A stretch of 64,000 nt of DNA from contig NZ_WIPH01000001.1 of assembly GCF_009547075.1 (NCBI RefSeq), forward strand, positions 1-64,000, written 5' to 3'. Positions 1 through 64,000 of the stretch are shown here, one piece after another. The first letter of the stretch is position 1, and each line of letters begins with the position of its first letter. The notes below the pieces were generated by a model. That model ran no database searches. It was not told the origin of the DNA and was given only the letters and a program-made list of their open reading frames with translations. The position numbers were made by a program, and so were the translations under genes. The DNA is from Gluconobacter aidae. Its GTDB lineage: Bacteria; Pseudomonadota; Alphaproteobacteria; Acetobacterales; Acetobacteraceae.

Positions 1-730
1 GGCGGATCGCGGCGATCATCCGCGTGCCGTCCGCATCCCAGAATCCGCCGAACTGCACGCGCTCGGCCGGTGCCAGGGAGCCGGAGGGAAGTTCGATCAA
101 CCGTGCCATCGTCTCGGCGAGATCGGGAAGATAGGCCCAACTGTGACCGATGCCGGGGCGACCGGGATCGACGATCCGCGTCAGAGGCGGCTTCGCCATC
201 GCCAGAGCGAACCAGCTTTGCCGCGCCCCCGGTCCGAAGAAATCTCCCGCCCGCACCACGAGGCTCGGTACGTCCGGTGCCGCCTCGGCAAGGCGGCGTT
301 CGAGTTCGGTCCGAATGATGCCTTTCCTTCCCCTGGAATTCTGCGGCGTCGTTTCGTCGATCATCGGCGAGGCAACGGCATCGTAATTATAGATCGTCCC
401 CGGCAACACGATCCGTGCGCCATTCGCCGCTTTCGCCGCAGCGATCGTGTTGTCCATCATTGGCAAGACCATCGTATCCCAATGACGGTAGCCGGGCGGA
501 TTGACGCCATGCAGGATCGCGGCGGCATTGCTCGCAGCCTTGACGACGTCCTCGCGGCACATGGCGTCGCCCTGCACCCATTGCGGCGCCGGGCCGTCAC
601 CCCAGCCTGACGCCGCGCGCACCGGATCGCGCACCATCGCACACACTTGCCAGCCGCGTTGCAGCATGACCCGCGCGACCGCGCCGCCGACACCGCCGGT
701 CGCTCCGAGGATGAGGATTGTTTTTGTCAT
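1..730 (-). CDS. NAD(P)-binding NmrA/SDR-like oxidoreductase, 3' end beyond window
   Basis: The frame opens at ATG 728-730 and runs to base 1 without a stop, so at least 243 residues are present and the C-terminus lies outside. The first residues (MTKTILILGATGGVGG) form a Rossmann nucleotide-binding loop of the GxxGxxG type found in atypical short-chain dehydrogenases and NAD-dependent epimerases. A GTIYNYD stretch near residue 110 lies about where the catalytic Tyr region of such enzymes falls, but no clean YxxxK is evident, so the activity is uncertain. It is divergent from the LysR gene at 821, separated by 90 bp, an arrangement typical of a regulator and its target. The substrate cannot be told. 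Codon use is more GC-rich than in most of the window, which could mean transfer. Confidence 0.8.
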   Translation of the reverse strand, partial: MTKTILILGATGGVGGAVARVMLQRGWQVCAMVRDPVRAASGWGDGPAPQWVQGDAMCREDVVKAASNAAAILHGVNPPGYRHWDTMVLPMMDNTIAAAKAANGARIVLPGTIYNYDAVASPMIDETTPQNSRGRKGIIRTELERRLAEAAPDVPSLVVRAGDFFGPGARQSWFALAMAKPPLTRIVDPGRPGIGHSWAYLPDLAETMARLIELPSGSLAPAERVQFGGFWDADGTRMIAAIR

Positions 731-820
731 GACCGACCTTTCCATGTGGTCACGGAAAATTGCCGTCGCTCGATCATGATGGAAATTGACAAAGACTGAT
801 AGGCAACCCATCGAAAAACG

Positions 821-1735
821 ATGAGCATCATCCTTCCGGATTGGGAAGATCAGCGGGCTTTCCTCGCCGTCCTCGATACGGGCAGCCTGTCGGCGGCGGC
901 ACGGGCGCTCGGCCTGACCCAGCCGACCGTACGCCACCGGGTCGAGGCTCTGGAACGCGCGATCGGCCAGCCGCTCTTCTCGCGCGGGGTTAACGGGCTG
1001 CTCCCGACGGACGAGGCGCGGGAACTGGCGATCCATGTCAGGCGTATGGGTTTCGCGTCCGACGCCTTCTACCGCGCGGCGTCCGGTGCGGGCGGCGAGA
1101 TCGCCGGAACGGTGCGGATCAGCGTGGCGGAGTTCGTCGGCATCGAGGTGTTGCCGCCCTTGCTGCTCCCATTGCGCGAGCGCCATCCGGGACTCGACCT
1201 CGAACTGGTGTTGAGCAACCATAGCGCCGATCTCCTGAGCCAGGAGGCGGATATCGCGATCCGGATGCATCGCCCGCGCCAGGACGCGCTCGTGGCGAAA
1301 CAGGTCGGGCGCGTTCCGCTTGGATTCTTTGCTGCCGCGTCCTATCTTGAGCGGCACGGCACCCCGGACACTGCGGCAGACCTCGCGGCGCACGCGCTGA
1401 TCGGCTCGGACCGATCGCCGGCGGACCGGTCTTTCACTCGGGATATGGAGAAACGGCTGGGCCAGACGTTCCGCTTCGGGTTGCGCACCGACAGCCATCC
1501 AACGCAACTTGCTTCCATGCGCGCGGGTCTGGGGATCGGGGTGGCGCAGGTGCCGGTTGGCGAACGAGATCTTGTGCGTGTCATGCCGGACGTGGTGGTC
1601 TCGGAACTCGACATCTGGATCGTCGCACATGAAGATCTACGCCGCAGCGCTCGGATCGACGCCGTCTTCCGCCATCTCACCAAGGCTTTGACCGGCTATT
1701 GCGCGGAGGGCGTGCCCGGAAAACCTGCCTCTTGA
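821..1735 (+). CDS. LysR-family transcriptional regulator
   Basis: The 304-residue product has the usual LysR length and layout. Residues about 8-67 form the winged helix-turn-helix (LDTGSLSAAARALGLTQPTV, then VEALERAIGQPLF), and about 95-295 form the substrate-binding domain. LysR proteins bind upstream of a divergent target as tetramers and respond to a small inducer. Here the divergent neighbour is the oxidoreductase starting at 730, so control of that gene and of itself is the natural inference. The 90-bp intergenic stretch contains a TTGACA at 786-791, but no convincing -10 follows, so no promoter is called. The effector is unknown. Confidence 0.88.
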   Translation: MSIILPDWEDQRAFLAVLDTGSLSAAARALGLTQPTVRHRVEALERAIGQPLFSRGVNGLLPTDEARELAIHVRRMGFASDAFYRAASGAGGEIAGTVRISVAEFVGIEVLPPLLLPLRERHPGLDLELVLSNHSADLLSQEADIAIRMHRPRQDALVAKQVGRVPLGFFAAASYLERHGTPDTAADLAAHALIGSDRSPADRSFTRDMEKRLGQTFRFGLRTDSHPTQLASMRAGLGIGVAQVPVGERDLVRVMPDVVVSELDIWIVAHEDLRRSARIDAVFRHLTKALTGYCAEGVPGKPAS

Positions 1736-1917
1736 ACTTCAAGCGCAAGCGCCAACGGCGGATCGCGTCGTTGGCCCGGTCTTTGCGGACCATATCCTCG
1801 GCGGTTTGGTCCCCGAAAGAAGGTCGTTCCGCAAATAACCTTCTGTTTTGTGGCGTAGGCGGCCTTCGCAAGAGCATGACGCCCGCGACAATCTCGGTCA
1901 GGAAAACCCGCCATTGA
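1736..1917. other. Intergenic stretch, nothing recognised
   Basis: These bases lie between the LysR gene and the MerR remnant. No reading frame on either strand resembles a known protein, and several are interrupted. With the decayed gene next to it, this looks like degenerate accessory DNA. Confidence 0.5.
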
Positions 1918-2166
1918 CGAGCAGGGCAATCCAGAGCGCTCTGCGCCAACTGGTCCTGTGAGCAGATGGATGAGCTTGTTCAGGCCCATGTCACGGATAT
2001 CGCGCGCAGGATTTACGATCTGCAGACACTGCGGCAGGAACTGACGCAGCTTCTTGCGCAATGCCAGCATGGCAAGGTCGCGGACTGCCGGATTATCAAG
2101 GCATTGCAACCCTATACAGACGCGCAGATGCCCGCAGCCCGTCCGGCGCGATCAAGCAGGCCGTAG
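1918..2166 (+). pseudogene. C-terminal remnant of a MerR-family regulator
   Basis: From an in-frame stop at 1915-1917 the frame reads about 82 codons. Residues following the ATG at 1966 (HVTDIARRIYDLQTLRQELT, then LLAQCQHGKVADCRIIKAL) match the dimerisation coiled coil and C-terminal effector segment of MerR-type metal/redox regulators, including the spaced cysteines. The winged-helix DNA-binding half, normally the first 70 or so residues, is absent: the upstream frame is closed and no matching N-terminus is visible in the other frames. It is therefore probably non-functional. Translation from 1966 as a 66-residue peptide is conceivable but unlikely to bind DNA. Confidence 0.6.
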
Positions 2167-2207
2167 GGAGGAATGTTGTGGGCGTAACCACATTTCGGCC
2201 TGAAAAA

Positions 2208-2414
2208 TCAATGGGGCCTGCTGTTTGTCACGGAGCCAGACATCGTTTCCATCTGTTTTGTCAGCCTTTCGAGGCCCAGAGCCGAAATATTCAAATCAAC
2301 CAGAAAATCGAACCACTCGTTATTCGTCATTCCGTAGTTGTTGACCCTCCATCCATTCTCACTGAGGAGGGTGTATGCTTTCCGGATCGCTGAAATATTG
2401 CTCTGCGCCACCAT
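2208..2414 (-). CDS. Small protein of unknown function beside the S24 repressor
   Basis: The product has 68 residues and I do not recognise it. ATG at 2412-2414 is chosen over the one seven codons upstream because GGAGGA (2422-2427) sits 7 nt before it. The protein is mostly polar and helical in character (SNISAIRKAYTLLSENGWRV; NNEWFDFLVDLNISALGLER), with no membrane segment or signal peptide. It lies downstream of and in the same orientation as the S24 repressor, but has its own candidate promoter with a repressor-type repeat inside it. This suggests a gene kept silent by that repressor. An anti-repressor, toxin or phage early protein are all possible; none is supported by motif. Confidence 0.55.
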   Translation of the reverse strand: MVAQSNISAIRKAYTLLSENGWRVNNYGMTNNEWFDFLVDLNISALGLERLTKQMETMSGSVTNSRPH

Positions 2415-2451
2415 GACTAAATCCTCCAGCCCCACTGCGGGACACGGAAGA

Positions 2452-2480
2452 TTCGTAATCTACACTTACATCTTAGTCAA
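2452..2480 (-). promoter_or_regulatory. Candidate promoter of the 68-codon gene with operator in its spacer
   Basis: Reading leftward, TTGACT (2475-2480) is followed 17 nt later by TACGAA (2452-2457). The 17-nt spacer contains ATGTAAGT (complement of 2464-2471), the same word that recurs around the repressor gene. Transcription would begin near 2445, about 20 nt before the GGAGGA ribosome-binding site. The -10 is a weak match; the -35 is good. Confidence 0.4.
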
Positions 2481-2513
2481 TCAAAAATGTAAGCAATGAC
2501 TGATTATGTAAGT
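2464..2513. repeat. Three ACTTACAT/ATGTAAG(T/C) operator-like repeats
   Basis: ACTTACAT at 2464-2471 and ATGTAAGT at 2506-2513 are exact inverted copies; ATGTAAGC at 2487-2494 is a one-mismatch copy between them. Related words occur upstream of the repressor gene (3210-3219, 3248-3255). Such spaced copies on both sides of a phage-type repressor are the usual arrangement of its operators. Binding is inferred, not shown. Confidence 0.45.
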
Positions 2514-2521
2514 GAACCCGC

Positions 2522-3190
2522 TTACAACCGTCGGGAAAACCACACAACGCGGCCAAGAATCTGGCACCTGTGGGCTTCCACCTCGTAGGGTTTGAAGCGC
2601 TCGTTTTCAGACTTCACCTGAAACGTAGGGGTCTCGGCGCCATGGACGAGTTCAACCCATTTGCAGACCACGCCATCCCCGTCGAAGAGAACAAAAATCC
2701 CCTCCATCGCGACGTTCTTCTTCCGCATATCCACCAGAACCGTGTCCCCACTTCTGAGAAGCGGCTCCATGGACTGGCCTTCGATTTCCACAACGCACAG
2801 ATCGGATGCGGATGCCCTCAACTCCCGCTGTACGAAGCCGGATTCAAAGAAACGCGGCCGTCCGAAGGCATGGTCGTCAATGATTCCGCCGCCTCCAGCA
2901 CCAGCCCTGACGTCAAGTGAGCGCACGGGAACATAATCGACGGGCTCGTCTGAACCCGCATCATCAATCAGGTTCGCCGGCAGGTCGGGCAGCTTGACCT
3001 TGACGCCTTCCTTCTCGGCAATTTTTTCCGACAGATAATCAATGACTTTCTGCTCATGCTCCCGATTGGGACGCTTGCCCGTCTTCCACTGACTCACGGC
3101 CTGACTGGTGATGCCGAACCTCTTTGCGAGATCAATATTGCGGACAGCGCCAATTTTAATGGCGTGCTGGAAGAGCTCTTGGAAAGTCAT
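2522..3190 (-). CDS. XRE/S24-type (LexA/cI-like) repressor
   Basis: The product has 222 residues. Residues about 16-37 form a helix-turn-helix (DLAKRFGITSQAVSQWKTGK). The C-terminal half is an S24 peptidase-like domain with Ser140 in GQSMEPLLRSGD and Lys177 in VVCKWVE, a spacing of 37 residues that equals the Ser-Lys dyad spacing of LexA. Ala-Gly bonds occur at 96-99 (RAGAGGGG), a plausible self-cleavage site, although many phage-type members carry this run without proven cleavage. Family members repress lytic or SOS-type genes until RecA-stimulated cleavage. It follows nagB on the same strand but has its own promoter-like signals, so it is probably an orphan prophage or island regulator and not part of the nag operon. 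Confidence 0.85.
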   Translation of the reverse strand: MTFQELFQHAIKIGAVRNIDLAKRFGITSQAVSQWKTGKRPNREHEQKVIDYLSEKIAEKEGVKVKLPDLPANLIDDAGSDEPVDYVPVRSLDVRAGAGGGGIIDDHAFGRPRFFESGFVQRELRASASDLCVVEIEGQSMEPLLRSGDTVLVDMRKKNVAMEGIFVLFDGDGVVCKWVELVHGAETPTFQVKSENERFKPYEVEAHRCQILGRVVWFSRRL

Positions 3191-3194
3191 TCTT

Positions 3195-3255
3195 ACGTTA
3201 TAGCGTTAAACTTACTTACAATCACTATAAGTTTTCGGGGCTGTTTGGTAAGTGA
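3195..3255 (-). promoter_or_regulatory. Candidate promoter and operators of the S24 repressor gene
   Basis: Leftward, TTACCA (3246-3251) and TATAGT (3224-3229) are 16 nt apart. This places the promoter over the last codons of nagB. GTAAGTAAGT (3210-3219) lies just past the -10, near the expected start, and CACTTACC (3248-3255) overlaps the -35. ACGTTATAGCGT (3195-3206) is a 10-of-12 palindrome just before the start codon. The arrangement suits autoregulation. Confidence 0.4.
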
Positions 3256-3992
3256 CCATTCTGTCGCCAGATCCGGGCCGCTGCCGCATCCAGAATGACT
3301 GTTACATCGTCATGAAGCCGGATGGCCGTGGCGCTGACGGCCTCGCTGATCGGACCGTTCAGCGCCTCGTCAACGATCGCCGCCTTGTTGTCGCCAACGG
3401 CTACCAGCAGAAGATGGCGCGCTTCAAGGATCGTCCCCACCCCCATCGTCAGGGCACGTTCCGGCACACGCTCCGGGTCGTCGCCGAACATGCCGCTGTT
3501 CTGCCGCCGCGTCACGTCGTCCAGATGGACGACCCGTGTCCGGCTGTCGAACGCAGAGGGTGGTTCGTTGAAACCGATATGCCCCGTCTCGCCAATGCCC
3601 AGAAGCTGCAACCCGAGGCCACCGGCCGCGCGAATGGCTGCTTCATAACGCGCGCATTCAGCATCCAGATCCTCGGCCGAGCCGTCCGGCACATGCCCCT
3701 GACCGGCAGGCATATTCACATGCGAAAACAGATGCTCCTGCATGTAATGGCTGTAGGAGTTCGGGTCCGTGGGCGGCAGGCCGACATATTCGTCCAGATT
3801 GAACGACGTCGTGCCGGAAAAATCCAGCGTCCCCGCGTCATGCTGCTGCACCAGAATCCGATAGATGCTTTCCATCGTGCGGCCTGTCGCCAGTCCCAGA
3901 ATGGACGCCTGAGGCCCGCGGATTTCCTCCGCGATCATGTCCGCCGCGCGCTGAAACGCCTGATCGGGCGTGTCCGTGACGATAATTTTCAT
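3225..3992 (-). CDS. nagB: Glucosamine-6-phosphate deaminase
   Basis: NagB converts glucosamine 6-phosphate to fructose 6-phosphate and ammonia, the last step of amino-sugar catabolism. The 255-residue length is normal. ILGLATGRTM (residues about 31-40) is the phosphate-binding loop, FNLDEYVGL (about 64-72) carries the catalytic Asp, and GIGETGHIGFNEP (about 131-143) is the family signature, with E-T in place of the commoner residues before GHIGFNEP. The start overlaps the stop of nagA by 4 nt (ATGA), so the two are translationally coupled. It is the final gene of the receptor-nagA-nagB operon and completes the pathway fed by anmK and murQ. Confidence 0.95.
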   Translation of the reverse strand: MKIIVTDTPDQAFQRAADMIAEEIRGPQASILGLATGRTMESIYRILVQQHDAGTLDFSGTTSFNLDEYVGLPPTDPNSYSHYMQEHLFSHVNMPAGQGHVPDGSAEDLDAECARYEAAIRAAGGLGLQLLGIGETGHIGFNEPPSAFDSRTRVVHLDDVTRRQNSGMFGDDPERVPERALTMGVGTILEARHLLLVAVGDNKAAIVDEALNGPISEAVSATAIRLHDDVTVILDAAAARIWRQNGHLPNSPENL

Positions 3993-5095
3993 ACCCTGCG
4001 CTCTCCATTGACCCAGACTTCGCTGACCTGAAACCTGTCATCAAGAACCGTGAAATCCGCCAGAAGATCCGGCGCAATCGCCCCCCGGTCATGCAGCCCC
4101 AGATAGGCGGCGGCATTCGTACTGACCAGACGCGCCGCTTTCGGGAGCGACATCCCGGCGTCGATGGCGTTGCGCAGTGCTTGATCCAGCGTCAGCACGC
4201 TCCCTGCGAGCGTCCCGTCCGGCAGGCGGACCACACCGTCGCGGATCATCACGTCCTGGCCGCCAAGCTGGCTCGGACCGTCCGCCTCGCCCGTGCCTCG
4301 CATGGCATCCGTCACGAACAGCAGCCGCTGTCCCATCACGCGTTCCGCCAGCCGGAAACTGGCGGGATGAACATGATGCGTATCGAAAATTATCTCCCCA
4401 TAAGCCACGTCGCTGCACATCAGCGCCGTCACCGGGCCGGGACGCCGCCCTTCAATGGCCGACATGGCATTGAACAGATGCGTCCCCCCCACGGTTCCAC
4501 TTGCGGCACAGACCAGACAGATCGCCCGCTCGGTGCCTTCGAAATCCGTGGTGGTATGCCCCAGACTGACCCTGACACTCGCCTGCGCAAAAGCCTTCAT
4601 GGCCGTCGGCGCGTGTTCAAGCTCCGGCGCGATGGTCACGACACGCACACATCCCGTCGCAACGGCTTCCGCCACCCGCTCGGCGGTCGGCTCGATATTG
4701 AACGGCGGCTGGGCCCCCAGCTTGTGCGGGCTGACGAACGGCCCTTCCAGATGTGCGCCATGAATGCGCGGTCCAGCCTCTACGCCCCGACGCGAGACTT
4801 CCGCCACTGCCCGCAGGGCCGCCATGACGTCCGGCCAGGGCGCGGTGATCGTGGTGGGCAGGATCGTCGTGGTTCCGTGGCCCAGATGGAAGCGCGAGAG
4901 CGTCTCGATGGCCGCAACCCCGTCCATCGTATCGGCACCCGCGCCGCCATGGACATGACCGTCAATGAACCCTGGCAGGATATAGCGCTCCGCCACCCCG
5001 GACCGAGGCACGATCCCGCGGATATGGCTGTCAAAATCCACCCGCCCCGGGACTACGCGGTCACGCAGGACAATCCTGCCCTCAAGATGCATCAT
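3989..5095 (-). CDS. nagA: N-acetylglucosamine-6-phosphate deacetylase
   Basis: NagA removes acetate from GlcNAc 6-phosphate in the cytoplasm and feeds NagB. The amidohydrolase fold is clear: GFIDGHVHGG (metal-binding HxH), HLEGPFVSPHKLGAQPP with the metal-ligand Glu, SLGHTTTDFE, THLFNAMS, and FVTDAMRGTG with the catalytic Asp. The length of about 368 residues is usual. Three ATG codons stand in tandem at 5090-5098 behind AGGAG (5101-5105). The second, 5 nt from the ribosome-binding site, is used here; the third, 8 nt away, is equally possible. It follows the TonB-dependent receptor gene by about 50 bp and overlaps nagB. Confidence 0.94.
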   Translation of the reverse strand: MMHLEGRIVLRDRVVPGRVDFDSHIRGIVPRSGVAERYILPGFIDGHVHGGAGADTMDGVAAIETLSRFHLGHGTTTILPTTITAPWPDVMAALRAVAEVSRRGVEAGPRIHGAHLEGPFVSPHKLGAQPPFNIEPTAERVAEAVATGCVRVVTIAPELEHAPTAMKAFAQASVRVSLGHTTTDFEGTERAICLVCAASGTVGGTHLFNAMSAIEGRRPGPVTALMCSDVAYGEIIFDTHHVHPASFRLAERVMGQRLLFVTDAMRGTGEADGPSQLGGQDVMIRDGVVRLPDGTLAGSVLTLDQALRNAIDAGMSLPKAARLVSTNAAAYLGLHDRGAIAPDLLADFTVLDDRFQVSEVWVNGERRV

Positions 5096-5146
5096 CATCG
5101 CTCCTGATTCCAAATCCAGGCGCAGGGTATCCGGTCATGCCCATTC

Positions 5147-7531
5147 TCAGAAACCGGCCGTCACGGAGACCACGCCCGCAAACCCGCCGCCGACATAATA
5201 AAGCGGCGTCTGGGCAGCAATGTTCGTCCCATACACGCCTTTGGTGGCCTTGGCATTCCCCACAAGGCTTGAAGCGCCAGACAGATACCCGTTGTTGCCG
5301 AGATTGATGAGGTTCAGCTGGATCTGGGGGGGCTTTACGAACCGGTAGCTTTTCATGCGATAGCCAAGGGTGACATTCCCCGTGAAATAGGACGGAATTT
5401 TCTGGTCATTCATGAATGTGGCATATTGCGATCCCACATAATTCAGGTTGAAATTCCCGAAAATCGAACCGTTGTCATAAGCGAGCCCGATCGTCCCGCT
5501 GAAGGTCGGCGTATTGACGGCGGTCTTGCCTTTTGTCGGCAGCAGATCGCCCCCAGACGCCAGATTGTTGTCGATCGTGGCGTGCAGATACTGGCCCGAC
5601 AGATAAGGGCTGAAATGGTGCCAGGGACGCAGGCCAAGCTCCAGTTCCGCACCGCGTGACGTCTGGCCACCCGCATTGATGGAGGCCGTTGTCGCCACAC
5701 CGTTGAGATAGACGGTGGAGCTGAGCTGGCGGTTCGTCAGGTTATAGTTGAACAACGCAGCCGAAATGTTGACCAGACCGGTATGGCGATACCCGATCTC
5801 CTCGCCAATCGAATATTCCGGAGAAAGATTGCTGGCGCGGCTATGCGCGATCTTGCCGGTGGAAGTGCTGAAATAATCGGCCATCGTCAGAATGGAGGAG
5901 GGCGCCCTGAAGCCTGTCGAGCCATTGATATAGATCTGGTCGTGCGGCGTAATGCGATAGCTTGCGGCAAACTGCGGAAGCGGCTCCGCATAGTTGACGG
6001 TCGATTTGTAATTCGCCCCCCGGATGAGCTGGGTGGACATGCGCGAGACCATGGCTTCCTTGAAGCCGGCCTCGATGGTCAGACGGTCGTTCAGCGCCTT
6101 GAACGTGTCGTTGATGAACAGGGCGTTGGTTTGCTGGACGAAATTGATGTTGTAGCGGGACAGCGGAATACCGGCCTGCGTCATGATGGGGTAACGGCCG
6201 GTCATGGAAGCGATGTTCCCGTTTCCATCCGCTTCCGCATAATAGGAATGTTCCTGCTGGGTATAGTAGGAATACCAGTATCCGAAGGACAGCGTATTGT
6301 GCTGCGTCTTCCAGTGGATGGCACTGTTCAGACCTGAATTCCGTTCGGTGAACGTATCAATTGCCGCCCCGATGACGGATGACCCGCTCTGGGAGACCTG
6401 AAGCGGACCGGTATTCTGGTTGCCAACATAGCTGTAACCCGTCGGCAGCGTGGTGCCGCCATCTCCATAGCCCCAGAAATAATCATAATAAGGCGTGATG
6501 TCGGCCGTCAGAGAGTGGCTGAGGTTCAGATGAACCGGCGCCCCCAGGATCAGTGAATTGCGCTGGTTTTCCTGGAATTTGTAATAGGATGCGCCCCCGC
6601 TTTTGAAATTGGCCGCATAATTGGCTTTCGTCCCCAGAGCGTTCCACTGCGCCATCGAGGGCGTCTTCAGATAATATCCCGTCGGACTGTTATAGGAGAG
6701 AATGAACGAGGCGCGGTTTCCCTCTCCCCATTCCTTCAGGGCCTTGCCATCCACATGATACCGCGTGGTCCGGCCCGACCCGCGCCAGTTATCAGCCCCC
6801 TCATAGGAAAAGGATACGAAACTGCGGATGCCACTATGGCCAATATCGCCGCTGTCGATCCGGGCGAATTCCCGGTTGAGCGCATAGGAACCGTAAGCAA
6901 GATTCAGAAGTCCCCCGGCCTTGTGGGACGGATCGCGCAGAGTCTCGCTCAACTGACCACCCACGGCATTATAGAGCGGGGCTGAAATATCGGCCGATCC
7001 CTGCGAGAGCGACAGGCTCTGGATATTTTCATTGTCGGCGGTCGTTCCGGTGAAAATGAAGAAATTGAGCGGATCGGCCGCAGGAATCCCTTCATAGGTA
7101 TAGCCCAGCTCGAACTGGTTCAGACCCCGTACGGACAGGCTGACCTGCTGATCGCTGGTGCCCAGCGGGTCTCCGCTTCCCGTCACGACACCTGGAAGGC
7201 TGGCGATCATGGTGGTGGGATTGCTGGTCGGGCTCTGCTTTGCGATGTAATCGCGGGTCAGGCCACTGCGCGATTTCGGGGCCGTCTGGGGCGGCATCAT
7301 GCCCCCGCCCGGTGTCGCACCCGTCACGCCTGTCGCGCTTTGCAGGTCGGAATGGACGGTAATCCGCTCGGGGTCGGAATGAACAGCCGCCGCTGCCGGG
7401 GCCGGCTTTGCGGGTTTTCGCGGTTTCGAGGACAGGGCTTTCCGGAGCTGCGTGCTGGCCGCGCTGGCAGATGTCGCGGCAAGGGCAATCAACGAGACAG
7501 AAACAAGGAAAGACCTACTGAGGTTCTGCAT
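5147..7531 (-). CDS. TonB-dependent outer-membrane receptor
   Basis: The 794-residue product starts with a signal peptide (about residues 1-24, cut after ATSASA). A Lys/Pro/Ala-rich stretch follows, then a TonB-box-like ERITV at about 56-60. The plug spans about 85-215 (MIASLPGVVTGSG, VSLSVRGLNQFELGYTYEGIP) and the rest is a beta-barrel with alternating aromatic strands, ending in Phe (VSVTAGF) as expected for BAM-dependent insertion. These receptors use TonB/ExbB/ExbD energy to import scarce ligands. The gene heads the nagA-nagB operon and faces the symporter-murQ-anmK operon. The likely ligand is therefore an amino sugar such as anhydro-MurNAc, a muropeptide fragment or a chitooligosaccharide, not iron. 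That is inferred from position alone. Confidence 0.9.
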   Translation of the reverse strand: MQNLSRSFLVSVSLIALAATSASAASTQLRKALSSKPRKPAKPAPAAAAVHSDPERITVHSDLQSATGVTGATPGGGMMPPQTAPKSRSGLTRDYIAKQSPTSNPTTMIASLPGVVTGSGDPLGTSDQQVSLSVRGLNQFELGYTYEGIPAADPLNFFIFTGTTADNENIQSLSLSQGSADISAPLYNAVGGQLSETLRDPSHKAGGLLNLAYGSYALNREFARIDSGDIGHSGIRSFVSFSYEGADNWRGSGRTTRYHVDGKALKEWGEGNRASFILSYNSPTGYYLKTPSMAQWNALGTKANYAANFKSGGASYYKFQENQRNSLILGAPVHLNLSHSLTADITPYYDYFWGYGDGGTTLPTGYSYVGNQNTGPLQVSQSGSSVIGAAIDTFTERNSGLNSAIHWKTQHNTLSFGYWYSYYTQQEHSYYAEADGNGNIASMTGRYPIMTQAGIPLSRYNINFVQQTNALFINDTFKALNDRLTIEAGFKEAMVSRMSTQLIRGANYKSTVNYAEPLPQFAASYRITPHDQIYINGSTGFRAPSSILTMADYFSTSTGKIAHSRASNLSPEYSIGEEIGYRHTGLVNISAALFNYNLTNRQLSSTVYLNGVATTASINAGGQTSRGAELELGLRPWHHFSPYLSGQYLHATIDNNLASGGDLLPTKGKTAVNTPTFSGTIGLAYDNGSIFGNFNLNYVGSQYATFMNDQKIPSYFTGNVTLGYRMKSYRFVKPPQIQLNLINLGNNGYLSGASSLVGNAKATKGVYGTNIAAQTPLYYVGGGFAGVVSVTAGF

Positions 7532-7598
7532 TGCCGTTTCTCCCTGACCTGTTCCCGGAAAATCCCGCGCGAAGGACGGTCGAACTGTTCATGTCATG

Positions 7599-7606
7599 TA
7601 CCGGTA
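7599..7606. promoter_or_regulatory. TACCGGTA palindrome in the divergent intergenic region
   Basis: The 311-bp gap between the receptor (start 7531) and the symporter (start 7843) contains this perfect 8-bp palindrome about 70 bp from the receptor start. The GntR-family product of the gene at 10311 would be expected to bind in this gap, and this is the clearest dyad, but it is short and unproven. Nothing else in 7532-7789 was recognised. Confidence 0.2.
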
Positions 7607-7789
7607 GGCACCATTTTCAAGTCCAATCTAATACCGAAAACAAACCTCGTTCAACCTATTTCGAAAGCGAATCGTAAAAACGACCACTCTGATGCTTTCC
7701 CGAAGCTTTGCAGGATCTCTTGTGGCCCGGGTGAGCAACCCTTCCATAGCGCTCCGCCCACTTGGCAGGCCGCACCGCAAATCCCGGTA

Positions 7790-7818
7790 TTGATCTGGTA
7801 TTATATTTCTCCTATATC
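7790..7818 (+). promoter_or_regulatory. Candidate promoter of the symporter-murQ-gntR-anmK operon
   Basis: TTGATC (7790-7795) and TATATC (7813-7818) are separated by exactly 17 nt. Transcription would start near 7825, just before the AAGGGGA ribosome-binding site (7828-7834) of the symporter gene, giving a very short leader. Confidence 0.45.
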
Positions 7819-7842
7819 GAAACGAACAAGGGGACATGCTTC

Positions 7843-9366
7843 ATGCGCTTTGCCGACATCGCCGTAATCTGCGCATATTTCGTGCTGCTCCCCCTTGTGG
7901 CGATCACGGTCTCGCGGCGTGGGAAAACATCCGGCGATTTCCTGTCCGCATCGCACGATCTTCCCTGGTGGGCGATCTGCCTTTCGCTCGTGGCGACAGA
8001 AACCTCGACACTGACCTTCATCAGCATTCCGGGCATCGGTTATACGACGGGAATGGTCTTTCTCGGCCTTGCCGGGGGATATCTGATCGGCCGGCTGATC
8101 GTGGCGATCTGGTTTCTGCCGCTCTACGCCCAGGGCCAGATCAGGAGTGCGTATCAGTATCTGGGCGAGCGTTTCGGTCCGGGGCTGCAATGTGCCGCCT
8201 CTGGCGCTTTTCTCGTCACGCGGCTTCTGGCCGAAGGGGTCCGCCTCTCCGCAGGGCTCCTGCCGCTGACATGGATGCTGGAACACAATGGAATATCCAT
8301 AAACCATCTGGCTGTTCTGGGCCTCATCATGGCCTTTACGCTGGCCTATACGGTTCTGGGCGGCCTGCGGGCGGTTGTGTGGTCCGACACCATACAGCTC
8401 TGCATTTATCTCTTCGGCGCGGCCGCATGCGCCGGTCTGCTGATGCACGGTCTCCCATCCGATGGCTGGACACAGGCATGGGCCGCCGGGAAAATGGCCC
8501 CGTTCCACGCCCTGCATGTCAGCACGCTGCTGTCCGATCCTTTCACCCCCCTCGCGGCCCTGGTCGGAGGCGCCATTCTTTCAGTCGCGTCCCACGGCTC
8601 GGACCAGCTCATGGTCCAGCGTCTGCTGGCGGCCAGAACCCTCCGGGATGCCCGCTACGCGCTCGTTGGCAGTGCCTTTGTGGTGGCGTTTCTGTTCGGG
8701 CTGCTGTCCCTTGTCGGCGTGCAGCTCTGGATCACGCATCACGGCCAGTCCCTGACGGAACTCGGATTGCGCTCGCCCGACGAACTGTTCCCAAGTTACA
8801 TCGTCTCAGGGTTACCTGCCGGACTGGGCGGCCTGCTGCTCGCAGGCGTCTTGAGCGCCACGATGGGCTCCCTGTCTTCCACCCTCAATGCCATGGCTGG
8901 CGCGTCCCTGACGGATTTCGGGCCTCTGCCGGAACGTCTCCTCAAACGCTGGGGACGTTTCTGCGGATTCCGGGAAAGCCCGCTGTTCGCCCCCCGTCTC
9001 ACGACGCTGCTGTGGAGTATCGCGCTCGTTCTGGTTGCCCTCTGGTTTGCACAGGGCGAGCAGTCCGCCGTGATTCTGGGCCTGACGATCGCAGGGTGGT
9101 CTTATGGCCCGACTCTCGGGGCTTTCCTCTTTGGCATGTTGTATCCTGATGCCCGGCCACAGGATGCCCTGACGGGTTTTCTGGTCTCACTGGCGGCCAT
9201 GGCGGTCATCATGAAGTTCCTCCAGTATTCCGGCTATCACATCGCTTTTCCCTGGCTCGTTCCTCTCGGTATCGCCGGAATGCTGGTGGTGGCCCGTTTT
9301 TCCATGCTGTTGACAGGCGCGCGCCGAGAGAACCGCCAGTCGGCTTATGACGCCCGAAAGGATTGA
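7843..9366 (+). CDS. Sodium:solute symporter (SSS family), probable amino-sugar importer
   Basis: The 507-residue inner-membrane protein has about 13 hydrophobic helices and SSS hallmarks: an N-terminal helix (ADIAVICAYFVLLPLVAITV), SRRGKTSGDFLSA, then LVATETSTLTFISIPGIGYTTG and a glycine-rich TM3. Family members co-transport sugars, sialic acid, amino acids or vitamins with Na+. The start at 7843 is preferred over an ATG 27 codons upstream because AAGGGGA ends 8 nt before it and MRFADIAV directly begins the first helix. It is the first gene of an operon with murQ, a GntR regulator and anmK, so the cargo is most likely anhydro-MurNAc, MurNAc or GlcNAc. No phosphotransferase component is present, so sugars would enter unphosphorylated, which matches the need for AnmK. 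Confidence 0.88.
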   Translation: MRFADIAVICAYFVLLPLVAITVSRRGKTSGDFLSASHDLPWWAICLSLVATETSTLTFISIPGIGYTTGMVFLGLAGGYLIGRLIVAIWFLPLYAQGQIRSAYQYLGERFGPGLQCAASGAFLVTRLLAEGVRLSAGLLPLTWMLEHNGISINHLAVLGLIMAFTLAYTVLGGLRAVVWSDTIQLCIYLFGAAACAGLLMHGLPSDGWTQAWAAGKMAPFHALHVSTLLSDPFTPLAALVGGAILSVASHGSDQLMVQRLLAARTLRDARYALVGSAFVVAFLFGLLSLVGVQLWITHHGQSLTELGLRSPDELFPSYIVSGLPAGLGGLLLAGVLSATMGSLSSTLNAMAGASLTDFGPLPERLLKRWGRFCGFRESPLFAPRLTTLLWSIALVLVALWFAQGEQSAVILGLTIAGWSYGPTLGAFLFGMLYPDARPQDALTGFLVSLAAMAVIMKFLQYSGYHIAFPWLVPLGIAGMLVVARFSMLLTGARRENRQSAYDARKD

Positions 9367-9370
9367 GGCC

Positions 9371-10303
9371 ATGAGTGCCAAGAACACGTCCCTGCCGTCT
9401 TCAGTTGCGCCGGGCGGGACCGAGCAGCAGGACCCGCGCTATGGTGACATTGACCTGTGGCCGGTGACATCGGTTCTGGACTCTCTGGCGGAAGCCCAGA
9501 TGACCGCAACCGCCGTCGCCCGGGCCGCGGTGCCGCAGATGAACGATGTCGTCACAGCTGCTCTCCCGCGTCTGCGGGCCGGAGGGCGGCTGTTTTATGT
9601 GGGCGCCGGAACGTCCGGCCGCGTGGGGCTTCAGGATGGGGTGGAACTCACACCCACCTTCGGCTGGCCATCCGAACGCCTCATCCTGATGCTGGCGGGA
9701 GGCACCACGGCCCTGTTCGAAGCCGTGGAAGGCGCCGAGGACCGCGAAGAGACCGCAAGCCGGGAAATCCTGTCCCACAATCCCGGCCCGAACGACGTGG
9801 TGTTCGGTATCGCGGCCAGTGGCGCCACGCCCTATACCTGCGCCGCCATTGCGGCCGCGCGGAACGCAGGCGCCCTGACCGTCGGAATCAGTTGCAACGG
9901 TGAGGGTCGTCTGCTCAGGGAAGCGGAGCTGGGCATTGCCATTGTCACCGGCGCGGAAGTCATTGCAGGCTCTACCCGGCTCAAGGCCGGCACAGCCCAG
10001 AAAGCCGTCCTGAACATGCTGTCCACAACCCTGATGATTAAACTCGGACATGGCTATCGCGGTCAGATGGTGGATATGCGCGTCGTCAATGCCAAACTCG
10101 AAAAGCGTGCCGCCCGCATGGTGCAGGATCTGGCCGGAGGCACCCCGGAAGAAATCGAGGCCGCCCTGCGGGCCAGCCGCCAGAACGTCAAACGCGCCAT
10201 TCTCATCCGCTCCGGACTGACGATGGAAGAGGCGGAAACCGCCCTGACCCAACACGCAGGCGATCTGCGCGCCGTCATGGCCGCACAAGTGGACCGGGGC
10301 TGA
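9371..10303 (+). CDS. murQ: N-acetylmuramic acid 6-phosphate etherase
   Basis: MurQ cleaves the lactyl ether of MurNAc 6-phosphate to give GlcNAc 6-phosphate and D-lactate. The 310-residue protein has a SIS sugar-phosphate domain: YVGAGTSGRVGLQDGVELTPTFG includes the catalytic Glu, and AVEGAEDREE the second acidic patch. Later come GIAASGATPY and SCNGEG, then a C-terminal helical UBA-like segment. ATG 9371 is used because AAGGA (9358-9362) lies 8 nt before it; an in-frame ATG at 9347 overlaps the symporter gene and lacks a site. The gene starts 4 nt after the symporter stop, so they are co-transcribed. It takes the product of AnmK and supplies NagA. Confidence 0.95.
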   Translation: MSAKNTSLPSSVAPGGTEQQDPRYGDIDLWPVTSVLDSLAEAQMTATAVARAAVPQMNDVVTAALPRLRAGGRLFYVGAGTSGRVGLQDGVELTPTFGWPSERLILMLAGGTTALFEAVEGAEDREETASREILSHNPGPNDVVFGIAASGATPYTCAAIAAARNAGALTVGISCNGEGRLLREAELGIAIVTGAEVIAGSTRLKAGTAQKAVLNMLSTTLMIKLGHGYRGQMVDMRVVNAKLEKRAARMVQDLAGGTPEEIEAALRASRQNVKRAILIRSGLTMEEAETALTQHAGDLRAVMAAQVDRG

Positions 10304-10310
10304 GGTTTTT

Positions 10311-11075
10311 ATGGACGTGAAGCCCACGGAAAACATTTTTGCTGCCCTCACGCCGGATGAGACCAACCGCAAACCCCTGTATCTGCAACTGGCTGAACGC
10401 CTGCGCGAACTCATCAACGGGGGAACCCTGCGCGGCGGCGACGCCGTTCCGCCGGAGCGTGAACTGGCCGCGCTGACAGGCGTCTCCCGTGTAACGGTCC
10501 GCAAATCGCTCGAACAACTGGTGACGGCTGGTCTCCTGACCCAGCGCCCCGGCGCGGGAACATTCGTCTCCCGCAGGATCCAGCAGCCGCTTTCGGTCCT
10601 GATGGGGTTTTCCGACGACATGCGGGCCCGCGGCTACGAACCGGCATCAATCTGGCTGGACAAACGCGCCGCAGGCGCCAGCCCGGACGAAGCCATGGCG
10701 CTGGGCATCGCTCCGGCCGCCCCGGTCCTGCGCCTGAAACGGATCCGGACCGCGGACGGCGAACCGATGGCCATCGAAACAGCCGTCATCTCACGTCGGG
10801 ATCTGGCCTCTCCGGAACTGGTCGGGGAATCGTTTTACGCGGCCCTGAAAGCGCACGGCCTGTTGCCCGTCAGGGCACTTCAGCGGATCAGGGCGCGCAT
10901 GGCCACGCTCCACGAAGCCGAACTGCTCCATATCAGCCACCCCACGGCCATTCTTGAAATCGAACGGCGCTCTTTCCTTCCGGACGGGCGCGTCCTTGAG
11001 GTCACATTTTCCTGCTATCGCGCCGACCTTTATGATTTCGTCGTGGAACTGCAAACCTCCGAGGAGCACGACTGA
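10311..11075 (+). CDS. GntR/HutC-family transcriptional regulator
   Basis: The 254-residue product has an N-terminal winged helix (about 22-90: PLYLQLAERLRELINGGTL, VPPERELAALTGVSRVTVRK, LEQLVTAGLLTQRPGAGTF) and a C-terminal UTRA ligand domain (about 105-248). It thus belongs to the HutC subfamily with NagR and related amino-sugar repressors. UTRA domains often bind a sugar phosphate; GlcNAc 6-phosphate, GlcN 6-phosphate or MurNAc 6-phosphate is the likely inducer here. It starts 8 nt after murQ and shares the TGATG junction with anmK, so it is made with the operon it probably controls. Confidence 0.9.
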   Translation: MDVKPTENIFAALTPDETNRKPLYLQLAERLRELINGGTLRGGDAVPPERELAALTGVSRVTVRKSLEQLVTAGLLTQRPGAGTFVSRRIQQPLSVLMGFSDDMRARGYEPASIWLDKRAAGASPDEAMALGIAPAAPVLRLKRIRTADGEPMAIETAVISRRDLASPELVGESFYAALKAHGLLPVRALQRIRARMATLHEAELLHISHPTAILEIERRSFLPDGRVLEVTFSCYRADLYDFVVELQTSEEHD

Positions 11076-12172
11076 TGCGATGCCTGACCGCAATAGGCCT
11101 GATGAGCGGCACATCGCTGGATGGCGTGGATGCAGCCCTCGTCCGGACGGACGGTGAGAAGATCCTCTCGCATGGCCCCGGCCTCAGCCTGACATATTCG
11201 CCGGAACTGCGCGCCCGCGCCCGCGATCTGCTGTCGCGCGCCGCAACGCTGAGCCCCGAAGATCCGGGACTGCGCCGTGTGGAGCGGGATCTCACCCTGC
11301 GTCACATCGAGGCCGTCCAGATCCTGCGCCAGAAGACAGACACCGTCGATCTGATCGGCTTTCATGGACAGACCATCCTGCACGCCCCCGAACGTCGCCT
11401 GACCTGGCAGATCGGCGACGCCGCCCTGCTGTCGCGTGAAACCGGCCTTCCGGTCATTCATGATTTTCGCAGCGCTGATGTCGCCGCCGGTGGGGAAGGG
11501 GCCCCTCTGGCGCCGTGGTATCACGCCGCCCTGCTGCGGGAGCATGAAGGCCCGGTTGCGATCCTTAATATTGGCGGGGTTGCGAATGTGACGCTGGTGG
11601 AGGCGGACGGAAGCATCCATGCCTGCGATACCGGCCCGGGAAACGCCCTGCTGGATGACTGGGCCTTTCTCCATACCGGCACCGCCTGCGATGTGGACGG
11701 CGCACTGGCCCGCTCGGGATCGGTTCACGAAGACATTCTCGAGCCCCTGCTGGCAGATCCCTATTTTTCCCGACCGGCCCCCAAATCGCTGGACCGGCTG
11801 ACCTTCCAGCGTGCCATGACTGCGGTCAGTGCGCTGTCACCGCAGGACGGCGCGGCAACGCTCGTCGCCTTTACGGTCGAGGCCATCCGGCGCACACCGC
11901 TGCCACGCCCTCCGGCAGCCTGGTATGTGTGCGGAGGCGGTCGCCATAACCCGGTCCTCATGGAAGAGCTTGAGCGCGCTTTGCCGGCGCCCGTGCTGCC
12001 GGTCGAAAAGCTCGGCTGGAATGGCGATGATCTGGAGGCGGAATGTTTCGGGTTTCTGGCCGTACGGGCCCTGCGAAAACTGCCACTCTCCGCCCCGACC
12101 ATCACCGGCGCTCCCTCCTGCCTGACCGGCGGGCGTCTGACGTGCAGCGGCCTGGTCCCTCCGGCTTTCTGA
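11075..12172 (+). CDS. anmK: Anhydro-N-acetylmuramic acid kinase
   Basis: AnmK opens the 1,6-anhydro ring of anhMurNAc and phosphorylates it with ATP to MurNAc 6-phosphate. The 365-residue length is usual. The family's ASKHA-type motifs are present: GLMSGTSLDGVDAALV at the N-terminus, GFHGQTILH, VIHDFRSADVAAGG, NIGGVANVTL, CDTGPGNALLDDW and the C-terminal CGGGRHNPVLMEEL. Its start overlaps the regulator stop by 1 nt. Anhydro-MurNAc comes from lytic transglycosylases during wall turnover, or from outside if the linked receptor and symporter import it. It is the last gene before an IS remnant. Confidence 0.95.
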   Translation: MRCLTAIGLMSGTSLDGVDAALVRTDGEKILSHGPGLSLTYSPELRARARDLLSRAATLSPEDPGLRRVERDLTLRHIEAVQILRQKTDTVDLIGFHGQTILHAPERRLTWQIGDAALLSRETGLPVIHDFRSADVAAGGEGAPLAPWYHAALLREHEGPVAILNIGGVANVTLVEADGSIHACDTGPGNALLDDWAFLHTGTACDVDGALARSGSVHEDILEPLLADPYFSRPAPKSLDRLTFQRAMTAVSALSPQDGAATLVAFTVEAIRRTPLPRPPAAWYVCGGGRHNPVLMEELERALPAPVLPVEKLGWNGDDLEAECFGFLAVRALRKLPLSAPTITGAPSCLTGGRLTCSGLVPPAF

Positions 12173-12189
12173 TCAGTCAGCGTACCCAG

Positions 12190-12333
12190 GCCGAAGACGC
12201 CATGGCCAACCACCTCAAGCAGATGCGCCGCATCGCAATCCGCTACAACAACAGGACCGCCTTATCCTTCATGAGTCTCCTCAATATCGCTGCCGCAAGG
12301 CTCTGGATCAGGTCTTTTGTCAACGTGGCCTAA
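12190..12333 (+). pseudogene. IS5-family transposase C-terminal fragment
   Basis: One frame ending at the stop 12331-12333 reads RRIAIRYNNRTALSFMSLLN followed by IAAARLWIRSFVNVA. This is the characteristic C-terminal tail of IS5-group transposases (compare the common form RIATRYDK...FLSFLNIAA.RLWL..FVN). Only about 45 residues remain; the DDE domain and the terminal inverted repeats are missing. It lies between anmK and the large glycosyltransferase gene and marks an old insertion or deletion point. Confidence 0.7.
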
Positions 12334-12362
12334 ACATCTAGCGTAACCGCTAAGGAATTTTC

Positions 12363-15300
12363 TTAAGCGTTTTGTGATGTCAGTCCGAATTTCTGTTCCA
12401 GCATTGCGCGATAGTGCTTCTGACGGCTGATATGTGTTTCCGAAAGGGCCAGGCGATTGGCGAGCAGCTGATGCATGGAGGTGACTTCGTCAACATGATT
12501 GCGCCGGCTGTGGGTATGGGTGACAGAGTCTCCATGCCTTCGATGTACATTAAGCGCTTGCGCCAGATAGATGACTTCAACATTTTTCTGCATCAGCAGT
12601 TCAAGGTAAATGCGCCAGTCACCCGCGACACGAAGTGTCTTCAGGTCTTTCTGACAGGCACTGATGGCCGTCAGTAACTGTTTTTTTCGAAAGAGGGCAC
12701 TGCTGACATTGAGGACAAGATTGCGTTCAGACAGACATCCCCGCAAAAAATCCTCTCCGGTAAAGTGACTGTCACTTTCCATAAGAAATCCTGCGCTTTC
12801 TGAGTAATAGGCACGATAGGATGGAAAAATCGGACAGCCGTCTTTATCTACAGCGCGACTATCGGTAAACGCCATGACGACAGCCGGATTATTTCTGATG
12901 CTGGCCAGAATATGTTCAAGAAATTCCGGTTCGCAGAAATCGTCCGCCTCAGCGATCCAGACCCAGTCGCCGCGTGCGATTTTGGCCGCTTTGTGCCACT
13001 GCTTGAAAACCGAACCAGAGGTGACGGTATTCTCTATACAGATGATTTCCCGGTTCCAGTCTTTTGCCGTCTGTCGCGCGATTTCGAGGCTGTTGTCGTC
13101 TGACGCATCATCAAGCACGATAATCTCAAAAATGGGTATTGTCTGAGCAAAAATCGAAGAAAGTCGTTGGCCCATATAGCGTGCGTAGTTGTGTGATGGG
13201 ATGACGACGGAAATTTTCGGGATCGCGGGCAGGGCGAGGGCAAGAATTTCCTCGGTATAGTTTCTGAAACTGAAGCGTTGTGCGGCGGCGCGCGCTGCTT
13301 TGCGTCGTTCCCGGTTTGAGCGTTCTGAAGACCATGTTGCCAACTCGTCGGCTGCAACCATCATCGCTGGCACATCGGCAAAAGGAACAATCCTGTTGCA
13401 ATGCTCAGTTTTGGAATCGATTTGTCGCAGAAGGTCCGGAATCCCGCCGGTTTCCTCAAAAGCAGCACATGGCAGTCCGGCTGCCAGAGCTTCCAGAATC
13501 ACCGAGGGATAGGGATCCTCACGCGAGGCGAGAACAAATACGTCTGCCGCTGCCAGCCACGCCGCCACATTTCCAACCCTGCCGGGCATGTGGAATGTTC
13601 CGCTGGAGAGTGCGCTGCTCAGTTCGACATAGAGGTTGTTCTTCAGGGACGGATCAATATCGCCCAGCCACACACAGTGAGCTGTGCCGTGCATTTTGCG
13701 CCATAGCTGGAGGAAAAGGTCAAAACCTTTGCGCAGGTCCGCATAGCCGACCCCGATGACGATCCGTTCATCAGCCTCAAGACCCATTTCCCTGCGGATT
13801 GTCTGGCGTGCCTGAACCGAGAAAGACACTTCAGCGTAGAGACCTTGCGGCAGGATCTTCAGGTTGTCCAGAGTTTCGAGGTCAAGGCTTTTTGCCACAC
13901 TCCGCGCGGGAGCGATGACGCGCCTTGCCAGAGTACAGGCCTTCTGCATAGGGGCGTGCAGGTCACGACTGCGCAGTAGAGCGGGAAGTTCATGAATGAG
14001 AAACAGAAAGCCGATATCCGCTTCCGCAAGATGAGGAGCAAGAACTGCACTGGCTGCGCTGTTGAGAATTGCAGACTGAAACCCCTGCCGACGGAGAGCC
14101 TCCAGGCGCATGGCGGTGGTTTTTGAGTCCACGACAAGGATCTCGGTAGGCGCTACATTGCGATATTCGTCGAGAAGAGCGCCCTCCTCAAGGAGAAGGA
14201 ACTGGATTTCAGCTCCGAAGCAGTATTTCAGACTACGTCCGATTTCGAGCAGGAGTCGCTGCGCGCCTGCGGGAAACGCGTCATGTCCAATCAGGAGGAC
14301 TCCGGACCGCGAGCGGTTTCTGCCCGCCCCGGTACAGGCGCGGGCCGTCGCGTTGAGATAGGCGCTTCCGAAATGCTGGTCCGGCTCCAGATAGGCCCCC
14401 TCGGCCCATTCATTCCAGGCGTTGATGCAGACGACCGGTTCTCCGAAGAATGTGCGGGATTGGGCCTGTTCTATCAGGCCGCTGAGCCAACGCTCATAAA
14501 GTTCCGGCGTTGATCCATGAAGGACAAGGCCTTTGCCTTGCCTTCGCGCATCATTGTCCCACGAAGGCGCTGCGGTTCTGATCAGGGGGAACGGCGTTCG
14601 GGGCTGGGCGAGGGCTTTATCCACGACTTCGCCGTAATCATAGACCTGACCGCTGAAGTCGTTATCGAACAGGCTGATTTCGTCATTGATCAGATTGCAG
14701 TTTGAAACGACCTTGTGAGGTGGAAATTCGATGGCACCGTCCAGACCGAAGAGATCGGGGTTTTCGTCACCGAAAGCCTGTCCCATGACGAAAATCGGAT
14801 CCAGTCCATGCCGGGTGCGGAACAGCGTACGCCATCTGACGAAGGCTGTGGATGCGTCGGGGATCGTTCCGGGCCGATAGACCATGAGCACCGGTCGGCC
14901 GTCAAAATGGATGTAGCGGGGATCACGCAGATAGCGGGCAAAGCAGTCCACAAGAGCGTCATCGTCTTCTAAACGGTAATCCTGCGCGATCAGCAGGTCA
15001 TCGTCCGAGCCATCCCACCGGCGGCTCCAGTTTTCGTTCGCCCACATGAGACAGAATGGAAGATCGATCTGCGGATTGGCCAGCAGGATTTCCAGAGGCT
15101 GGTCCAGCAGGCGTTTGCGGTTGAACCAGTAGAAATAGAAAATGAAACCTTCAATCCCGGCGGCCTGGGCCATCGCGGCCTGGCGTTCGAGGATCTCTGG
15201 CGTGTTTAAGGTATAATGCCCCAGATCCCGTGGAATACGGGGTTGGTAGTGGTCTGAAAAGCGCGGGATGCCTCGGGACAGGTTGGTCCATTCCGTAAAA

Positions 15301-16121
15301 CCTTCGCCCCACCACGCGTCATTTTCAGGAATGGTATGAAACTGTGGCAGGTAATAGGCCAGAATACGAGCGCGACGGATGGCGCTTCTGGGTAGCGGCC
15401 GCGCTTTTTCAAATAGTGGCCCTGGTTTGCTCCGGCGTTTGATTTCACCAAAAACCGATACTTCGGTCTCGGGGCTGCAGGGGTGGATGTCCGGCCGACC
15501 ACGGTTTTCCAGATAATGCAGCAGCGGATTGCTGTCGGGGGAATGCCGAAGGTATTTCCGCCTGTAATAAAGGGGATCAAACCCGTCGAACGGTTTGCGG
15601 GCCTCGCGAAAGCCTTGGACCATATAATGTTCAAGCGCATCCAGACCCGCTTTGGCGACATCGGGGTAGGCGCGCAGGTAGAAATCGGGATCGAATTCCG
15701 GGATCGGCCGTAACGGCGTGTTGTGACGGTTCCGCAGGTAGTGGGCGAGGGCCAGCATCTGTTTCGGAACATGGTAGGTGCGCGCGTACCACACCGGATC
15801 GAACCAGGCGATCGGGCGGCGACCTTCGCGTTCCCCGTACAGGATATAATGCAGTAACGGATCGCCGATGACGTCGCGGTTCTGGCTGAGATACCAGTGC
15901 GGATCAAAAAAGGGATTGGGTTTGCGTCCCTCCCGCCATCCGTGCTGGTGATAATGCCGAAGGACGGCGGGTCCGAGTGTCTGTAGGTCCGGATTGGATT
16001 CCAGATAATAAAACGCGTCAAAGATGCCGGAATGCCCGAGAATCTGTAGGGGAGACGCGTCAGCCGGGAACGGCGATATCCGTGAACCTTCAGCAGGGGA
16101 ATGTGAGAACGTAGGCGGCAT
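12363..16121 (-). CDS. Multidomain glycosyltransferase: repeats + WbsX-like + GT4 + GT2
   Basis: This 1252-residue product has four parts. Residues about 34-212 contain five imperfect 35-residue repeats of the form FDxxxYxxxxxDV...PLxHYxxxGxxEGRxP. Residues about 252-595 resemble the WbsX/GH99-like domain (LAYYLPQFHTIPENDAWWGE, GFTEWTN, FIFYFYWFNRKRLLDQPLE, MWANENWSRRWDG, INAWNEWAEG). Residues about 640-960 resemble a GT4 transferase (VGYADLRKGFDLFLQ, ASREDPYPSVILEALAAGLP). Residues about 975-1220 form a GT2 domain (ISVVIPSHNYARYMGQRLSS, VLDDASDDNS, WIAEADD). Such proteins build surface polysaccharide or O-antigen. The gene stands alone, is less GC-rich than its neighbours, especially the GT2 part, and abuts an IS scrap, all suggesting acquisition. 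No transmembrane helix or signal peptide is evident, so it is probably cytoplasmic or peripheral. Confidence 0.85.
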   Translation of the reverse strand: MPPTFSHSPAEGSRISPFPADASPLQILGHSGIFDAFYYLESNPDLQTLGPAVLRHYHQHGWREGRKPNPFFDPHWYLSQNRDVIGDPLLHYILYGEREGRRPIAWFDPVWYARTYHVPKQMLALAHYLRNRHNTPLRPIPEFDPDFYLRAYPDVAKAGLDALEHYMVQGFREARKPFDGFDPLYYRRKYLRHSPDSNPLLHYLENRGRPDIHPCSPETEVSVFGEIKRRSKPGPLFEKARPLPRSAIRRARILAYYLPQFHTIPENDAWWGEGFTEWTNLSRGIPRFSDHYQPRIPRDLGHYTLNTPEILERQAAMAQAAGIEGFIFYFYWFNRKRLLDQPLEILLANPQIDLPFCLMWANENWSRRWDGSDDDLLIAQDYRLEDDDALVDCFARYLRDPRYIHFDGRPVLMVYRPGTIPDASTAFVRWRTLFRTRHGLDPIFVMGQAFGDENPDLFGLDGAIEFPPHKVVSNCNLINDEISLFDNDFSGQVYDYGEVVDKALAQPRTPFPLIRTAAPSWDNDARRQGKGLVLHGSTPELYERWLSGLIEQAQSRTFFGEPVVCINAWNEWAEGAYLEPDQHFGSAYLNATARACTGAGRNRSRSGVLLIGHDAFPAGAQRLLLEIGRSLKYCFGAEIQFLLLEEGALLDEYRNVAPTEILVVDSKTTAMRLEALRRQGFQSAILNSAASAVLAPHLAEADIGFLFLIHELPALLRSRDLHAPMQKACTLARRVIAPARSVAKSLDLETLDNLKILPQGLYAEVSFSVQARQTIRREMGLEADERIVIGVGYADLRKGFDLFLQLWRKMHGTAHCVWLGDIDPSLKNNLYVELSSALSSGTFHMPGRVGNVAAWLAAADVFVLASREDPYPSVILEALAAGLPCAAFEETGGIPDLLRQIDSKTEHCNRIVPFADVPAMMVAADELATWSSERSNRERRKAARAAAQRFSFRNYTEEILALALPAIPKISVVIPSHNYARYMGQRLSSIFAQTIPIFEIIVLDDASDDNSLEIARQTAKDWNREIICIENTVTSGSVFKQWHKAAKIARGDWVWIAEADDFCEPEFLEHILASIRNNPAVVMAFTDSRAVDKDGCPIFPSYRAYYSESAGFLMESDSHFTGEDFLRGCLSERNLVLNVSSALFRKKQLLTAISACQKDLKTLRVAGDWRIYLELLMQKNVEVIYLAQALNVHRRHGDSVTHTHSRRNHVDEVTSMHQLLANRLALSETHISRQKHYRAMLEQKFGLTSQNA

Positions 16122-16211
16122 GCATAACTTTTTTACGCTTTTTTAACTTTATTCAAGATGTTAATTCATCGTCAATCCAAAAGGGATTTGATCGTATCGG
16201 CAGGCAATGCC

Positions 16212-16253
16212 ATACCGTGGCGCCCGGGAGGCATGAGGCCTCAGTCGTGGTAT
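16212..16253 (+). other. Nested hairpin in the metX leader
   Basis: ATACC (16212-16216) can pair with GGTAT (16249-16253), enclosing GAGGC (16228-16232) pairing with GCCTC (16238-16242), 17 nt before the metX start codon. Leaders of metX/metA genes in alphaproteobacteria often contain SAM-II-type riboswitches, but the SAM-II conserved bases are not seen here. I call only a possible structured leader. Confidence 0.25.
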
Positions 16254-16269
16254 CAGGGGTGTATCGGGG

Positions 16270-17460
16270 ATGGACATCAGCGCGTCACCAGGTATCGCGG
16301 ACGGGCCGGTCTACACACATCAGGCTGTGCGGCTGGACAGCGGTCTCGATCTGGAATGTGGCGTGCATCTGGCGCCGCTGGAGGTCGCCTACCGCACTTA
16401 CGGTACGCTGTCACCGGCGCGGGACAATGCGATCCTGGTCTGTCACGCCCTGACGGGCGATCAGTATCTGGCGGAACGTAATCCCCTGACCGGCAAACCG
16501 GGCTGGTGGAGCAGGATGGTGGGGCCGGGGCTTCCGATTGATACGGATCGTTATTTTGTCGTGTGCTCCAACGTGCTTGGTGGCTGCATGGGCACGACGG
16601 GGCCCCGGTCGATCTGCACGGAGACGGGAAAGGCATGGGACAGCGAGTTCCCGCCAATTACCATGCACGATATCGTGGCGGCTCAGGCAAAGCTGATCGA
16701 CCATCTGGGCGTCGGCCGTCTTTTCGCAGTCATCGGGGGTTCGATGGGAGGAATGCAGGCGCTGACCTGGGCCGCGGACTTCCCGGACCGCGTGTTCGCC
16801 GCAATGCCGATCGCAACGTCTCCTTTTCATTCAGCCCAGAACATCGCGTTCAATGAAGTCAGTCGGCAGGCCATCTTCGCCGATCCAGACTGGCATGACG
16901 GCCATTACAGGGATTTTGGGGCCATTCCCGCCCGCGGGCTGGGTGTTGCGCGCATGATGGCGCATATCACCTATCTGTCCGAGGAAGCTCTCAGCCGTAA
17001 GTTCGGACGACGGGTCCGGCATGACGCAGCAACCGCGGTGCCAGCGTCCAGCAGCCCGTCGCTGTTCGGGGAAATGTTCGAAGTCGAAAGCTATCTGCGC
17101 CATCAGGGCTCATCGTTCGTGCGTCGCTTTGATGCCAATTCCTATCTGACGATTACGCGCGCGATGGACTATTTCGATCTGGCCGCAGAACATGACGGCG
17201 ATCTGGCCAATCCGTTCCGGAAATCGCAGACCCGTTTCTGTGTCGTGTCGTTCAGTTCGGACTGGCTCTTCCCGACCTCCCAGTCCCGTCTTCTGGTGCG
17301 GGCGCTCAACCGGGCAGGGGCGAACGTCTCTTTCGTGGAAATCGAGAGTGACCGCGGGCATGACGCCTTTCTGCTGGAGGAGCCGGATTTCGACCGGACC
17401 ATCCGGGGGTTCATCGCGGGTGCGGCCGAACATGCGGCTCTTAAGGCGGGAGAACGCTGA
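16270..17460 (+). CDS. metX: Homoserine O-acyltransferase (MetX type)
   Basis: MetX acylates L-homoserine from acetyl-CoA (succinyl-CoA in some proteobacterial members) as the first committed step to methionine. The 396-residue alpha/beta-hydrolase has the nucleophile elbow GGSMGG with Ser158, the oxyanion segment CHALTGDQY, the [11 protein letters not shown] motif, and the C-terminal His in [11 protein letters not shown]. It overlaps metW by 1 nt (TGATG), the conserved metX-metW pair of alpha- and betaproteobacteria. Which acyl donor it uses cannot be read from these motifs. Confidence 0.93.
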
Positions 17461-18065
17461 TGCGCGTGGACCAGCGGCTCATTGCCGAAATGATTGCGCC
17501 CCGTGCCCGTGTCCTCGATGTCGGAAGCGGGGATGGCACCCTGATCGACTATCTGTACCGCACGCGGTCCTGCGATGCGCGGGGGATCGAGATCGACATG
17601 CAGAACGTGACGCAGTCCGTCGCGCACGGCCTGCCGGTCATGCATGGAGACGCCGATCACGATCTGGCGGACTATCCCGACGACACCTTCGATTACGTTG
17701 TGCTGCAAAGAACGCTTCAGGCCGTCGAACGCCCGCGCGAGGTCCTGAGGCAGATGCTCAGGATCGGGCGCCACGCCATTGTATCCTTTCCCAATTTCGG
17801 TCACTGGCGGCTGAGGCTTCAGCTTCTGACGACGGGGCGGATGCCGATGACGCCCGTGTGGAATACGCCCTGGTATTCCACACCCAATATTCATCCCTGC
17901 ACGATCCGGGACTTTCTCCTGCTCTGCGAGGAAGAGGGTTATGTCATTCAGCAATGGCTGGCGATCGATGAAGATGGCGCCCGGGCTCCGTGGCGTCGCT
18001 CCATCCGTCTGGCCAACCTGTTCGGTGAACAGGCCATGTTCCTGCTCAGGCGTGCGGGACACTGA
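17460..18065 (+). CDS. metW: MetW, methionine biosynthesis methyltransferase-like protein
   Basis: The 201-residue product is a small class I SAM-methyltransferase fold: VLDVGSGDGTLIDYL (residues about 19-33) is motif I, GIEIDMQNV the acidic loop, and YVVLQRTLQAV motif IV. FPNFGHWRLRLQLL and TPWYSTPNIHPCTIRDF are typical of MetW. It is known to act with MetX, and in several bacteria MetX activity depends on it. The 1-nt overlap with metX points to matched production. Confidence 0.92.
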   Translation: MRVDQRLIAEMIAPRARVLDVGSGDGTLIDYLYRTRSCDARGIEIDMQNVTQSVAHGLPVMHGDADHDLADYPDDTFDYVVLQRTLQAVERPREVLRQMLRIGRHAIVSFPNFGHWRLRLQLLTTGRMPMTPVWNTPWYSTPNIHPCTIRDFLLLCEEEGYVIQQWLAIDEDGARAPWRRSIRLANLFGEQAMFLLRRAGH

Positions 18066-18194
18066 CAGCGCTATTTTGATGGGACCGTTTTCATATTTCG
18101 CAACCTTCACTCCGCGGTACGGTTAAACCTTGAAGCCGGAGTCTGCTTTTCGCAGGGGCCCGGTTGATAACCGTCAGAGTGGAGTTGCCGATTC

Positions 18195-18803
18195 ATGAGC
18201 GAAATTCTTCAGGCCATCGCATCCCGGCGCGCGACCAAGTATTTTGATCCGGAATATCAGATCCCCGAGGCCGAACTGACGGCGATCCTGGAAGCCGCCC
18301 GTCATGCTCCCACCGCATTCAATATCCAGAATTACCGCTTTCTGGTCGTGCGGGACCGGGAGCAGCGCCGTCGTATCCGCGCCGCAGCCTGGGATCAGCC
18401 GCAGGTCGAGGACTGTGCCGCGCTGATTGTCATGTGCGCTGACATCAAGGCCTGGGAGAAAGATCCGGCCCGCTACTGGAAAGATGCGCCCGAGTCCGTG
18501 CGCGAGGGCTATGTCGGCATGATTCATTCCTATTACGCAGGACGTGAGCAGGTGCAGCGGGACGAGGGGATCCGTTCCTGTGGTCTTGCGGCCTATGCGC
18601 TCATGATGGCAGCAGCGGCACATGGTCTTCAGACCTGTCCCATGGATGGTTTCGACTTTGCTCAGGTTGGGGAGATCATCAATCTTCCAGCAGATCATGA
18701 AATTGTGATGTTCGTCGCGCTTGGGCGTGAGGCATCATCGCCTCAGTCCCGTGGTGGGTTTTTGCCTCTTGATGCAGTGGTTCAGTACGACTGCTTCTCC
18801 TGA
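18195..18803 (+). CDS. Nitroreductase family FMN protein
   Basis: The 202-residue protein has the NfsB/NfnB-like fold. The N-terminal IASRRATKYFDPE and ILEAARHAPTAFNIQNYRFLVV carry the Arg and Ser/Asn-type FMN phosphate and ring contacts, and the C-terminal SCGLAAYALMMAAAAHGLQT, DGFDF and VALGREA complete the flavin site. Members reduce nitro compounds, quinones or flavins with NAD(P)H as dimers. The gene stands alone, 130 bp after metW. The physiological substrate is unknown. Confidence 0.85.
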   Translation: MSEILQAIASRRATKYFDPEYQIPEAELTAILEAARHAPTAFNIQNYRFLVVRDREQRRRIRAAAWDQPQVEDCAALIVMCADIKAWEKDPARYWKDAPESVREGYVGMIHSYYAGREQVQRDEGIRSCGLAAYALMMAAAAHGLQTCPMDGFDFAQVGEIINLPADHEIVMFVALGREASSPQSRGGFLPLDAVVQYDCFS

Positions 18804-18858
18804 TTGCAAAATCTTAAGAAATAGCAATGGCTTTTTTCAGGTAAGGCTCCCTGTCTCC

Positions 18859-18887
18859 TTGCAATGGGACAACTGTTGTCCTACATC
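18859..18887 (+). promoter_or_regulatory. Candidate helicase promoter with perfect operator-like dyad in the spacer
   Basis: TTGCAA (18859-18864) and TACATC (18882-18887) are 17 nt apart. The spacer contains GGACAACTGTTGTCC (18867-18881), a perfect 7-1-7 inverted repeat that ends directly against the -10. Transcription from here gives a leader of about 210 nt before the DEAD-box gene at 19102. Nothing else was recognised between 18804 and 19101. Confidence 0.4.
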
Positions 18888-19101
18888 CCACGGGCACTTC
18901 AGGGCCAGTCCGCTGAAGTGTGATGATGACTTCATAACTTGCCAGTTCTGCTCTGGCCGGCCCTGTCTGAGGCCCGGTTTGCAGGTGAGGCAGGGTGGAA
19001 ATGGGGTCGTTTGCCATAAATGTCTGCGGCCAGTTGCTCAGGCAGGGGATATAACGGTGCGGTTGCCTGAGCATGACCTTGCCGTCTCAAAGGAGAGGTC
19101 C

Positions 19102-20397
19102 ATGACCAGTTTCGCCGAACTCAAGCTTGCCGAGCCAATTCAGAAAGCTCTCGCGGAAGAAGGCTACACCACGCCGACCCCGATTCAGGCAGGTGCCATT
19201 CCTTATCTGCTCGAAGGTCGCGATCTCCTTGGTCTGGCCCAGACCGGCACAGGTAAGACTGCCGCATTCGCGCTCCCTATCCTGAACCATATCTTCACGA
19301 ATCGTCGCTCCGCGCCACCGAAGGGCGTCCGTGCCCTGGTTCTTGCGCCCACGCGTGAACTGGCCTCGCAGATCGGCGAGAGCTTTGCCGCTTATGCGCG
19401 GCACATGAAGTTCTCCTATGCGGTCGTTTTCGGTGGGGTCGGGCAGGGGCGCCAGATCGAAGCCACCCGTCGCGGTGTGGACGTGTTGGTGGCTGCGCCA
19501 GGTCGTCTGCTTGATCTGATCGGGCAGAAGTATATTGATCTCTCCACTCTGGAAATCCTCGTTCTCGATGAGGCCGACCGGATGCTGGACATGGGTTTCG
19601 TGCGCGATATCCAGCGCATCATGGCCCTGCTTCCCAAGCAGCGTCAGACCCTGTTGTTCTCGGCAACCATGCCTCCGTCCATCAGCGATCTGGCCCATTC
19701 GCTTCTGAAAAACCCGGCCACTGTTCAGGTCACGCCTGAATCGAGTACGGTTGATCGTATCAATCAGGCTGTCATGTTCGTTGATTCGGGCAGCAAGAAA
19801 GATGCGGCTCTCATGCTGCTGGAAAGCCCGAGCGTTGCCCGGGCTGTGGTTTTCACGCTGATGAAGCATGAAGCCAACAAGGTTGCCGAGTTCCTGAACA
19901 AGAACGGGATCCGCGCGGAAGCCATCCACGGCAACAAGTCTCAGGGCGCCCGCGAGCGCGCCATGGCCGGTTTCCGCAGTGGCGCCATCAAGGCGCTGGT
20001 TGCAACCGACATTGCGGCCCGTGGTATCGATGTGGATGAGGTCAGCCACGTCTTCAACTACGATCTGCCGAATGTGCCGGAATCCTATGTCCACCGTATC
20101 GGCCGCACGGCCCGGGCGGGACGTGAGGGTTGTGCGGTTTCTCTGTGTGACGCTGAACAGCGCGCATGGCTCAAGGATATTGAGAAGAAGATCGGCAAGC
20201 CCATTCCGGTTGTGACGGATCATCCCTTCCATTCCGAAGAAGCCCGCCTGTCCACGCAGCGTCCGCCGGTTCTGGGCGGTGGTCGTGGCGGTGGTGGCGG
20301 CGGACGCCGTCGTTCGGGACCGCCCTCGGGTGGTCGTCCAGGTGGTGGCCGTGGTGGCGCCCCTGGTCGTGCTGGTCCCCGCCCAGGGGTGCGCTGA
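19102..20397 (+). CDS. rhlE: DEAD-box ATP-dependent RNA helicase, RhlE-like
   Basis: The 431-residue enzyme has all core motifs: Q motif (FAELKLAEPIQKAL, TPIQ), motif I AQTGTGKT, Ia PTRELA, II DEAD, III SAT, V VATDIAARGID and VI HRIGRTARAGR. It unwinds short RNA duplexes with ATP in ribosome assembly, mRNA decay or cold adaptation. After about residue 395 the tail is Gly/Arg-rich (RGGGGGGRRRSG), an RNA-binding extension typical of RhlE relatives. The start at 19102 follows AGGAGAGG; the frame stays open upstream, but that part is leader. The long leader and possible operator suggest regulation. Assignment to RhlE rather than another DEAD subfamily is probable, not certain. Confidence 0.9.
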   Translation: MTSFAELKLAEPIQKALAEEGYTTPTPIQAGAIPYLLEGRDLLGLAQTGTGKTAAFALPILNHIFTNRRSAPPKGVRALVLAPTRELASQIGESFAAYARHMKFSYAVVFGGVGQGRQIEATRRGVDVLVAAPGRLLDLIGQKYIDLSTLEILVLDEADRMLDMGFVRDIQRIMALLPKQRQTLLFSATMPPSISDLAHSLLKNPATVQVTPESSTVDRINQAVMFVDSGSKKDAALMLLESPSVARAVVFTLMKHEANKVAEFLNKNGIRAEAIHGNKSQGARERAMAGFRSGAIKALVATDIAARGIDVDEVSHVFNYDLPNVPESYVHRIGRTARAGREGCAVSLCDAEQRAWLKDIEKKIGKPIPVVTDHPFHSEEARLSTQRPPVLGGGRGGGGGGRRRSGPPSGGRPGGGRGGAPGRAGPRPGVR

Positions 20398-20417
20398 TCT
20401 CAGTCAAACGCATACTG

Positions 20418-20454
20418 AAAAGGCCGCCTCTGCAAATGCAGGGACGGCCTTTTT
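20418..20454 (+). terminator. Rho-independent terminator of the DEAD-box helicase gene
   Basis: AAAAGGCCG (20418-20426) pairs with CGGCCTTTTT (20445-20454), with a run of T at the 3' side, 21 nt after the helicase stop. Confidence 0.85.
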
Positions 20455-20532
20455 GCATTCCAGGCTGACAGCACGCAGCAAAATGATGCCGCCCCGAGGG
20501 CGGCGGTGTGTTCGGAGTTTTTTACGGGAATG

Positions 20533-20622
20533 TGGTGGAGAGGGTGGGATTCGAACCCACGATACGCTCTCACGTATGGCGGTTTTCAAGACCGCTGCCT
20601 TAAACCACTCGGCCACCTCTCC
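20533..20622 (-). tRNA. tRNA-Ser (anticodon TGA)
   Basis: The 90-nt gene folds with acceptor GGAGAGG/CCTCTCC, a D-arm with GCCGAGTGG, an anticodon stem-loop GGTCTTGAAAACC with anticodon TGA, a long class II variable arm (ATACGTGAGAGCGTAT) and GTTCGAATC in the T-arm. CCA is encoded. It reads UCN serine codons, chiefly UCA. It lies opposite to the genes on both sides. Confidence 0.95.
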
Positions 20623-20839
20623 ATCCGGCAGGCTTCATTTCTGAAGGATTCTGCCTGGATCGGATGCTTCATGCGACGGGAAACTTCTGCCGTCAAGGGC
20701 TCGTGTTACATAGGGGTGAGGGGCTTACTTTTTGAAACGCAGAAGGGGGCGGTCAGCAACATTGAAACGTGTCATTTAGAGGCGTATGGAGGCGTTTTGT
20801 GCGTCTCCGGCTGCCATAACCTCCAAGGATATGACGTCC

Positions 20840-21370
20840 ATGACGATCTTTCGTCCCGCTGCTTTTCTTCCTGTCATCGCTGCCCTCGGTCTGGTGGTGG
20901 CTCCTCTGGCGGCTTCTGCCGAGGGGCATCATGGGTCTGACGGTCATCGTCCCCCGCCGGGCGGCGCGCCCTATGGCGGCCCGGGTTTCATGATTCCGCC
21001 CATCCCGCCTGGCATCACGCTGACCACGGCGCAGAAGGCAAAGCTCAAGACTATTTTTGAGAAAGCTCATCAGGATGAGCGTGCGCTGCGCCTTGAAGGA
21101 CGGGCCATCGAGGGCAAGATCCACGATGCTCTCAGTGTGGCTGGTGATCTGGATCGCACCGCGCTGGCGGATCTGGCCAGGCAGGAGGACGAGGTCAAGG
21201 CCAAGGCTTCCGCGCTTCATCTCGACACCATGGAGCAGCTTCACGATCTGCTGACCCCGGCTCAGCGCCAGCAGGCCAAGGAGACCATGGACAAGATCAA
21301 GGCGCTCCATGAGCAGATGAAAGCCCTGATGGGTCCGCCGCCGGAGGGCGATCCGGACGATATGCCCTGA
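20840..21370 (+). CDS. Spy/CpxP-like periplasmic protein with LTxxQ motif
   Basis: The 176-residue product starts with a signal peptide (about 1-24, VVAPLAASA before EG), then a His/Gly/Pro-rich stretch (HHGSDGHRPPPGGAPYGGPG), then a helical domain with two LTxxQ-type motifs, LTTAQKAKL and LTPAQRQQA. Proteins of this group (Spy, CpxP, CnrX/ZraP relatives) are periplasmic chaperones or metal-responsive sensors. The His-rich segment near the N-terminus could bind metal. ATG 20840 is chosen because AAGGA (20825-20829) is 10 nt away; ATG 20831 would be only 1 nt from it. It stands alone before ffh. Confidence 0.75.
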   Translation: MTIFRPAAFLPVIAALGLVVAPLAASAEGHHGSDGHRPPPGGAPYGGPGFMIPPIPPGITLTTAQKAKLKTIFEKAHQDERALRLEGRAIEGKIHDALSVAGDLDRTALADLARQEDEVKAKASALHLDTMEQLHDLLTPAQRQQAKETMDKIKALHEQMKALMGPPPEGDPDDMP

Positions 21371-21438
21371 AAACTGCTGCTTTCCCGTCTGTCACTTGAC
21401 GCTTCGGCGGCAAGGGGATAGACGGGCTCTGTTTCCGG

Positions 21439-21477
21439 ACACGCCACCTCGCGAAGACTCGCGCAGTGGCGTGTTTC
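21439..21477 (+). terminator. Terminator-like hairpin before ffh
   Basis: ACACGCCAC (21439-21447) and GTGGCGTGT (21466-21474) form a perfect 9-bp stem followed by TTTCTGTTT. It likely ends the Spy-like transcript; ffh begins 22 nt later. Confidence 0.65.
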
Positions 21478-21498
21478 TGTTTGCTTTAAGGTGACCCG

Positions 21499-22926
21499 TT
21501 GTTCGAACAACTCTCAGGCAAGATGTCCGGTGTCCTCGATGGGCTTTCCAGGAACGGAAAGCTCTCGGAGGCTGATGTCACCGAGGCCATGCGTGAAGTG
21601 CGTCTCGCCATGCTGGAGGCGGACGTTGCGCTGCCTGTGGTGCGGGACTTCGTCAACAAGGTCCGTGAGCGCTCTGTCGGGCAGGAAGTGCTGGAAAGCG
21701 TTTCTCCCGGTCAGGCCGTCGCCAAGATCGTCAATGACGCGCTGATCGACGCGCTTGGCGGGGCAGGGGCTGTGCCGCTGAACCTGTCCGCCAATCCGCC
21801 GGTTCCGGTGCTGATGGTGGGTCTACAGGGTTCGGGCAAGACCACGACGTCTGGCAAGATTGCTCTGCGTCTGTCCGGTCGTGAGAACAAAAAAGTCCTT
21901 CTGGCCAGTCTGGACGTCCAGCGTCCGGCTGCGCAGCTCCAGCTCCAGCAATTGGCCGAGCGCGTCAACGCCAAGACAGGTCGTGTTCAGGCCCTGCCGA
22001 TCATCGCCGGGCAGTCTCCCGTTCAGATTGCAAAGCGTGCGCTCGAGACGGGACGTCTTGAGGGCTATGACGTCGTCATCCTCGATACGGCCGGCCGTCT
22101 GTCGATCGACGAGGCGCTGATGGATGAAGTGCGGGAAATCCGCACGCTCACCAAGCCGGCCGAGACGCTGCTGGTCGTTGACGCGATGACCGGTCAGGAC
22201 GCTGTGAACACGGCCAAGGCCTTTAACGAGGCTGTCGGCATCACCGGCGTTGTCATGAGCCGTATGGATGGTGATGCCCGCGGTGGCGCGGCCCTGTCCA
22301 TGAAGGCCATTACGGGTGCGCCGATCAAGCTGACAGGTTCGGGTGAGAACCTCGAAGCGCTTGAAGAATTCCATCCCGAGCGTGTCGCGGGCCGTATCCT
22401 CGGCCTGGGTGACGTGGCCGGGCTGGTGGAACGTGCAGCCGAAACCCTCGATCACGAGGAAGGCGAGCGCGTCGCCAAGAAGATGCTCGCGGGCAAGTTC
22501 GATCTGGATGACTATGTGTCCCAGATCAACCAGATCAACCGCATGGGCTCGATTTCCAGCATTCTCGGTATGATGCCGGGGATGGGAAAGATCAAGGATA
22601 TGCTGGGCGACAAGGAGCTCGATACGTCGATCTTCAAGCGTCACAAGGCCATCATTTCCTCGATGACGAAGCAGGAGCGCAAGACGCCCGAGATCATCAA
22701 GGCGTCCCGCAAGAAGCGCATCGCGGCAGGCTCGGGAACCACGGTTCCGGAGATCAACCGTCTGCTCAAGCAGTTCAACGACATGTCCACCATGATGAAA
22801 CGCATCAGCAAGATGGGCCTTGGCGGCCTGATGCGCGGCATGGGTGGTGCAGGAGGTCTGGCGGATCTGATGAAGGGCATGGGTGGCCCCGGGGGAAAGC
22901 CCGGTGGACGCCCGCCTTTCGCCTGA
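21499..22926 (+). CDS. ffh: Signal recognition particle protein Ffh
   Basis: Ffh binds signal peptides of nascent membrane proteins and, with 4.5S RNA, docks ribosomes on FtsY. The 475-residue protein has the N-domain helices ([20 protein letters not shown]), the G-domain P-loop [13 protein letters not shown] (about 108-120), DVQRPAA, DTAGR and [10 protein letters not shown], and the Met-rich M-domain with [16 protein letters not shown], ending in a Gly/Met-rich tail. The start codon is TTG at 21499 with AAGGTGA upstream; the protein then begins [12 protein letters not shown], as expected of the family. It is the first gene of a run to rplS. Confidence 0.96.
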
Positions 22927-22966
22927 TCCGTCCCGTTTTTACAAGTCTGTCTCTCAGGAGTATTTC

Positions 22967-23314
22967 ATGAGCCTCAAGATCCGCCTTGCACGTGCAGGTG
23001 CCAAGAAGCGTCCTTACTACCACATCGTTGTTGCCGACAGCCGCAGCCCGCGCGATGGCCGTTTCATCGAGAAAGTTGGTTCCTACAACCCGATGCTGCC
23101 GGCCGATCATGCCGATCGTATCCGTCTGGTTGACGAGCGTATCAAGCACTGGCTGTCCAACGGCGCCCTCGCTACGGACCGTGTTGCCCGTTTCCTCGGC
23201 AACGCTGGCCTGGCTCCGAAGCCGACTTACAACGAACAGCCGAAGAAGTCCGCTCCGAAGGCGAAAGCTCAGGAGCGCGCCAAGGCCGCTGCCGCCGCTG
23301 CTGCCGCGGCCTGA
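22967..23314 (+). CDS. rpsP: 30S ribosomal protein S16
   Basis: The 115-residue protein has the S16 core ([52 protein letters not shown]) and a C-terminal Lys/Ala extension of about 30 residues ending in an alanine run, common in alphaproteobacterial S16. It binds 16S rRNA early in 30S assembly. CAGGAG (22955-22960) lies 6 nt before ATG 22967. It belongs to the conserved rpsP-rimM-trmD-rplS operon. Confidence 0.97.
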
Positions 23315-23342
23315 TTGAGCTGCTTTTCAGGAAGTTCGAGAC

Positions 23343-23885
23343 GTGCCCCGCTTCAACCCTGACAGTGATGTCCTGATTGCTACCGTCGGTCGCCCGCACG
23401 GTGTTCGCGGTCTGGTGCATCTTCATGCTGCCACCGACGATCCGGCTTCGGTCGAGACGCTGGGCGCGCTGCATGATGCGCAGGGCAGGGCGTGGACGGC
23501 CCGCTGGATTTCGGCAGGCGTGGCTGCACTGACGGATGCCGACGGACAGGATCTTCCTGACCGTACGGCAGCCGAACGTCTGGTCAATGCGAAGCTGTAT
23601 GTTCCGCGTGCAGTCCTGCCCGAGACCGGAGATGACGAGTTCTATCATGCCGACCTGATCGGTATGACGGCTGTCTCCGAAGGCGGAGATGTCCTGGGAA
23701 CGGTTTCGGTCGTTCACGATTACGGCGCGGGCGTCAGCCTCGAAGTGGATCGTGGTCTGATCGTGCCGTTCACGCTGGCCTGCGTGCCCCGCGTGGACCT
23801 TGCAAAACGGGAAGTGGTTCTCATCCCGCCCGTTGAAGTCGAGGTCGAGGGAGATCTGGCTGGCGAGGTCCAGGTGCGGGCATGA
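23343..23885 (+). CDS. rimM: 16S rRNA processing protein RimM
   Basis: RimM helps maturation of the 30S head and binds S19. The 180-residue product has the N-terminal beta-barrel ([20 protein letters not shown]) and the C-terminal PRC-barrel ([40 protein letters not shown]). Translation starts at GTG 23343, with AGGAAG 8 nt upstream. The end overlaps trmD by 4 nt (ATGA). Confidence 0.94.
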
Positions 23886-24586
23886 ACTGGCGCGCGGACA
23901 TCCTGACCCTTTTCCCCGACATGTTCCCGGGGCCGCTGGGGTTCTCCCTTGCGGGCCGGGCACTGGAGCGGGGGATCTGGTCCTGCGAGGCGCACGATCT
24001 GCGCCAGCATGGACTGGGGCGTCACCGGGCCGTGGACGACACGCCGTTCGGAGGCGGAGCCGGCATGGTGATGCGGGCGGACGTTCTGGATACGGCCCTC
24101 TCGGCGCTTCCCGCGCTGGATGGTCGTCCGGTTGTCTACCCGACGCCACGGGGCAAGCGCATGTCGCATGAAGATGCGGAGCGCCTGTCGTCCGGTGCGG
24201 GGGTCGTCGTTCTCTGTGGCCGTTTCGAAGGGGTGGACGAGCGCGTTCTGGAAAAGCACGATATCGAACAGCTTTGCATGGGCGATGTCGTGCTGTCAGG
24301 TGGGGAAATTCCCGCCCTGACTCTTCTGGATGCGTGCGTCCGCCTTCTTCCCGGCGTCATGGGATCGGATGTCAGCGGTCAGGACGAAAGCTTCGCCGAC
24401 GGGCTTCTTGAATATCCACAATACACCAAGCCGGCAGTGTGGGACGGGCGGGACGTGCCCGACATTCTTCTCTCCGGCAATCATGGTGCCATCGCCCGCT
24501 GGCGCCATGAACAGTCAATCGCCGTCACGAAGGCGCGCCGCCCGGACCTCTGGGATGCGTATCTGGCACGACAGCAGGTCCATTGA
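23882..24586 (+). CDS. trmD: tRNA (guanine37-N1)-methyltransferase
   Basis: TrmD methylates G37 of tRNAs reading CNN codons and so prevents frameshifting. The 234-residue SPOUT enzyme shows [11 protein letters not shown] at the N-terminus, [17 protein letters not shown], and the trefoil-knot SAM site in [24 protein letters not shown] and [20 protein letters not shown]. The C-terminal [19 protein letters not shown] and ARWRHEQSI are typical. It overlaps rimM by 4 nt. Confidence 0.97.
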
Positions 24587-24610
24587 AGTTTTGTTTTCAG
24601 GAGTTTGGTC

Positions 24611-25003
24611 ATGAACATTATCCAGCAGTATGAGGCGCGCGAAATCGAGCGTCTTTCCGGCGTCCGCGCTGTTCCCGAGTTCATTGCAGGTGACACGGTC
24701 CGCGTTGGCGTCCGCGTTGTCGAAGGCACACGTGAGCGTGTGCAGAACTTCGAAGGCGTTGTCATCGCCCGTTCCAACAAGGGCCTGAACAGCAACTTCA
24801 CGGTTCGCAAGATCTCCAACGGTGAAGGCGTGGAGCGTGTGTTCCCGCTCTACGCACCGTCGATCGCCAGCATCGAAGTGGTGCGTCGCGGTAAGGTCCG
24901 TCGCGCGAAGCTGTATTACCTGCGTGGCCGTTCGGGCAAGTCCGCCCGTATTGCCGAGCGTCCCCGCGATCTGCCGAAGGCGGACAGCAAGGCCGCTTCC
25001 TAA
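24611..25003 (+). CDS. rplS: 50S ribosomal protein L19
   Basis: L19 sits at the 30S-50S interface. The 130-residue protein has [53 protein letters not shown] and [22 protein letters not shown] 24611 has AGGAG 7 nt before it; a TTG two codons upstream is less likely. It is the last ribosomal gene; leuC starts 22 nt after its stop, so read-through is plausible. Confidence 0.97.
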
Positions 25004-25024
25004 ACCGTTCGGAGTAGAGACAGG

Positions 25025-26452
25025 ATGCCCGTTACCAATTCGCCCAGAACCCTTTTTGACAAGATCTGGGACGATCATGTCGTCGAACGTCTCGAAGACG
25101 GGACGTGCATCCTCTACATCGACCGCCACCTCGTTCACGAGGTAACAAGTCCGCAGGCTTTCGAAGGTCTGCGGCTGTCCGGGCGGCGCGTACGTCGCCC
25201 GGATGCCACGGTGGCCGTGGTGGACCACAACGTCCCCACGTCCGACCGTTCCAAGCCGATCGAGGAGCCGGAAAGCCGCCTCCAGATCGAAACGCTTGAG
25301 AAGAACGTCGCCGAGTTTGGCGTTCCCTATTTCCCGTTGCGCTCCGCCTCTCAGGGTATCGTGCATGTTGTCGGGCCTGAGCAGGGCATTTCCCTGCCCG
25401 GCATGACGATCGTCTGTGGCGACAGCCACACCTCCACGCATGGTGCGCTCGGTTCGCTGGCGTTCGGCATTGGCACGTCCGAAGTCGAGCACGTGCTGGC
25501 GACCCAGACGATCCTGCAGAAGCCCGCGAAGAACATGCGTGTCTCCGTCGAGGGCAAGGTCGGTCCCGGCGTGACGGCGAAAGACATCATGCTGGCCATC
25601 ATCGGCCGGATCGGTACCGCTGGCGGGACCGGGCATGTCATTGAGTTTGCGGGCTCCGCCATCCGCGATCTGGACATGGCCGGTCGCATGACGCTGTGCA
25701 ACATGTCCATCGAAGCCGGTGCGCGTGCTGGCCTGGTGGCACCTGATGAGACGACCTTCACCTATGTGAAGGGCCGTCCGTTTGCACCGAAAGGCGAGGC
25801 GTTCGAGCAGGCCTGCGACTACTGGCGGAGCCTGGCTTCTGACGATGGTGCCTATTTCGATACGGAAGTCACGCTCGCCGCTGAAGAAATCGTCCCCTCC
25901 ATCACCTGGGGTACAAGCCCGCAGGATGTACTGCCGATTACAGGTTCCGTGCCGTCTTCGTCAGACGTGGCAGACCCTGCCCGTGCTGCCCAGATCCAAC
26001 GCGCATTGGACTATATGGGCCTTGAAGCCGGGCAGATGATCGCCGGCACTCCTGTGGATGTGGTCTTCATCGGCTCCTGCACGAACAGCCGTTTGGAAGA
26101 CCTGCGCGCTGCTGCGGACGTGGTGCGCGGACGGCATGTCGCGGAAGGCGTTCGCGCCATGATCGTGCCGGGCTCCGGTCTGGTGAAGCATGCGGCCGAA
26201 GCCGAGGGGCTGGACAAGGTGTTTCTTGATGCCGGTTTTGAGTGGCGTGAGGCGGGATGCTCGATGTGTCTGGGGATGAACCCGGACCGTTTGACGCCAG
26301 GCCAGCGTTGCGCTTCCACATCCAACCGCAATTTCGAGGGGCGTCAGGGCCCGGGTGGTCGGACGCACCTGTGTTCGCCTGCCATGGCGGCGGCGGCGGC
26401 TGTCACGGGGCGTCTGTGCGATGTGCGTGAACTGGTGAAGGAGACCGTCTGA
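25025..26452 (+). CDS. leuC: 3-isopropylmalate dehydratase large subunit
   Basis: LeuC with LeuD isomerises 2- to 3-isopropylmalate in leucine synthesis through a [4Fe-4S] cluster. The 475-residue length is normal. The aconitase-family motifs are [35 protein letters not shown] (first cluster Cys) and [20 protein letters not shown] (the other two Cys), followed by [16 protein letters not shown]. It overlaps leuD by 1 nt. Confidence 0.97.
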
Positions 26453-27078
26453 TGGACAAGTTCACGGAACTCACCGCCATTGCGGCGCCCATGCCGACCG
26501 AGAATATCGACACGGACCAGATCATTCCGGCGCGCTTTCTCAAGACCATCCAGCGGACAGGTCTGGGCAAGAACGCTTTCGCGGCCCAGCGCTATGACGC
26601 GGACGGTAACGAAAAGCCGGATTTCGTGCTCAATCAGGAGCCTTACCGGCATGCCGAGATCCTGATTACCTACGACAATCTGGGATGTGGCTCTTCGCGT
26701 GAACATGCGCCCTGGGCGTTGCTGGATTTCGGAATCCGCTGCGTTATTGCGCCCAGCTTTGCCGACATCTTTTTCAATAACTGCTTCAAGAACGGCATTC
26801 TTCCGATCCGGCTGCCGCGCGAGATCTGTGACGAACTGATGGGTGATGCCCGTCAGGGGGCGAATTCGCGTCTGACGGTGGATCTGGAGCGTCAGGTGAT
26901 CGTACGTCCGAACGGGGAGACCATCGCGTTCGATGTCGATCCGTTCCGTCGTCACATGCTGCTCGAAGGTCTGGACGATATCGGGCAGACCATGGCGCAT
27001 GATGCCGAGATCACCAGTTTCGAGCATCGTCCGAGCCGTGCCTGGGTGCCGTCAATTACCATAGGGACTGTGAAATGA
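26452..27078 (+). CDS. leuD: 3-isopropylmalate dehydratase small subunit
   Basis: LeuD supplies the swivelling domain that completes the LeuC active site. The 208-residue protein contains [36 protein letters not shown] and [18 protein letters not shown], all family signatures. The start shares a base with the leuC stop, and the end overlaps leuB by 4 nt, giving a tightly coupled leuCDB operon. Confidence 0.97.
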
Positions 27079-28184
27079 GCGACGCATACAAGCTTCTGGT
27101 TCTGGCCGGAGACGGGATCGGTCCGGAAGTCATGCGCGAAGTTGCACGGATCGTGCACTGGATGAGCGCACATCGCGGCCTGAAACTGGATATCACGGAA
27201 GAGCTCGTCGGTGCAGCATCCCTTGCCGTACATGGCGTGCCGATCCGTGATGAGGTCATTGAACTGGCCCGTCAGTCTGATGCCGTTCTGTTCGGTTCGG
27301 TTGGTGACCCGGCCTGGAGCCATGTCAGTTTTGACAAGCGTCCGGAAGTGGCGATCCTCAAGCTCCGCAAGGAACTTGAACTGTTCGCCAATCTGCGTCC
27401 GGCCAAGCTGTTCGATGCCCTGATCGATGCCTCTGCGCTGAAACCTGAAGTGGTGCGCGGGCTGGACCTGATGATCGTCCGCGAGACGGTCGGAGGCATC
27501 TATTTCGGTGAGCCGCGGGGGATCGAGACACTGTTCGATGGCTCCCGTCGCGGTATCAACACGGAAGTCTATACGACGTCCGAAATCGAGCGTGTGGCTC
27601 GCGTGGCTTTCGATCTTGCCCGCAAGCGCGACAACCGCGTGTGTTCGGTTGAGAAGTGCAACGTCATGGAAAGCGGCCTCCTGTGGAAGGAGGTCGTGAC
27701 CGATATCCACAAGCGTGAATATCCGGACGTTCAGCTGTCCCACATGCTGGCGGATAACTGCGCGATGCAACTGGTCCGCGACCCGAACCAGTTCGATGTC
27801 ATCGTCACGGGCAACCTGTTCGGCGACATCCTGTCCGATCTGGCCTCCATGCTGACGGGCTCGCTCGGCATGCTGCCGTCTGCAACGCTTGCCCCGCTTC
27901 GCGCGGATGGCAAGCGCAATGCCCTGTACGAACCGATCCATGGCAGCGCGCCGGACATCGCAGGCAAGGGGATCGCCAATCCGCTGGCCCAGATCCTTTC
28001 GTTCGCCATGCTGCTGCGTTACTCGCTCAATCGTGCGGAGGATGCCGATCTGATCGAGACGGCGGTTTCCAATGTCCTGGCTTCGGGTCTGCGTACCGGC
28101 GACATCATGTCACCGGGAATGGCTCGAGTCGGCACCGAAATGATGGGGCAGGCGGTGCTTCGCGAAATGGAAAAGCTCGCCTGA
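27075..28184 (+). CDS. leuB: 3-isopropylmalate dehydrogenase
   Basis: LeuB oxidises 3-isopropylmalate with NAD+ to 2-oxoisocaproate in the leucine pathway. The 369-residue protein shows [11 protein letters not shown] at the N-terminus, [31 protein letters not shown] with the substrate-binding residues, [17 protein letters not shown], the metal-binding [19 protein letters not shown], and the NAD-site [22 protein letters not shown] terminator follows the gene. Confidence 0.97.
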
Positions 28185-28214
28185 TCTTTTACAGGACTGG
28201 TCTGTTACATATCA

Positions 28215-28242
28215 GGCGTCTTCCTCAGGAAGGCGTCTTTTT
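28215..28242 (+). terminator. Terminator of the leuCDB operon
   Basis: GGCGTCTTCC (28215-28224) pairs with GGAAGGCGTC (28228-28237) as a 10-bp stem with two G-U pairs and loop TCA, followed by TTTTTT, 31 nt after leuB. Confidence 0.75.
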
Positions 28243-28326
28243 TATTGATCGAAGTCCGGCTGTCTGTGGTCAAAACCCTTGGAACGTGTCTAGGATCGCG
28301 CCATCGAAATGATCCGGAACCCTGTC

Positions 28327-29529
28327 ATGTCCTTTATTGCCGACCGTCTGAACCGCATTCTTCCCAGTCAGACGATTGCCGTGACCCAGAAAGCGCGCGC
28401 TCTGAAGGCTCAGGGCCGCGATATCATCAGCCTTTCCGCGGGTGAGCCGGATTTCGATACTCCCGACTTCATCAAGCGTGCGGCAATCCGGGCCATTGAG
28501 GCCGGCAAGACCAAATATACGGACGTTGCAGGCACACTCGAACTGCGCAAGGCCGTGGCGGCGCGTCTGAATGCTGATTTCGATCTGGACTACAAAGCTG
28601 AGGAAATCTGCGTCTCCACGGGGGGCAAGCAGGTCATTTACAATGTCATGGTCTCGACCCTGAATGCGGGTGACGAGGTCATCATTCCGGCTCCTGCCTG
28701 GGTCTCCTATCCCGACATCGTGACGCTGGCTGATGGTACGCCCGTCATTGTCCAGACTGACCCGGAAAACGGCTTTCGTCTGACCGCCGAACAGCTTCGC
28801 GCCGCGATTACGCCCCGGACAAAGTGGCTCTGTCTCAATTCGCCCTGCAATCCGACAGGCGCGGCTTACGATACCGAGGCCCTCAGGGCGCTGACGGATG
28901 TGCTGCTGGACTATCCGGATATCTGGATCCTCACAGATGATATGTATGCCAAGCTCCTGTATGACGGGGCTGTTGCCAAAACCGTGGTTCAGGTCGAGCC
29001 GCGTCTGCGTTCACGCACCGTGACGATGAACGGCGTGTCCAAGGCCTATGCCATGACAGGCTGGCGCATCGGATTTTCGGCAGCGCCCGTTGAACTTACG
29101 CGACAGCTCATCAAGCTCCAGGGACAGAGCACGAGCAATCCGTGCTCCATTGCCCAGGCTGCCGCACAGGAAGCTGTCTCCGGACCGCAGGACTTCATTT
29201 CCGAAATGCTTGCGGTTTATCAGGAGCGGCGTAATCTCGTGATCGGGATGCTGAATGATGCGCCGGGTCTGTCCTGCGCTCTTCCCGAAGGCGCGTTCTA
29301 TGCGTTTCCGTCCATCGCCGGAACACTGGGCAAGACAAGCAAAGGTGGCCGCCTGATTGATGGTGATGAAGCCTTCGTGACGGCCCTGCTTGAGGAAACC
29401 GGTGTTGCGGCCGTCCATGGCACGGCGTTTCTGACGCCGGGCTATTTCCGGATCTCCTATGCGACCCGCACGGAGCTTCTGAAGGAAGCCTGCACCCGGA
29501 TCCAGGATTTCTGCCGAGGGCTTTCATGA
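28327..29529 (+). CDS. Class I pyridoxal-phosphate aminotransferase, aspartate-aminotransferase-like
   Basis: The 400-residue enzyme has the Ib-type aspartate aminotransferase layout: ISLSAGEPDFDTPDFIKRAA, TKYTDVAGTLELRKAVA, VSTGGKQVIYNVM, PAPAWVSYPDIV, LNSPCNPTGA (Asn and Pro over the cofactor), and the PLP lysine in NGVSKAYAMTGWRIGF. The usual PLP-binding Asp is in LTDDMYAKLLYDG. ATG 28327 is used on the basis of GGAA 7 nt upstream; a second ATG lies six codons earlier. It overlaps the next aminotransferase gene by 4 nt. The substrate, aspartate or another amino acid, is not fixed by motif. Confidence 0.9.
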   Translation: MSFIADRLNRILPSQTIAVTQKARALKAQGRDIISLSAGEPDFDTPDFIKRAAIRAIEAGKTKYTDVAGTLELRKAVAARLNADFDLDYKAEEICVSTGGKQVIYNVMVSTLNAGDEVIIPAPAWVSYPDIVTLADGTPVIVQTDPENGFRLTAEQLRAAITPRTKWLCLNSPCNPTGAAYDTEALRALTDVLLDYPDIWILTDDMYAKLLYDGAVAKTVVQVEPRLRSRTVTMNGVSKAYAMTGWRIGFSAAPVELTRQLIKLQGQSTSNPCSIAQAAAQEAVSGPQDFISEMLAVYQERRNLVIGMLNDAPGLSCALPEGAFYAFPSIAGTLGKTSKGGRLIDGDEAFVTALLEETGVAAVHGTAFLTPGYFRISYATRTELLKEACTRIQDFCRGLS

Positions 29530-30737
29530 GTTTCACCATCGCATCCCGCCTGACTGATCTTCCCCGTCCCGCAACCATCGCAATGGCGGCGCGCGCGCGT
29601 GAACTGAAGGCGCAGGGGGCCGATGTCATTTCGCTCGCACTCGGGCAGCCCGACTTTTCGTCGCCGCCCGAAGCGATCGAAGCCGCTTATGCCGCAGCGA
29701 AAGCGGGGGATACAGGTTATCCGCCGATCCCGGGCCAGAAGCCGCTGATTGACGCCATTATCCGGAAGTTCCGGCATGATAACGCTCTGGACGTCACGTC
29801 TGACCGGATCATGGTTGCGAATGGTGGCAAGCAGGTCATTTTCAACGCGCTGATGGCGTCGTTGGAAGTCGGGGATCAGGTCATCGTGCCCGCGCCGTAC
29901 TGGGTCAGCTATCCACTGATTACCCGGATGCTGGGCGGAGTTCCGGTCGAGATCCGCTGTCGGGAAGAAAATGGTTTCCGCCCTGACCCTGAAGCGATCC
30001 GCGAGGCCATTACGCCGCGGACGAAATGGCTGGTCCTGAATTTCCCAAACAATCCGACCGGCGCCATCCTTGAGCGTCAGGATCTGGAAGCCATCGCAGA
30101 TGTCCTGCGCGAGGCGCCGCATGTCCTCGTGATGAGCGACGAGATCTATGAGCATCTGACGTTCGACGGGAAGAAACACCTCTCCCTGCTGAGTGTCGCG
30201 CCGGATCTGGCGGACCGCATCCTGATCGTGAACGGAATGGCCAAGGCCTATGCCATGACGGGCTGGCGGGTGGGGTTCGCCTGTGGACCTGTCCCGCTGA
30301 TCCAGGCCATGGTCGCGGTGCAGGGCAATTCGACATCCGGCGTGTGCACGCTCGCACAGGCCGGATCGGTCGCGGCTCTGGACGGGGATGCTGACGGGAT
30401 CGCCCGGATGCTGGAAACATATGAGCGTCGGCGTGGTCTGGTCGTAGGCGCATTGCAGCAGGTGCCCGGCCTGACCTGCGTGATGCCGGATGGTGCGTTC
30501 TATGCCTATCCGGGTGTTGCGGCCCTGATTGGCGGCACATCGGGGCAGGGACGGTTGCTCGACACGGATGTGGCTTTTGCGGAGGCGCTTCTGGACGAGG
30601 CGCATGTCGCGACCGTGCCGGGCTCGGCGTTCGGATACAGCCCGTATCTGCGCCTGTCCTTTGCCGCTTCGGACGCGCAGCTGCTCGAAGCCTGCCGTCG
30701 TATCACACAGTTTGTGGGCGATATCCGGACCGCCTGA
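29526..30737 (+). CDS. Second class I aminotransferase in tandem
   Basis: The 403-residue protein closely resembles its neighbour: ISLALGQPDFSSPPEAIEAA, TGYPPIPGQKPLIDAI, VANGGKQVIFNALMASL, PAPYWVSYPLITRM, LNFPNNPTGAI, SDEIYEHLTFDG and the PLP lysine in NGMAKAYAMTGWRVGF. It begins in an ATGA overlap with the first gene, so the pair is translated together. The two probably arose by duplication and then diverged, since many loop residues differ, which suggests different amino-acid preferences. No other gene in the pair tells which. Confidence 0.9.
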   Translation: MSFTIASRLTDLPRPATIAMAARARELKAQGADVISLALGQPDFSSPPEAIEAAYAAAKAGDTGYPPIPGQKPLIDAIIRKFRHDNALDVTSDRIMVANGGKQVIFNALMASLEVGDQVIVPAPYWVSYPLITRMLGGVPVEIRCREENGFRPDPEAIREAITPRTKWLVLNFPNNPTGAILERQDLEAIADVLREAPHVLVMSDEIYEHLTFDGKKHLSLLSVAPDLADRILIVNGMAKAYAMTGWRVGFACGPVPLIQAMVAVQGNSTSGVCTLAQAGSVAALDGDADGIARMLETYERRRGLVVGALQQVPGLTCVMPDGAFYAYPGVAALIGGTSGQGRLLDTDVAFAEALLDEAHVATVPGSAFGYSPYLRLSFAASDAQLLEACRRITQFVGDIRTA

Positions 30738-30778
30738 CAGGCATGGACGCAAGCGCCGGGGAATGGCAGAATTGTGCC

Positions 30779-32467
30779 ATGACGAAGACAATCCCTCCCT
30801 TTTCCGAACTGTCTTTCCCCCGGCCTGACGAACAGTCTCTCAAGGCCCGTTATGATGCCATCGCGTCCCTGCTTGATGCAGGCGACCGTGTGGAAGCCCT
30901 GCACGCGTTTGATGCTGTCCGGCGCGAGTATGAGTCGTGGGCGTCGCATGTGCATCTACAGTTCTCGCGCAATACGCAGGATGAAGCTGCGAAGGCTGAT
31001 CGTGACTATGCCGACCGGCTGTCTCCGGTCGCGACCGATCATGAGGTGACGGTCAAGAAACGCCTTCTGGCCGATCCTGACCGCGAGGGGCTTGAAGCCA
31101 TCGTGACGTCGCATGTGGTGCGGCTCTGGGACTCCGACACGACGACCTTCGATCCGCGCATCAGCACGGATCTTGAGGAAGAGGCACGGCTTGCGGGGGA
31201 ATACACGGCGCTTCTGGCCGCCGCGAAAATCCCTTTCGACGGCAAGACGCTTAATCTGTCGGGACTGGTGCCGTATCTTCAGGGAATGGACCGGGATGTC
31301 CGTCATGCTGCCGAGGCAGCGCGCTGGGCGTTTTTTGAGGAAAACGGCGCCAGGCTCGATGCTCTTTACGGCCAGCTCGTCGCCCTGCGTGACCGGATGG
31401 CAAAGACGCTCGGTTTCGAGAACTATATCGGACTGGGATATCGCCGGATGCGGCGGACGGATTACGGTCCGCAGCAGGTTGCGGCTTTCCGTGAGAAAGT
31501 TCGGGCCTATGTCACGCCGCTGATCAGCTCGCTGCTTGAGCGCCGGCGCCTGAAAATGGGCTGGGACAAGGTAATGGCGTGGGATGAGGCGCTCATTGAT
31601 CTTCAGGGTAATCCCGGGCCTGCGGGCGATCATGATCTTCTGGTCGCGCGTGCGGAGGGGATGTTCCGTGATCTCGATCCGTCAGGCGAGATGGCCGACT
31701 TCTACGTTCAGATGCGGGATCTGGGCTATCTTGATCTGAAGAACCGGGAGGGCAAGGCCGGGGGCGGGTTCTGCACGTCCTTTCCGACGGTTGGAACGCC
31801 TTATATCTTTGCCAATTTCAATGGCACCCATAATGATATCGGTGTTTTCACCCATGAAATGGGCCATGCCTTCCAGAACTGGAAAAGCCGTGGCCTACCG
31901 TGGATCGACCAGCTCTGGCCGACCATGGAAGCGGCTGAAATCCATTCCATGGGACTGGAGTTTCTGACCTGGCCGCAGATTGGCGCTCTGGTCGAGGATG
32001 GCGCGGCGGACCGGTATCGCCGGATGCATCTGATCGACGCGCTGTCGTTCTTCCCGTACGGCGTCTGCGTGGATCACTTCCAGCATGAAGTCTATGCCCG
32101 TCCGGAGATGACACCGGAAGAGCGTCATCAGACCTGGCAGCGGCTTGAGAAGCTTTATATGCCGTGGCGGGACTGGGGTGATCTGGCCTATCCGGCGAAG
32201 GGCGGACGCTGGCAGGCGCAGCTCCATATCTACCGGCTGCCGTTCTATTACATCGACTATGCGCTGGCGCAGTGCTGCGCATTGCAGCTCTGGCTGGGCT
32301 CACGTCTGGATCGGGAAGGGACGCTGGAAACCTATCGCAGGCTTTGCGCGGAAGGTGGCTCGAAGCCGTTCGCCCAGCTTGTGTCCGAGGCCGGGCTGAC
32401 CTCGCCGTTCGAGGCGGATGTTCTGGCGGAAGTCGTTCATGAGGCGGAGCAGGTGCTCGCCCTTTAA
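30779..32467 (+). CDS. M3-family zinc oligoendopeptidase
   Basis: The 562-residue protein has the thermolysin-type zinc site of M3 peptidases: HEMGHAFQNW at about residues 359-368 supplies two His and the catalytic Glu, and EAAEIHSMGLEFL the third ligand Glu. The N-terminal helical half fits oligoendopeptidase-like members. It lacks a signal peptide and is cytoplasmic, trimming short peptides. The start is uncertain: ATG 30743 lies only 5 nt after the aminotransferase stop and would add 12 residues; neither site has a strong ribosome-binding sequence. The 30779 start is used because the sequence that follows (MTKTIPPFSEL) looks like the natural N-terminus. Confidence 0.88.
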   Translation: MTKTIPPFSELSFPRPDEQSLKARYDAIASLLDAGDRVEALHAFDAVRREYESWASHVHLQFSRNTQDEAAKADRDYADRLSPVATDHEVTVKKRLLADPDREGLEAIVTSHVVRLWDSDTTTFDPRISTDLEEEARLAGEYTALLAAAKIPFDGKTLNLSGLVPYLQGMDRDVRHAAEAARWAFFEENGARLDALYGQLVALRDRMAKTLGFENYIGLGYRRMRRTDYGPQQVAAFREKVRAYVTPLISSLLERRRLKMGWDKVMAWDEALIDLQGNPGPAGDHDLLVARAEGMFRDLDPSGEMADFYVQMRDLGYLDLKNREGKAGGGFCTSFPTVGTPYIFANFNGTHNDIGVFTHEMGHAFQNWKSRGLPWIDQLWPTMEAAEIHSMGLEFLTWPQIGALVEDGAADRYRRMHLIDALSFFPYGVCVDHFQHEVYARPEMTPEERHQTWQRLEKLYMPWRDWGDLAYPAKGGRWQAQLHIYRLPFYYIDYALAQCCALQLWLGSRLDREGTLETYRRLCAEGGSKPFAQLVSEAGLTSPFEADVLAEVVHEAEQVLAL

Positions 32468-32476
32468 GCATGAGAT

Positions 32477-32502
32477 GAGGCTCCGGAAAAAGCCGGAGCC
32501 TC
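32477..32502. terminator. Hairpin between convergent peptidase and thioredoxin genes
   Basis: GAGGCTCCGG (32477-32486) and CCGGAGCCTC (32493-32502) form a perfect 10-bp stem with loop AAAAAG between the two convergent stops. Neither side has a strong T-run, but placement and symmetry suit bidirectional termination. Confidence 0.6.
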
Positions 32503-32508
32503 AAAGAC

Positions 32509-33048
32509 TTATCCGCGTTTGTTCCAGCCGGAAATGAGATCCAGGACAGCCTGTGGCGACATGCTGCGGGCATTGCCCAGAGCCGTGGACCCGTCGCCAT
32601 TCAGGGCGTGGCCATCCGGTGTCACGATAATGACGGTCGGGACGGCCTTGATGGTCACGCCATAGCGTGCGGCCAGATCAAGATTCGTGTTGATACGTCC
32701 CACATTGACCGGCACAACGACGAACTGGCTGTCCAGCCAGCGTGCGGCATCCGGCAGGGCGAAAATGCCGCTGAGCATCTTGCAGTCCGGGCACCAGTTG
32801 CCACCGAAATCGAGCAGAACCTTGCGATGGGTCTTCTTTGCCAGAGCAAGGGCCTGAGCAACCTGATCATGGGCTACGGTCGTATCCGGATAGGGCGTGG
32901 CGACAGGTGGTGCGAAGGTTTCAGTCAGATGTGGGACAGGTGCCGGCGGCACTTCCGTGGGCCCGGCATGAGCCGGCAGGGTTGCGGGAAGCGCCAGACC
33001 GAGGCCGGCAGCGGCAAGAAGGGAGCGGCGCATGAAAAAGGCTTTCAT
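32509..33048 (-). CDS. Periplasmic thioredoxin-fold protein
   Basis: The 179-residue product has a signal peptide (about 1-28, cut after LPAHA), a short Pro-rich linker and a thioredoxin domain with active site NWCPDCK (Cys86, Cys89) and the cis-Pro segment VKAVPTVIIV-like near residue 140 (KAVPTVII). WCPDC resembles thioredoxins of the DUF255/thiol-disulfide type that reduce or isomerise disulfides in the envelope. ATG 33046-33048 follows AGAGGA by 8 nt; two further in-frame ATGs upstream are less likely. The partner is unknown. Confidence 0.82.
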   Translation of the reverse strand: MKAFFMRRSLLAAAGLGLALPATLPAHAGPTEVPPAPVPHLTETFAPPVATPYPDTTVAHDQVAQALALAKKTHRKVLLDFGGNWCPDCKMLSGIFALPDAARWLDSQFVVVPVNVGRINTNLDLAARYGVTIKAVPTVIIVTPDGHALNGDGSTALGNARSMSPQAVLDLISGWNKRG

Positions 33049-33122
33049 TGATGTTGTCCTCTGCATGCCATAACGCAGAATGACGGGAACAGATGATTAA
33101 AGCCCAGTTTTGACGAAAGGTC

Positions 33123-33455
33123 ATGCGTTTGAAAAAAGCACCCTCACATCCCGATGTGGCGTCGCCGCGCGAGATCAGCGTGACGGAAACCCTGATTCGA
33201 ACTGTCATTCTCGTGGGTTTGACGCTCGCATTCGCATCGGTGTTCCGCTTCTGGCAGCCGGCGATCAAATTGGCCCAGCATGTGGCGGGAACATCCGCCT
33301 GGCAGGAACTCTACAGCCTGTTTCATATTGAATCGGGTCTTGGACGCGAACAGTTGATTCTGACGGGGATCATGATTGCCTGCTTCCTTCTGGCGCTTGG
33401 TGTGCAGGCAATCGGTCTGCTGATTTTTCAGCGGATCAGAAAAAGCCGCGTCTGA
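33123..33455 (+). CDS. Small two-helix membrane protein, function unknown
   Basis: The 110-residue product has two clear hydrophobic helices, about 25-45 (TLIRTVILVGLTLAFASVF) and about 80-103 (LILTGIMIACFLLALGVQAI), with a basic C-terminus (QRIRKSRV) and basic N-terminus, so both ends are probably cytoplasmic. No family was recognised. It starts 74 bp from the divergent thioredoxin gene and ends 6 bp from the stop of the convergent DUF423 gene. Confidence 0.6.
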   Translation: MRLKKAPSHPDVASPREISVTETLIRTVILVGLTLAFASVFRFWQPAIKLAQHVAGTSAWQELYSLFHIESGLGREQLILTGIMIACFLLALGVQAIGLLIFQRIRKSRV

Positions 33456-33461
33456 TGGGGC

Positions 33462-33893
33462 TCAGTCCCGGAACGGACGCCGCAGGGCGGAGGCCGCGGC
33501 CAGGCACCAGGCAATCATGAGCATCGTCCCGCCATAAGGGGCGATCCGTCCTACGGACATGGGGCCAAGTTTCAGATTGAACAGGGCCAGCAGTGTGACC
33601 GGCACGCAGAACAGCACCATGCCCACCGCCATGCACAGACAGGTCAGGCGGATCAGTTTCGGCGAGAGGCGGGATGCGTTCAGGGAGAGCACGCAGAGGC
33701 CCAGCGCATGCCACATCTGGATCTCGACTGCGGAATGCAGCATGGCCCGTCCACCCGGAACAGCAAAAAGCCGATCCGGAAGATGGGCGGACAATGCGCC
33801 GAGCATGACGCCGGAAGCCGCCGAAAGGGTAGCGAAAATGAAACTTCCCCGGAGCGGATCGGGCATACTGGCGCGGACAGGATTTGCGGACAT
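33462..33893 (-). CDS. DUF423 family membrane protein
   Basis: The 143-residue protein has four hydrophobic helices with the DUF423 (YwdK/YgdD) pattern: FATLSAASGVMLGALSAHLP in the first helix region, then AVEIQMWHALGLCVLSL with the conserved Met/Trp-His, VLFCVPVTLLALF, and the C-terminal IAPYGGTMLMIAWCLAAASA. Its biochemical role is unknown in any organism I can name. Confidence 0.8.
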   Translation of the reverse strand: MSANPVRASMPDPLRGSFIFATLSAASGVMLGALSAHLPDRLFAVPGGRAMLHSAVEIQMWHALGLCVLSLNASRLSPKLIRLTCLCMAVGMVLFCVPVTLLALFNLKLGPMSVGRIAPYGGTMLMIAWCLAAASALRRPFRD

Positions 33894-34009
33894 GCCATGA
33901 ATGTATCATGTGTTGTCTGAACAGCGAATGAGAGACTGTCATAAGTGGAGTGTCAGTCTGTCGCGGCCTGTCCTTTTGGGGTCAGGTGCGTTTGAAAAAG
34001 GAATCTTCG

Positions 34010-34600
34010 ATGACTGTTTCGTATCTCCGTCTGTGCCTGTCCGCCGGCCTTCTTGCTGCTCTGGCTGCCTGTAATGCTCCGGATGCGCCGCCAGCGCCTG
34101 CTCTTCCGAGCGTGGCATCCACATACAAGCTGACCACGGCGGACGCGGCCTTCATCCAGCAGATCGATGAGATGGACCAGACGCAGATCGCCATTGCGAC
34201 ACTTGCGGCCACGCATAGCAACAGCGACGTCATCAAGGCATTCGCGTCGACCGTTCAGGCGGATCATACGACCAATCAGAAGGCCGTTGCCAAGATTGCT
34301 TCGGATGGCAACCTGACCGTGGCTGCCAAGATCGATGCCGCCGATCAGGAGCACGTCGATTCGTTCTCGCATCTCTATGGAGCGGCATTCGATCGCATGT
34401 TCCTGCGTGATGTCGTGAGCACCCGCACAGTTGATCTGGGCAAGGCCATTACGACGGCCAAGGCGTCGGGCGGCACGGCGGATGTGAAGACCCTTGCTTC
34501 GGATACGGACAAGATGCTGACGGATCACACGTCCCGTGCGCATGACCTGATGGGCGATCGCACGATCAGCCATCACGCCAAGCACAAAAGAAGCCGCTAA
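34010..34600 (+). CDS. DUF4142 lipoprotein
   Basis: The 196-residue product has a lipoprotein signal (LLAALAAC, Cys about 20) and then a DUF4142 four-helix domain: TADAAFIQQIDEMDQTQIAI, LAATHSNSDVIKAFASTVQAD, HTTNQKAVAKIA and a second half with DRMFLRDVVSTRTVDLG and LTDHTSRAHDL. The fold resembles ferritin-like bundles, but conserved metal ligands are not apparent. AAAAGGAA precedes ATG 34010. It ends 1 nt before the adenosyltransferase gene and is probably co-transcribed with it. Function unknown; envelope stress or wall binding has been suggested for relatives. Confidence 0.78.
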   Translation: MTVSYLRLCLSAGLLAALAACNAPDAPPAPALPSVASTYKLTTADAAFIQQIDEMDQTQIAIATLAATHSNSDVIKAFASTVQADHTTNQKAVAKIASDGNLTVAAKIDAADQEHVDSFSHLYGAAFDRMFLRDVVSTRTVDLGKAITTAKASGGTADVKTLASDTDKMLTDHTSRAHDLMGDRTISHHAKHKRSR

Positions 34601-34601
34601 G

Positions 34602-35174
34602 ATGAGCATCCGCATCGACAGGGTCGTGACCCGTGGCGGAGACGGGGGACAGACATCGCTTGGGGACGGGAGACGCGTTTCCAAGTCGTCTGACCGTATC
34701 GAAGCGATGGGGACTGTTGATGAACTCAATGCCCAGCTTGGTGTCCTGTGCTGTTACATGACACAGGACACCCGGACTGCCGGTCTTGAAGACGACGTCC
34801 GGCAGATCCAGTCCTGCCTGTTCGATCTTGGTGCGGATCTCTGTCTGCCCGACCCGGCTCGTGCTCCCAGTCTGACCGGGGAGGCCAGCATCTGGCTTGA
34901 AGGGCGGCTGGAGGAAATGCGTCAGTCCCAGCAGGAACTCAGAAGCTTTATCCTGCCCGGTGGGAGCCTCGTCGCAGCGCACGCGCATCTGGCCAGAACC
35001 GTCGCGCGGCGGGCCGAACGTCGGGTGGCCGTGCTCGAAGAGAGGTCTGATGAAACACTTCGTTTCCTGAACAGACTGTCCGATTACTTCTTTGTTCTTG
35101 CCCGCCACGCCAATAATCATGGTGAAACGGATATTCTCTGGTCTCCGGGACGCTGGCATCAGAAGAAAATATAA
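34602..35174 (+). CDS. PduO-type cob(I)alamin adenosyltransferase
   Basis: The enzyme transfers the 5'-deoxyadenosyl group of ATP to cob(I)alamin, giving coenzyme B12. The 190-residue protein carries the N-terminal ATP motif TRGGDGGQTSLGDGRRVSKS, EAMGTVDELNAQLG, and the C-terminal RTVARRAERRV and NRLSDYFFVLAR signatures of the trimeric PduO family. No B12-dependent enzyme is nearby in the window. Confidence 0.92.
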   Translation: MSIRIDRVVTRGGDGGQTSLGDGRRVSKSSDRIEAMGTVDELNAQLGVLCCYMTQDTRTAGLEDDVRQIQSCLFDLGADLCLPDPARAPSLTGEASIWLEGRLEEMRQSQQELRSFILPGGSLVAAHAHLARTVARRAERRVAVLEERSDETLRFLNRLSDYFFVLARHANNHGETDILWSPGRWHQKKI

Positions 35175-35189
35175 GCCTTCGCTTATTTG
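35171..35189 (+). terminator. Short terminator after the adenosyltransferase
   Basis: ATAAGC (35171-35176) pairs with GCTTAT (35181-35186) around CTTC, followed by TTT. It overlaps the stop codon. The 200 bases after it up to 35390 hold no recognisable gene. Confidence 0.45.
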
Positions 35190-35390
35190 TCCTGATGACA
35201 GAATGCCGGTGAAGTGCTAGGAAGCCCGCGTCAGAACGCTGGAGTTCTCCAGACGAGTCGACTTTTCATATCCTTGTCAGGGCAAGTCATTGCTGGGTGG
35301 GCCGAGGTTCGGTCAGCATTCCTGTCTTTTTGGCAGGACCGTCCGGCAGGGACGAAATCTACAAATATCATATTGGTTGAAGAATACAGA

Positions 35391-35948
35391 ATGCAGGACG
35401 AGCATCAGGTTAACGAAGAAGACAAGCTGCGACAGGCTCTGGCCCGTCTGGGGGCAGGAGCCTCCTCCCGCTCTTCCAAGCCCCGACCTCTCACACCCAC
35501 TCCCGAACGTCGCCGGCGTTTCGTCCGTGACGGACAGGTTGTGGTCGAACATCAGGGGAGCCGCGGAATTGCCGCGCGCAATCCCAGTCAGGAAGACCAG
35601 GAAGAAATCGAGCGTCTGCGCCAGTCGGTCAAGCGCGAGCAGCGTCGCTGGGAAGAGGCCGAGCGGAGCCTGATGGAAGTCCGCTCCCAGCTCAAGGCGT
35701 TTGAAACGCGTGAAGCCCATGCGAAGATCCAGATCACCGAACTGAACCGCGAACTGCGCGAAAACCAGGACGCGATCCAGACTCTGAAGGCCTCTCTGCA
35801 TCAGGCCCGCGAGCAGGCTGCCGAGGCCGCGCGGCGCGCACCCCGTCCCGTTGGGCGGCCCCGCAAGGAAGCGGCTCCGGAAGTGGCGGAAATGGACGGA
35901 AGCGACGTTGCCGAGCAGGAGCCGGTGCAGTGGTGGGTGAAAGCCTGA
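35391..35948 (+). CDS. Coiled-coil protein with AT-hook-like tail
   Basis: The 185-residue product has no recognised enzyme fold. Residues about 65-145 are a highly charged heptad-type coiled coil (EIERLRQSVKREQRRWEEAE, KIQITELNRELRENQDAIQT), followed by PRPVGRPRKEA, whose GRPRK core resembles an AT-hook for the minor groove of DNA, and an acidic end. KfrA-like and other small DNA-associated proteins share this build, but that is only a resemblance. ATG 35391 is the likely start (weak GAAGAA before it). Function unknown. Confidence 0.6.
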   Translation: MQDEHQVNEEDKLRQALARLGAGASSRSSKPRPLTPTPERRRRFVRDGQVVVEHQGSRGIAARNPSQEDQEEIERLRQSVKREQRRWEEAERSLMEVRSQLKAFETREAHAKIQITELNRELRENQDAIQTLKASLHQAREQAAEAARRAPRPVGRPRKEAAPEVAEMDGSDVAEQEPVQWWVKA

Positions 35949-35950
35949 TT

Positions 35951-37918
35951 TCAGGCTTCCTCCTGCCGGACGCGGTCTGATTGTCTGACCTGCTTTCCGA
36001 ACCACAACAGGGCGCCACAGAAAACTGCCCAACCCAGCCCTGCATTCAGCAGGGTCGGGACGGGAAGCGCCAGTGTATCGGCGCTTCCCGTCCCTCCCGC
36101 CATGGCGGCGAGCGCTACGCCGATCAGGCTTTCTCCAACAATGAAGCCTGACGCGATCATCGTTCCCTGTCCCCTGGGGAAGCGACGCAGCAACCATCCC
36201 AGCCCCGCACCAATGCCGATCGTGACCGAGACATCTGCCGGGAGATAGATTCCCATCCCGACAGCCAGCGGTGGAAGGGCCAGGTTGCGGCGGCGCAGCA
36301 CGATATCCAGGATCACCAGCAGAACGCCGAGAGATGCCCCGATTTCCAGCATGAGCCAGTCAAGCTGGTGGGTCAGGATACCGGTGGCGATGGCGGCCAT
36401 CAGCGCAGGCTGTGGCGCGGCAAGCGAGCGTGACGGGTCCATGCCCTCACGTGGCATGGCTCCGGCAAAGCCATAGGCCTGATACAGGACCTGAAGCACC
36501 CAGGGGATGACGACCGCCCCGGCCACACAGCCGATCAGCAGGGCCACTTCCTGCCTCCAGGGCGCCGCGCCGACAAGCTGACCGGTCTTGAGGTCCTGAA
36601 GGTTGTCATTGGAAACAGCCGCCGAGGCCGTAATGGCGGAGAGCACGAAAAGTCCGAAGGCAATGGCTATGGGGCGCTGTTCGACACTGAGCAGGCCAGT
36701 GCTTTCCAGCCCCCACAGGGCGACCGAAATGGCAATGATGGCAATGATCCCCACGCCGGAAATTGGCGAGGACGAAGACCCGATGATCCCGGCCATGTAG
36801 CCGCAGGCGCTGGCAACCAGAAATCCCAGCCCGAAGCAGGCGATCAGCCCCAGCAGGATCAGGGTGGCCAGAGCACTGCCATGCGGCATGACTGGCCACA
36901 GGAAATAGGTGAACAGTCCTGCCAGCAGCACCGCGAGACCTGCGCACAGGGTAATCAGCGTCCGGGGTGCCAGATCGCGGTCGCTGTCATCTCCCGTTGC
37001 CAGATGAGTGACGGAGAGCGCTTCCTTCAGCCCCTGGGCCACGGGCTTCGCGAGGGCCAGCAGGGTCCAGATCGCGGCAACCGCAATAGTGCCAGCGCCG
37101 ATGAACCGCACTTTGTGCAGCCAGAGCCCGGTTGCATCTGCCAGTGGGGTGGCTGAAGGAGCGAGATGGCCCAGAACCGGCACCATGATGCCCCATGCCA
37201 GCAACACACCGAGCAGCATGGCAATTCCGCCACCGATCCCGACCAGATAGCCTGTTCCCAGAAGGGCCAGCGAAAAGCTGCCATTCAGCCGGAAAGCCGA
37301 CGATCCGACGACGGTTGCGACGGAGAAACCATCTGACAGAAGACGCAGCCCAGAAGTCGCGAAGGCGACACTTCCCGAAACCATGGTGCCGAGGGTGAGG
37401 GATCTCAGGCTCCGGGCATCACCCTCGGGGGAGGAGGCGCGCAGGATTTCCGCGCAGGCCGTACCTTCGGGATAAGGCAGGTCGGAATTGCTGACGAGCG
37501 CCCGCCGGAGCGGAATGGTGAAGACAACGCCCGTCATGCCACCCGCCATCGTCAGCAGAAGCGTGATGACATAGGGAAATTCATGCCAGTACCCGACCAT
37601 GATCAGGGCCGGGAGCGCAGCGAACACACAGGACAGGGTTCCGGCCGCGGAAGCCTGGGTCTGGACCATGTTGTTTTCCAGCATGGTCCCGCCGCCCATA
37701 AAGCGCAGAACGGCCATCGAGATGATCGTGGCGGGAATGGATGAGCCGAAAGTCAGGCCGATCTTGAGGCCCAGATAGACGTTCGCTGCCGTAAAGACGA
37801 CCGTGATGAGGGCTCCGAGAATAATCCCGCGGAGGGTCAGTTCGCGACTGTCCATGTGTTTCTGTCCCGAAATGATAGCCGGCACGGAACATTCCGCCGT
37901 GTCCGTATGCCGGGCCAT
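35951..37918 (-). CDS. OPT family oligopeptide transporter
   Basis: The 655-residue inner-membrane protein has about 15-16 helices and OPT motifs: ITVVFTAANVYLGLKIGLTF, SIPATIISMAVLR, NNMVQTQASAAGTLSCVF, LPYPEGTACAEILRA and GASLGVLLVI. Bacterial members import oligopeptides or metal-ligand complexes with protons; substrate here is unknown. An in-frame ATG at 37855 (MDSRELTLRG) would remove a weak N-terminal extension; the true start is not certain. It converges with the coiled-coil gene with a 2-nt gap. Confidence 0.88.
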   Translation of the reverse strand: MARHTDTAECSVPAIISGQKHMDSRELTLRGIILGALITVVFTAANVYLGLKIGLTFGSSIPATIISMAVLRFMGGGTMLENNMVQTQASAAGTLSCVFAALPALIMVGYWHEFPYVITLLLTMAGGMTGVVFTIPLRRALVSNSDLPYPEGTACAEILRASSPEGDARSLRSLTLGTMVSGSVAFATSGLRLLSDGFSVATVVGSSAFRLNGSFSLALLGTGYLVGIGGGIAMLLGVLLAWGIMVPVLGHLAPSATPLADATGLWLHKVRFIGAGTIAVAAIWTLLALAKPVAQGLKEALSVTHLATGDDSDRDLAPRTLITLCAGLAVLLAGLFTYFLWPVMPHGSALATLILLGLIACFGLGFLVASACGYMAGIIGSSSSPISGVGIIAIIAISVALWGLESTGLLSVEQRPIAIAFGLFVLSAITASAAVSNDNLQDLKTGQLVGAAPWRQEVALLIGCVAGAVVIPWVLQVLYQAYGFAGAMPREGMDPSRSLAAPQPALMAAIATGILTHQLDWLMLEIGASLGVLLVILDIVLRRRNLALPPLAVGMGIYLPADVSVTIGIGAGLGWLLRRFPRGQGTMIASGFIVGESLIGVALAAMAGGTGSADTLALPVPTLLNAGLGWAVFCGALLWFGKQVRQSDRVRQEEA

Positions 37919-37987
37919 TCGCGACAGTCCGTTATCATGAAATAACGGGCTGCCGCCTGTGTCTGAAGGGCTGACCCGGCGTTCTGG

Positions 37988-38581
37988 TTACTGTGTGTGG
38001 CTGTGGAAGGAGACCGGTGCGAGATGCTCGCGGTTATACCCGAGTTCGCCATGTGTCAGCTGGTAGCCGATTTCAAGCGTGTAGGGATTTTCCTGCGTCA
38101 TGTTTCCCGTGGCGGGAAGATCAATCAGGCGCAGGTTCGTCCGTACCGACTGTGTGCTGACATTGGCCGGGAAGCGGAAGCTGTCGGTGAAGACCTTCTT
38201 GTCCACGATCTTACCGTCACGCATGATGACGATGAAATACGGCACGTCGATCGTGCTGCTGGTCGCAGCCGGACCACGGGTCAGGTTCATCGCAAGGCTC
38301 AGGCGCGTGCGGACCGTCTGGTGGCCATGCGGGCCGTCAGGACCACGTTCGCAATCCCCGGAGAGGGAGGCGATCTGGGCATGGCTGACGAGACTGCCGA
38401 TATCCGCGCTCTTGCCGTCATAGACGAACTGGTCCGCTGCCGAACCCGGGATATCGAGCGTCGGGCAGGCAGGTGCGAAGAAACTCGGGTTGGATTCGTC
38501 GCAGCCGGCCAGACTCGAAAGCGCCACAAGGGCAAAAGCCGGAGCAAACAGGGGCGAGGCGAAGCGCCGGATGGCTGGCAT
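37988..38581 (-). CDS. Putative lipoprotein, function unknown
   Basis: The 197-residue product starts with a lipoprotein signal ([14 protein letters not shown], Cys about 27). The remainder is a secreted beta-rich domain containing [51 protein letters not shown] and [18 protein letters not shown], with no recognised family. GGGAG lies 11 nt before ATG 38579-38581. It is divergent from ispH, 102 bp away. Confidence 0.7.
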
Positions 38582-38683
38582 CAGCTGAAGAAACTCCCAA
38601 CAAAGCGGCCCGGACGTTGCGACGAGAGGCAATCCGGTCGATACTGGTCCTACATATCGAACTCCGCCCGCTTGGGGAACACC

Positions 38684-39694
38684 ATGTCAGAACAGACGAC
38701 TTTCGCTCCTTCCCGCACCGACGGTGTGGAAGCCCATAAAACCCTTCGCGTCCTGCTCGCCGGTCCGCGTGGATTCTGTGCCGGCGTGGACCGTGCCATC
38801 CGTGTCGTGGAAGAGGCCCTGCGCCGTTATGGCGCTCCGGTCTATGTCCGCCACGAGATCGTCCATAACCGGACCGTCGTGGAAGGGCTGGAAGCCAAGG
38901 GCGCCATTTTCGTCGAGGAACTGGATGAAGTGCCGGAAGACGGACATGTCGTTTTCTCGGCTCACGGCGTTCCCAAGGCGGTTCCGGCAGAGGCCCAGCG
39001 CCGCAATCTGCTCTATCTGGATGCGACCTGCCCGCTGGTTTCCAAAGTTCATCGTGAAGCCGAGCGTCATTTCGCGGGCGGTGGTCCGGACCAGCTCCAT
39101 ATCCTCATGATCGGCCATGCGGGCCATCCGGAAGTTGTTGGCACGATGGGCCAGCTCCCGCCGGGTGCGGTCACGCTCATCAATGATGCGGAAGAAGCCC
39201 GTACGATCCAGCCGGAAGATCCCGCCAAGCTGGCCTTCATCACGCAGACCACGCTGTCGGTCGATGACACGGCCGAGATCGTGGACATCCTGCGCTCGCG
39301 CTTCCCGCTCATTGAAGGGCCGAAGCGCGAAGACATCTGCTATGCCACGACCAACCGTCAGGAAGCCGTGAAGGCCATTGCACCCGAGAGCGATCTTGTG
39401 ATCGTGATCGGCTCGCCCAACTCGTCTAACTCGCAGCGTCTACGGGAAGTGGCTGAGCGGTCGGGCGCGCGTCGGGCGCTGCTGGTGCCGAAACTCGAGA
39501 ATCTGGACTGGAGTGTGCTTGAAGGCGTGGAAACGCTGGGCATCAGTGCCGGTGCGTCTGCTCCCGAGAGCCTCGTGCAGGAAATGGTGTCGGCTCTGGC
39601 CGAGAAGTACACGCTCAAGATCGAAGAGCGGATCGTCAAGGAAGAGAACATCAACTTCCGTCTGCCCGGTCCGCTGGCTGGCGAGGACGACTGA
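38684..39694 (+). CDS. ispH: 4-hydroxy-3-methylbut-2-enyl diphosphate reductase
   Basis: IspH makes IPP and DMAPP, the last step of the MEP isoprenoid pathway, with an oxygen-sensitive [4Fe-4S] cluster. The 336-residue protein has the three cluster Cys in [28 protein letters not shown] and [14 protein letters not shown], plus FSAHGVP and [11 protein letters not shown] for substrate. ATG 38684 with GGGGA upstream is used; the frame is open for over 200 codons before it, antisense to the lipoprotein gene, and that part is not coding. It heads ispH-thrB-rnhA. Confidence 0.96.
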
Positions 39695-39700
39695 TTTCTC

Positions 39701-40651
39701 ATGGCCGTCTATACGGAACTGGCGGCCGAGACGCTCGACGCGTTTCTTGGCACTTACGAGATCGGAAATCTGGTCTCGTTTCATGGCATCGCCGAGGGGG
39801 TCGAAAACAGTAACTTCCTCCTCCGTACGACGAAGGGGGATTTCATTCTCACGCTGTTCGAGCGGCGGGTGAGTGCGGCTGATCTCCCGTGGTTTCTGGG
39901 GCTTATGCAGCATCTGGCGGGCAGGGGGCTGAACTGTCCGCTTCCCGTATCGGACCGGAGCGGGAATGCCCTTCGGAGTCTCGCGGACCGTCCCGCTGCC
40001 ATCACGACATTTCTTCCCGGCGTCTCTGCAACCCAGCTTGATGCAGGCCTGTGTCTGGAGCTCGGCAAGGCACTGGCCCGGTTGCATAACGCAGGCGAGG
40101 GCTATGATGCGGTCCGGCCGAATGCGCTCTCTCCGGCGGCATGGGGGCCCCTGCTTGAAAGCTGTGGGGAGAGCGGAGATGCGCTGTCACCGGGTCTGAC
40201 GGCAGAGGTACGGGCTGCCCTGCAGAAGGTTGAAGGTGCATGGCCATCTCCGGAGGCTCTGCCGCGCGGTCAGATTCATGCAGACCTGTTTCCGGATAAC
40301 GTTTTCTTTCAGAACGGCCAGGTGTCCGGGCTGATCGACTTCTATTTCGCCTGTACGGACTTTCTGGCTTACGATCTGGCCATCTGTCTGAACGCCTGGT
40401 GCTTTCGCGATGAAAAGACATTTGAACCGTCTTTCGCCGCTGCGATCCTTCAGGGTTATGAGAGTATTCGTCTGCTCAGCGATGTAGAGAAAGCCGCTCT
40501 TCCGACCCTGTGTCAGGGCGCTGCGATCCGCTTTCTGCTGACACGGCTTTACGACTGGATCAACACCCCCGCAGATGCGCTGGTGACCCGCAAGGATCCG
40601 CTGGCCTATCTGCGGCGCCTGCGTCATTTCCAGAGCACGTCTCATGTCTGA
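39701..40651 (+). CDS. thrB: Homoserine kinase (type II)
   Basis: The enzyme phosphorylates homoserine for threonine synthesis. The 316-residue protein has the APH/choline-kinase fold: [20 protein letters not shown] near the N-terminus, the catalytic loop [13 protein letters not shown] and the metal Asp in [20 protein letters not shown]. It starts 6 nt after ispH and overlaps rnhA by 8 nt, a conserved alphaproteobacterial trio. It competes with MetX (16.3 kb) for homoserine. Confidence 0.94.
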
Positions 40652-41096
40652 GGCGTCTGGAGAACGTCCCCGGGTGGAAATCTGGACGGATGGAGGATGC
40701 AAACCCAATCCGGGTCCCGGCGGATGGGGGGCGCTTCTGGTTTGCCGCGGTCAGGAAAAGGAACTCCTGGGCGGCGACCCGGAGACGACTAACAACCGTA
40801 TGGAACTGACAGCGGCGGCCGAGGCGCTCGAAGCGCTCAAACGCCCCTGCATCGTGACGCTGCATACGGACAGCGAGTATCTGCGCAACGGCATCACCCG
40901 CTGGCATACGGGCTGGGTGCGGCGCAAGTGGCGGAATGCGGCAGGTGATCCCGTGGCCAATATGGATCTGTGGCAGCGGATTCTGGAAGCCGCGAAACCG
41001 CATGAGATCGACTGGCTCTGGGTCAAGGGTCATTCAGGCGATGAAAATAATGAGCGCGTGGATCAGCTCGCGACCCGGGGGCGCGAAGAACTCTGA
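40644..41096 (+). CDS. rnhA: Ribonuclease HI
   Basis: RNase HI cuts RNA in RNA-DNA hybrids. The 150-residue protein has all four acidic residues: Asp in [20 protein letters not shown], Glu in [13 protein letters not shown], Asp in [12 protein letters not shown], and Asp in [10 protein letters not shown], with the HSGD segment of the mobile His loop. It overlaps thrB by 8 nt. Confidence 0.96.
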
Positions 41097-41165
41097 AAAA
41101 TGACGGTTTTTCTCAGGTCTTTGAAGAGAAACGAAAAAATCGACAAAAAAAGTTCATTTAGGGGC

Positions 41166-41194
41166 TTTACCGACCCCGGCCATTTGGCTACATA
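41166..41194 (+). promoter_or_regulatory. Candidate promoter of tRNA-Asn
   Basis: TTTACC (41166-41171) and TACATA (41189-41194) are 17 nt apart, placing the start about 6 nt before the mature tRNA. Both boxes are moderate matches. Confidence 0.35.
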
Positions 41195-41206
41195 CCACCT
41201 CGCCGG

Positions 41207-41282
41207 TCCCGAATAGCTCAGTTGGTAGAGCAAGCGACTGTTAATCGCTGGGTCGTAGGTTCGAGTCCTACTTCGGGAGCCA
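41207..41282 (+). tRNA. tRNA-Asn (anticodon GTT)
   Basis: The 76-nt cloverleaf has acceptor TCCCGAA/TTCGGGA, D-arm TAGCTCAGTTGGTAGAGCA, anticodon stem-loop GCGACTGTTAATCGC with GTT, T-arm GTAGGTTCGAGTCCTAC and encoded CCA. Confidence 0.97.
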
Positions 41283-41318
41283 GCCTTTCCTTCGGAAAGC
41301 TGCTCCGGCCGCAAACAA

Positions 41319-41340
41319 AGCTCCCTCTCGGGAGTTTTTT
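41319..41340 (+). terminator. Terminator after tRNA-Asn
   Basis: CTCCC (41321-41325) and GGGAG (41330-41334) form a short hairpin followed by TTTTTT. A second hairpin, CTTTCC-TTC-GGAAAG, lies at 41285-41299. Confidence 0.7.
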
Positions 41341-41352
41341 GCGTTTCTGGGC

Positions 41353-42579
41353 TTACGGCTCTTCCGGGAAGATGTCTTCCAGACGATCGAGCGTCCACAG
41401 GCGGGGAAAGAAGCGGGCCCAGATAGCCGCCACCAGAATAGTCCCAATACCACCGGCAATGACGGCGGCTTCCGGTCCGATCGCGGTACCGAGCATGCCG
41501 CTTTCGAATTCGCCGAGCTGATTGCTGGAGCCGATGAACAGCGTGTTTACCGCCGAGACCCGCCCGCGCATCGAATCCGGTGTGGCTAGTTGGATCAGCG
41601 AAGAGCGGATCACCACGCTGACGACGTCAGAGGCTCCGAGAACCATCAGGGCCACGATCGAGAGCCAGACCGTGTGGGATGCGCCAAAGACGATCGTCGC
41701 AATGCCGAACATGACGACAGCCATGAACATGATGAGGCCAGTTCGACCCTTCAGGGGATAGCGTGACAGGCCCCAGGACATCAGAAGCGCCCCGAGGGCA
41801 GGGGCCGCACGCAGCAGTCCCAGACCGATCGGTCCGACATGCAGGATGCCGTCCGCGTAGACTGGCAGCATGGCTGTGGCACCCCCCAGCAGCACGGCAA
41901 AAAGGTCTAAAGTGATGGCTCCCAGCAGGTCCCGGCGGCGATTGAGGAAGGACAGACCCGCAAAGACCGAAGCAAACGTGATCGGTTCCTTAGCCGGAAC
42001 GGTATGAAGCAGTCTGAGCGAGAATGTTCCGGCAAAAGCTACTGTGAACCCGACCGTGGAGAGTGCGTAGCAGACGACTGGTCCGATGCCGTAGAGAAGA
42101 CCGCCCAGACTTGGCCCGACAATGGAGGAAGTCATGAACAGCGACGAAAGCGTGGCCTGTGCCCGGGGAAGAAGGGCGGGTGGGGCGATTGCGGGCAGGA
42201 AAGCCTGCTGGCACGGCATCTCGAAGCTTCTCAGAACACCGTAGAACGCCGCAAACGTATAGATGGCGCCTGTTGTCAGCAGATGAAACGCGGCGCCGAA
42301 GGCCAGGATCGCGGTAGCCAGGATTTCGCAGACCTGACAGATCAGGACGATGCTGCGCCGGTTGAAGCGGTCCGCGACATGACCGGCGACAAAGGTCAGC
42401 GGCACCATGGGCAGGAACTGGGCCAGACCCAGATAGCCCAGAGACGCTACGTCATGTGTCAGCTCGTAGACCTGCCATCCGATGGCGATCGTCATGGTGC
42501 TCGCTGAGAGCTGTGAGAAAATTCTTCCGACAATCAGGGACGGAAGGCCGGGGAGAGAGCACAGGGCCGGATCGATCAT
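41353..42579 (-). CDS. Major facilitator superfamily transporter (EntS-like)
   Basis: The 408-residue protein has 12 hydrophobic segments. LGLAQFLPMVPLTFVAGHVADRFNRR holds the MFS loop 2-3 motif (GHVADRFNRR). It resembles the EntS/enterobactin-exporter-like group: FSQLSASTMTIAIGWQVYEL at the start and a DSMRGRVSAVNTLFIGSSNQLGEFESG loop. Substrate is unknown; export is more likely than import for this group. It stands alone between tRNA-Asn and the divergent gpt gene. Confidence 0.85.
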   Translation of the reverse strand: MIDPALCSLPGLPSLIVGRIFSQLSASTMTIAIGWQVYELTHDVASLGYLGLAQFLPMVPLTFVAGHVADRFNRRSIVLICQVCEILATAILAFGAAFHLLTTGAIYTFAAFYGVLRSFEMPCQQAFLPAIAPPALLPRAQATLSSLFMTSSIVGPSLGGLLYGIGPVVCYALSTVGFTVAFAGTFSLRLLHTVPAKEPITFASVFAGLSFLNRRRDLLGAITLDLFAVLLGGATAMLPVYADGILHVGPIGLGLLRAAPALGALLMSWGLSRYPLKGRTGLIMFMAVVMFGIATIVFGASHTVWLSIVALMVLGASDVVSVVIRSSLIQLATPDSMRGRVSAVNTLFIGSSNQLGEFESGMLGTAIGPEAAVIAGGIGTILVAAIWARFFPRLWTLDRLEDIFPEEP

Positions 42580-42649
42580 TGCGGCACTTTAGGCATTTCC
42601 GTCGCTCAAGTTTATTGCAAAATTACGAGACGGAAGGCAGAGGAAGACC

Positions 42650-43156
42650 ATGACAGCCAATCAGCCCCCCCAAACCGTTCATTATGCGACCGTCACCTGG
42701 GACCAGCTCCATCGTGACGCGCGTCTTCTGGCCGCAACCCTCATGCAGAAGCATGGTCCTTTCCGTGGAATCGTTGCCATTACCCGTGGTGGCCTGATCC
42801 CCGCCGCCATTCTCGGGCGCGAAATGGGCTGCCGCCTGATCGAGAGCGTCTCGGTCATCAGCTATGCCGGCGAGGAAGGCACGCAGCACGAGCCGAAGGT
42901 CGTCAAGCCGCCTGTTGCCGCCGGCGATGGTGAAGGCTTCCTGATCGTGGACGATCTCGTGGATTCGGGTGTAACCGCCCGTATCGTGCGTGAACTGCTG
43001 CCTAAGGCCGTGTTCGCCTGCCTCTACGCCAAGCCCGAAGGCAAGCCCTTCACCGATCATTACGTGACGGAAGTCGCTCAGGACACCTGGGTCCTGTTCC
43101 CGTGGGATACGGCGCCGCTTTTCGTGCCTCCGCTCGTGAGAAGTGAAGGCGAATAA
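42650..43156 (+). CDS. gpt: Xanthine(-guanine) phosphoribosyltransferase
   Basis: Gpt salvages xanthine and guanine with PRPP. The 168-residue protein has [19 protein letters not shown] and the PRPP motif [17 protein letters not shown], followed by [20 protein letters not shown] and the C-terminal WVLFPWDT typical of the Gpt branch. It is 70 bp from the divergent MFS gene. Confidence 0.93.
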
Positions 43157-43165
43157 AAAACCCCC

Positions 43166-43194
43166 TTGCCTCGACCGGTCAGACATCCTAGGTT
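43166..43194 (+). promoter_or_regulatory. Candidate promoter of the tRNA-Pro/tRNA-Arg pair
   Basis: TTGCCT (43166-43171) and TAGGTT (43189-43194) are 17 nt apart, with the start expected near 43201, just ahead of the tRNA at 43205. Confidence 0.4.
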
Positions 43195-43204
43195 CCGGCC
43201 GGTT

Positions 43205-43281
43205 CGGGGCGTGGCGCAGCCTGGTAGCGCGCTTGTTTTGGGTACAAGAGGCCCCCGGTTCGAGTCCGGGCGCCCCGACCA
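43205..43281 (+). tRNA. tRNA-Pro (anticodon TGG)
   Basis: The 77-nt gene has acceptor CGGGGCG/CGCCCCG, D-arm GGCGCAGCCTGGTAGCGC, anticodon stem-loop CTTGTTTTGGGTACAAG with TGG, T-arm CCCGGTTCGAGTCCGGG and encoded CCA. Confidence 0.97.
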
Positions 43282-43299
43282 GTTAATGGCTTCATTGAT

Positions 43300-43376
43300 G
43301 CGCCCTTAGCTCAGCTGGATAGAGCAACAGCCTTCTAAGCTGTGGGTCACTGGTTCGAATCCAGTAGGGCGCGCCA
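43300..43376 (+). tRNA. tRNA-Arg (anticodon TCT)
   Basis: The 77-nt gene has acceptor GCGCCCT/AGGGCGC, D-arm AGCTCAGCTGGATAGAGCA, anticodon stem-loop CAGCCTTCTAAGCTG with TCT (AGA/AGG codons), T-arm CTGGTTCGAATCCAG and encoded CCA. It lies 18 nt after tRNA-Pro and is probably co-transcribed. Confidence 0.97.
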
Positions 43377-43417
43377 GCCATTCCCCAGGCTCAACTGGCG
43401 CCTGATTTCCTTTAATT

Positions 43418-43828
43418 TCAGTCTGATGGATTATTATCCTGATAGGCTTTGAGAAGAACCTTCTGCATGGCTGCGTCCGGTGCGCCCAGAAAGTCCTGCT
43501 GGAGCGACGTCTCGCCCTTGAGGCTCAGAAGGCCCCAGGCTGCTGAATGATCCTTCGCGAATACGACTTCCAGCTGCTCCGCGGCACAGTCATGGGGCCG
43601 GCACATATGGCCCAGAATGTAGGGCTTGCCCCCGAGATTGAAGGTGTTGACGGGTACGGATGTCGCCTGTGCTGTCGTTACCCATGACGGAAGGGTCAAC
43701 ATGGCCTGATAGGCCTGTCTGAACCCGTTTTCGGCTGCCAGTTCAGCCGTTGTCGGTGGTGTCGCCGCCGAGACTGTCTGGAGTGTCGCAAGCGCGAGAA
43801 TGACAGGAAGGAGTCTGGTTGTCCGCAT
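43418..43828 (-). CDS. Ivy-family C-type lysozyme inhibitor
   Basis: The 136-residue protein has a signal peptide (about 1-21, ending VSA) and an Ivy domain. The key feature is HMCRPHDCAAEQL, matching the CKPHDC protrusion that plugs the lysozyme active site, with a disulfide between its two Cys. KPYILGHMC and WGLLSL flank it as in the family. It acts in the periplasm against host or competitor lysozyme, or as a brake on endogenous lytic transglycosylases. It stands alone after tRNA-Arg and upstream of no PG gene. Confidence 0.8.
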   Translation of the reverse strand: MRTTRLLPVILALATLQTVSAATPPTTAELAAENGFRQAYQAMLTLPSWVTTAQATSVPVNTFNLGGKPYILGHMCRPHDCAAEQLEVVFAKDHSAAWGLLSLKGETSLQQDFLGAPDAAMQKVLLKAYQDNNPSD

Positions 43829-43839
43829 TGTTTCGACCT

Positions 43840-44412
43840 TCAGAAAGTGTTCAGGCTTTTGAACAGAACACCCTGTTTTTCAAGTTTATTCAGCACATCG
43901 CCGGGGTCTGGTGCGATACCCCGGCAGGCTTGTGGAACCACTTCTGTGCGATAGCCGTACTGCACGGCATCCAGCGCGGTGGCCATCACGCAGTAATCAA
44001 GTGCGAGGCCGCAGATCACGACGTGCTCTATGTCCAGCCCCTTTAATAACCCGTCCAGCCCGGTCGAGGTTGCACGGTCATTATCGAGAAACCCTGAATA
44101 GCTGTCCCGTTCCCGTAACACACCCTTGCGGATGATATGCGTCACCGGCTCCGGCAGGAGCGTTGGCGGGAAATCCGCGCCATGAGTGCCGGCAACACAG
44201 TGAACGGGCCAGGGGCCACCCTGCGTGCTGAAGGAACAGTGCTGGGAAGGATGCCAGTCCTGCGTCGCGATGACCGCCCTGAACGGATGTCCGGCAAGCG
44301 CATTGACGGCTTCAAAAATACTGTTTCCGTCCGGAACGGCGAGCGCGCCGCCGGGCAGGAAGTCATTCTGGATATCGACAAGGATGAGAGCGGAGCGGCT
44401 TAGATCGGTCAT
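43840..44412 (-). CDS. pncA: Nicotinamidase
   Basis: PncA hydrolyses nicotinamide to nicotinate in NAD salvage. The 190-residue protein shows the catalytic Asp in LVDIQNDFLPGGALAVP, the metal-binding ATQDWHPSQHCSF, the Lys in HIIRKGV, and the nucleophile Cys in VICGLALDYCVMATALDA. ATG 44410-44412 (MTDLSRSALIL) is chosen because the sequence then starts just before strand 1; an ATG ten codons upstream is possible. Confidence 0.94.
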   Translation of the reverse strand: MTDLSRSALILVDIQNDFLPGGALAVPDGNSIFEAVNALAGHPFRAVIATQDWHPSQHCSFSTQGGPWPVHCVAGTHGADFPPTLLPEPVTHIIRKGVLRERDSYSGFLDNDRATSTGLDGLLKGLDIEHVVICGLALDYCVMATALDAVQYGYRTEVVPQACRGIAPDPGDVLNKLEKQGVLFKSLNTF

Positions 44413-44448
44413 GGTGTGATCTAAGCAGTCTCCATCCCGCACTGGAAG

Positions 44449-45798
44449 TCAGTTCAGTCGTGTGACCAGCAACTGGTTGATTCTGAAACCTTCCACGTCA
44501 ACAACTTCAAAGCGGAAGCCCGAAGACTGCACACTGTCCGCCTTGCGGGCCATGCGGCGCAGACGGTTCATGACGAAGCCGCCAACCGTGTCGAAATTCT
44601 GGGCATCGTCGAACATGGGAATGTCCAGTTCGCGGATGACGTCGCCGATGGGGGCGGCGCCGTCGATCAGCCAGGATTTGTCATCGCGGCGGACGATGGC
44701 CTGCTCCTCGAACGGGCTGACCAGACCGTCCATCAGCGCGCCCATGATGTCCTTGTAGGTGATGAGGCCGACAACCAGACCGTATTCATTGACGATCAGC
44801 GCGAAGCCAGCGGAGTGGGCTTCGAACTGGGCCAGGGTTTCCCACAGGTTCAGCGTGTCGGGCAGGGACAGGACATCACGTCGCATCTTGAAAATCTGGC
44901 TGGCCACGGGGGCCAGGCCGGTGCTTTTGGGTTGCGGTTCGTCCACGACAGCGACCAGCACGTCTTCGGCACGGATGGAACCGATGACCTTGTCGAGGCC
45001 ACCATCACACAGCGGATAGCGGGAATAGGGACGGACCCGGACCTTGTCGCGCTGGCTTTCCGGACTTTCCTGCACGTCGAGGAACACGATTTCATCGCGC
45101 GGGGTCATGGCGGACGTCACGGCGCGGTCCTGAAGGCCCAGGACGTTCTGGATCATCTGGTGTTCTTCTTCCAGAAGCACACCAGAAGCTGTTCCCGCCG
45201 CAAGAATGGCTCGCAGATCTTCGGGCGTTACGGGCTCTACGGTGGCTGCGGCCGGGATCTTGAGCAGTTTGAGCAGCCAGTCGGAAATCTTCGAGAAAAC
45301 CAGAACGGCCGGATAGAGAATCTTGAGGGCGACGGCGGGGAACCAGCCGACCTTGAGGGCGATCCGGTCCGGCGCATTCATCGCGATCCGCTTGGGAAGC
45401 AGATCCGCGAACAGGACGAACAGGCCGGTGATGAGGATGAACGAGCAGGCGGAACCGAGCTTGCTGGCGAGTGACGGGCCTGTGCCCAAAGCCTGGAAGC
45501 CCTCCGCAATGGGGTCGCTCAGCATGGATTCGCTGATGATGCCGCCCAGAACACCCACGGCATTGAGACAGATCTGAAGGACGGTGATGACCTGACCGCT
45601 GTTGCGGCGCAACTTGAGGAACGCAACGGCCCGTGGGTCGCCCGCTTCCGCCCGCGAGCGCAGCCGCACGTCGCGCGCGGCGGCAAAGGAGATTTCGGAC
45701 AGCGAGATCAGCACGGAGACGCCAATCAGCGCGACCGTGGCGACAAGGCCCAGCAGGAGAAGGACAATCTGGTGCTGGGAGGAAGGGGAGACTGACAT
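44449..45798 (-). CDS. CNNM/CBS/CorC_HlyC-domain membrane protein
   Basis: The 449-residue protein has an N-terminal CNNM (DUF21) domain with about four helices (LLLGLVATVALIGVSVLISL, SFILITGLFVLFADLLPKRI), a pair of CBS domains (about 215-345; AVTSAMTPRDEIVFLDV, GLITYKDIMGALMDG) and a CorC_HlyC transporter-associated domain (about 355-445; WLIDGAAPIGDVIRELD, VGGFVMNRLRRM). Such 'hemolysin' proteins are probably Mg2+/Co2+ transporters or their regulators. It stands alone before ligA. Confidence 0.88.
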   Translation of the reverse strand: MSVSPSSQHQIVLLLLGLVATVALIGVSVLISLSEISFAAARDVRLRSRAEAGDPRAVAFLKLRRNSGQVITVLQICLNAVGVLGGIISESMLSDPIAEGFQALGTGPSLASKLGSACSFILITGLFVLFADLLPKRIAMNAPDRIALKVGWFPAVALKILYPAVLVFSKISDWLLKLLKIPAAATVEPVTPEDLRAILAAGTASGVLLEEEHQMIQNVLGLQDRAVTSAMTPRDEIVFLDVQESPESQRDKVRVRPYSRYPLCDGGLDKVIGSIRAEDVLVAVVDEPQPKSTGLAPVASQIFKMRRDVLSLPDTLNLWETLAQFEAHSAGFALIVNEYGLVVGLITYKDIMGALMDGLVSPFEEQAIVRRDDKSWLIDGAAPIGDVIRELDIPMFDDAQNFDTVGGFVMNRLRRMARKADSVQSSGFRFEVVDVEGFRINQLLVTRLN

Positions 45799-45868
45799 GC
45801 GGAAGGCGTTATACCCTGAAAAAGTGGGATGTTACCAACTTTCTCACGGTTCCGGTTTTGCAGTTCTG

Positions 45869-49638
<3,770 letters not shown>

Positions 49639-49683
49639 GACAGCAATATCGGGAGCATGTCGTCCCGTTTCAAAGGGACGATG

Positions 49684-50544
49684 TCAGAAGACGCTGTGCC
49701 AGATGCGGGAGAAGAAGCCGCGGTGAGCCTGCTCTCCGGGATGAGTGACGGGCTTTTTGAGGTCGTTCTTGAGCAGGTGGTTTTCCCGAAGATCATTATA
49801 GGCATAACGATACCACTGGCTGTCGGGATAGTTGTAGCCCAGAACGGCGGCGGTCTGGTGCGCCTGATCCTTGAGGCCGAGGGCCAGATAGACCTCCACG
49901 AGACGCTCCAGCGCTTCGGCGACGTGGTTGGTCGTCTGGTAGTCCTGCACGACGCGCTGGTAGCGGGTCATGGCGGCCTCATAGTTGCGCTGCTGCTGGT
50001 ACCAGCGGCCGACCAGCATTTCCTTGCCGGCCAGATGGTCGCGGCACAGATCGATCTTCAGCTGGGCGTCCCGGGCATAGGATGTCTGCGGGAAGCGGGT
50101 GATGACCTCTTCCAGCGCGTCCAGGGCCTCAACGGTGCCCTGCTGGTCACGCTCGACATTCGCGATCTGCTCGTAATAGCAGAGCGCGCGCAGATAGAAG
50201 GCATAGGCCGCGTCCGGGCTGGTCGGGTGCAGCTGGAGGTAGCGTTCGAGCTGTTGAACCGAAAGCGCGTATTCGCCCTGAAGGTAGTAGGCATATCCTT
50301 CCATCAGCTCGGCGTTACCCGTGAATCCGGAATAGGGATAGTTCTGCTGGAGCAGTTCGAATTCACCGCCGGCCAGTTCGTAATGGCCCGTGTGCAGGGC
50401 ATCGATCCCGTAATTGTACAGGGTCTCGGCATCGGCGGTTTTGGGAATCGCGGGCTTTTCATGCTGATGCGAGAACAGCGAACAGCCGGAAAGCAGCAGA
50501 AACCCGCTGACAGCCGCAGCTCTCAGAATGAAACCACCATTCAT
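49684..50544 (-). CDS. bamD: Outer-membrane assembly lipoprotein BamD
   Basis: BamD with BamA inserts beta-barrel proteins into the outer membrane. The 286-residue product begins with a lipoprotein signal (AAAVSGFLLLSGC, Cys about 21) and has five TPR-like helical pairs (AETLYNYGIDALHTGHYELA, AELMEGYAYYLQGEYALSVQ, LDALEEVITRFPQTSYARDA). ATG 50542-50544 is used because it puts the lipobox at normal distance; two upstream ATGs have no better ribosome-binding sites. Confidence 0.93.
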   Translation of the reverse strand: MNGGFILRAAAVSGFLLLSGCSLFSHQHEKPAIPKTADAETLYNYGIDALHTGHYELAGGEFELLQQNYPYSGFTGNAELMEGYAYYLQGEYALSVQQLERYLQLHPTSPDAAYAFYLRALCYYEQIANVERDQQGTVEALDALEEVITRFPQTSYARDAQLKIDLCRDHLAGKEMLVGRWYQQQRNYEAAMTRYQRVVQDYQTTNHVAEALERLVEVYLALGLKDQAHQTAAVLGYNYPDSQWYRYAYNDLRENHLLKNDLKKPVTHPGEQAHRGFFSRIWHSVF

Positions 50545-50651
50545 GACCGATGCTTCAAAATGACGCTGAGTGCTGCTTGTCATACCTGCTCTTCCCGTGG
50601 AAGCCCGTCTTATATCACGGGAATGCGCTGACGAAAGACCTGCCATGTGTC

Positions 50652-51686
50652 TCAGGCAGCAACGCGCGCGCGCAGGGCCTTGGTGACGGCTCGCGACGAC
50701 GAGCCCGTGGGGACGAAACGCCAGTTGGCGGCATCGGAAAAAACCGCCCGCAGAAGCCTGTTATTGAGCGTATGGCCGGATTTGTGACCAATAAATCCGG
50801 CCTGCATCCGGTGGCCGGCGCAATAGAGGTCGCCAATCGCATCAAGTAGTTTGTGGCGGGCGAACTCGCGCTCGATTTTCAGGCCGGCGGGATTGAGGAT
50901 ATTTTCTCCATCCACGACGACGGCCGTGTCCAGAGAGCCGCCGCGCGCCAGTCCGATACTCTGCAGATACTCGATGTCCTTGCGGTTGACGAAGGTGCGG
51001 CAGAACGCGAGTTCTTCCATGAAACGACGTTCATCAAGCTGGATGGCGTAACGCTGGTTTCCGATGGCCTGCGCCGGGAAGCTCAGTGAAATGGCCAGGG
51101 AGAGGCCGCGCTGGGCAGGGCGCAGTTCGGCAAAAGCGCCGTTCTCGCCTTCGACCCGGACGTTGCGCAGGATCTCGATGACCTGACGGGGCTTGTCCAG
51201 TGTTTTGCGGCCGGCGCAGCGGATCAGGAAGGCAAAGGCATCCGACGCGCCATCGAGAACGGGCAGTTCGGGGCCACTGACCGCAACGAGGATATTGTCG
51301 ATTTCACAGGCGTTGAGGGCCGCCATGAGATGCTCGATCGTGGCAACACGCAGGGAGGGATCGGTGGGGCAGCCGACAACCGTTGAAAGACGGGTGTCCA
51401 CGATATGGTCGTAGAGCGCGGGAAAGGAGGGGGAGCCCTCGATGTCCGAACGCTGGAACCTGACGCCGGTATCTACGGGGGCGGGGGAGAGAACCAGATC
51501 GACGGTTACGCCACTGTGCAGGGCGATACCCTGACAGTGAATGGGGTTGGCAAGGGTTGTCTGCAGGTTTTTCGAGCTGCCGCGCTCCGGGCGGGAAGGC
51601 GTTCCATCAAGGGCAGAGACCGTTTCCGGCTGTCCTGCCTCAACGCCTTTCGTCGTGCTGCCGCCATGCGTTGGCGTAACCTGCAT
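50652..51686 (-). CDS. lpxC: UDP-3-O-acyl-N-acetylglucosamine deacetylase
   Basis: LpxC commits lipid A synthesis by deacetylating UDP-3-O-acyl-GlcNAc. The 344-residue protein has zinc ligands in TIEHLMAALN and HKLLDAIGDLYCAGH, and the catalytic Glu/His in LDGASDAFAF and GHKSGHTLNNRLL. A 30-residue N-terminal extension before GIALHSGVTVDLVL is longer than usual. lpxC following ftsZ is the common order, here 116 bp downstream of it with a hairpin between. Confidence 0.96.
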   Translation of the reverse strand: MQVTPTHGGSTTKGVEAGQPETVSALDGTPSRPERGSSKNLQTTLANPIHCQGIALHSGVTVDLVLSPAPVDTGVRFQRSDIEGSPSFPALYDHIVDTRLSTVVGCPTDPSLRVATIEHLMAALNACEIDNILVAVSGPELPVLDGASDAFAFLIRCAGRKTLDKPRQVIEILRNVRVEGENGAFAELRPAQRGLSLAISLSFPAQAIGNQRYAIQLDERRFMEELAFCRTFVNRKDIEYLQSIGLARGGSLDTAVVVDGENILNPAGLKIEREFARHKLLDAIGDLYCAGHRMQAGFIGHKSGHTLNNRLLRAVFSDAANWRFVPTGSSSRAVTKALRARVAA

Positions 51687-51766
51687 AAAGCCTCCGAAAA
51701 ATCTGATTCCGGGGACTAGAAAACAGATACCGGGCGTCAGTTCCAGTCAACGATTGTTGCCGGATA

Positions 51767-51797
51767 TTTCCCCCTCATGGTGTGCACGAGGGGGAAA
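51767..51797. terminator. Strong hairpin between ftsZ and lpxC
   Basis: TTTCCCCCTC (51767-51776) and GAGGGGGAAA (51788-51797) form a perfect 10-bp stem six bases past the ftsZ stop. No clear T-run follows on the transcribed strand, so it may attenuate or protect mRNA as well as terminate. Confidence 0.5.
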
Positions 51798-51802
51798 GAC
51801 GA

Positions 51803-53335
51803 TCAGCGGCGCAGATAGGTCGGAATATCCAGGTTGGAATCGTCCGTATTGCCGGGTGGCTGTTCCTGCTGCTGGGTGGGCTGCTGCGGATACGCCTCAC
51901 GTGTGCTGGGCTCCGTACGCTGTGTTGTCTGCTGGGTCTGCTGCGGCTGGGGCGGGCGGCTGCGGAAGGCGCCCGTGACCATGCCGAACAGGCTCCGCGG
52001 CGCTTCGGGCTGCGGCGGCGGGGCATGGCGGGACGGATCGGAGAACAGACCGGCCCGGGGAGAAGGCTGGTGGGTGTTTTCCTGATGGGGCGTCTGGGTT
52101 TCAGTGGCCGCGGGCTGGGTCGCCGGGGCTTCCTGCTGTGGCTGCTGGGCTGTGTTCTGAGCCGACTGCTGCTGGGGATCAATCGCGAAATTCGGGCGCG
52201 GCGGGCCGCCGGCATAGGTCGAACCCGGCTGGAACGAAGACGCCGCCGTGCGGCTCCCCGCGCTCTCACGGGGAGCCGTCGTTCCCGTGTTCGTCTGCGG
52301 CGCAGCGGCCTGACGGGTTTCCGCGCCCGGAGCTGAAGGATCCTGACGCGGCTGTGTGTCGATGCCGGTTGCAACGACGGACACGCGGACACGTCCGTTC
52401 AGCTTTTCGTCGATCAGCGCGCCGAAGATGATGTTGGCATCATCGGCCACTTCCTCACGGATGCGATCCGCGGCAGCGTTGACTTCGTACAGCGTCAGGT
52501 CTTCGCCACCGGTGATGTTGATGAGCAGGCCACGCGCGCCTGCCATGGAGGCATCTTCCAGCAGCGGGTTGGAAATCGCGCGCTCGGCTGCGAGTACGGC
52601 ACGGTCTTCCGCATCTTCCTCGCTGGAGGCTTCGCCTGTCCCCATCATGGCCTTGCCCATCTCTTCCATCACGGCCTTGACGTCCGCGAAGTCGAGATTG
52701 ATGAGGCCAGGGGAGACCATGAGATCCGTAATGCCGCGAACGCCCATGTTCAGGACATTATCGGCCATCCGGAAGGCTTCGCGGAACGTCGTGTTCTGCG
52801 TTGCCGAATTGAACAGGTTCTGGTTCGGGATGACGATCAGCGTATCGACGTGCTTCTGTAGTTCGGCAATGCCGTTCTCTGCGGCGGTCGTACGGCGGCG
52901 GCCTTCAAAATTGAAGGGCTTGGAAACAACGCCGACCGTCAGGACGCCGCGCTCACGCGCCATGCGCGCGATGACCGGAGCCGCACCCGTGCCCGTGCCG
53001 CCGCCCATGCCGGCCGTGATGAAGACCAGATTCGCGCCTTCAAGCTGACGGTCGATTTCCTGTGCGGCTTCTTCGGCGGCCTCGCGACCGATTTCCGGCT
53101 TGGCGCCTGCACCCAGACCGCGCGTCAGATGCGGGCCAAGCTGGACGCGGCGTTCGGCCTTGGAGTGGGCAAGCTGCTGGGCGTCGGTGTTGGCAACGAC
53201 GAATTCCACGCCCTTGAGTTCAGACGCGATCATGTTGTCGACGGCATTCGTGCCGCCGCCGCCAACGCCGATCACGGTAATCCGTGGCGCCAGCTCAACG
53301 TGGGAATTGGGAGTAGGAGTAAGGTTCAGCGTCAT
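51803..53335 (-). CDS. ftsZ: Cell division protein FtsZ
   Basis: FtsZ is the tubulin-like GTPase of the division ring. The 510-residue protein has [14 protein letters not shown], the tubulin signature [13 protein letters not shown], and [11 protein letters not shown] in the first 320 residues. After about residue 325 comes a Pro/Gln/Thr-rich disordered linker of about 170 residues, then the conserved C-terminal peptide LDIPTYLRR that binds FtsA. The linker makes it much longer than the roughly 380-residue E. coli type, as in other alphaproteobacteria. Confidence 0.97.
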
Positions 53336-53392
53336 GATCTGGTCCGGAACTTCATGAAAGCGACAGGTGTGGGCGTTATGATCTGTAGTAGA

Positions 53393-54790
53393 CTACACAT
53401 TGTTGCGTATGAAGCCTACGAGACGTTTAACAAGTCCGCGAGGTTTGGGTTCAGGAACGGAAATATCTCCGAAATCCCGATCCGCCCCCGCTGCCCAGGC
53501 CAGAAGCCCCGCAGCGGTTGAAAATCCTGCCGAAGCCGCGGCTGTCTCGGGCAGGCCGTAAATGTTCTGGGGTTTCCCCATCCGGACAGGCCGGCCAAGA
53601 ATGCGGGTGGCAACGGGCACGATTCCTTCAAGAAGCGATGCACCGCCTGTCAGTACGACCCGACCATTGGCCAGGCGCCCCAGTCCCGCATTATCGAGCG
53701 ACTGCCGCACGAGTTCGAGCGTTTCCTCGATCCGGGGCTGGATGACGGAAATGACCTTGGAGCGCTGAAGCCGGACCAGCCGGTCGCTGTTCTCGCCGAT
53801 CAGCGGCACTGACAGGATTTCACGCTGGTCATCGGAACCCATCTGGGCCGCGCCATACATCGTCTTGAGGCGTTCAGCCGTCTCCAGAGACGTTGAGAGC
53901 ACGCCGGCAATGTCGCGCGTGACATGCAGGCCGCCAACCCGGATTTGGGCCGTGTGGAGCAGTTTGCCCTCACAGAAAACGGCCAGAGACGTGGTGCCGC
54001 CACCCATTTCCACTACGGTCACGCCCAGTTCGCGCTCTTCAGCAGCCAGGACCGACACACCGGAGGCAAAGGGACTCGCGACCAGCCCGTCCAGCTTCAG
54101 TTCGGCGTGTTGCAGGACGGCATCCAGAGTGCGCAAGGCGCTGGAATTCATGTCCACGACATGCATCCGGGTGGCCAGTTCTTCGCACTGATGCCCGATC
54201 GGGTCTGCGATTCCCGGAATGGAATCCACGACATATCCGATGGGGAGCGTATGGATGACTTCGCGGCCTTCCATCCAGGCACGGGCCTGTCCTTCGGCGA
54301 TCAGGCGCTGCACGTCACCGGCGGTGACTTCGCGGCCGCCGATGGGAATCTGCGCGTCGACCAGACGGCTCAGCGGGCGGCCGCAGGACAGGTTGACGAC
54401 GAGCGAATCCATGCGCCGTTCGGCAGATTCCTCGGCCTGTCCGACCGTGGCCCGGATCGCGGCTTCGGCTTCGCGGATATCAACGATGGAGCCCGAACGG
54501 ATGCCGTGGGAACGGCGCCATCCATGGCCCAGAACCTGAATGGATCCATCCGGTTCGCCCTTGCCGATCAGGCAGGTCATTTTCGTCGTGCCGATGTCCA
54601 GCGCACCGAAAATACCCGGACGCCAGCTGACGTTCCGCTGGGTTTCCTCCGGAGGAAGCGGCAGGATGTCACGCGGGACGCGGTTGACGCTGACGTCACG
54701 TTCGCCGCCGACGGGAATGAGGGACCGGCCCCTCAGACCGCCCCGGCGCCGGAATGCCGGAAGATCTGACATGGAGTTGTGGTCGTTCAT
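53393..54790 (-). CDS. ftsA: Cell division protein FtsA
   Basis: FtsA anchors FtsZ to the membrane. The 465-residue actin-like protein shows FGALDIGTTKMTCLIGKGE (phosphate 1), the SHS2/1C region (VVNLSCGRPLSRLVDAQI), VTVVEMGGGTTSLAVF (phosphate 2) and VVLTGGASLLEGI (adenosine). The amphipathic C-terminus GLVKRLVGFIRNNV is the membrane-targeting helix. It overlaps ftsQ by 4 nt. A basic N-terminal extension of about 40 residues precedes the fold. Confidence 0.96.
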   Translation of the reverse strand: MNDHNSMSDLPAFRRRGGLRGRSLIPVGGERDVSVNRVPRDILPLPPEETQRNVSWRPGIFGALDIGTTKMTCLIGKGEPDGSIQVLGHGWRRSHGIRSGSIVDIREAEAAIRATVGQAEESAERRMDSLVVNLSCGRPLSRLVDAQIPIGGREVTAGDVQRLIAEGQARAWMEGREVIHTLPIGYVVDSIPGIADPIGHQCEELATRMHVVDMNSSALRTLDAVLQHAELKLDGLVASPFASGVSVLAAEERELGVTVVEMGGGTTSLAVFCEGKLLHTAQIRVGGLHVTRDIAGVLSTSLETAERLKTMYGAAQMGSDDQREILSVPLIGENSDRLVRLQRSKVISVIQPRIEETLELVRQSLDNAGLGRLANGRVVLTGGASLLEGIVPVATRILGRPVRMGKPQNIYGLPETAAASAGFSTAAGLLAWAAGADRDFGDISVPEPKPRGLVKRLVGFIRNNV

Positions 54791-55722
54791 GGCTGCTTCG
54801 TGCTGTCTGCTGGTGGTGACGGTGAGGACGGATCGGGCTTTGCGCCATCCGGGGGCGGAGCTGCCTGAGGCGGCTGGTGGACGACCATCCGGTCCGGAAG
54901 GCGCAGATCGATCGACTGGACCGGGCGTTCCAGCAGGCGCATGCTCTGCTGATAGCGGGCCAGACGGGTGAATGCCGCGGCTTCCTCTCCTTCAGGCAGC
55001 ATCACGGTCGTACCGTCTCTGAGTGTGGCATTCCAGCGCCGGTTGCCCACGCGGATCAGGGCCGTGACCTGGCTTTTGACCAGCGGTTCCTTGTTCAGGG
55101 CATCGATCACACTGGCGGCTGCCGTATTCGCACCTTCACCCACAACCAGAGGCAGTTGCAGAAAAGCCTGCGCATTTTTCCCGGTCAGGCCCTGATCGGA
55201 GACTTTCTCTCCCGCCCGGTTGATGAGCATGAAATGCCCGCGATCCTGCCAGACGGCGATCGGCGTGCGCTCCACAAGCGTGATGATGACGGTATCGGGC
55301 ATGTGGCGTTCGACTGTTGCATGGTCGATGAACGGCAGTTCATCCAGCCGCTGCCGTGCGGCCTCAACGGAAAATCCAAAGATCGGACGTCCGACGGATG
55401 TGCCCAGCGCTTCCTGGATCGAGGCTTCGCTGGTCATGCCGCGACCGTTGATGACGATGTGGCGGATGGGCAACGGCTCCATTTCGACCAGCCGTGCCCG
55501 CAGCGGGGCGAAGCGCTCTTCGGAGGCTGCGTCATACAGAAGGCGAATGCCCGCACCGGCAATTCCCATCACAACCAGAAACACGATCGCAGGCCGGACC
55601 AGCCGCCGCTGTCGGCGCCAGAACAGCTTGGCCCGGGACGGACGGTCTTCCTGAGGCGGCAGGGCCCCGGAAAAACGCTCCCGGACAAAATCGTCTCTCT
55701 GAAAGGACGGATCCTCCCGCAT
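54787..55722 (-). CDS. ftsQ: Cell division protein FtsQ
   Basis: The 311-residue bitopic protein has a cytoplasmic basic N-terminus, one TM helix (about 40-60, VRPAIVFLVVMGIAGAGIRL), a POTRA domain (IRHIVINGRGMTSEASIQEA) and the FtsQ beta domain (VVGEGANTAAASVIDAL, RWNATLRDGTTVMLPEGEE). A Pro/Ser-rich tail ends it. FtsQ links the early divisome to FtsW/FtsI. The start shares one base with the ddl stop. Confidence 0.93.
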   Translation of the reverse strand: MREDPSFQRDDFVRERFSGALPPQEDRPSRAKLFWRRQRRLVRPAIVFLVVMGIAGAGIRLLYDAASEERFAPLRARLVEMEPLPIRHIVINGRGMTSEASIQEALGTSVGRPIFGFSVEAARQRLDELPFIDHATVERHMPDTVIITLVERTPIAVWQDRGHFMLINRAGEKVSDQGLTGKNAQAFLQLPLVVGEGANTAAASVIDALNKEPLVKSQVTALIRVGNRRWNATLRDGTTVMLPEGEEAAAFTRLARYQQSMRLLERPVQSIDLRLPDRMVVHQPPQAAPPPDGAKPDPSSPSPPADSTKQP

Positions 55723-56633
55723 CAGCGCGCCAGTGCCTCCCGGACCATCCAGTCACACAGTTCCGGATAGGAAATCCCGCAATAGGCGGCCTGTTCCGGC
55801 AGCAGGGATGTCGGCGTCATGCCGGGCTGTGTATTGACCTCGAGGATGACCAGCGTGTCGGTGCCCTCGTCGTAGCGGAAATCCGTGCGACTGGCCCCCT
55901 GACAGCCCAGTGTCTGATGGGCGCGCAGAGCGTAATCGAGCGCACGGTCCGTCACCGCCTGTGGAAGCTCCGCAGGGACTACGTGACGCGAGCCGCCAGC
56001 CTTGTATTTGGCCTCGAAATCATAAAACGCGGCCGTTTCGCTGGGCAGGATGTCCGTGACGGCCAGAGCCCGGTCTCCCATGACGCCAGCGGTTAGTTCG
56101 CGGCCGGGGATGAAGCTCTCGACCAGCGCCTCCTTCCCGAAACGCCAGTTCCGCGCGATTTCGGCACGACGGTTGTCTCCCGTCCGCACGATCTCCACAC
56201 CGACGGAGGAGCCTTCGGCGACCGGCTTGATGACGTAAGGCGTGGGGAGCGGATCGGCTTCGGCCAGCTCTTCAACCGTCACGACACGTCCCTGCGCAAC
56301 GGGCAGACCGGCGGCGGCAAGCAGGATACGGGTTGCGCCCTTGTCCATTGCCACGGCCGAGGCACGGATGCCGGAATGGGTGTAGGGCAGGCCAAGCCAT
56401 TCCAGAACGCCCTGAATGGCACCATCCTCGCCACGCGGGCCGTGAAGGGCATTGAAAACGACGTCCGGTGCGGCGGCTTTCAGGCTGGCGATGGTCGTTG
56501 CGATATCCGGTCCGACATCGATCGGGGTGACGTCGTGTCCCATTTCGCGCAGGGCCTCGATTGCAGCCTCGCCGCTGACGAGACTGACAGGCCGCTCACT
56601 GGATGTTCCTCCCAACAGGACTGCGACCTTCAT
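55722..56633 (-). CDS. ddl: D-alanine-D-alanine ligase
   Basis: Ddl joins two D-alanines for the peptide stem. The 303-residue ATP-grasp enzyme has VAVLLGGTSSERPVSLVSG, FNALHGPRGEDGAIQGVLEW, VIKPVAEGSSVGVEIV, FIPGRELTAGVMG and LEVNTQPGMTPTSLLPEQAA. ATG 56631-56633 overlaps the murB stop by 4 nt; an upstream extension inside murB is not used. Confidence 0.96.
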   Translation of the reverse strand: MKVAVLLGGTSSERPVSLVSGEAAIEALREMGHDVTPIDVGPDIATTIASLKAAAPDVVFNALHGPRGEDGAIQGVLEWLGLPYTHSGIRASAVAMDKGATRILLAAAGLPVAQGRVVTVEELAEADPLPTPYVIKPVAEGSSVGVEIVRTGDNRRAEIARNWRFGKEALVESFIPGRELTAGVMGDRALAVTDILPSETAAFYDFEAKYKAGGSRHVVPAELPQAVTDRALDYALRAHQTLGCQGASRTDFRYDEGTDTLVILEVNTQPGMTPTSLLPEQAAYCGISYPELCDWMVREALAR

Positions 56634-57550
56634 ACCGTCTGTTCTCCTTCGGATCTGCGCCCGATGCGTTTGATTTCCCAATGCAGGTCCACGCCGCTCT
56701 GTGCCAGCACTTTTTCGCGGACGGCTTCGCCCAGCGTTTCCAGATCCGCGCTGCGGGCCTGTCCCAGATTGAGCAGGAAATTGCAGTGCTTTTCGCTGAC
56801 CTGCGCATCGCCGATCTGAAGACCACGGCATCCGGCTTCGTCGATGAGCTGCCAGGCCTTGTGGCCTTCGGGGTTGCGGAAGGTGGAGCCGCCGGTTCGC
56901 GCCCGTACGGGCTGTGAGGCCTCGCGCGAGGCCCGGATATCCGCGATGCGGCTGCGGATGGCATCTGCGTTGTCCGGTGTGCCGCGCAGGCTGGCGCGGA
57001 TGACCACGCTGCCTTCGGGAAGCTCCGAATGACGATAGGCAAAACCGAGGTCGTCATGGGACAGACGTCGCAGATCGCCTTCAGCCGTCAGGATGTCCGC
57101 CCATTCGAGAACGGCGTTGAGGTCTGACCCGTAGGCACCCGCATTCATGCGGACGGCGCCCCCGATCGATCCGGGAATGCCGGCCAGGAACTCCAGTCCT
57201 GCCAGAGCGGCAGCGGCGGCATGTTCGGCCACGGTGATGTCGAGGGCGGCCGCGCCGACGATCAGGCTGTTGCCCTGAACAGTGATGTCCGCAAAGCCGC
57301 GTGCCAGACGGATGACCGTGCCAGCAATGCCGCCGTCGCGGATGATAACGTTCGAGCACGCGCCCAGAACCGTAACCGGCATGGTGGCCGGCTTTTCGCG
57401 CAGGAAAAGGGCGAGATCATCCTGGTCTTCGGGGACGAACAGCCAGTCCGCCGGGCCACCGACCCGGAACCATGCGCGGGGGCCGAGCGGGGCGTTCGGG
57501 GTCAGTCTGCCGCGCAGGCCCGTGACGGGAAAATTGCTGCTGCCCGTCAT
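56630..57550 (-). CDS. murB: UDP-N-acetylenolpyruvoylglucosamine reductase
   Basis: MurB reduces the enolpyruvyl group with NADPH and FAD to make UDP-MurNAc. The 306-residue protein has [55 protein letters not shown] (FAD), the catalytic Ser in [35 protein letters not shown] and a final Glu region. Its start overlaps the murC stop by 4 nt. Confidence 0.96.
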
Positions 57551-58980
57551 GCCGCGCCTTCGGTTGCGGGCTGGCGGTTCAGGGCTTCGAGCTGGGCGGG
57601 GAGGGCCTGCGCCCACTGAGTGATGGTGCCGGCGCCAAGGCAGACGACGTAATCGCCCGGCTTGGCGATGGCGTTGATCATTTCCGCCAGATGGGCCGGA
57701 TCGGGGAGTGGTACGACGGAACGGTGGCCGCGGTCGCGCAGGCCTTCGACGAGCGCATCACGGCCCGCGCCTTCGATCGGCGTTTCGCCTGCGGCATAGA
57801 CGTCAGCCACGATGACCGTGTCGGCATCGTTCATGCAGGTGCAGAACTCGTTGAACAGGACCTTCAGGCGCGAATAGCGGTGCGGCTGCATGACGGCGAT
57901 GACGTTGCGGGCACCAGCCTGACGGGCGGCCTTGAGCACGGCGGCGATTTCAACCGGGTGATGGCCGTAATCGTCGATGATGGAAATGCCATCATACTCG
58001 CCCGTGCGGGTGAAGCGGCGCTTGACGCCCTTGAAGGTCGTCAGGGCGGACGCGATCACGGAATCACTGATTTCCATTTCAAGCGCCACGGCGATGGCCG
58101 CGAGCGAGTTCAGGACGTTGTGGTGTCCGAGCATCGGCAGGCGGAACGGACCGGCGCGGCGCGAGCGGTTGCGCTGGCGATTGGTGACCACGACTTCGAA
58201 TGTCGCGCCGCGTTTGTCCATGACGACCTTCTCGGCGCGGATATCGGCCTGCGGGCTGAAACCGTAGGTGATGACGCGATGATCGGACAGGCGCGGGATC
58301 ATCTGCTGCACCTGCGGGTGATCCACGCACAGGACCGCGAAACCGTAGAACGGAATGTTCGAGACGAACTGGTCGTAGCCGGCCTGCATGGCCTCTTCCG
58401 TGCCCCAGTGATCCAGATGCTCCGGATCCATGTTCGTCACGACCGCGATGACGGCGGGCAGGCGCAGGAAGGACCCGTCGCTTTCATCGGCCTCGACGAC
58501 CATCCAGTCGCCCGAACCCATGCGCGTGTTGGTGCCGTAAGCTTCGATAATGCCGCCATTGATGACGGTCGGGTCCAGACGGGCATGCTCAAGCACGCAG
58601 GCCACGAGGCTGGTCGTGGTTGTCTTGCCATGCGTGCCGCCGATGGCGACGGACCAGCGCAGGCGCATCAGTTCGGCCAGCATTTCCGCACGTCGCACGA
58701 CCGGGATGAGCTTGGCACGCGCGGCCACGACTTCCGGATTGTCCTTTTTCACGGCAGTGGAGGTCACGACAACCTGGGCGTCGCCCAGATTGGCGGCGTC
58801 ATGGCCGATATGCACGACAATCCCGGCCTGGCGCAGGCGCTGCACATTGGCACCTTCGGCAATATCGGAACCCTGCACCTTGTAGCCCAGCATGTGCAGG
58901 ACCTCGGCGATGCCGGACATGCCGATGCCGCCGATACCGACGAAGTGAATGGTTCCGATGTTCAGGGGCAGGGCGCGCAT
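57547..58980 (-). CDS. murC: UDP-N-acetylmuramate-L-alanine ligase
   Basis: MurC adds the first L-Ala to UDP-MurNAc. The 477-residue Mur ligase has [20 protein letters not shown] for UDP-MurNAc, the P-loop [41 protein letters not shown] and [19 protein letters not shown]. It ends overlapping murB; 39 bp separate its start from the murG stop. Confidence 0.97.
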
Positions 58981-59019
58981 GGGGCAGGTACTCTTGGGCA
59001 GGAACGATAAAAACAGGGA

Positions 59020-60117
59020 TCAGGACCGCAGGGCGGATTCAATCAGATCAGCGACTTTTGCGGCAGCATGAGGGCGCGCACACAGATGAGCGGCTTTTGC
59101 TGCGTTTTCGAGCTTTTGAGGATGGGAAAACAGGTCTGTCAGCAGAGCCGTCAGAGCTGGGGGCGTGAAATCGGGCTGTCGGATCATCCAGGCCGCACCG
59201 GCATCGACGAGCGCCTGACCATTCGCACCCTGTTCATCGGACGCGGCGATGGGCAGCGGCACCAGAATGGACGGCAGACCGGCCATGGCCAGTTCCGCAA
59301 CCGAAGAACCGCCTGCGCGCCCGATCACGAGATGGGCGTTTTTCAGACAGGCCGGAACATCCGTGAAGAAGGGAGCAGCCTCGACTTCGATCCCCGCATT
59401 TTCGTAAATGGCGCGGACGCGCTCCAGATCATCGGCCTTGATCTGCTGCGTGACTTTCAGGCGTTTGCGGAAGTCTTCGGGAAGAGCAGCCAGCGCCTGT
59501 GGCACGATTTCGGAGAACACGCGTGCGCCCAGGGAGCCACCCCAGACCAGAAGATTGATCCTGTCTTCGGGCGGGGCATAGACATGACCAAACAGAGCCT
59601 CGATGCCTTCACGGACGGGCATGCCGGTCAGGGTTGTCCGGGCATTTTCAGGAAGACGGGCGACCTTCGCGTAGGACGTGGCGATCAGCGGAGAAAAGCG
59701 GGACAGGAAGGCATTGGCCTGTCCGAGCACGGCATTGCCTTCATGAATGACCATCTGCGGACGCTTTGCGGAAGGCAGAAGGCGTGACGCGGTCAGGGGC
59801 GGGATGGACGGATAGCCGCCGAAACCCACAACCGCCGCGGCATCCAGCGAGGTGAGGATACGGCGCGCGCTCATCATGCCGCGCAGCAGGGCTAGTACGC
59901 CACGGACTTTTCCGCCAATGCCTTTACCCGCCACGCCTGCGCCGTCCAGCACGTATTGCGGACGGTCCTTGAACAGGCCGGTTTCGCGTCGTCCGTGCCG
60001 GGCGTCTGTCATCAGGACAAGGTCGTGACCCCGTTCCGCGAGTACGGTTGCGACGGCTTCGGCCGGGAAGAAATGTCCGCCTGTGCCACCGGCGGCGATA
60101 ACGATGGGGCGGCTCAC
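59020..60117 (-). CDS. murG: UDP-GlcNAc-lipid I GlcNAc transferase MurG
   Basis: MurG adds GlcNAc to lipid I, forming lipid II at the inner face of the membrane. The 365-residue GT28 enzyme has the G-loop IAAGGTGGHFFPAEAVA, VIHEGNAVLGQAN, LLVWGGSLGARVFSEI, and the UDP-GlcNAc site with LVIGRAGGSSVAELAMAGLP and PLPIAASDEQGANGQAL. The start overlaps the ftsW stop by 4 nt. Confidence 0.97.
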   Translation of the reverse strand: MSRPIVIAAGGTGGHFFPAEAVATVLAERGHDLVLMTDARHGRRETGLFKDRPQYVLDGAGVAGKGIGGKVRGVLALLRGMMSARRILTSLDAAAVVGFGGYPSIPPLTASRLLPSAKRPQMVIHEGNAVLGQANAFLSRFSPLIATSYAKVARLPENARTTLTGMPVREGIEALFGHVYAPPEDRINLLVWGGSLGARVFSEIVPQALAALPEDFRKRLKVTQQIKADDLERVRAIYENAGIEVEAAPFFTDVPACLKNAHLVIGRAGGSSVAELAMAGLPSILVPLPIAASDEQGANGQALVDAGAAWMIRQPDFTPPALTALLTDLFSHPQKLENAAKAAHLCARPHAAAKVADLIESALRS

Positions 60118-61307
60118 GGCGCGTTCCTCTCAAACAGTGGTCCCTGACCGTAAGGCGCAGAGGTTCTCTGACCAATCCGGCTCTGGCCGACATGATGACG
60201 TGTCAGCGCCAGAACCATACCCATGGTCAGGGCCACCGACATTGCCGAACTGCCACCATAGGAAATGAAGGGCAGGGTCATGCCCTTTGTCGGGATCAGA
60301 TGCAATGTCGAACCCATGTTGACGAAGGCCTGAAGGCCGAAGCCTGTCACCAGACCTGCAGCGGACACGATAACGAACGGGTCATCCTCGTGCATCAGCT
60401 TGAGCAGGGTGCGCAGTACGATGATCCCGAACAGCAGGATGATCCCGATGCACAGGATCAGACCGTATTCTTCACCCGCGACCGCAAAGACGAAGTCGGC
60501 ATGGGCGTCGGGCAGCAGATCCTTCACGCGGCCTTCGCCAGGCCCGCGGCCCAGCAGGCCGCCATTTCCGAACGCCCGCAATGCGGTGTCAATCTGGTAG
60601 TGGTCACCGACATCAGGATGCAGGAAGCGCTGCACGCGGGACTGCACGTGCGGAAAGACGATATAGGCGACCGCAAAGGCACCCGCCATGCCCGCAACGC
60701 ACAGGCCAACCCAGTAGAGTTTGAGACCATCCACGAAAAGCTGGGTCATGAAGACCATCGTGATGACGGACAGCATTCCGATATCGGGCTGGGATTTCAG
60801 CAGGACCAGAATGACCCCGAAGCACAGGAAGGCAATCAGCATGCCGGGGAAGGCGATATTGCCCCACATCACGACGGAACGGCGCGCCGAGAGCAGCCAG
60901 CCGGTCACGACCGCAAAGCAGGGCTTGAGGAACTCCGAGGGCTGGACCGACATCATCGGCAGCGCAATCCAGCGTCGCGCGCCCTTGATTTCCATGCCGT
61001 GCACCAGCGTCATGGCCGTGGCACCGAGCGCTATGATGCCGCCGATAATCGCGAGTTTCTTGATGGCCTGCCGGGACAGGTAGGACGTTCCAAGCACGAT
61101 CGCTCCAGCCAGTGCCAGGAAGATTACCTGCTTGAGAATGAACATGTTGCGCGAGGCGCCGATACGCGAGGCTACCGCAGGACTGGCCGCCAGCATCAGG
61201 ACATAGCCCAGGCCAATCAGCAGGCCGACGCAGGCCAGCGTCACACGGTCCAGGTTCCGCCACCAGCGGGCCATCGCAGAAGTATCGACACGGGACAGTC
61301 CCGACAT
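60114..61307 (-). CDS. ftsW: Peptidoglycan polymerase FtsW
   Basis: FtsW is the SEDS glycosyltransferase of septal wall synthesis. The 397-residue protein has ten TM helices and SEDS motifs: GARRWIALPMMSVQPSEFLK, KSQPDIGMLSV with the catalytic Asp region, GGLLGRGPGEGRVKDLLPDAH, DFVFAVAGEEYG, and GMTLPFISYGGSS. It lies 4 nt from murD and overlaps murG. Confidence 0.96.
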   Translation of the reverse strand: MSGLSRVDTSAMARWWRNLDRVTLACVGLLIGLGYVLMLAASPAVASRIGASRNMFILKQVIFLALAGAIVLGTSYLSRQAIKKLAIIGGIIALGATAMTLVHGMEIKGARRWIALPMMSVQPSEFLKPCFAVVTGWLLSARRSVVMWGNIAFPGMLIAFLCFGVILVLLKSQPDIGMLSVITMVFMTQLFVDGLKLYWVGLCVAGMAGAFAVAYIVFPHVQSRVQRFLHPDVGDHYQIDTALRAFGNGGLLGRGPGEGRVKDLLPDAHADFVFAVAGEEYGLILCIGIILLFGIIVLRTLLKLMHEDDPFVIVSAAGLVTGFGLQAFVNMGSTLHLIPTKGMTLPFISYGGSSAMSVALTMGMVLALTRHHVGQSRIGQRTSAPYGQGPLFERNAP

Positions 61308-61311
61308 GGTG

Positions 61312-62658
61312 TCAATCCTCCTGTTTCTGCGTGGGGTTGGTGCCCGAATGGCCTGATTTTACGATATTATCGCAAATCTGAAGGAAGTGTGAACCTCGAT
61401 CCTCGAAACTGCGAAATTGATCGAAACTTGCACAGGCCGGTGACAGCAGGACGACGGGAATGTTCTTCTCGAGAGCGGCCTGAAAAGCGGCCGGAACAGC
61501 CTTTTCCAGCGTTCCGCACTGCTGGAAGGGTACGCCATGCGTTTCCAGCGTTGCGGCCAGAACATCCGCGTTCTGTCCGATCAGAAAAGCCTGCGCGATG
61601 TGACCGAAAAAGGGCACGAGGCTTTCGATGCCACCCGCTTTTGCAACGCCGCCCGCAATCCATATGACTTTGTCATAGGCGGCGAGAGCCTTTGAGACGG
61701 CTTCGGCGTTCGTGGCCTTGCTGTCGTTGATGAAAGAGACGCCATCGCATTCCGCCACTTTCTGCAGGCGATGTTCCAGGCCGGGGAAGGATTTCAAACC
61801 GGTGCGGATTGCCGCCTCATCAAGGCCGAGATGGCGCGCGATGGCCAGGGCCGCGCCGACATTCTGGGCATTATGCCGTCCGGGAAGGGCCGGGCCGTCG
61901 TAAGGAGGCAGGGCGTCTGCGTCCAGTTCAACGACCTGTACGCTGCGCGATGCGACCTGTGAGGCGATGGAGCGGCACCAGTCATCATCCGTGCCGATCA
62001 CGGCCAGATCGTCCGGGCCCATATTGTCAAAGACATGGGCCTTGGCGGCGGCATAGCCTGCCATGTCGCCATGCCGGTCCAGATGGTCGGGGGTCAGGTT
62101 CAGCAGGCAGGCGCCGTTCGCGTGGAAGCGATCCAGCCGTTCGAGCATGTAGGACGACATTTCGATGACGTAGACGCCGTCATCGGGCAGGAGCGGTAAT
62201 GCCAGCGATGCCGTGCCCAGATTGCCACCCGCCGTGCAGGAACGCCCGGCCGTCGTAAAAAGATGGGCGATCAGCGCCGTCGTCGTCGACTTCCCGTTCG
62301 TTCCCGTGACTGCGACGAATGCGGCCTTTGATCCGGACTTTCGGACGGCGCGATACAGAATCTCGGCATCGGACAGGATTTGGATCTCCTGTGCCCGGGC
62401 GAGGTCCGCGACGGGATGGGCCTTGGAAAGCAGATGGGGAATGCCGGGGGACAGGATGAGAGCCGTCATGCCGGACAGGTCGGTCAGGGGGGCGACTGTC
62501 AGGTTCGGCTGAGCGGGAAGATCGGCATTGCGATCATCCCAGGCCTGAACCTCTGCGCCCATCCCGAGCAGCGCCTGCACGACAGCCGTACCATTGCGCC
62601 CCAGACCGCAGACGGCATAGCGCTCGCCTGCGAGGAGGTTGGACGGAAAGCCGCTCAT
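61312..62658 (-). CDS. murD: UDP-MurNAc-L-alanine-D-glutamate ligase
   Basis: MurD adds D-Glu to UDP-MurNAc-L-Ala. The 448-residue protein has the N-terminal Rossmann [20 protein letters not shown]-loop [47 protein letters not shown] and [21 protein letters not shown] 62656-62658 overlaps the mraY stop by 4 nt; an upstream ATG inside mraY is unlikely. Confidence 0.96.
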
Positions 62659-63746
62659 CGTAGTTTCAGCGTCGCCAGACCGCACAGGCCCAGCACGATG
62701 GAGACGATCCAGAACCGGATCACGATTTTTGGCTCCTGCCAGCCCTTTTTCTCAAAATGGTGGTGCAACGGCGCCATCAGGAACACGCGTCGTCCCGTCC
62801 GCTTGAACCAGAAAATCTGGATCACGACCGACAGGGTTTCAGCAACGAAAACGCCGCCCACGATGCACAGGACGAGTTCATGCTTTGTGGCAACAGCCAC
62901 GGCTCCGAGAGCCCCACCGAGGGACAGGGACCCGGTATCGCCCATGAAAACGGCGGCCGGCGGGGCGTTGAACCACAGGAACCCGAGGCCCGCGCCAATC
63001 AGGGCCGCACAGAAAACTGCGAGTTCGCCCGTGCCGGGAACCGGGTGGAGTTGGAGATAGTCGGCGAAGACGTGATTGCCGACCAGATAGGAGATCAGGG
63101 CGAAGACCAATGCGGCGATTACGACCGGGACGATGGCCAGACCGTCCAACCCGTCCGTGAAGTTCACGGCGTTGCCGAAGCCGGTGATGGTGATCATTGC
63201 AAAGATCGGGAAGGCATAGCCCAGCGGAAGAAGCACATCCTTGATGAACGGAAAGGCGACCATGTTGCGCAGTTCCGGCGGCGTCAGGGACTGGAGCCAT
63301 ATCCCGGCGATCAGCGACGCCAGAAACTCGCAGCCAAGCCGGGTGCGCTTGGAGACGCCGGTCGTGTTGCGCTTGGAGAGCTTCAGGTAGTCGTCTGCAA
63401 AGCCAACTGCTCCGAAAGCTGCCGTCGTTAGCATGACGGCCCAGACGAAGCCGTTTGTGAGATCCGCCCAGAGCAGTGTTGCCGAGAAAAGCGCAATCAG
63501 AATCAGCATTCCGCCCATCGTCGGCGTGCCGGCTTTTTCCAGAATGTGTCGTTCAGGACCCACGGATCGGATCGGCTGGCCTTCGCGCTGGATGCGTTTG
63601 AGCTGTGCGATGAAGGGATTGCCCAGTGCCAGCGAGATGACCAGCGCCGTCAGGCAGGCGCAGCCTGAACGGAACGTCAGGTAATGAAACAGGTTGAAGA
63701 ATCCGCCATGGGACGTGTCATGGGCGGCGATGAGATTGAAAAGCAT
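62655..63746 (-). CDS. mraY: Phospho-MurNAc-pentapeptide transferase MraY
   Basis: MraY moves phospho-MurNAc-pentapeptide onto undecaprenyl phosphate, giving lipid I. The 363-residue protein has ten TM helices and the Asp motifs [20 protein letters not shown] and [14 protein letters not shown], then [21 protein letters not shown] and [16 protein letters not shown]. Its start shares a base with the murF stop. Confidence 0.97.
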
Positions 63747-64000
63747 CAGGCAGAGACCGGGCTGGAAGCGTTGTCGAGGATTGAGATCACGTCACGCATC
63801 CGGCTGCCGAAGCTGCCTTTCACGAGCAGGAGATCACCGGGGCGAAGGGCTTTGAGCAGAAGAGGGGCCAGAGATGCGGCATCAGCGGCGTATCCGCCCT
63901 GAAGCTCGGAGGGAAGCGCGTCATAAAGCGCGCGCATATGGGGGCCGCAGCAGAAGGCGATGGCTTTGGCGTTCTGAACGGCGTCTGCGAGCGAACGGTG
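63746..64000 (-). CDS. murF: UDP-MurNAc-tripeptide-D-Ala-D-Ala ligase MurF, C-terminus only
   Basis: The last 84 codons are present; the gene enters from the right edge. [50 protein letters not shown] and the end RDVISIL match the C-terminal domain of MurF (GSxxxxM in the final helix region). Its place before mraY is standard for the dcw cluster. MurF adds D-Ala-D-Ala to complete the pentapeptide. Confidence 0.9.

Follow-up and report, generated by a model that had tools for sequence, protein, structure and literature searches.

A candidate locus for uptake and catabolism of muramic sugar in Gluconobacter aidae, a genome without AmpG or NagZ matches

Gene content of the locus

We identified seven genes in two divergent operons near the start of the window (the whole 64 kb stretch of Gluconobacter aidae DNA that was analysed; this genome is labelled G000, and other genomes and loci carry similar G and L labels). 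All seven open reading frames lie where a preliminary description of this DNA had placed them, and each of the names it gave is backed by family models. The left operon (reverse strand) begins with a TonB-dependent outer-membrane receptor (5147-7531; PF00593 and PF07715), continues with nagA, encoding GlcNAc-6-phosphate deacetylase (3989-5101; 232.1 bits on TIGR00221, above the cut-off, and 176 bits to PDB entry 2vhl), and ends with nagB, encoding glucosamine-6-phosphate deaminase (3225-3992; 269.6 bits on TIGR00502, above the cut-off; its best PDB match is the NagB structure 2bkv, at 214 bits). The right operon (forward strand) contains a sodium/solute symporter of the SSS family (7843-9366), a candidate inner-membrane importer of anhMurNAc or MurNAc; murQ, encoding MurNAc-6-phosphate etherase (9347-10303; 340.8 bits on NF003915, above the cut-off, 212 bits to the MurQ structure 4s12, and below the cut-off of the narrower model TIGR00274, 278 vs 302 bits); a GntR/UTRA regulator (10311-11075; PF00392 and PF07702); and anmK, encoding 1,6-anhydro-MurNAc kinase (11075-12172; 471 bits on NF007141, above the cut-off, and 190 bits to the AnmK structure 3qbw). 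This anmK is the sole AnmK match in the whole genome, and a second murQ is found elsewhere (G000:C51:137709-138587).

The genes are closely packed: nagB and nagA overlap by 4 bases, the symporter gene and murQ by 20 (if murQ starts at 9347), murQ and gntR are 7 bases apart, and gntR and anmK have one base in common. The start of murQ (9347) is uncertain, as is that of nagA, for which the ORF tool opens the frame at TTG 5113. By known family chemistry, AnmK yields MurNAc-6-phosphate, which MurQ turns into GlcNAc-6-phosphate, NagA into glucosamine-6-phosphate, and NagB into fructose 6-phosphate; since NF007141, NF003915, TIGR00221, and TIGR00502 all score above their curated cut-offs, this previously proposed chain is complete on paper.

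Membership of the symporter in the SSS family follows from its PF00474 score (80.1 bits vs a gathering score of 22.8); on the superfamily model TIGR00813 it reaches 143 bits, below the cut-off of 184. Its likely start is the ATG at 7843; the first start given by the ORF tool (TTG 7762) lies upstream of an operator-like repeat at 7786-7803 (see below). The best PDB match is 5nv9 (117 bits), and in the alignment with it the Ser-rich helix stretch is largely kept (one Ser is replaced by Gly), as is the Asp of a WxD motif, a region of 5nv9 that we take to be sodium-binding. Across 34 aligned rows, one arginine of the symporter is nearly invariant. In 5nv9 an arginine that presumably binds the carboxylate of sialic acid is close to it, but the alignment leaves the two unpaired, and we concluded nothing from them. 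The protein is probably a carrier of anhMurNAc or MurNAc; we infer both the sugar and its direction.

A direct repeat precedes both operons

Comparison of the spacer between loci detected an operator-like direct repeat with an 11-base period. One copy (GGTTTG-N5-GGTATTA, 7629-7646, reverse strand) points to the receptor operon and the other (GGTATTGATCTGGTATTA, 7786-7803, forward strand) to the symporter operon; these are the only exact matches in the 64 kb, both within the spacer, and at up to two mismatches the motif is unremarkable in the window (4 matches vs 1.7 expected; at least 4 were also obtained in 7 of 100 shuffles). The receptor-side copy has the same position in L029, L030, and L031. 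The symporter-side copy, with at most one mismatch, is located upstream of the symporter in these three loci and in L033-L037 and L085; no copy within one mismatch was found upstream of the symporter in L032, L038-L042, L071, L072, L083, L084, and L087. Where the receptor gene is rearranged, the repeat still precedes both genes. Further matches to the motif, within GH20 genes (L119-L122), are in coding sequence and were regarded as coincidence. We found no inverted repeat of at least 12 bases in the spacer at the settings used, and promoter and terminator scans returned nothing in the divergent spacer or past anmK.

The regulator is of the YvoA/DasR type: it has GntR and UTRA domains, its closest solved structures are YvoA (4u0v, 119 bits) and DasR (108 bits), and its NCBIfam matches are only to other UTRA regulators, all below cut-off. 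The operators of the GlcNAc regulators YvoA and DasR are inverted repeats, whereas the putative operator here is a direct repeat. In Novacetimonas (L038) the GntR protein is 62% identical, yet no copy of the repeat is found at one mismatch. The receptor and symporter operons are predicted to be co-regulated through this common control-like sequence.

AmpG and NagZ are unmatched in the genome

It had been noted that neither AmpG nor NagZ is linked to the locus, which is true and too weak, as neither was matched anywhere in the genome. In the whole genome the AmpG model TIGR00901 gave no match at E 0.001, and the GH3 model PF00933 was also without a match, although both matched in the E. coli control; with no GH3 enzyme matched, NagZ was not found either. 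Among 23 same-genus genomes, 8 have a PF00933 match, but the ORFs concerned span 754-925 aa and are too long for NagZ. The preliminary description went on to propose scavenging rather than only self-recycling. That contrast presumes an AmpG/NagZ route elsewhere and is not supported in this form, and since no such route was found in the genome, the locus is probably also the route for the cell's own wall fragments.

Two exported enzymes encoded elsewhere are relevant to such a route. GH20 was found in all 17 same-genus genomes tested (17/17), with a signal-like N-terminus in all five inspected (G000, G001, G009, G012, and G014). A hydrolase adjoins the symporter in some relatives (see below); its relative in G. 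aidae scores best on PBP4B (YfeW), below the cut-off.

The symporter is tied to AnmK and MurQ

Within the genus the symporter and AnmK come and go together: among 26 same-genus genomes, both are present in 23 and both are absent, with no replacement, in three (G005, G009, and G022). In trees, the native symporter and the native AnmK of Gluconobacter both group with those of G071, G074, G086, and G127, in which the two genes are unlinked (the rows of G075, G165, G079, and G034 are on long branches in at least one tree, and their placements were given no weight). The native symporter gene sits between Ppx/GppA and a phosphorylase/hopene-cyclase pair. In G. aidae this site holds a remnant of four fragments in three frames (L104:9626-10092); the other sites opened, seven in number, all lack any trace of the gene. 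G. aidae has also lost the native anmK from its argC-murQ site (L081), where the native murQ remains. G014 and G023 retain the native symporter and anmK, and their extra linked symporter-murQ-gntR set has no anmK.

In a survey of 120 genomes of the family, 15 encode the symporter, and all but one of these (14) lack an AmpG match (symporter vs any AmpG match, Fisher p 8e-10, kinship ignored). MurQ scores above its cut-off in 15 of the 15 symporter genomes vs 41 of the 105 without a symporter, and 53 of the 56 MurQ genomes have either an AmpG match or the symporter. The exceptions are G075, with both AmpG and the symporter, and G029, G137, and G151, with MurQ and neither importer. The mutual exclusion of AmpG and the symporter may stem from one event in one clade. 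MurQ is encoded no more than 2 kb from the symporter gene in 9 of the 15 genomes, and in three more the symporter gene adjoins a PF00144 hydrolase gene. In 6 of the 15 the enzyme genes are kept apart from the transporter, an arrangement held beforehand to speak against the proposed locus; the genes co-occur there nonetheless. None of the muramic genes tested was found beside the symporter in G034 (a 3.7 kb contig), G071, and G165. The G034 neighbour is an S-methyl-5-thioribose kinase (TIGR01767, above the cut-off), so members of the symporter family may carry other sugars; an APH-domain match had suggested an AmgK-like sugar kinase at this position, which we dropped on that NCBIfam assignment. 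Overall, the comparative evidence supports a tie of the symporter to AnmK and MurQ.

The receptor is less regularly associated. Its homologues are beside or near the symporter in eight distinct loci (L029, L030, L033, L035, L036, L037, L083, and L085; 48-98% identity), and no receptor homologue adjoins the symporter in the loci of G. roseus, G. vitians, G. morbifer, Novacetimonas, and Komagataeibacter. No PDB sequence matched the receptor at E 0.001. Because it is 48% identical to the receptor in a GH20-containing, GlcNAc-type stretch of G014, it may take GlcNAc-containing sugars generally. Of the two import proteins that had been called dedicated, the symporter is tied to AnmK and MurQ by the comparison and the receptor has the common control region, but the receptor is often not beside the symporter. 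External scavenging by the locus is only partly supported, since the receptor appears co-regulated but several relatives have no receptor gene adjoining the symporter gene.

A proposed route and its alternatives

We think it likely that the seven genes form a regulated system that takes up muramic sugar and catabolizes it independently of AmpG and NagZ. On the best reading of the sequences, the symporter would import periplasm-made anhMurNAc (or MurNAc) in place of AmpG and NagZ, and so the locus would probably function both in turnover of the cell's own wall and in scavenging. Wall turnover, putatively by lytic transglycosylases, would give GlcNAc-anhMurNAc-peptides; in the periplasm, the exported GH20 hexosaminidase would strip GlcNAc, and the peptide would be removed by a PBP4B-related exported hydrolase of beta-lactamase fold (both activities are predicted, and both genes are elsewhere in the genome). 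The SSS symporter would then move anhMurNAc to the cytoplasm, where AnmK, MurQ, NagA, and NagB would in turn convert it to fructose 6-phosphate. The YvoA/DasR-like GntR regulator would bind the direct repeat before both operons, presumably to be released by an amino-sugar phosphate, and the TonB receptor, where the lineage keeps it, may add capture of larger external fragments containing GlcNAc or MurNAc. On a wider scale, we give an even chance to a scenario for acetic acid bacteria in which muropeptides are fully dismantled in the periplasm, by the GH20 hexosaminidase and the PBP4B-like hydrolase, and a sodium symporter co-evolved with AnmK takes up the free anhMurNAc monosaccharide, the two steps together having replaced AmpG/NagZ; in Gluconobacter, a transferable locus bearing both symporter and anmK would then have ousted the unlinked native copies.

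Several observations weigh against the proposed route, among them those described above on the symporter's neighbours in G034, G071, G165, and the native Gluconobacter arrangement, on G075, G029, G137, and G151, and on the repeat in Novacetimonas L038. GH20 and PBP4B-like genes are also present in G005 and G009, without AnmK and the symporter, and thus are not route-specific; GH20 could simply serve chitin; and two peptide-type binding proteins in the genome would allow ABC import of muropeptides. Loss of the native symporter and anmK could be plain redundancy where linked copies exist; only G005, G009, and G022 escape this argument, and they may reflect one common loss.

A locus dedicated to scavenging muramic sugars from other bacteria, self-recycling being left to another system, would fit the control-like sequence common to receptor and symporter, a pathway whose end product (through NagA and NagB) is fuel and not a wall precursor, and the linked symporter-murQ-gntR sets of G014 and G023, which these genomes carry in addition to the native symporter and AnmK and which so resemble an added nutrient system. 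We consider it unlikely: with neither AmpG nor GH3 matched, our searches of this genome turned up no importer known from self-recycling; the genome has moreover lost its native symporter and native anmK, and in relatives the symporter set stands without an adjoining receptor.

The locus could instead be mainly a GlcNAc/chito-oligosaccharide system in which the symporter carries GlcNAc, and MurQ and AnmK are passengers feeding NagA and NagB. The position of nagA and nagB in the receptor operon, the resemblance of the regulator to YvoA and DasR, and the likeness of the receptor to the one in the G014 GH20 stretch (where the other genes, judged by their N-termini, are NagB, MFS, and ROK-like) agree with this. 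That the symporter follows AnmK one-for-one within the genus does not, and symporter-carried GlcNAc would need a GlcNAc kinase, which is not among the seven genes. Moreover, GlcNAc may have its own carrier in G012 and G079, because a NagP-like MFS gene (281 bits, below the model cut-off) adjoins the symporter set of G012 and an MFS gene 51% identical to it is near the symporter of G079. We therefore find this explanation quite unlikely.

From the peptide-type binding proteins, the ABC operon that includes one of them, and the GH3 search, we consider it very unlikely that muropeptides enter, as they do in Agrobacterium, via an ABC importer of the Opp/Dpp or YejBEF kind and that the symporter has another role. 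The genome does encode two PF00496 peptide-type binding proteins, one within an ABC operon and one an orphan, and the ATPase of that operon scores 229 bits on YejF (its third best model, below cut-off). However, for both the binding protein and the permease of this operon the top-scoring models are nickel/oligopeptide ones, none of them cleared, and the permease reaches only 94 bits on YejB vs 262 on Opp2B; neither PF00496 protein is named YejA by NCBIfam, whose coverage of YejA is uncertain. YejBEF-YepA is used by Rhizobiales and Rhodobacterales, and Agrobacterium has NagZ and AmpD, according to the passages cited (PMC9790009), whereas G. aidae has no GH3 NagZ match to process imported disaccharides. 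Finally, action of the AnmK-like protein on a different 1,6-anhydro sugar, for instance levoglucosan, whose kinases (PDB 4zxz, 4yh5, and others) belong to the AnmK superfamily, is scarcely credible and was dropped, given that the AnmK equivalog model is cleared widely (471 vs a cut-off of 352 bits), that solved AnmK outscores levoglucosan kinase (190 vs 123 bits), and that a MurQ gene is nearby.

Comparison with known systems

If the proposed route is correct, a single-sugar symporter would be a further self-recycling route beside AmpG and YejBEF-YepA, and would account for the use of AnmK and MurQ in bacteria that have neither AmpG nor NagZ. Wall peptides and sugars would be freed in the periplasm, not the cytoplasm, which would bear on wall-damage sensing and on what cells shed to their surroundings. 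Pseudomonas AmpP is reportedly also named in the context of self-recycling importers. Among the matches listed, with the scope set to papers outside subscription, none connects AnmK, or recycling without AmpG, to Gluconobacter or Acetobacteraceae; Gluconobacter appears in the related papers listed only for muropeptide preparation and cross-links, and Acetobacteraceae only within a cited reference.

The comparisons that follow hold for the portions of the papers cited. AmpG and YejBEF-YepA, the self-recycling importers described there (PMC13046382, PMC9790009), both move whole muropeptides. AmpG-NagZ-AmpD-AnmK recycling operates in E. coli and Caulobacter, where AnmK (in E. coli also MurQ) acts on wall-derived anhMurNAc (PMC13046382), as is predicted for the present locus; unlike in those bacteria, AmpG and a GH3 NagZ are unmatched in G. 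aidae. The YejBEF-YepA system of Agrobacterium is likewise an AmpG-free alphaproteobacterial solution, but its ABC importer takes in intact muropeptides and NagZ and AmpD are retained (PMC9790009), where G. aidae has a symporter and no GH3 match. The GlcNAc clusters of Caulobacter comprise a TonB receptor, a PTS permease, NagA, NagB, and a GntR regulator (PMC13046382); the layout of receptor, NagA, NagB, and GntR is common to both, whereas the locus here has a symporter, MurQ, and AnmK in place of the PTS permease.

E. coli has murQ-murP-yfeW(PBP4B) with murR, and B. subtilis, which trims fragments outside the cell before uptake, has murQ-murR-murP-amiE-nagZ-ybbC (PMC5061867). Both share with the present system MurQ, a regulator, a hydrolase, and a carrier devoted to muramic sugars, for which the symporter is the candidate here. 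Their carrier, however, is a phosphotransferase system giving MurNAc-6-phosphate directly, where we find an SSS symporter and AnmK; their regulator is MurR, where we find GntR; and their hydrolase is within the operon, while the PBP4B-like hydrolase here is at another locus.

Among known systems, the locus is nearest to murT-murK-murQ of Tannerella forsythia, a Gram-negative operon for an inner-membrane MurNAc carrier, a kinase, and MurQ (PMC5790795, PMC7670621, PMC5388701). MurT is placed in the sodium symporter superfamily in the introduction of PMC5790795 and called a major facilitator in its discussion. The likeness, a carrier, a kinase, and MurQ together, is one of description. T. forsythia has the kinase MurK for free MurNAc, no predicted AnmK ortholog in the passages cited, and AmpG; in G. 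aidae, by contrast, AmpG was not found, the kinase is AnmK, and NagA, NagB, and a TonB receptor are linked to it.

Gene Content and Layout of the Locus

The locus (3225-12172 of the window, on contig 1 of the 127 contigs of this 3.0 Mb genome) consists of two divergent operons separated by a 0.3 kb spacer. The left operon (TonB-dependent receptor, nagA, and nagB) reads leftward; the right operon (SSS family symporter at 7843-9366, murQ, a GntR/UTRA regulator, and anmK) reads rightward. The preliminary description of this seven-gene locus was sound: all seven gene names were upheld by Pfam and NCBIfam, and NagA, NagB, MurQ, and AnmK exceed the curated NCBIfam cut-offs and have the expected enzymes as their closest solved structures (PDB). 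For the regulator, the closest solved structures are YvoA and DasR; for the symporter, the top solved relative is 5nv9, entered as a putative sodium:solute symporter, which we take to be the Proteus sialic acid symporter. The nearest named relative at the locus is Gluconobacter albidus NBRC 3250, with seven proteins that are 97-100% identical. NagB (3225-3992) contains Thr-Gly-His in a conserved loop, vs. Asn-Gly-His in the solved NagB 2bkv. Directly downstream of nagB there is an S24 peptidase-type regulator (2522-3190), also found in G. albidus (locus L029) and without a match in the other compared loci.

Distribution of the Symporter, AmpG, and NagZ

For the usual AmpG/NagZ route, neither the AmpG model (TIGR00901) nor GH3 (PF00933), the family of NagZ, has any match across the whole genome of the window. 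Among 23 same-genus genomes (G numbers denote searched genomes of the family), TIGR00901 has only weak matches of 75-81 bits (cut-off 350), in G013, G014, and G019, and PF00933 has matches in eight, in ORFs of 754-925 aa that do not look like NagZ.

Our family survey covered 120 genomes, 15 of which contain the symporter. Fourteen of these have no AmpG match (G075 has both), and some AmpG match is found in 91 of the 105 genomes without the symporter (Fisher p 8e-10, or 1e-7 when only over-cut-off AmpG is counted; these are related genomes, not independent events). MurQ scores over its cut-off in all 15 symporter genomes and in 41 of the 105 others; the 56 MurQ genomes divide into 38 with an AmpG match only, 15 with the symporter, and three with neither (G029, G137, and G151). 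Both importers are missing in 14 genomes, 11 of which also lack an over-cut-off MurQ. The gene murQ lies within 2 kb of the symporter in nine of the 15 genomes, and a PF00144 hydrolase adjoins the symporter in three more (G074, G086, and G127). In G034 an S-methyl-5-thioribose kinase gene (L073:688-1920) immediately precedes the symporter, a hint that some members of the symporter family may carry a different sugar. None of the tested genes lies beside the symporter in G034, G071, and G165.

Coupled Presence and Loss of the Symporter and AnmK

Counting the symporter as present at >100 bits, we found both symporter and AnmK in 23 of the 26 genomes assigned to the window's genus (Neokomagataea anthophila included), and both missing in the other three (G005, G009, and G022). 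The 23 carriers show three arrangements. Thirteen have the native arrangement only, with an AnmK 60-63% identical to that of the window (59% in G006) and the symporter elsewhere, at 51-53% identity. Native anmK adjoins murQ at all ten opened sites, and native murQ is preceded by argC at all four widely opened ones; this order, argC (arginine biosynthesis) then murQ, plus anmK in the relatives, is seen in L081 (contig C51 of the window genome) and L075-L078. We opened the native symporter site in G014 and in five native-only genomes: each of the six has a hopene-cyclase neighbor, and Ppx/GppA and phosphorylase neighbors were called at five, with domains named in one. Eight genomes, the window genome among them, have the linked arrangement only; G014 and G023 have the native pair and an additional linked symporter-murQ-gntR set without anmK.

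At its native symporter site the window genome retains four fragments of the gene, spread across 467 bases and three reading frames (L104:9626-10092, contig C2). This remnant sits between the Ppx/GppA-side gene and the phosphorylase/hopene-cyclase pair. Seven other genomes that lack a native symporter (G001, G003, G005, G007, G008, G009, and G012) have no remnant of it at the same site; G007 has about 2 kb of other DNA there (L106:11832-13820). Native anmK is missing from between its neighbors (L081), and native murQ, the second murQ of the genome, is retained next to argC without AnmK beside it. Thus two genes at distant sites have both been lost in the presence of one locus that carries both. 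Each loss could reflect redundancy alone, but the redundant native murQ is retained, and the three genomes without both genes have no replacement. We read the coupled losses, the kept murQ, and the three replacement-free absences together as the best sign that symporter and AnmK share one task.

In the symporter tree, native Gluconobacter copies cluster with G071, G074, G086, and G127, and the linked ones make up a supported group of their own, together with G097, G012, G091, G133, G033, and Acetobacter fallax. Native AnmK copies likewise fall in a supported group with G071, G074, G086, and G127, and also G034 and G075; linked copies lie outside it, not resolved into a single group. In G071, G074, G086, and G127 the two genes are unlinked, so linkage there does not explain this parallel. 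Of the two murQ copies in the window genome, the native one is placed inside native Gluconobacter and the linked one outside. We read these trees as suggesting that the linked locus spread horizontally; an old duplication followed by uneven loss is the alternative.

Putative Shared Control Motif and the Receptor

Exact copies of an 18-base motif, GGTNT-N6-GGTATTA, occur twice in the 64 kb; both lie within the spacer, each facing a different operon. The receptor gene is inverted in G. cerinus (L037, the L069 record) and Gluconobacter sp. Gdi (L035, the L070 record), and in both loci each of the two genes, receptor and symporter, is preceded by its own motif copy. Since the motif precedes both genes even where the receptor is inverted, the two appear to belong to a single regulon. 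The motif is not universal: with one mismatch allowed, the region ahead of the symporter has no copy in G. vitians (L032), L038-L042, L071, L072, L083, L084, and L087, even though L038 encodes a related GntR. The receptor is optional in the locus: the symporter has no receptor homologue as a neighbor in L031, L032, L034, and L038-L042, and L031 has a different receptor gene about 1 kb beyond nagB. The receptor is 48% identical to one near a GH20 gene in G014. That stretch (contig C4, L124:6130-14001), with GH20, a TonB receptor, and genes whose N-termini suggest NagB, an MFS transporter, and a ROK-like protein, is likely a separate GlcNAc/chitin-sugar cluster. We regard the receptor of the locus as one for amino sugars, its breadth being uncertain.

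Probable Periplasmic Hydrolases

Loci of G. cerinus, Novacetimonas, and Komagataeibacter (four of the last) also have the PF00144 hydrolase as a neighbor of the symporter or of murQ. Its N-termini contain what we take to be twin-arginine-like and lipobox-like stretches; it is therefore probably exported. A close relative is found in all 17 same-genus genomes searched (contig C33 in the window genome), as is a GH20 hexosaminidase, whose N-terminus is signal-like in all five genomes inspected and which adjoins the hydrolase in G001, G009, and G012. Because hydrolase and GH20 also occur in G005 and G009, both without AnmK and symporter, the periplasmic part is the weakest of the model, and we infer the activities of these enzymes. 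An orphan DppA-like binding protein is encoded near a polA-like gene (L117:5476-7131, contig C13), and at least one PF00496 protein, this one or another, is encoded in each of 17 same-genus genomes searched for that family.

Comparison with Known Systems

The preliminary description, noting that AmpG and NagZ are not linked, proposed scavenging of external muramic sugars rather than only self-recycling. Rather than a mere scavenging extra, the locus is the likely substitute for AmpG/NagZ in this lineage, to which a scavenging receptor has been joined. The gene identities, the control-like sequence common to both operons, the lack of AmpG and GH3 matches, and the coupled presence and absence are observed; the transported sugar and transport direction are those we infer. 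The hydrolase copies of the window genome and G001 have PBP4B as top NCBIfam match, below its cut-off; in E. coli PBP4B is encoded third in the murQ operon, and in B. subtilis murQRP is followed by the extracellular amidase AmiE and NagZ (PMC5061867). The nearest published system (PMC5790795 and PMC7670621) is murTKQ of Tannerella, which differs from the Gluconobacter locus in having another kinase and in the presence of AmpG.
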